Source: Beijerinckiaceae bacterium
GTDB lineage: Bacteria > Pseudomonadota > Alphaproteobacteria > Rhizobiales > Beijerinckiaceae
DNA: 11,190 nucleotides
Direction: 5' to 3'
Assembly (NCBI GenBank): GCA_947458675.1
Contig: CANHAW010000030.1
Span: 1-11,190, forward strand
A program made the position numbers and the translations under genes. The notes beneath the pieces were generated by a model that saw only the letters and a list, made by a program, of their open reading frames with translations, searched no databases and was not told the origin of the DNA. Below, in pieces: positions 1 to 11,190 of the stretch; positions within the stretch are counted from its first letter, which is position 1; each line of letters begins with the position of its first letter.

Positions 1-1078
1 CAGCAGCCGCAATGGCCACCTCGACTTCAAGATAATCGTCGCTGATGAAGGGCTCGACATCATAAAGCGCGGCTGCCTCGCGAATCTCGCGCGCAAATTC
101 GCGGCTGTAAGTACCAAGGCCGACAACTTTGAAACCAAGTTCGCGTGCAGCCACACGCGCAGCGCCAATGGCATGCGTCGCATCGCCGAAAATGAACACG
201 CGCCTGCCGGTGAGATAGGTCGAATCGACCGAGCGCGAATACCATGGCAGGCGCGCCCGCGCATCAAGTGCAGCAGGAATTTCAATACCGGCAAGGCTCG
301 CAACTTCGGCGATGAAATCGCGTGTGCCGCCAACGCCGATGGGAATGGAGCGCGTCGATTTCTGGCCGAATGTGCGCAGCAGCCATGAGGCCGCCAGCCC
401 CGCTACCTCGGGATAAAGCACAATGTTGAAATCGGCATCGCCGATGCGCGCAATATCAGCCGGAGTCGCGCCCAGCGGCGCCACCACATTGACCTCAATG
501 CCAAGCGCGCCAACCAGATTGAGAATCTCGGCCAGATCGTCGCGATGACGAAAGCCCAGCGTCGTCGGCCCGAGAATATTGCATTTCGGCCGCGCACCTT
601 CGGCACGCTCGCGCTTGACGCCCGGAGGCGGCGCATGAGGGCCCGCCAGTGTGCGCACAATGCGATAAAAGGTCTCTGCAGCGCCCCAGTTTTCCTTGCG
701 CTGATAGGCCGGCAATTCGAGCGGAATCACGGGCACCGGAAGGCCGAGCGCCTGAGCGAGGCCGCCGGGATCGTCCTGGATGAGCTCAGCCGTGCAGGAC
801 GAGCCGACGACGAGCGCCTCCGGCTTGAAACGCTGATAGGCCTCATGCGCGGCGTTCTTGAACAATTCCGCCGTATCGCCACCCAGATCGCGCGCCTGAA
901 AGGTCGTGTAGGTCACAGGCGGGCGCGTGTCGCGCCGTTCGATCATCGTGAAAAGAAGATCGGCATAAGTATCGCCCTGGGGCGCATGCAAAACGTAATG
1001 GACATTTTTCATCGCCGCGCAGACGCGCATGGCGCCGACATGGGGAGGGCCTTCATATGTCCAGACGGTGAGCTGCAT
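1..1078 (-). CDS. bchB: Dark protochlorophyllide reductase subunit B, BchB (3' end cut by window)
   Basis: BchB pairs with BchN to form the NB component of light-independent protochlorophyllide reductase. This complex reduces the C17=C18 bond of protochlorophyllide using electrons from the BchL iron protein. The frame on the minus strand starts at ATG 1078 and stays open to the window edge, giving 359 residues of a protein usually a little over 500 long, so the C-terminal part lies outside. The start [13 protein letters not shown] is family-typical. Asp36, in [13 protein letters not shown], matches the aspartate known to be the fourth ligand of the NB [4Fe-4S] cluster. Further BchB-like motifs are [16 protein letters not shown] (91-106), [16 protein letters not shown] (276-291) and [17 protein letters not shown] (320-336). 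Only 3 nt separate it from the bchN stop, so it is the third gene of a bchFNB operon. bchH, bchL and bchM commonly follow in related clusters. Confidence 0.96.
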
Positions 1079-1081
1079 GGT

Positions 1082-2847
<1,766 letters not shown>

Positions 2848-2849
2848 TA

Positions 2850-2858
2850 CCCCCCCCC
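2850..2858 (-). promoter_or_regulatory. G9 homopolymer at the ribosome-binding position of bchF
   Basis: Nine consecutive C on the plus strand read as G9 in the bchF mRNA, followed by TA and then the ATG. No AGGAGG-like motif lies elsewhere in the preceding bases, so this tract is the only candidate for anti-Shine-Dalgarno pairing, and it sits unusually close to the start codon. Homopolymers of this length are prone to slippage and to sequencing error. Confidence 0.5.
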
Positions 2859-2873
2859 TGTGTGTGCAAAGCC

Positions 2874-2902
2874 AAGCTAAGCAGGCCTGTTGAAGGTGTC
2901 AA
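2874..2902 (-). promoter_or_regulatory. Putative sigma70-like promoter of bchFNB
   Basis: Read on the minus strand, a consensus -35 element TTGACA (2902-2897) is followed after exactly 17 nt by TAGCTT (2879-2874), a weak -10 keeping T1, A2 and T6 of TATAAT. Initiation would fall near 2867, about 20 nt before the bchF ATG. The -35 hexamer is one arm of the PpsR-like operator at 2897-2914, the arrangement known for PpsR/CrtJ-repressed bch promoters. No transcription data are available, so the call rests on spacing and motif match. Confidence 0.5.
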
Positions 2903-2914
2903 TCTAAATTGACG
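2897..2914. promoter_or_regulatory. PpsR/CrtJ-type operator upstream of bchF
   Basis: The sequence TGTCAATCTAAATTGACG fits the PpsR/CrtJ consensus TGT-N12-ACA except for the last base. It has the expected inner palindrome TGTCAA-N6-TTGACG. It overlaps the -35 element of the bchF promoter and lies between bchF and the divergent aerR-ppsR genes, so one site could control both directions. A second weaker match, CGT-N12-ACA at 2913-2930, abuts it and shares two bases. PpsR is known to bind paired sites cooperatively. Confidence 0.65.
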
Positions 2915-2978
2915 TCTATGCAAACTTACACATGGGTGTTAGAAGGGCGCATTGCAGAGCCTCGGGAGGGGACCCGTC

Positions 2979-3095
2979 ATGATTCAGCCTGCCTCAGGCG
3001 GAGCAGGAGCCCAGGCCATGGGCGACAGGCTCACTCGCTATGGGCGAGAAGGTCGGGCCCGCTCCCTGTCATGCGGAGATGGAGGGGCCCACTGA
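2979..3095 (+). other. 38-codon ORF with good Shine-Dalgarno in front of aerR (leader ORF or displaced aerR N-terminus)
   Basis: An ATG at 2979 lies 9 nt after GGAGG (2965-2969, within GGGAGGGG), the best ribosome-binding site in the region upstream of aerR. The frame gives 38 residues, including GDRLTRYGREGRARSL, and stops at TGA 3093-3095. It is not in the aerR frame. I do not recognise the peptide. It may be a leader ORF, or the true start of aerR separated from the rest by frameshifts. From about 3094 to 3180 the most coding-like frame is yet another one (it includes LKFRGFWVETALLEVEILLA), and from 3173 the aerR frame takes over. Translation has not been demonstrated. Confidence 0.3.
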
Positions 3096-3172
3096 CGGAC
3101 CTCAGCTCAAATTCCGGGGATTTTGGGTCGAAACCGCCCTTCTCGAGGTCGAAATCCTTCTTGCCTCGCGGA

Positions 3173-3928
3173 ATGGAAGCTGAAATCCAGCCATGGCCTG
3201 CGCTTGGCAATGACGAATCTGCCAAAAGCGCGCCCGGCTTCATCGAGGCGCGAATCGCCGAAAGCGACATCGTTCAGTTTTGCGAAATCATGAATGCAGG
3301 CGACCAAAGCCGCATGGCGCAGGCGATCGCCACCCTGCGGGCGCGCGGCATCGGGAACGATTCTCTCCTGCTCGATTTCCTGCCCCGAGTGGCCGAAGAA
3401 CTCGGACGCCAATGGACGAGCGACGAGAGCGACTTCACCGCAGTCACCATTTCGATGGGCTATTTACAGAAAATACGACGTGAAATCAGCTGTTTAAATG
3501 GCTCAGTCTTGATGCGGGCCGGACCGCCCAAGCGCGCCCTTCTCGCCCCCACCCCTGGCGAACAGCATAATTTCGGCCTGATGATCGTGGATCAATTCCT
3601 TCATCAGGCGGGCTGGCAAGTCACCACTCTTCCCCATACCAATGCGGAAGATTTGGCGAGTCAGCTATCCCGAGAACCCTTTGAAATCGCTGGACTCTCT
3701 ATCAGCTGCGAGGCATATCTCCTAAAATTGGAGAAACTGGTCGCGACGATCCGCAGAACTTCTCGAAACAGAAACATCGGCATTCTTGTCGGCGGACGTC
3801 TGTTTTTGGAGAAACCTGATCTCGCTGTCCTGATTGGTGCAGATGCAACTGCACATGATGGACGCGATGCCGTGTTAAAGGCGGAAAAATTAGCGGCTGG
3901 AAACCCGTGTCTACTTTTGACGGATTAA
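3173..3928 (+). CDS. aerR: AerR/PpaA-type B12-binding antirepressor of PpsR
   Basis: AerR/PpaA proteins bind cobalamin and modulate the PpsR/CrtJ repressor, coupling photosystem expression to light and oxygen. From this ATG the product has 251 residues, close to known AerR proteins. The N-terminal helical domain includes EELGRQWTSDESDFTAVTIS and GYLQKIRREI, a typical LG..W..D...F..VT pattern. The B12-type domain follows, with PTPGEQHNFGLMIVDQFLH, where His132 matches the AerR cobalamin-ligand histidine in a GEQH context. ISCEAYLLKLEKLVATIRRT and GILVGGRLFLEKPDLAVLIG complete the fold. The start is uncertain: the frame is open upstream to 2909 (TTG 2909, ATG 2918, ATG 3071), none with a convincing Shine-Dalgarno. 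I chose 3173 because RGMEAEIQP resembles the conserved RTIEAEIIP-like helix of the family. AerR of R. capsulatus is known to exist in long and short forms. The ppsR start follows after 4 nt. Confidence 0.85.
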   Translation: MEAEIQPWPALGNDESAKSAPGFIEARIAESDIVQFCEIMNAGDQSRMAQAIATLRARGIGNDSLLLDFLPRVAEELGRQWTSDESDFTAVTISMGYLQKIRREISCLNGSVLMRAGPPKRALLAPTPGEQHNFGLMIVDQFLHQAGWQVTTLPHTNAEDLASQLSREPFEIAGLSISCEAYLLKLEKLVATIRRTSRNRNIGILVGGRLFLEKPDLAVLIGADATAHDGRDAVLKAEKLAAGNPCLLLTD

Positions 3929-3932
3929 CGCT

Positions 3933-5411
3933 TTGCCAAATTTCGGCCCAGCACTCAACCTCCTCAATGGCAATGGCCGCACAGGATCTCAATTGACCCA
4001 ATTCTCCGAACCTGAAAAATCGATCGGGTCGGTCTCCGCGCAAATTGCGGCGCGTCTGCTTGCAGTGGCTGCAGACATTACACTTGTCATCGATGCACAA
4101 GGCGTGATCTGCGATCTCTCCATCAATTCCGACCTGCCAAAACCCGATCAATGGATCGGCTGCAAATGGCTCGACACAGTCACCGTCGAGAGCCGCATCA
4201 AGGTCGAGGAATTGCTGAAAGAGGCCAAAAGCGGCGGTTTCTCGCGCCCGCGGCAGATCAATCACAGATTGCCGGGCGGAGTGAATCTGCCGGTGCGCTA
4301 TTCCTCGGTAGAGATAGGCAAAGGCGGCCGCATTGTCGCCCTTGGTCAGGAGCTGCGTTCGCTCGCGCAAATGCAACAACGCCTCGTCGAGGCACAACGC
4401 ACAACCGAGCAGGAATTCCTGCGCCTGCGCAGCGCCGAAACACGCTTCCGCATTCTCTTCCAGATGGCCAGCGAAGCTGTCCTGATTGCCGATGCCAATA
4501 CGCTCAAGACAATCGATGCCAATCCCGCTGCCGCTGCACTGCTTGAGACAACTTCAGGCAAACTTGTGGCGCGTCCGCTGGTAGAAATATTCGATGGCGA
4601 GACGCGCACCGCCATCGAGCCCCAGATCAGCGCCATTCGCTCTATCGGCCGCATCGAGGCCTTGAGCGTACGCCTCGCCAACCGTCGCGAATGCTGGCTT
4701 TCAGCGGCCCTCATTCGCCAGGATGATTCGGCCCAATTGATCGTGCGCCTCTCGCCCTTCGCAGAGGCGACCGGCACCGGCTTGCCCCTGTCCAAGCTGC
4801 ACATGCTGCGGGCCATGGATTCCATGCCGGATGCCATTTTGCTGGTCGATCAAAATCGCTGCATCCTCGATGCCAATCAGGCCTTTCTCGAAATGGCCCA
4901 GATCGCATCCCTGTCGCAGGCAAAGGGTCAATCGATCGATCGCTGGCTCGGTCGCTCGGGCGTCGATCTGAACGTGCTTTTCGCCAATCTGCGCGAGCAT
5001 GGCACGATGAGAAACTTCGCGACCGTCCTGCGCTCGGATTTCAGCTACATAGAAGATGTCGAAATATCGGGCGTTTGCATGCCGGGCAACGATAGCCCCA
5101 CACATGCACTCTTGGTGCGCACCATGGTGCGCCAGTCGCGCGGGGCGCAGATTGCGACCTCAGACAACACCCGCCATGCAGAGCAATTATCCGAACTCGT
5201 CGGGCGTGTGCCGCTGAAAGACCTGATCCGCGAGACGACTGAAATTACAGAAAAACTCTGCATCGAGGCCGCCCTGAAGCTGACCGGCGACAATCGCGCC
5301 GCCGCCGCGCAAATGCTCGGTCTCAGCCGCCAGAGCCTCTATGGAAAGCTCCGGCGCTATGGCATCGGCGACCTTGACGGCGAAACCGAGGGATCGGACG
5401 ATTTTGCCTAA
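3933..5411 (+). CDS. ppsR: PpsR/CrtJ transcriptional repressor of photosynthesis genes
   Basis: PpsR/CrtJ represses bch, crt and puc genes under oxygen or light by binding TGT-N12-ACA. The 492-residue product has the family layout: an N-terminal PAS-like domain (about 35-135, with LDTVTVESRIKVEELL), a glutamine-rich helical linker (about 136-165), PAS1 (about 166-280), PAS2 (about 290-405), and a Fis-type helix-turn-helix (about 425-480) with TGDNRAAAAQMLGLSRQSLY. Cys443, in KLCIEAALKLTG, is the conserved HTH cysteine implicated in redox sensing. Cys254 lies near the position of the second redox cysteine, though this alignment is from memory. The start appears to be TTG at 3933, 4 nt after the aerR stop, with only a weak GACGGA upstream; TTG 3993 is the next in-frame option. 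Coupling to aerR matches the functional partnership. Two candidate binding sites lie in this window. Confidence 0.94.
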   Translation: MPNFGPALNLLNGNGRTGSQLTQFSEPEKSIGSVSAQIAARLLAVAADITLVIDAQGVICDLSINSDLPKPDQWIGCKWLDTVTVESRIKVEELLKEAKSGGFSRPRQINHRLPGGVNLPVRYSSVEIGKGGRIVALGQELRSLAQMQQRLVEAQRTTEQEFLRLRSAETRFRILFQMASEAVLIADANTLKTIDANPAAAALLETTSGKLVARPLVEIFDGETRTAIEPQISAIRSIGRIEALSVRLANRRECWLSAALIRQDDSAQLIVRLSPFAEATGTGLPLSKLHMLRAMDSMPDAILLVDQNRCILDANQAFLEMAQIASLSQAKGQSIDRWLGRSGVDLNVLFANLREHGTMRNFATVLRSDFSYIEDVEISGVCMPGNDSPTHALLVRTMVRQSRGAQIATSDNTRHAEQLSELVGRVPLKDLIRETTEITEKLCIEAALKLTGDNRAAAAQMLGLSRQSLYGKLRRYGIGDLDGETEGSDDFA

Positions 5412-5412
5412 A

Positions 5413-5436
5413 AGTTGACATTTAAGACTGTCAACT
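5413..5436. repeat. Perfect 8-bp inverted repeat downstream of ppsR
   Basis: AGTTGACA (5413-5420) and TGTCAACT (5429-5436) are perfect reverse complements separated by 8 nt. The repeat begins 2 nt after the ppsR stop. There is no following T-run, so it is a poor intrinsic terminator. Its arms are PpsR-type half-sites in outward orientation, and the right arm is shared with the TGT-N12-ACA operator at 5429-5446. It may be an auxiliary PpsR contact region or a weak ppsR 3' hairpin. Confidence 0.55.
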
Positions 5437-5446
5437 GAAGTAGACA
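5429..5446. promoter_or_regulatory. PpsR/CrtJ operator upstream of the bch2-bchP operon
   Basis: TGTCAACTGAAGTAGACA is an exact match to TGT-N12-ACA, with the left half-site TGTCAA ideal and the right half TAGACA near-ideal. It lies just downstream of ppsR and upstream of bch2-bchP, and its right arm doubles as a candidate -35 element. This suggests direct repression of the downstream operon by the repressor encoded immediately before it. Confidence 0.75.
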
Positions 5447-5469
5447 TTCCCGGCCGCGCAGCCTAGGCT
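5441..5469 (+). promoter_or_regulatory. Putative sigma70-like promoter of the bch2-bchP operon
   Basis: TAGACA (5441-5446) is followed after 17 nt by TAGGCT (5464-5469). Both the spacing and the weak TAGNNT -10 resemble the bchF promoter in this window, and the -35 again overlaps a PpsR site. Predicted initiation is near 5476, which coincides with the ATG of the short ORF downstream. A TATGAT at 5475-5480 is an alternative -10 but has no -35 at proper spacing. The match is suggestive only. Confidence 0.4.
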
Positions 5470-5475
5470 GCCGGT

Positions 5476-5625
5476 ATGATTGCTCCAGTGTCCGCAACAG
5501 CTATCGCATTGCTCGAACCAATCACCCGGTTTGAGGCGATGTCGGCTGTCCAGTGCGGCCTTTGCGTTCTCGGCACGCTTCCCGCCGCCATCGCCTCGCG
5601 CAATCTCCCCGGAGTGACGCCATGA
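5476..5625 (+). pseudogene. bchG: Internally deleted bchG (bacteriochlorophyll synthase) remnant, 49 codons
   Basis: bchG normally occupies this place between ppsR and bch2 and encodes a membrane prenyltransferase of about 300 residues that esterifies bacteriochlorophyllide a. Only a 49-codon ORF remains, ATG 5476 to TGA 5625. Residues 12-28 (LLEPITRFEAMSAVQCG) resemble the conserved BchG N-terminus LLKPITWFPPMWAFxCG; most differences are explained by one or two base changes per codon (TGG to CGG, TGG to TCG). Residues 29-44 (LCVLGTLPAAIASRNL) resemble the BchG C-terminus LYVLGMLVSAFALRPL. The entire core, including the Asp-rich substrate-binding motifs, is absent. The stop still overlaps bch2 as ATGA. 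The reading frame crosses the junction, so the product could be a one-helix peptide. The comparison is from memory of the family. Chance similarity, or a rearranged or misassembled locus, is the alternative. It cannot encode a working synthase. Confidence 0.6.
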
Positions 5626-6962
5626 CCGCAGCGCAGCAATCGCACACGCTCACCTGGTTCGAAATCGTCCGCATCGGCCTCGTGCAAACATCCATTGGCG
5701 CCATTGTCGTGATCGCAACCTCGACGCTCAACCGCGTCATGGTGATTGAGATCGGCCTGCCGGCGCTCGTGCCCGGCCTGCTGATGACTTTGCATTATGC
5801 CGTGCAGGTCTTGCGCCCGCGCTGGGGTCACGGATCCGATGGGGGGCGGCGGCGCACGCCTTGGATCATCGGCGGCATGGCAGCTCTGGCGCTGGGTGGC
5901 GCACTTGCAGCTGTGGGCACCGCCATGATGCAGGATGAATTGCGCGCCGGCCTTGCAGTTGCAACGCTTGCCTTTCTGCTGATCGGCATGGGTGTCGGTG
6001 CAGCCGGAACAAATTTGCTCACGCTGCTTGCCGAACGTGCGCCACCGGCGCGCCGTGCACCTGCTGCAACCATCGTTTGGACGATGATGATCGCCGGCTT
6101 CGCCATAACCGCCATCAGCGCCGGCAAGGCGCTCGATCCATTTTCGGGCGAACGTCTTGTGCTGGTCTCGAGCATTGTTTCGCTGATCGCCTTCACCGTC
6201 AGCACAATCGCCATTCTCGGCGTCGAGGCGCGCACGACTGCCATCGTCAAAGAACAGAAAGATCAGACACCGTTTCGTTTGGCGCTGCGTGAAGTCTGGT
6301 CGGAACCGCGCACGCGCCGTTTCACGCTGTTCGTTTTCGTTTCCATGTTCGCCTATAATGCGCAGGATCTCATCCTCGAGCCCTTTGCCGGTCTTGTCTT
6401 CAACATGACACCCGGTGAATCGACGCAATTGGGCGGCAAGCAACATGCCGGCGTTCTTGTCGGCATGATCTTGGTGGCGATTGCAGGCTATCTGGCGGGT
6501 CGCCGTGAAACCGCTCTCCTGCAGGCCTGTATGGTCAGCGGTTGCATTGCTTCGGGCATTGCAATGGCTGCCGTCGCAATGGGCGGAATCATGGGCCCGC
6601 AATGGCCCATCAGCACGGCAGTCTTTTTGCTCGGACTGGCCAATGGAATTTTTTCAATCGCAGCAATCGGCATGATGATGGCGATGGCGCGATCGGGACA
6701 TCAATCCCGCGAGGGCGTGCGCATGGGACTATGGGGCGCATCGCAAGCACTTGCCTTTGCGCTCGGCGGCTTCATCGGAACGCTTGCCGTCGATATTGCG
6801 CGACAGTTTTTCGGTTCGCCTGCACATGCCTACACAAGCGTGTTTTTCGGTGAGGCTCTTCTCTTCATTGTCTCCGCCGCAATCGCAGTGGCAGTAGCGC
6901 GCGACCGAACAAAATCCACCGCAGAAGAAAGCTTCCCCGCCGATATGGAGCATGCGCGATGA
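5622..6962 (+). CDS. bch2: Bch2/PucC-family transporter-like membrane protein
   Basis: This is a major-facilitator-fold protein of the PucC/LhaA/Bch2 (BCD transporter) family, members of which assist pigment delivery or light-harvesting complex assembly in the inner membrane. The 446-residue product is rich in hydrophobic segments, consistent with about twelve membrane helices. The start TWFEIVRIGLVQTSIGAIVV and the loop RPRWGHGSDGGRRRTPW (65-81) are family-typical. Later helices include FLLGLANGIFSIAAIGMMMA and GLWGASQALAFALGGFIGTL. I chose ATG 5622 because GGAG lies 7 nt upstream, the protein then begins as its relatives do, and it forms an ATGA overlap with the bchG remnant. The frame remains open up to 5553, but that extension is arginine-rich and unlike the family. 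The gene ends in an ATGA overlap with bchP. The exact substrate is unproven. Confidence 0.93.
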   Translation: MTAAQQSHTLTWFEIVRIGLVQTSIGAIVVIATSTLNRVMVIEIGLPALVPGLLMTLHYAVQVLRPRWGHGSDGGRRRTPWIIGGMAALALGGALAAVGTAMMQDELRAGLAVATLAFLLIGMGVGAAGTNLLTLLAERAPPARRAPAATIVWTMMIAGFAITAISAGKALDPFSGERLVLVSSIVSLIAFTVSTIAILGVEARTTAIVKEQKDQTPFRLALREVWSEPRTRRFTLFVFVSMFAYNAQDLILEPFAGLVFNMTPGESTQLGGKQHAGVLVGMILVAIAGYLAGRRETALLQACMVSGCIASGIAMAAVAMGGIMGPQWPISTAVFLLGLANGIFSIAAIGMMMAMARSGHQSREGVRMGLWGASQALAFALGGFIGTLAVDIARQFFGSPAHAYTSVFFGEALLFIVSAAIAVAVARDRTKSTAEESFPADMEHAR

Positions 6963-8155
6963 GCAATGATATTTTCGATGTAATCGTCGTCGGTGGCGGA
7001 CCTGCGGGCGCAACAGCCGCGCATGATCTGGCGCGCGCCGGGCGCAAGGTCATGCTGCTTGATCGTGCCGGCAGGATCAAACCCTGCGGCGGCGCCATTC
7101 CCCCGCGGCTCATCCGCGATTTCGACATTCCCGATCATCTTCTGAAAGCGAAGATCCGCTCAGCCCGCATGGTGGCGCCTTCGGGAACATCCGTGGACAT
7201 GCCCATCGATACCGGCGGCTTCGTTGGCATGGTCGATCGCGATGAATTCGATGAATGGCTGCGCGAGCGCGCCGCAACAGCCGGCGCAAAACGCGTCACC
7301 GGCACTTTCGATCATTTCGATCGCGATGCAAACGGCCATTGCCTCATCACATGGCGCGACAAGTTCGGAAAAGAAGAGAGTGCGCAGGCGCGTCTTGTCA
7401 TCGGCGCAGACGGGGCCAATTCGGCAGTCGCACGCGCCGCCCTGCCCCCCTCGGGCCGCGCGCCTTTCGTTTTCGCCTATCATGAGATTGTCCGCACACC
7501 GCAGCAATCTGAGGCGATCGCACCCAATCGATGCGATGTCTATTATCAAGGAAAAATCTCGCCCGATTTTTACGGCTGGGTTTTTCCCCATGGCGATACG
7601 ATCAGCATCGGCACAGGCTCTGCCCACAAGGGTTTTTCGCTGCGCAATGCCGTCGCAGAATTGCGCAAGGATGTCGGCCTTGAAGATGCACCGACATGCC
7701 GGCGCGAAGGTGCGCCGCTGCCGCTCTATCCCGCCAAGAAATGGGATAATGGCCGCGATGTTCTCGTCACCGGGGATGCCGCCGGTGTCGTTGCTCCCGC
7801 ATCAGGCGAAGGCATTTATTACGCCATGCTGAGCGGACGATTGGCCGGCGAGGCCTGTATGGAGACTTTGCGCACAGGCGATGGACGTGCCCTGGCCGGC
7901 GCGCGCAAAAAATTCATGCGCGATCACGGGCGCATCTTCTTGGTTCTCTGGGTCATGCAGACCTTCTGGTATCGCAGCGATCGCTTCCGTGAGCGCTTCG
8001 TCAAAATCTGCCGCGATCCGGATGTCCAGCGCCTGACTTGGGAATCCTATATGAACAAGGCATTGGTCAAGACCGATGTGATGGCCCATATTCGCGTCTT
8101 CTTCAAAGATCTCGGCCATATTCTGGGGCTCGTGCGCTCGCCGCACGGATCCTGA
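6959..8155 (+). CDS. bchP: Geranylgeranyl reductase, BchP
   Basis: BchP reduces the geranylgeranyl tail of bacteriochlorophyll (or geranylgeranyl diphosphate) in steps to phytyl, using NADPH. The 398-residue product is an FAD-dependent reductase of normal family length. Its N-terminal dinucleotide-binding motif is VIVVGGGPAGATAAHDLARA (8-27). Then comes the family-typical RIKPCGGAIPPRLIRDFDI, a second FAD segment around VTGDAAGVVAPASGEGIYYA (270-289), and a C-terminal part with YMNKALVKTDVMAHIRVFFK. Its ATG overlaps the bch2 stop as ATGA, so it should be translated with bch2 from the PpsR-controlled transcript. It normally acts on the product of BchG, which is reduced to a remnant in this operon; the esterifying enzyme must therefore come from elsewhere if the pathway works. 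A bidirectional terminator lies downstream. Confidence 0.96.
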   Translation: MSNDIFDVIVVGGGPAGATAAHDLARAGRKVMLLDRAGRIKPCGGAIPPRLIRDFDIPDHLLKAKIRSARMVAPSGTSVDMPIDTGGFVGMVDRDEFDEWLRERAATAGAKRVTGTFDHFDRDANGHCLITWRDKFGKEESAQARLVIGADGANSAVARAALPPSGRAPFVFAYHEIVRTPQQSEAIAPNRCDVYYQGKISPDFYGWVFPHGDTISIGTGSAHKGFSLRNAVAELRKDVGLEDAPTCRREGAPLPLYPAKKWDNGRDVLVTGDAAGVVAPASGEGIYYAMLSGRLAGEACMETLRTGDGRALAGARKKFMRDHGRIFLVLWVMQTFWYRSDRFRERFVKICRDPDVQRLTWESYMNKALVKTDVMAHIRVFFKDLGHILGLVRSPHGS

Positions 8156-8198
8156 AGAGACCTTATCCGGTCTGCACAAAACAGACCCCCAAACGAAA

Positions 8199-8220
8199 AA
8201 CGCGGCCCGAGGGCCGCGTT
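8199..8220. terminator. Bidirectional intrinsic terminator between bchP and pufC
   Basis: AACGCGGCC (8199-8207) pairs with GGCCGCGTT (8212-8220) around the loop CGAG, forming a GC-rich 9-bp stem. On the plus strand it is followed by TTCTTTTT. On the minus strand the stem is followed by a T-run derived from GAAAAA at 8195-8200. It lies between the convergent ends of bchP (8155) and pufC (8245), so it can end both transcripts. Confidence 0.9.
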
Positions 8221-8244
8221 TCTTTTTGGTCTATTTGACGCGGC

Positions 8245-9273
8245 CTATTTCTTCGGCCGCCCCAACTCAACCAGATAATCCTTGAGCATGCTCACGCCAT
8301 TCAGCGGCTTGTTCACGCCCTGGTGGCAGGTGGCGCAATTGGCTTTCGCCGCATCGCCCTCAGGCCCGAGCCGGTGGGCCGGATAGACCGGCTTCAACGG
8401 ATCCAGATATTCCTTGTTGATGTCGCGCGCCATGCGGATGCCATGCCATGCGGTCACACGCTGGGGTGTGGATTCTTCCCAGCTCGCGAAGGAACGTGAA
8501 TTGTGACAGAAGGTGCAATTCACGCCGAGCCCGTTCGACATATGCATCATCAAAGCATAGGTCATTTCGGTCGACTGGATCGTCATCCCCGGCGCATCTG
8601 TCGGCAAGGATTGCGCGCTGGCGACACGAATTTCCGTGTTTCCAAGCAGCATTGCCGAGAATGGATCGCGCGGCAACGAAGAACGCGCCGTCGATAGTGC
8701 CGGATAATTCTGTCCACCCGGATCGGCGGCAGAACCGCGCGCGACATGTCCGGGATCCTTGAACCAGATGTTTTCAGGAACCGGATTGCCGCGGTGGCAA
8801 GTATAGCAGGTCACGCCGGTTGCGCCGACATGGGCCTTCCAGTCTTCATTGATATGCGTCGTCATCTGGAGCATGCGGCGCGCGACTTTCTTCGTATACA
8901 TCGAATCGTCGGCGAGATTTTCCAGATTGTGGCAATAGCCACAGCCCTGCTCCGGCGCCACCCATTCGGTGATCGCCGTCATAACGCGCAGAAACTGGCC
9001 TTCGCTGAGATGACCGAGCACTTGCACATTCTGATAGGCTTTCGAGGCGAGATCGCCCGATGCATCAGCCGGCGGCTGTGCCTCGGGGATTGCATTGGCC
9101 ACCAAGAGCCTCTCGATTTTTTCCGGGCTGCGGATCTGCGACATACCCGTGCCGCGATATCCGTTCTGCGTGCTCTCTTGTGGAGGCTGCTCGCAGCCGG
9201 CAACAAGACCGGCTGCAAGAAACACACCCAGGAGCAGGCCCTTGCGGGTCACATCCTTGATAGAAAAGCTCAT
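8245..9273 (-). CDS. pufC: Photosynthetic reaction centre tetrahaem cytochrome c subunit, PufC
   Basis: PufC is the periplasmic four-haem cytochrome bound to the reaction centre; it donates electrons to the photo-oxidised special pair. The 342-residue protein begins with a lipoprotein-type signal, a hydrophobic stretch ending in LVAGC, with Cys27 as the likely lipidated residue. Four CxxCH haem motifs are visible: CGYCH (111-115), CYTCH (156-160), CTFCH (253-257) and CATCH (313-317). Methionines in the helices before the first three motifs (for example MTTH and MMHM regions) are candidates for axial ligands. The start overlaps the pufM stop as ATGA and has a strong GGAGGAG upstream. It is last in pufLMC and ends at the bidirectional terminator. 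Rhodobacter species lack this subunit, so its presence argues against that genus. Confidence 0.97.
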
Positions 9274-10247
9274 CGCGCTCCTCCAACGCTCTTGAGAGGA
9301 TCGAGAACCGCCGGTTCAGTCGGCGGATATGGCGGAGCCACACCGTGTTCGACAGCCCAGAGGTACCAATTATCCACGGCAGTTCCGGTCAGAAGAATGC
9401 CGATACCACCCGTCAGCGGGCACAGAACCGCAAACCACCAGGCCCAGCGATGAATGGATTCCATCGTCGCATTGAAGCCCATGGTCCAGCGCCAGAAGAG
9501 CGCCGCACGTTCCGTTGCTGTGCCGCGATCGACGATCTGCTCGATCTCCCGCTCGCCGCCGTAGCGGCTGACAGCAAGAATGGTCGCCGCATGCATCGCA
9601 AAGAGCAAGGCCGATCCATACAGAAAGACGATCGAAAGCGCGTGGAAGGGATTGTAGAAGAGATTGCCGTAACGGATCGAGAAAGCCGCCGTCCAATCAA
9701 GATGCGAGAATATGCCGAAGGGCACTGCCTCGCTCCACGATCCCATCAGGATCGGCCGGAAAAAGCCGAGAACCAGATAGAGCCAGATTGCTGCTGCAAA
9801 AGCCCAGGCCACATGCGTGCCCATGCCAAGCTGGCGTGCGCGCCGATACATGCGAACCCACCAGAGCAAGATCGACATGGTCAGGAAGAAGCCGGCCATC
9901 AGCCACCAGCCACCCTCATTCAAGGGCGGAATGGAGAGACCATATTTCGGCGCCGGCGGTTCAAGCGAAAGCCAGAACAATTGCCGCACGAATTCTTTCA
10001 AATTCCAGTCGACAGATGCGAGCATGTTAAGCCCGATGATCTCGAAAGCAACGAGACCACAAACCAACGACAGCAGACCAGAGACGCCGAGATAAATCGG
10101 TCCAATCTGGGCATCGCCGATTTTGCCAAGCCAGTAGTTGAAGAAGCTGGTTTCACCCCGCTTCAGACTGCCCTGATCCTTGGCTTCGGCGCCCCAGTAG
10201 ATGGGGCCGCGTATTTGAACGCGCGTGAATATGTTTTGATAGTCCAC
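9270..10247 (-). CDS. pufM: Photosynthetic reaction centre M subunit, PufM
   Basis: PufM with PufL forms the membrane core of the type-II reaction centre. The 325-residue product has five membrane helices. Positions numbered from the initiator match conserved cofactor residues: His182 (SHLDW) for accessory bacteriochlorophyll, His202 (YNPFH) for the special pair, Tyr210, Leu214, His219, Glu234 and His266 for the non-haem iron, and Trp252 near QA. The start codon is GTG (10247-10245), not ATG, with GGGGAGGG about 5 nt upstream; the N-terminus [14 protein letters not shown] matches the family. Near the N-terminus, [12 protein letters not shown] carries Asp where Rhodobacter sphaeroides has Asn M44. 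The gene follows pufL after 12 nt and overlaps pufC. Confidence 0.98.
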
Positions 10248-10259
10248 GGAACCCTCCCC

Positions 10260-11084
10260 TCAGCTCCAGATCGGCAAGTCGAGCCACCAGCTCCACCACT
10301 CGGTCCAACTTCCTGTCCAGAAGGGACCGCTGATCACGATGCAGACGGCGCTCCAGAAAACCGCCGACAAGGCCAGGAACAGGCCGAGGCGATGGATGCC
10401 CAGTGCGCCGATCGAATAGCCGATCGTGTCGCGGAAGAAAGTGTTCTCATGTTCGCCAGCTTTCACCACTTCACCCTTGGGCGGATTTGACGCTGACAAG
10501 ATCAGCGAACCGTGCAGGGCGAGCGCCAAAGTCGTGGTGAAGAAGAAGGTCACCGCGATCATATGCGCCGGATTGTAGTGGAAGTGCAGATATTGATAGC
10601 CAACGTTCGACACCCAATCGAGATGGCTGTAAATGCCATAGGGGAAACCATGTCCCCATGCGCCCAGCAGGAACGGGCGCACCACAACGAGCGTGACATA
10701 AGCAAGAATGGCGAAGGAAAAAGCGAAGGGCACATGATAGCCCATGCCGAGCTTTCGGCAGATTTCCACTTCACGCAAAGCCCATGAAACAAAGGCGCCG
10801 ATCGCACAGACCGTGATGATCTGCCACAATCCGCCTTCCATCAAAGGCGCAAGACCCAAACCATATTTCAGATCGGGTGGAGCGATACTGATTTGCCAGG
10901 GATTCCATGTCGGCCCCTGCGACGCGCCATACAGGATCAAACCTGTCCCGAGCGCGGAGAAAAACGCCGTCATGACGCCGAAAAATCCGACGTAGAACGG
11001 CCCGACCCAGAAGTCGAACAGGTCGCCCCCGATCAGCGTTCCTCCGCGGACGCGGTATTTCTTTTCAAAACTGAGCATTGCCAT
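10260..11084 (-). CDS. pufL: Photosynthetic reaction centre L subunit, PufL
   Basis: PufL is the second core subunit of the type-II reaction centre and binds half of the special pair, the active-branch cofactors and QB. The 274-residue product starts [17 protein letters not shown], as in Rhodopseudomonas-like bacteria, and has five membrane helices. Counting the initiator Met, His154, His169, His174, His191 and His231 correspond to L153, L168, L173, L190 and L230 of R. sphaeroides. Around QB, Glu213 (L212) and Ser224 (L223) are kept, but L213 is Asn (HENTFFRD) instead of Asp. The ribosome-binding site is weak (GGGGTG). The upstream hairpin at the window edge suggests that pufBA precede it in the same operon, outside the window. 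Confidence 0.98.
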
Positions 11085-11157
11085 AGCACGAGCACCCCGT
11101 CGTGATGCGGTGGCCCAAAGAGCGTCCGCGAAGCTTGCTTTTAAAGCGATGATGGGA

Positions 11158-11177
11158 CGGGCAGGCGAACCTGCCCG
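11158..11177 (-). promoter_or_regulatory. Stable stem-loop upstream of pufL, probable pufA-pufL intercistronic hairpin
   Basis: CGGGCAGG (11158-11165) and CCTGCCCG (11170-11177) form a perfect 8-bp GC-rich stem around a four-base loop. In the puf mRNA (minus strand) the loop reads TTCG, a UUCG tetraloop. It lies about 75 nt before the pufL ATG. In characterised puf operons a hairpin here protects the pufBA segment from 3' decay, so antenna proteins outnumber reaction centres. No long T-run follows it towards pufL, in keeping with read-through. pufA itself is not visible in the 13 nt beyond the hairpin. Confidence 0.75.
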
Positions 11178-11190
11178 AACCTTTTCTCAA

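Follow-up and report, generated by a model that had tools for sequence, protein, structure and literature searches.

What happened to bchG in a photosynthesis operon in which its place holds only a 49-codon open reading frame (ORF)? Photosynthesis gene clusters are regarded as conserved blocks that move largely intact. The window analysed here is a whole stretch of 11,190 nt and corresponds to contig C30 of the draft genome G000, which is 77% complete and has 2.18 Mb in 343 contigs. It is a part of a purple-bacterial photosynthesis gene cluster, in the order bchN and bchF on the reverse strand, an aerR-like gene, ppsR, the 49-codon ORF, bch2 and bchP on the forward strand, and pufC, pufM and pufL on the reverse strand (Table 1). 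The names of the aerR/ppaA-like gene and of bch2 (PucC/LhaA-like) are our assumptions, based on position; in NCBIfam, bch2 gave a single weak match, which looks unrelated. As given in PMC6739100, the usual place of bchG is after ppaA and ppsR. We call the place between ppsR and bch2 the slot, and a bchG outside this place elsewhere-type; G numbers denote genomes and L numbers denote loci. G004, whose bch2 is the most similar among the relatives, was used as the reference. The initial annotation had assumed that the slot is conserved, and this was confirmed: bchG lies directly between ppsR and bch2 in nine genomes of the genus. Loss of phototrophy was considered and rejected, because pufL, pufM, pufC, bchF and bchN match Pfam families over nearly their whole length. 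It is also contradicted by purifying selection on bch2, bchP and ppsR (dN/dS about 0.12-0.15 versus G004).

Table 1 Features around the 49-codon ORF, in positions of the window
Feature	Position	Strand	Basis
aerR/ppaA-like gene (presumed)	2909..3928	+	38-52% identity to the same-place gene in relatives of this gene order
ppsR	3933..5411	+	TIGR02040, 410.7 bits (cut-off 275.4)
TGAC-N10-GTCA palindrome, PpsR-like operator candidate	5416..5433	+	read directly
TGT-N12-ACA, PpsR/CrtJ-like operator candidate	5429..5446	+	only match in the window
49-codon ORF, ATG start	5476..5625	+	between ppsR and bch2
bchG scar, 5' part (codons 1-28, fused at Gly28)	5476..5559	+	match to the first 28 residues of G004 BchG
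bchG scar, 3' part (last 21 codons and TGA)	5560..5625	+	match to the last 21 residues of G004 BchG
GGAG, likely bch2 ribosome-binding site inside the bchG 3' end	5611..5614	+	seven bases before the bch2 start
bch2 (presumed; PucC/LhaA-like)	5622..6962	+	446 aa; 77% to G004; dN/dS 0.153 versus G004
bchP	6959..8155	+	TIGR02023, 503.7 bits; dN/dS 0.146

The ORF between ppsR and bch2

The initial annotation had proposed that the ORF is a remnant of bchG, formed by an internal deletion which removed roughly 250 codons and joined both termini of the protein at about Gly28/Leu29. When residues 1-28 of the ORF were aligned with the first 28 residues of G004 BchG, 15 of 28 residues were identical and the BLOSUM62 score was 70. 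None of 20,000 shuffles reached this score (mean 13.4, maximum 43). Residues 29-49 share 13 of 21 residues with the last 21 residues of G004 BchG (score 54), and again no shuffle among 20,000 reached the score (mean 15.0, maximum 51). These results bear out the proposal: each half aligns with a BchG terminus better than expected by chance, and both ends of the intact gene have their homologues at the conserved place. The alignment also places the fusion point at Gly28/Leu29, between bases 5559 and 5560. The deletion is confirmed; measured on nine intact relatives, it comprises 245 codons. The ATGA overlap with bch2 is kept, as claimed: the bch2 ATG (5622-5624) and the TGA of the ORF (5623-5625) were read directly at 5622-5625. 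Substitution of otherwise invariant motif residues had also been pointed out. This is correct in general, but not for Pro-Pro, because this clade has Ala-Pro (WFAPMWAF) where the ORF now has RFEAMSAV.

Thus, the ORF resembles BchG, the (bacterio)chlorophyll synthase (TIGR01476/UbiA, PF01040), in its first 28 and last 21 residues and in its place between ppsR and bch2. In contrast to BchG, it lacks the whole catalytic middle and any profile match. The aspartate-rich region NDxxDRxxD, a motif described in PMC9066304, falls inside the missing 245 codons. Recognition of the 49-residue peptide by a UbiA-family HMM, which had been envisaged, failed: the ORF matched no family in NCBIfam and Pfam, and a full-length match to TIGR01476 was not obtained. 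It was also absent from genome searches with the TIGR01476 profile and with a profile of BchG alignment A3 (E up to 10). The ORF is invisible to profiles and, therefore, its homology appears only half by half, against close relatives.

Across the codon columns that are the same in six intact copies, 15 nonsynonymous changes and one synonymous change are unique to the window; this agreement filter favours nonsynonymous sites, and the 15:1 ratio is not a dN/dS value. Each of the six intact copies has no unique nonsynonymous change. By simple counting, pN and pS between the window and G004 were 0.208 and 0.443, respectively, and pN was 0.00-0.13 among the pairs of intact copies computed. G007 was excluded from these codon counts, because its N-terminal part is cut too short. 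Constraint on the residues of the BchG ends has been lost. In simulated drift (20 to 40 substitutions in 114 bases, substitutions only), the frame remained open in 0.59 to 0.43 of the cases. Because drift leaves the frame open about half the time, the open frame is weak evidence of selection. Judging from its sequence, the ORF is best read as a decaying scar of bchG.

Short ORFs are often left uncalled in protein collections. Our protein search found one cluster, P0001, with 49 residues and one difference (A24V), which has three members at 90% identity; A24V is the single variant known for the ORF. The members lie on three contigs, the longest of which has 7260 bases and hence is not the window. 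P0001 bears no source, and its contigs may come from the same waters as the window. No other homologue was found among 5.8 billion proteins (E up to 10) in this search, which needs shared 5-residue words. The recurrence as a cluster would be expected if the ORF encoded a functional membrane micropeptide derived from bchG, and the ORF has one moderately hydrophobic stretch (residues 21-40). The hydrophobic helix predicted earlier at about residues 22-40 indeed lies in the most hydrophobic place (19-residue peaks at 21-39 and 22-40). However, the mean Kyte-Doolittle value is only 1.63, versus 2.36 for the best 19-residue stretch in the first 133 residues of G004 BchG. Furthermore, the 15 unique nonsynonymous changes lie in the very columns that define the BchG ends, the sole known variant differs by an amino acid, and further homologues were not found in the search described above. 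Therefore, we regard a functional micropeptide as very improbable, and the earlier idea of a conserved one is not supported by the codon comparison with the six intact copies.

G000 is a metagenome-assembled draft in many contigs, and the ORF might accordingly be suspected as an assembly artefact. However, a misjoin is not expected to yield decayed ends, the 49-residue variant was found on other contigs (P0001), and G037, which is assembled in about 10 contigs, has a scar of its own. An artefact is hardly credible.

A probable second bchG in G000 and its counterpart in G037

UbiA and TIGR01476 searches of G000 found only three other prenyltransferases, which we take to be CtaB, UbiA and a third one. 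When profile A3, which was built from both BchG types, was used, a match was obtained at the first bases of contig C277. This match covers the final 32 codons of a BchG gene that is truncated at the contig edge; the remainder of the gene is extrapolated, since only these codons are assembled in the 77%-complete draft. The fragment is identical to the G037 copy at 27 of 32 residues and to the G004 slot copy at 16 of 32 residues, and the foreign lineage of the G000 copy is judged from the identity of these 32 residues only. The dN/dS value versus G037 was 0.10, on only 32 codons. An alpha/beta-hydrolase gene, which is 81% identical to the gene after bchG in G037, follows the bchG end on C277, and the same arrangement is present in G048. 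C277 (3.6 kb, GC 0.567) could be mis-binned, though its composition fits the rest of the bin: its tetranucleotide distance to the window is 0.18, versus 0.16-0.25 for five other stretches. Among proteins P0001-P0121, which cover the best 120 of 7993 BchG hits, none has a C-terminus identical to that of C277, and the best one shares 30 of 32 residues. The initial annotation was right that the esterification gene has gone from the operon. Its search for a full bchG in the genome is answered in part, by the end of a foreign-type gene on C277 but not by a full gene. The esterification step is probably kept, via this foreign-type bchG.

G037 also has ppsR and bch2 without bchG between them. Its scar consists of only about the last nine codons (ANRDLPGVRP, a match reached by none of 300 shuffles), which include the ribosome-binding site of bch2. 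Another contig of G037 carries a full bchG of a different type, which presumably replaces the slot copy. A tree that unites this bchG with those in the slots of G038, G042 and G004 was rejected (p-AU 9e-71); thus, by the tree and the AU test, the replacing copy in G037 is not of the native lineage. The slot-gene tree groups G037 and G038 as sisters (100/100, 92% identical). Because the sister G038 as well as G042 and G004 keep the native slot bchG, the operon copies in G037 and in the window were lost independently.

We consider it highly probable that xenologous displacement has left the ORF as a decaying scar of the operon bchG, and that the same displacement took place independently in G037. 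The incoming bchG, from another lineage and linked to the alpha/beta-hydrolase gene, would have been acquired at a second locus and would have supplied bacteriochlorophyll synthase. The operon copy, by then presumably redundant, lost 245 internal codons in frame, as the comparison with intact relatives shows, probably in a single event. Both scar ends have since drifted without constraint as BchG, as the codon counts show. Probably the ends escaped deletion since bch2 and bchP still depend on them, for a PpsR-type promoter and leader on one side and for the bch2 ribosome-binding site and the ATGA overlap on the other; this is suggested by their conservation. In G037, the displacement would have proceeded separately.

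The presence of the same bchG-hydrolase pair in G000, G037 and G048 might also be explained if the two bchG types had coexisted in an ancestor and each descendant had retained only one of them. However, this differential loss needs the pair to have been lost in G004, G038 and G042 and the slot copy to have been lost in the window and G037. Moreover, the dS value between G000 and G037 is 0.79 for the hydrolase gene, far below that for bch2 (1.87), although both values come from a simple method and are near saturation. The lower dS of the hydrolase gene therefore fits transfer after the split of G000 and G037. In addition, the genes downstream of the hydrolase gene differ among G000, G037 and G048. 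Differential loss is thus an unlikely explanation, and transfer, as far as such sequence comparisons reach, fits better than an old coexistence of both bchG types.

Inside the genus, 10 of 12 elsewhere-type genomes, among them G037, G048 and G000 (classed by its bchG fragment), have the hydrolase gene at E 1e-40, compared with none of nine slot-type genomes, some of which are incomplete drafts (G042, 63%; G031, 76%; G038, 83%). Outside the genus, it was detected at E 1e-20 in two of five elsewhere-type genomes versus 11 of 19 slot-type genomes. On these out-of-genus counts, we dropped the idea that the hydrolase is an obligate or functional partner of elsewhere-type BchG; more likely, it travelled along as a passenger. 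A protein of 507-509 aa that begins with an alpha/beta-hydrolase domain at its N-terminus (L081 2730-4256; L214 96-1619), which is unnamed in NCBIfam and Pfam, shares a contig with bch2 in several relatives. In G037, a 43-base terminator-like hairpin is directly repeated on both sides of the bchG-hydrolase pair (L081 2658-2700 and 5903-5945). Its 27-base core recurs after the hydrolase gene on C277 and at another place in G037 (L195); the exact core was found in six of 225 loci, which are overlapping pieces of G037 and C277. We do not claim a mobile element around the pair, because the repeat is terminator-like, was not detected beside the G048 pair and has its core at a further place in G037. 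A stretch beside the pair, presumably ABC-transporter-like, shows 94% DNA identity between G037 (L081 1506-2672) and G048 (L186 14834-16001), and the pair itself is only 79% identical between them.

Two genomes, G048 (L186 7735-8700) and G023 (L187 6427-7347), have an intact elsewhere-type bchG. No match to bch2, PF00124 (reaction centre) or bchN was found in G048 (95% complete) or G023 (100% complete, 9% contaminated). The dN/dS value of the G048 bchG versus the G037 copy was 0.068. Either the cluster was lost or not binned in these genomes, or their bchG has another use. In the G021 draft, the slot is emptied and no BchG was found over the cut-off; in G030, a part of bch2 is present and no BchG was found over the cut-off.

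Distribution of elsewhere-type bchG

The survey was extended to 80 named bch2 loci, six of which double genomes of the genus (L097, G038; L098, G004; L099, G047; L100, G007; L135, G035; L166, G029). bchG lies directly upstream of bch2 in 69 loci, three (L150, L160 and L167) have too little upstream sequence to judge, and eight are without bchG. Seven of these eight loci have ppsR before bch2, and the eighth, L155, has another gene order. All seven, including the genus members G035 and G029, have exactly one BchG over the TIGR01476 cut-off, located elsewhere. For example, Bosea sp. AAP35, Methylobacterium sp. Leaf99 and J-090 and an Anderseniella MAG have, like G000, ppsR directly before bch2 and one BchG elsewhere, of the same clade. 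Unlike the window, they have no detectable trace of bchG in the slot. In Bosea, only about 7.5 kb of one contig separate the elsewhere-type bchG from bch2. In G035, the elsewhere-type bchG has as neighbours a second ppsR-like gene (30% to ppsR) and a phytochrome (PHY) domain gene, and in G029 and G020, ppsR-like genes and relatives of this phytochrome gene are near it, hinting at phytochrome control in these three genomes (L197 1501-6575, L089 and L091).

Sixteen outside-slot BchGs form one clade without any slot copy inside, with SH-aLRT 95 in a 92-row tree and 99/99 in a careful tree of 37 of these rows. The 92 rows represent 91 genes, because two of them are different reads of the same gene (L108). 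Sequences that were identical had been merged, and hits shorter than 240 residues were omitted. The BchG of L155, titled Polyangiaceae, falls outside the clade in the 92-row tree and is not included in the careful tree. For G016, G034, G039 and G043, "outside" means that bchG and bch2 are on different contigs or about 24 kb apart, and G048 and G023 are counted as outside the slot though they have no bch2 match. We also searched 12 bchG-less gaps, with 300 shuffles each. C-terminal motifs beat all shuffles only in the window and G037, and the N-terminal motif only in the window. In the other 10 gaps, no bchG sequence was detectable, yet ppsR-bch2 persists. The operon copy thus seems to have been displaced more than once by a single foreign bchG lineage.

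Regulatory ends of the scar and known replacements

Upstream of the ORF, two palindromes overlap (Table 1); their PpsR-like or CrtJ-like identity is assumed from the motif form. The TGAC-N10-GTCA form was found in five of eight upstream regions compared (window, G004, G038, G042 and G037) and the exact TGT-N12-ACA form in four of eight (window, G004, G032 and G028). TGT-N12-ACA alone was dropped as a signal, because one match in the window compares with 0.98 expected by chance. At the other end of the scar, GGAGTGA is also present in G037, G038 and G042, and not in G004 (GGAACC), G032, G031, G040 and G028. The parts that seem to have been kept are the promoter block at one end and, at the other, the ribosome-binding site of bch2 together with the ATGA overlap. 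In contrast, neither TGT-N12-ACA nor TGAC-N10-GTCA was found in about 500 bases searched at the elsewhere-type bchG of G037, G048 and Bosea. Because PpsR-type sites are missing there, the control of these genes must differ.

The ATGA overlap raises the question of whether the whole ORF has been preserved so that its translation delivers efficient translation of bch2, as was suggested in the initial annotation. No stop interrupts the frame between its ATG and its TGA, and P0001 is likewise 49 codons long and differs in a single residue. However, the G037 scar has lost the bchG start codon, and there is no start in the frame which ends with ...RDLPGVRP. Moreover, bch2 has its own GGAG site, ppsR-bch2 persists in the 10 gaps without detectable bchG, and simulated drift by itself would often leave a frame without stops. 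Therefore, preservation of the whole ORF for translational coupling is doubtful and, in our judgement, improbable. A decaying scar, in which only the regulatory ends are kept, remains our preferred reading.

Among the matches listed in searches of titles and abstract openings (bchG with ppsR, pseudogene or gene transfer), a description of a bchG scar or of a single replacing lineage was not found. PMC6052148 reports single-gene replacements within photosynthesis gene clusters, in 34 of 1452 genes in Rhodobacteraceae, and calls bchG of S. guttiformis a prime example. As in the cases described there, a foreign bchG is here predicted to replace the native one in function. Unlike in those cases, the newcomer occupies a different locus, a scar of the native gene can still be seen, and the event recurs in separate lineages. 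Thus, xenologous displacement is a known kind of event, and the present case is a well-supported example.

More tentatively, one BchG lineage might be a roaming replacement, which settles outside the slot, repeatedly drives loss of the native gene and frees esterification from the redox and light control of the PpsR operon. Native loss could be driven in this way because, with the roaming BchG present, pigment synthesis no longer needs the PpsR-controlled operon for esterification. We regard this extension as possible but rather doubtful.

The locus is a case in which an essential pathway gene has very probably been swapped out of a tightly packed operon. The two independent scars suggest the route: the coding middle is lost, and the promoter block and the ribosome-binding site of the next gene stay. 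A seemingly missing essential gene in a draft genome can thus be a moved one. Most of the outside-slot bchG genes found here are of one lineage, and why that lineage wins becomes testable.
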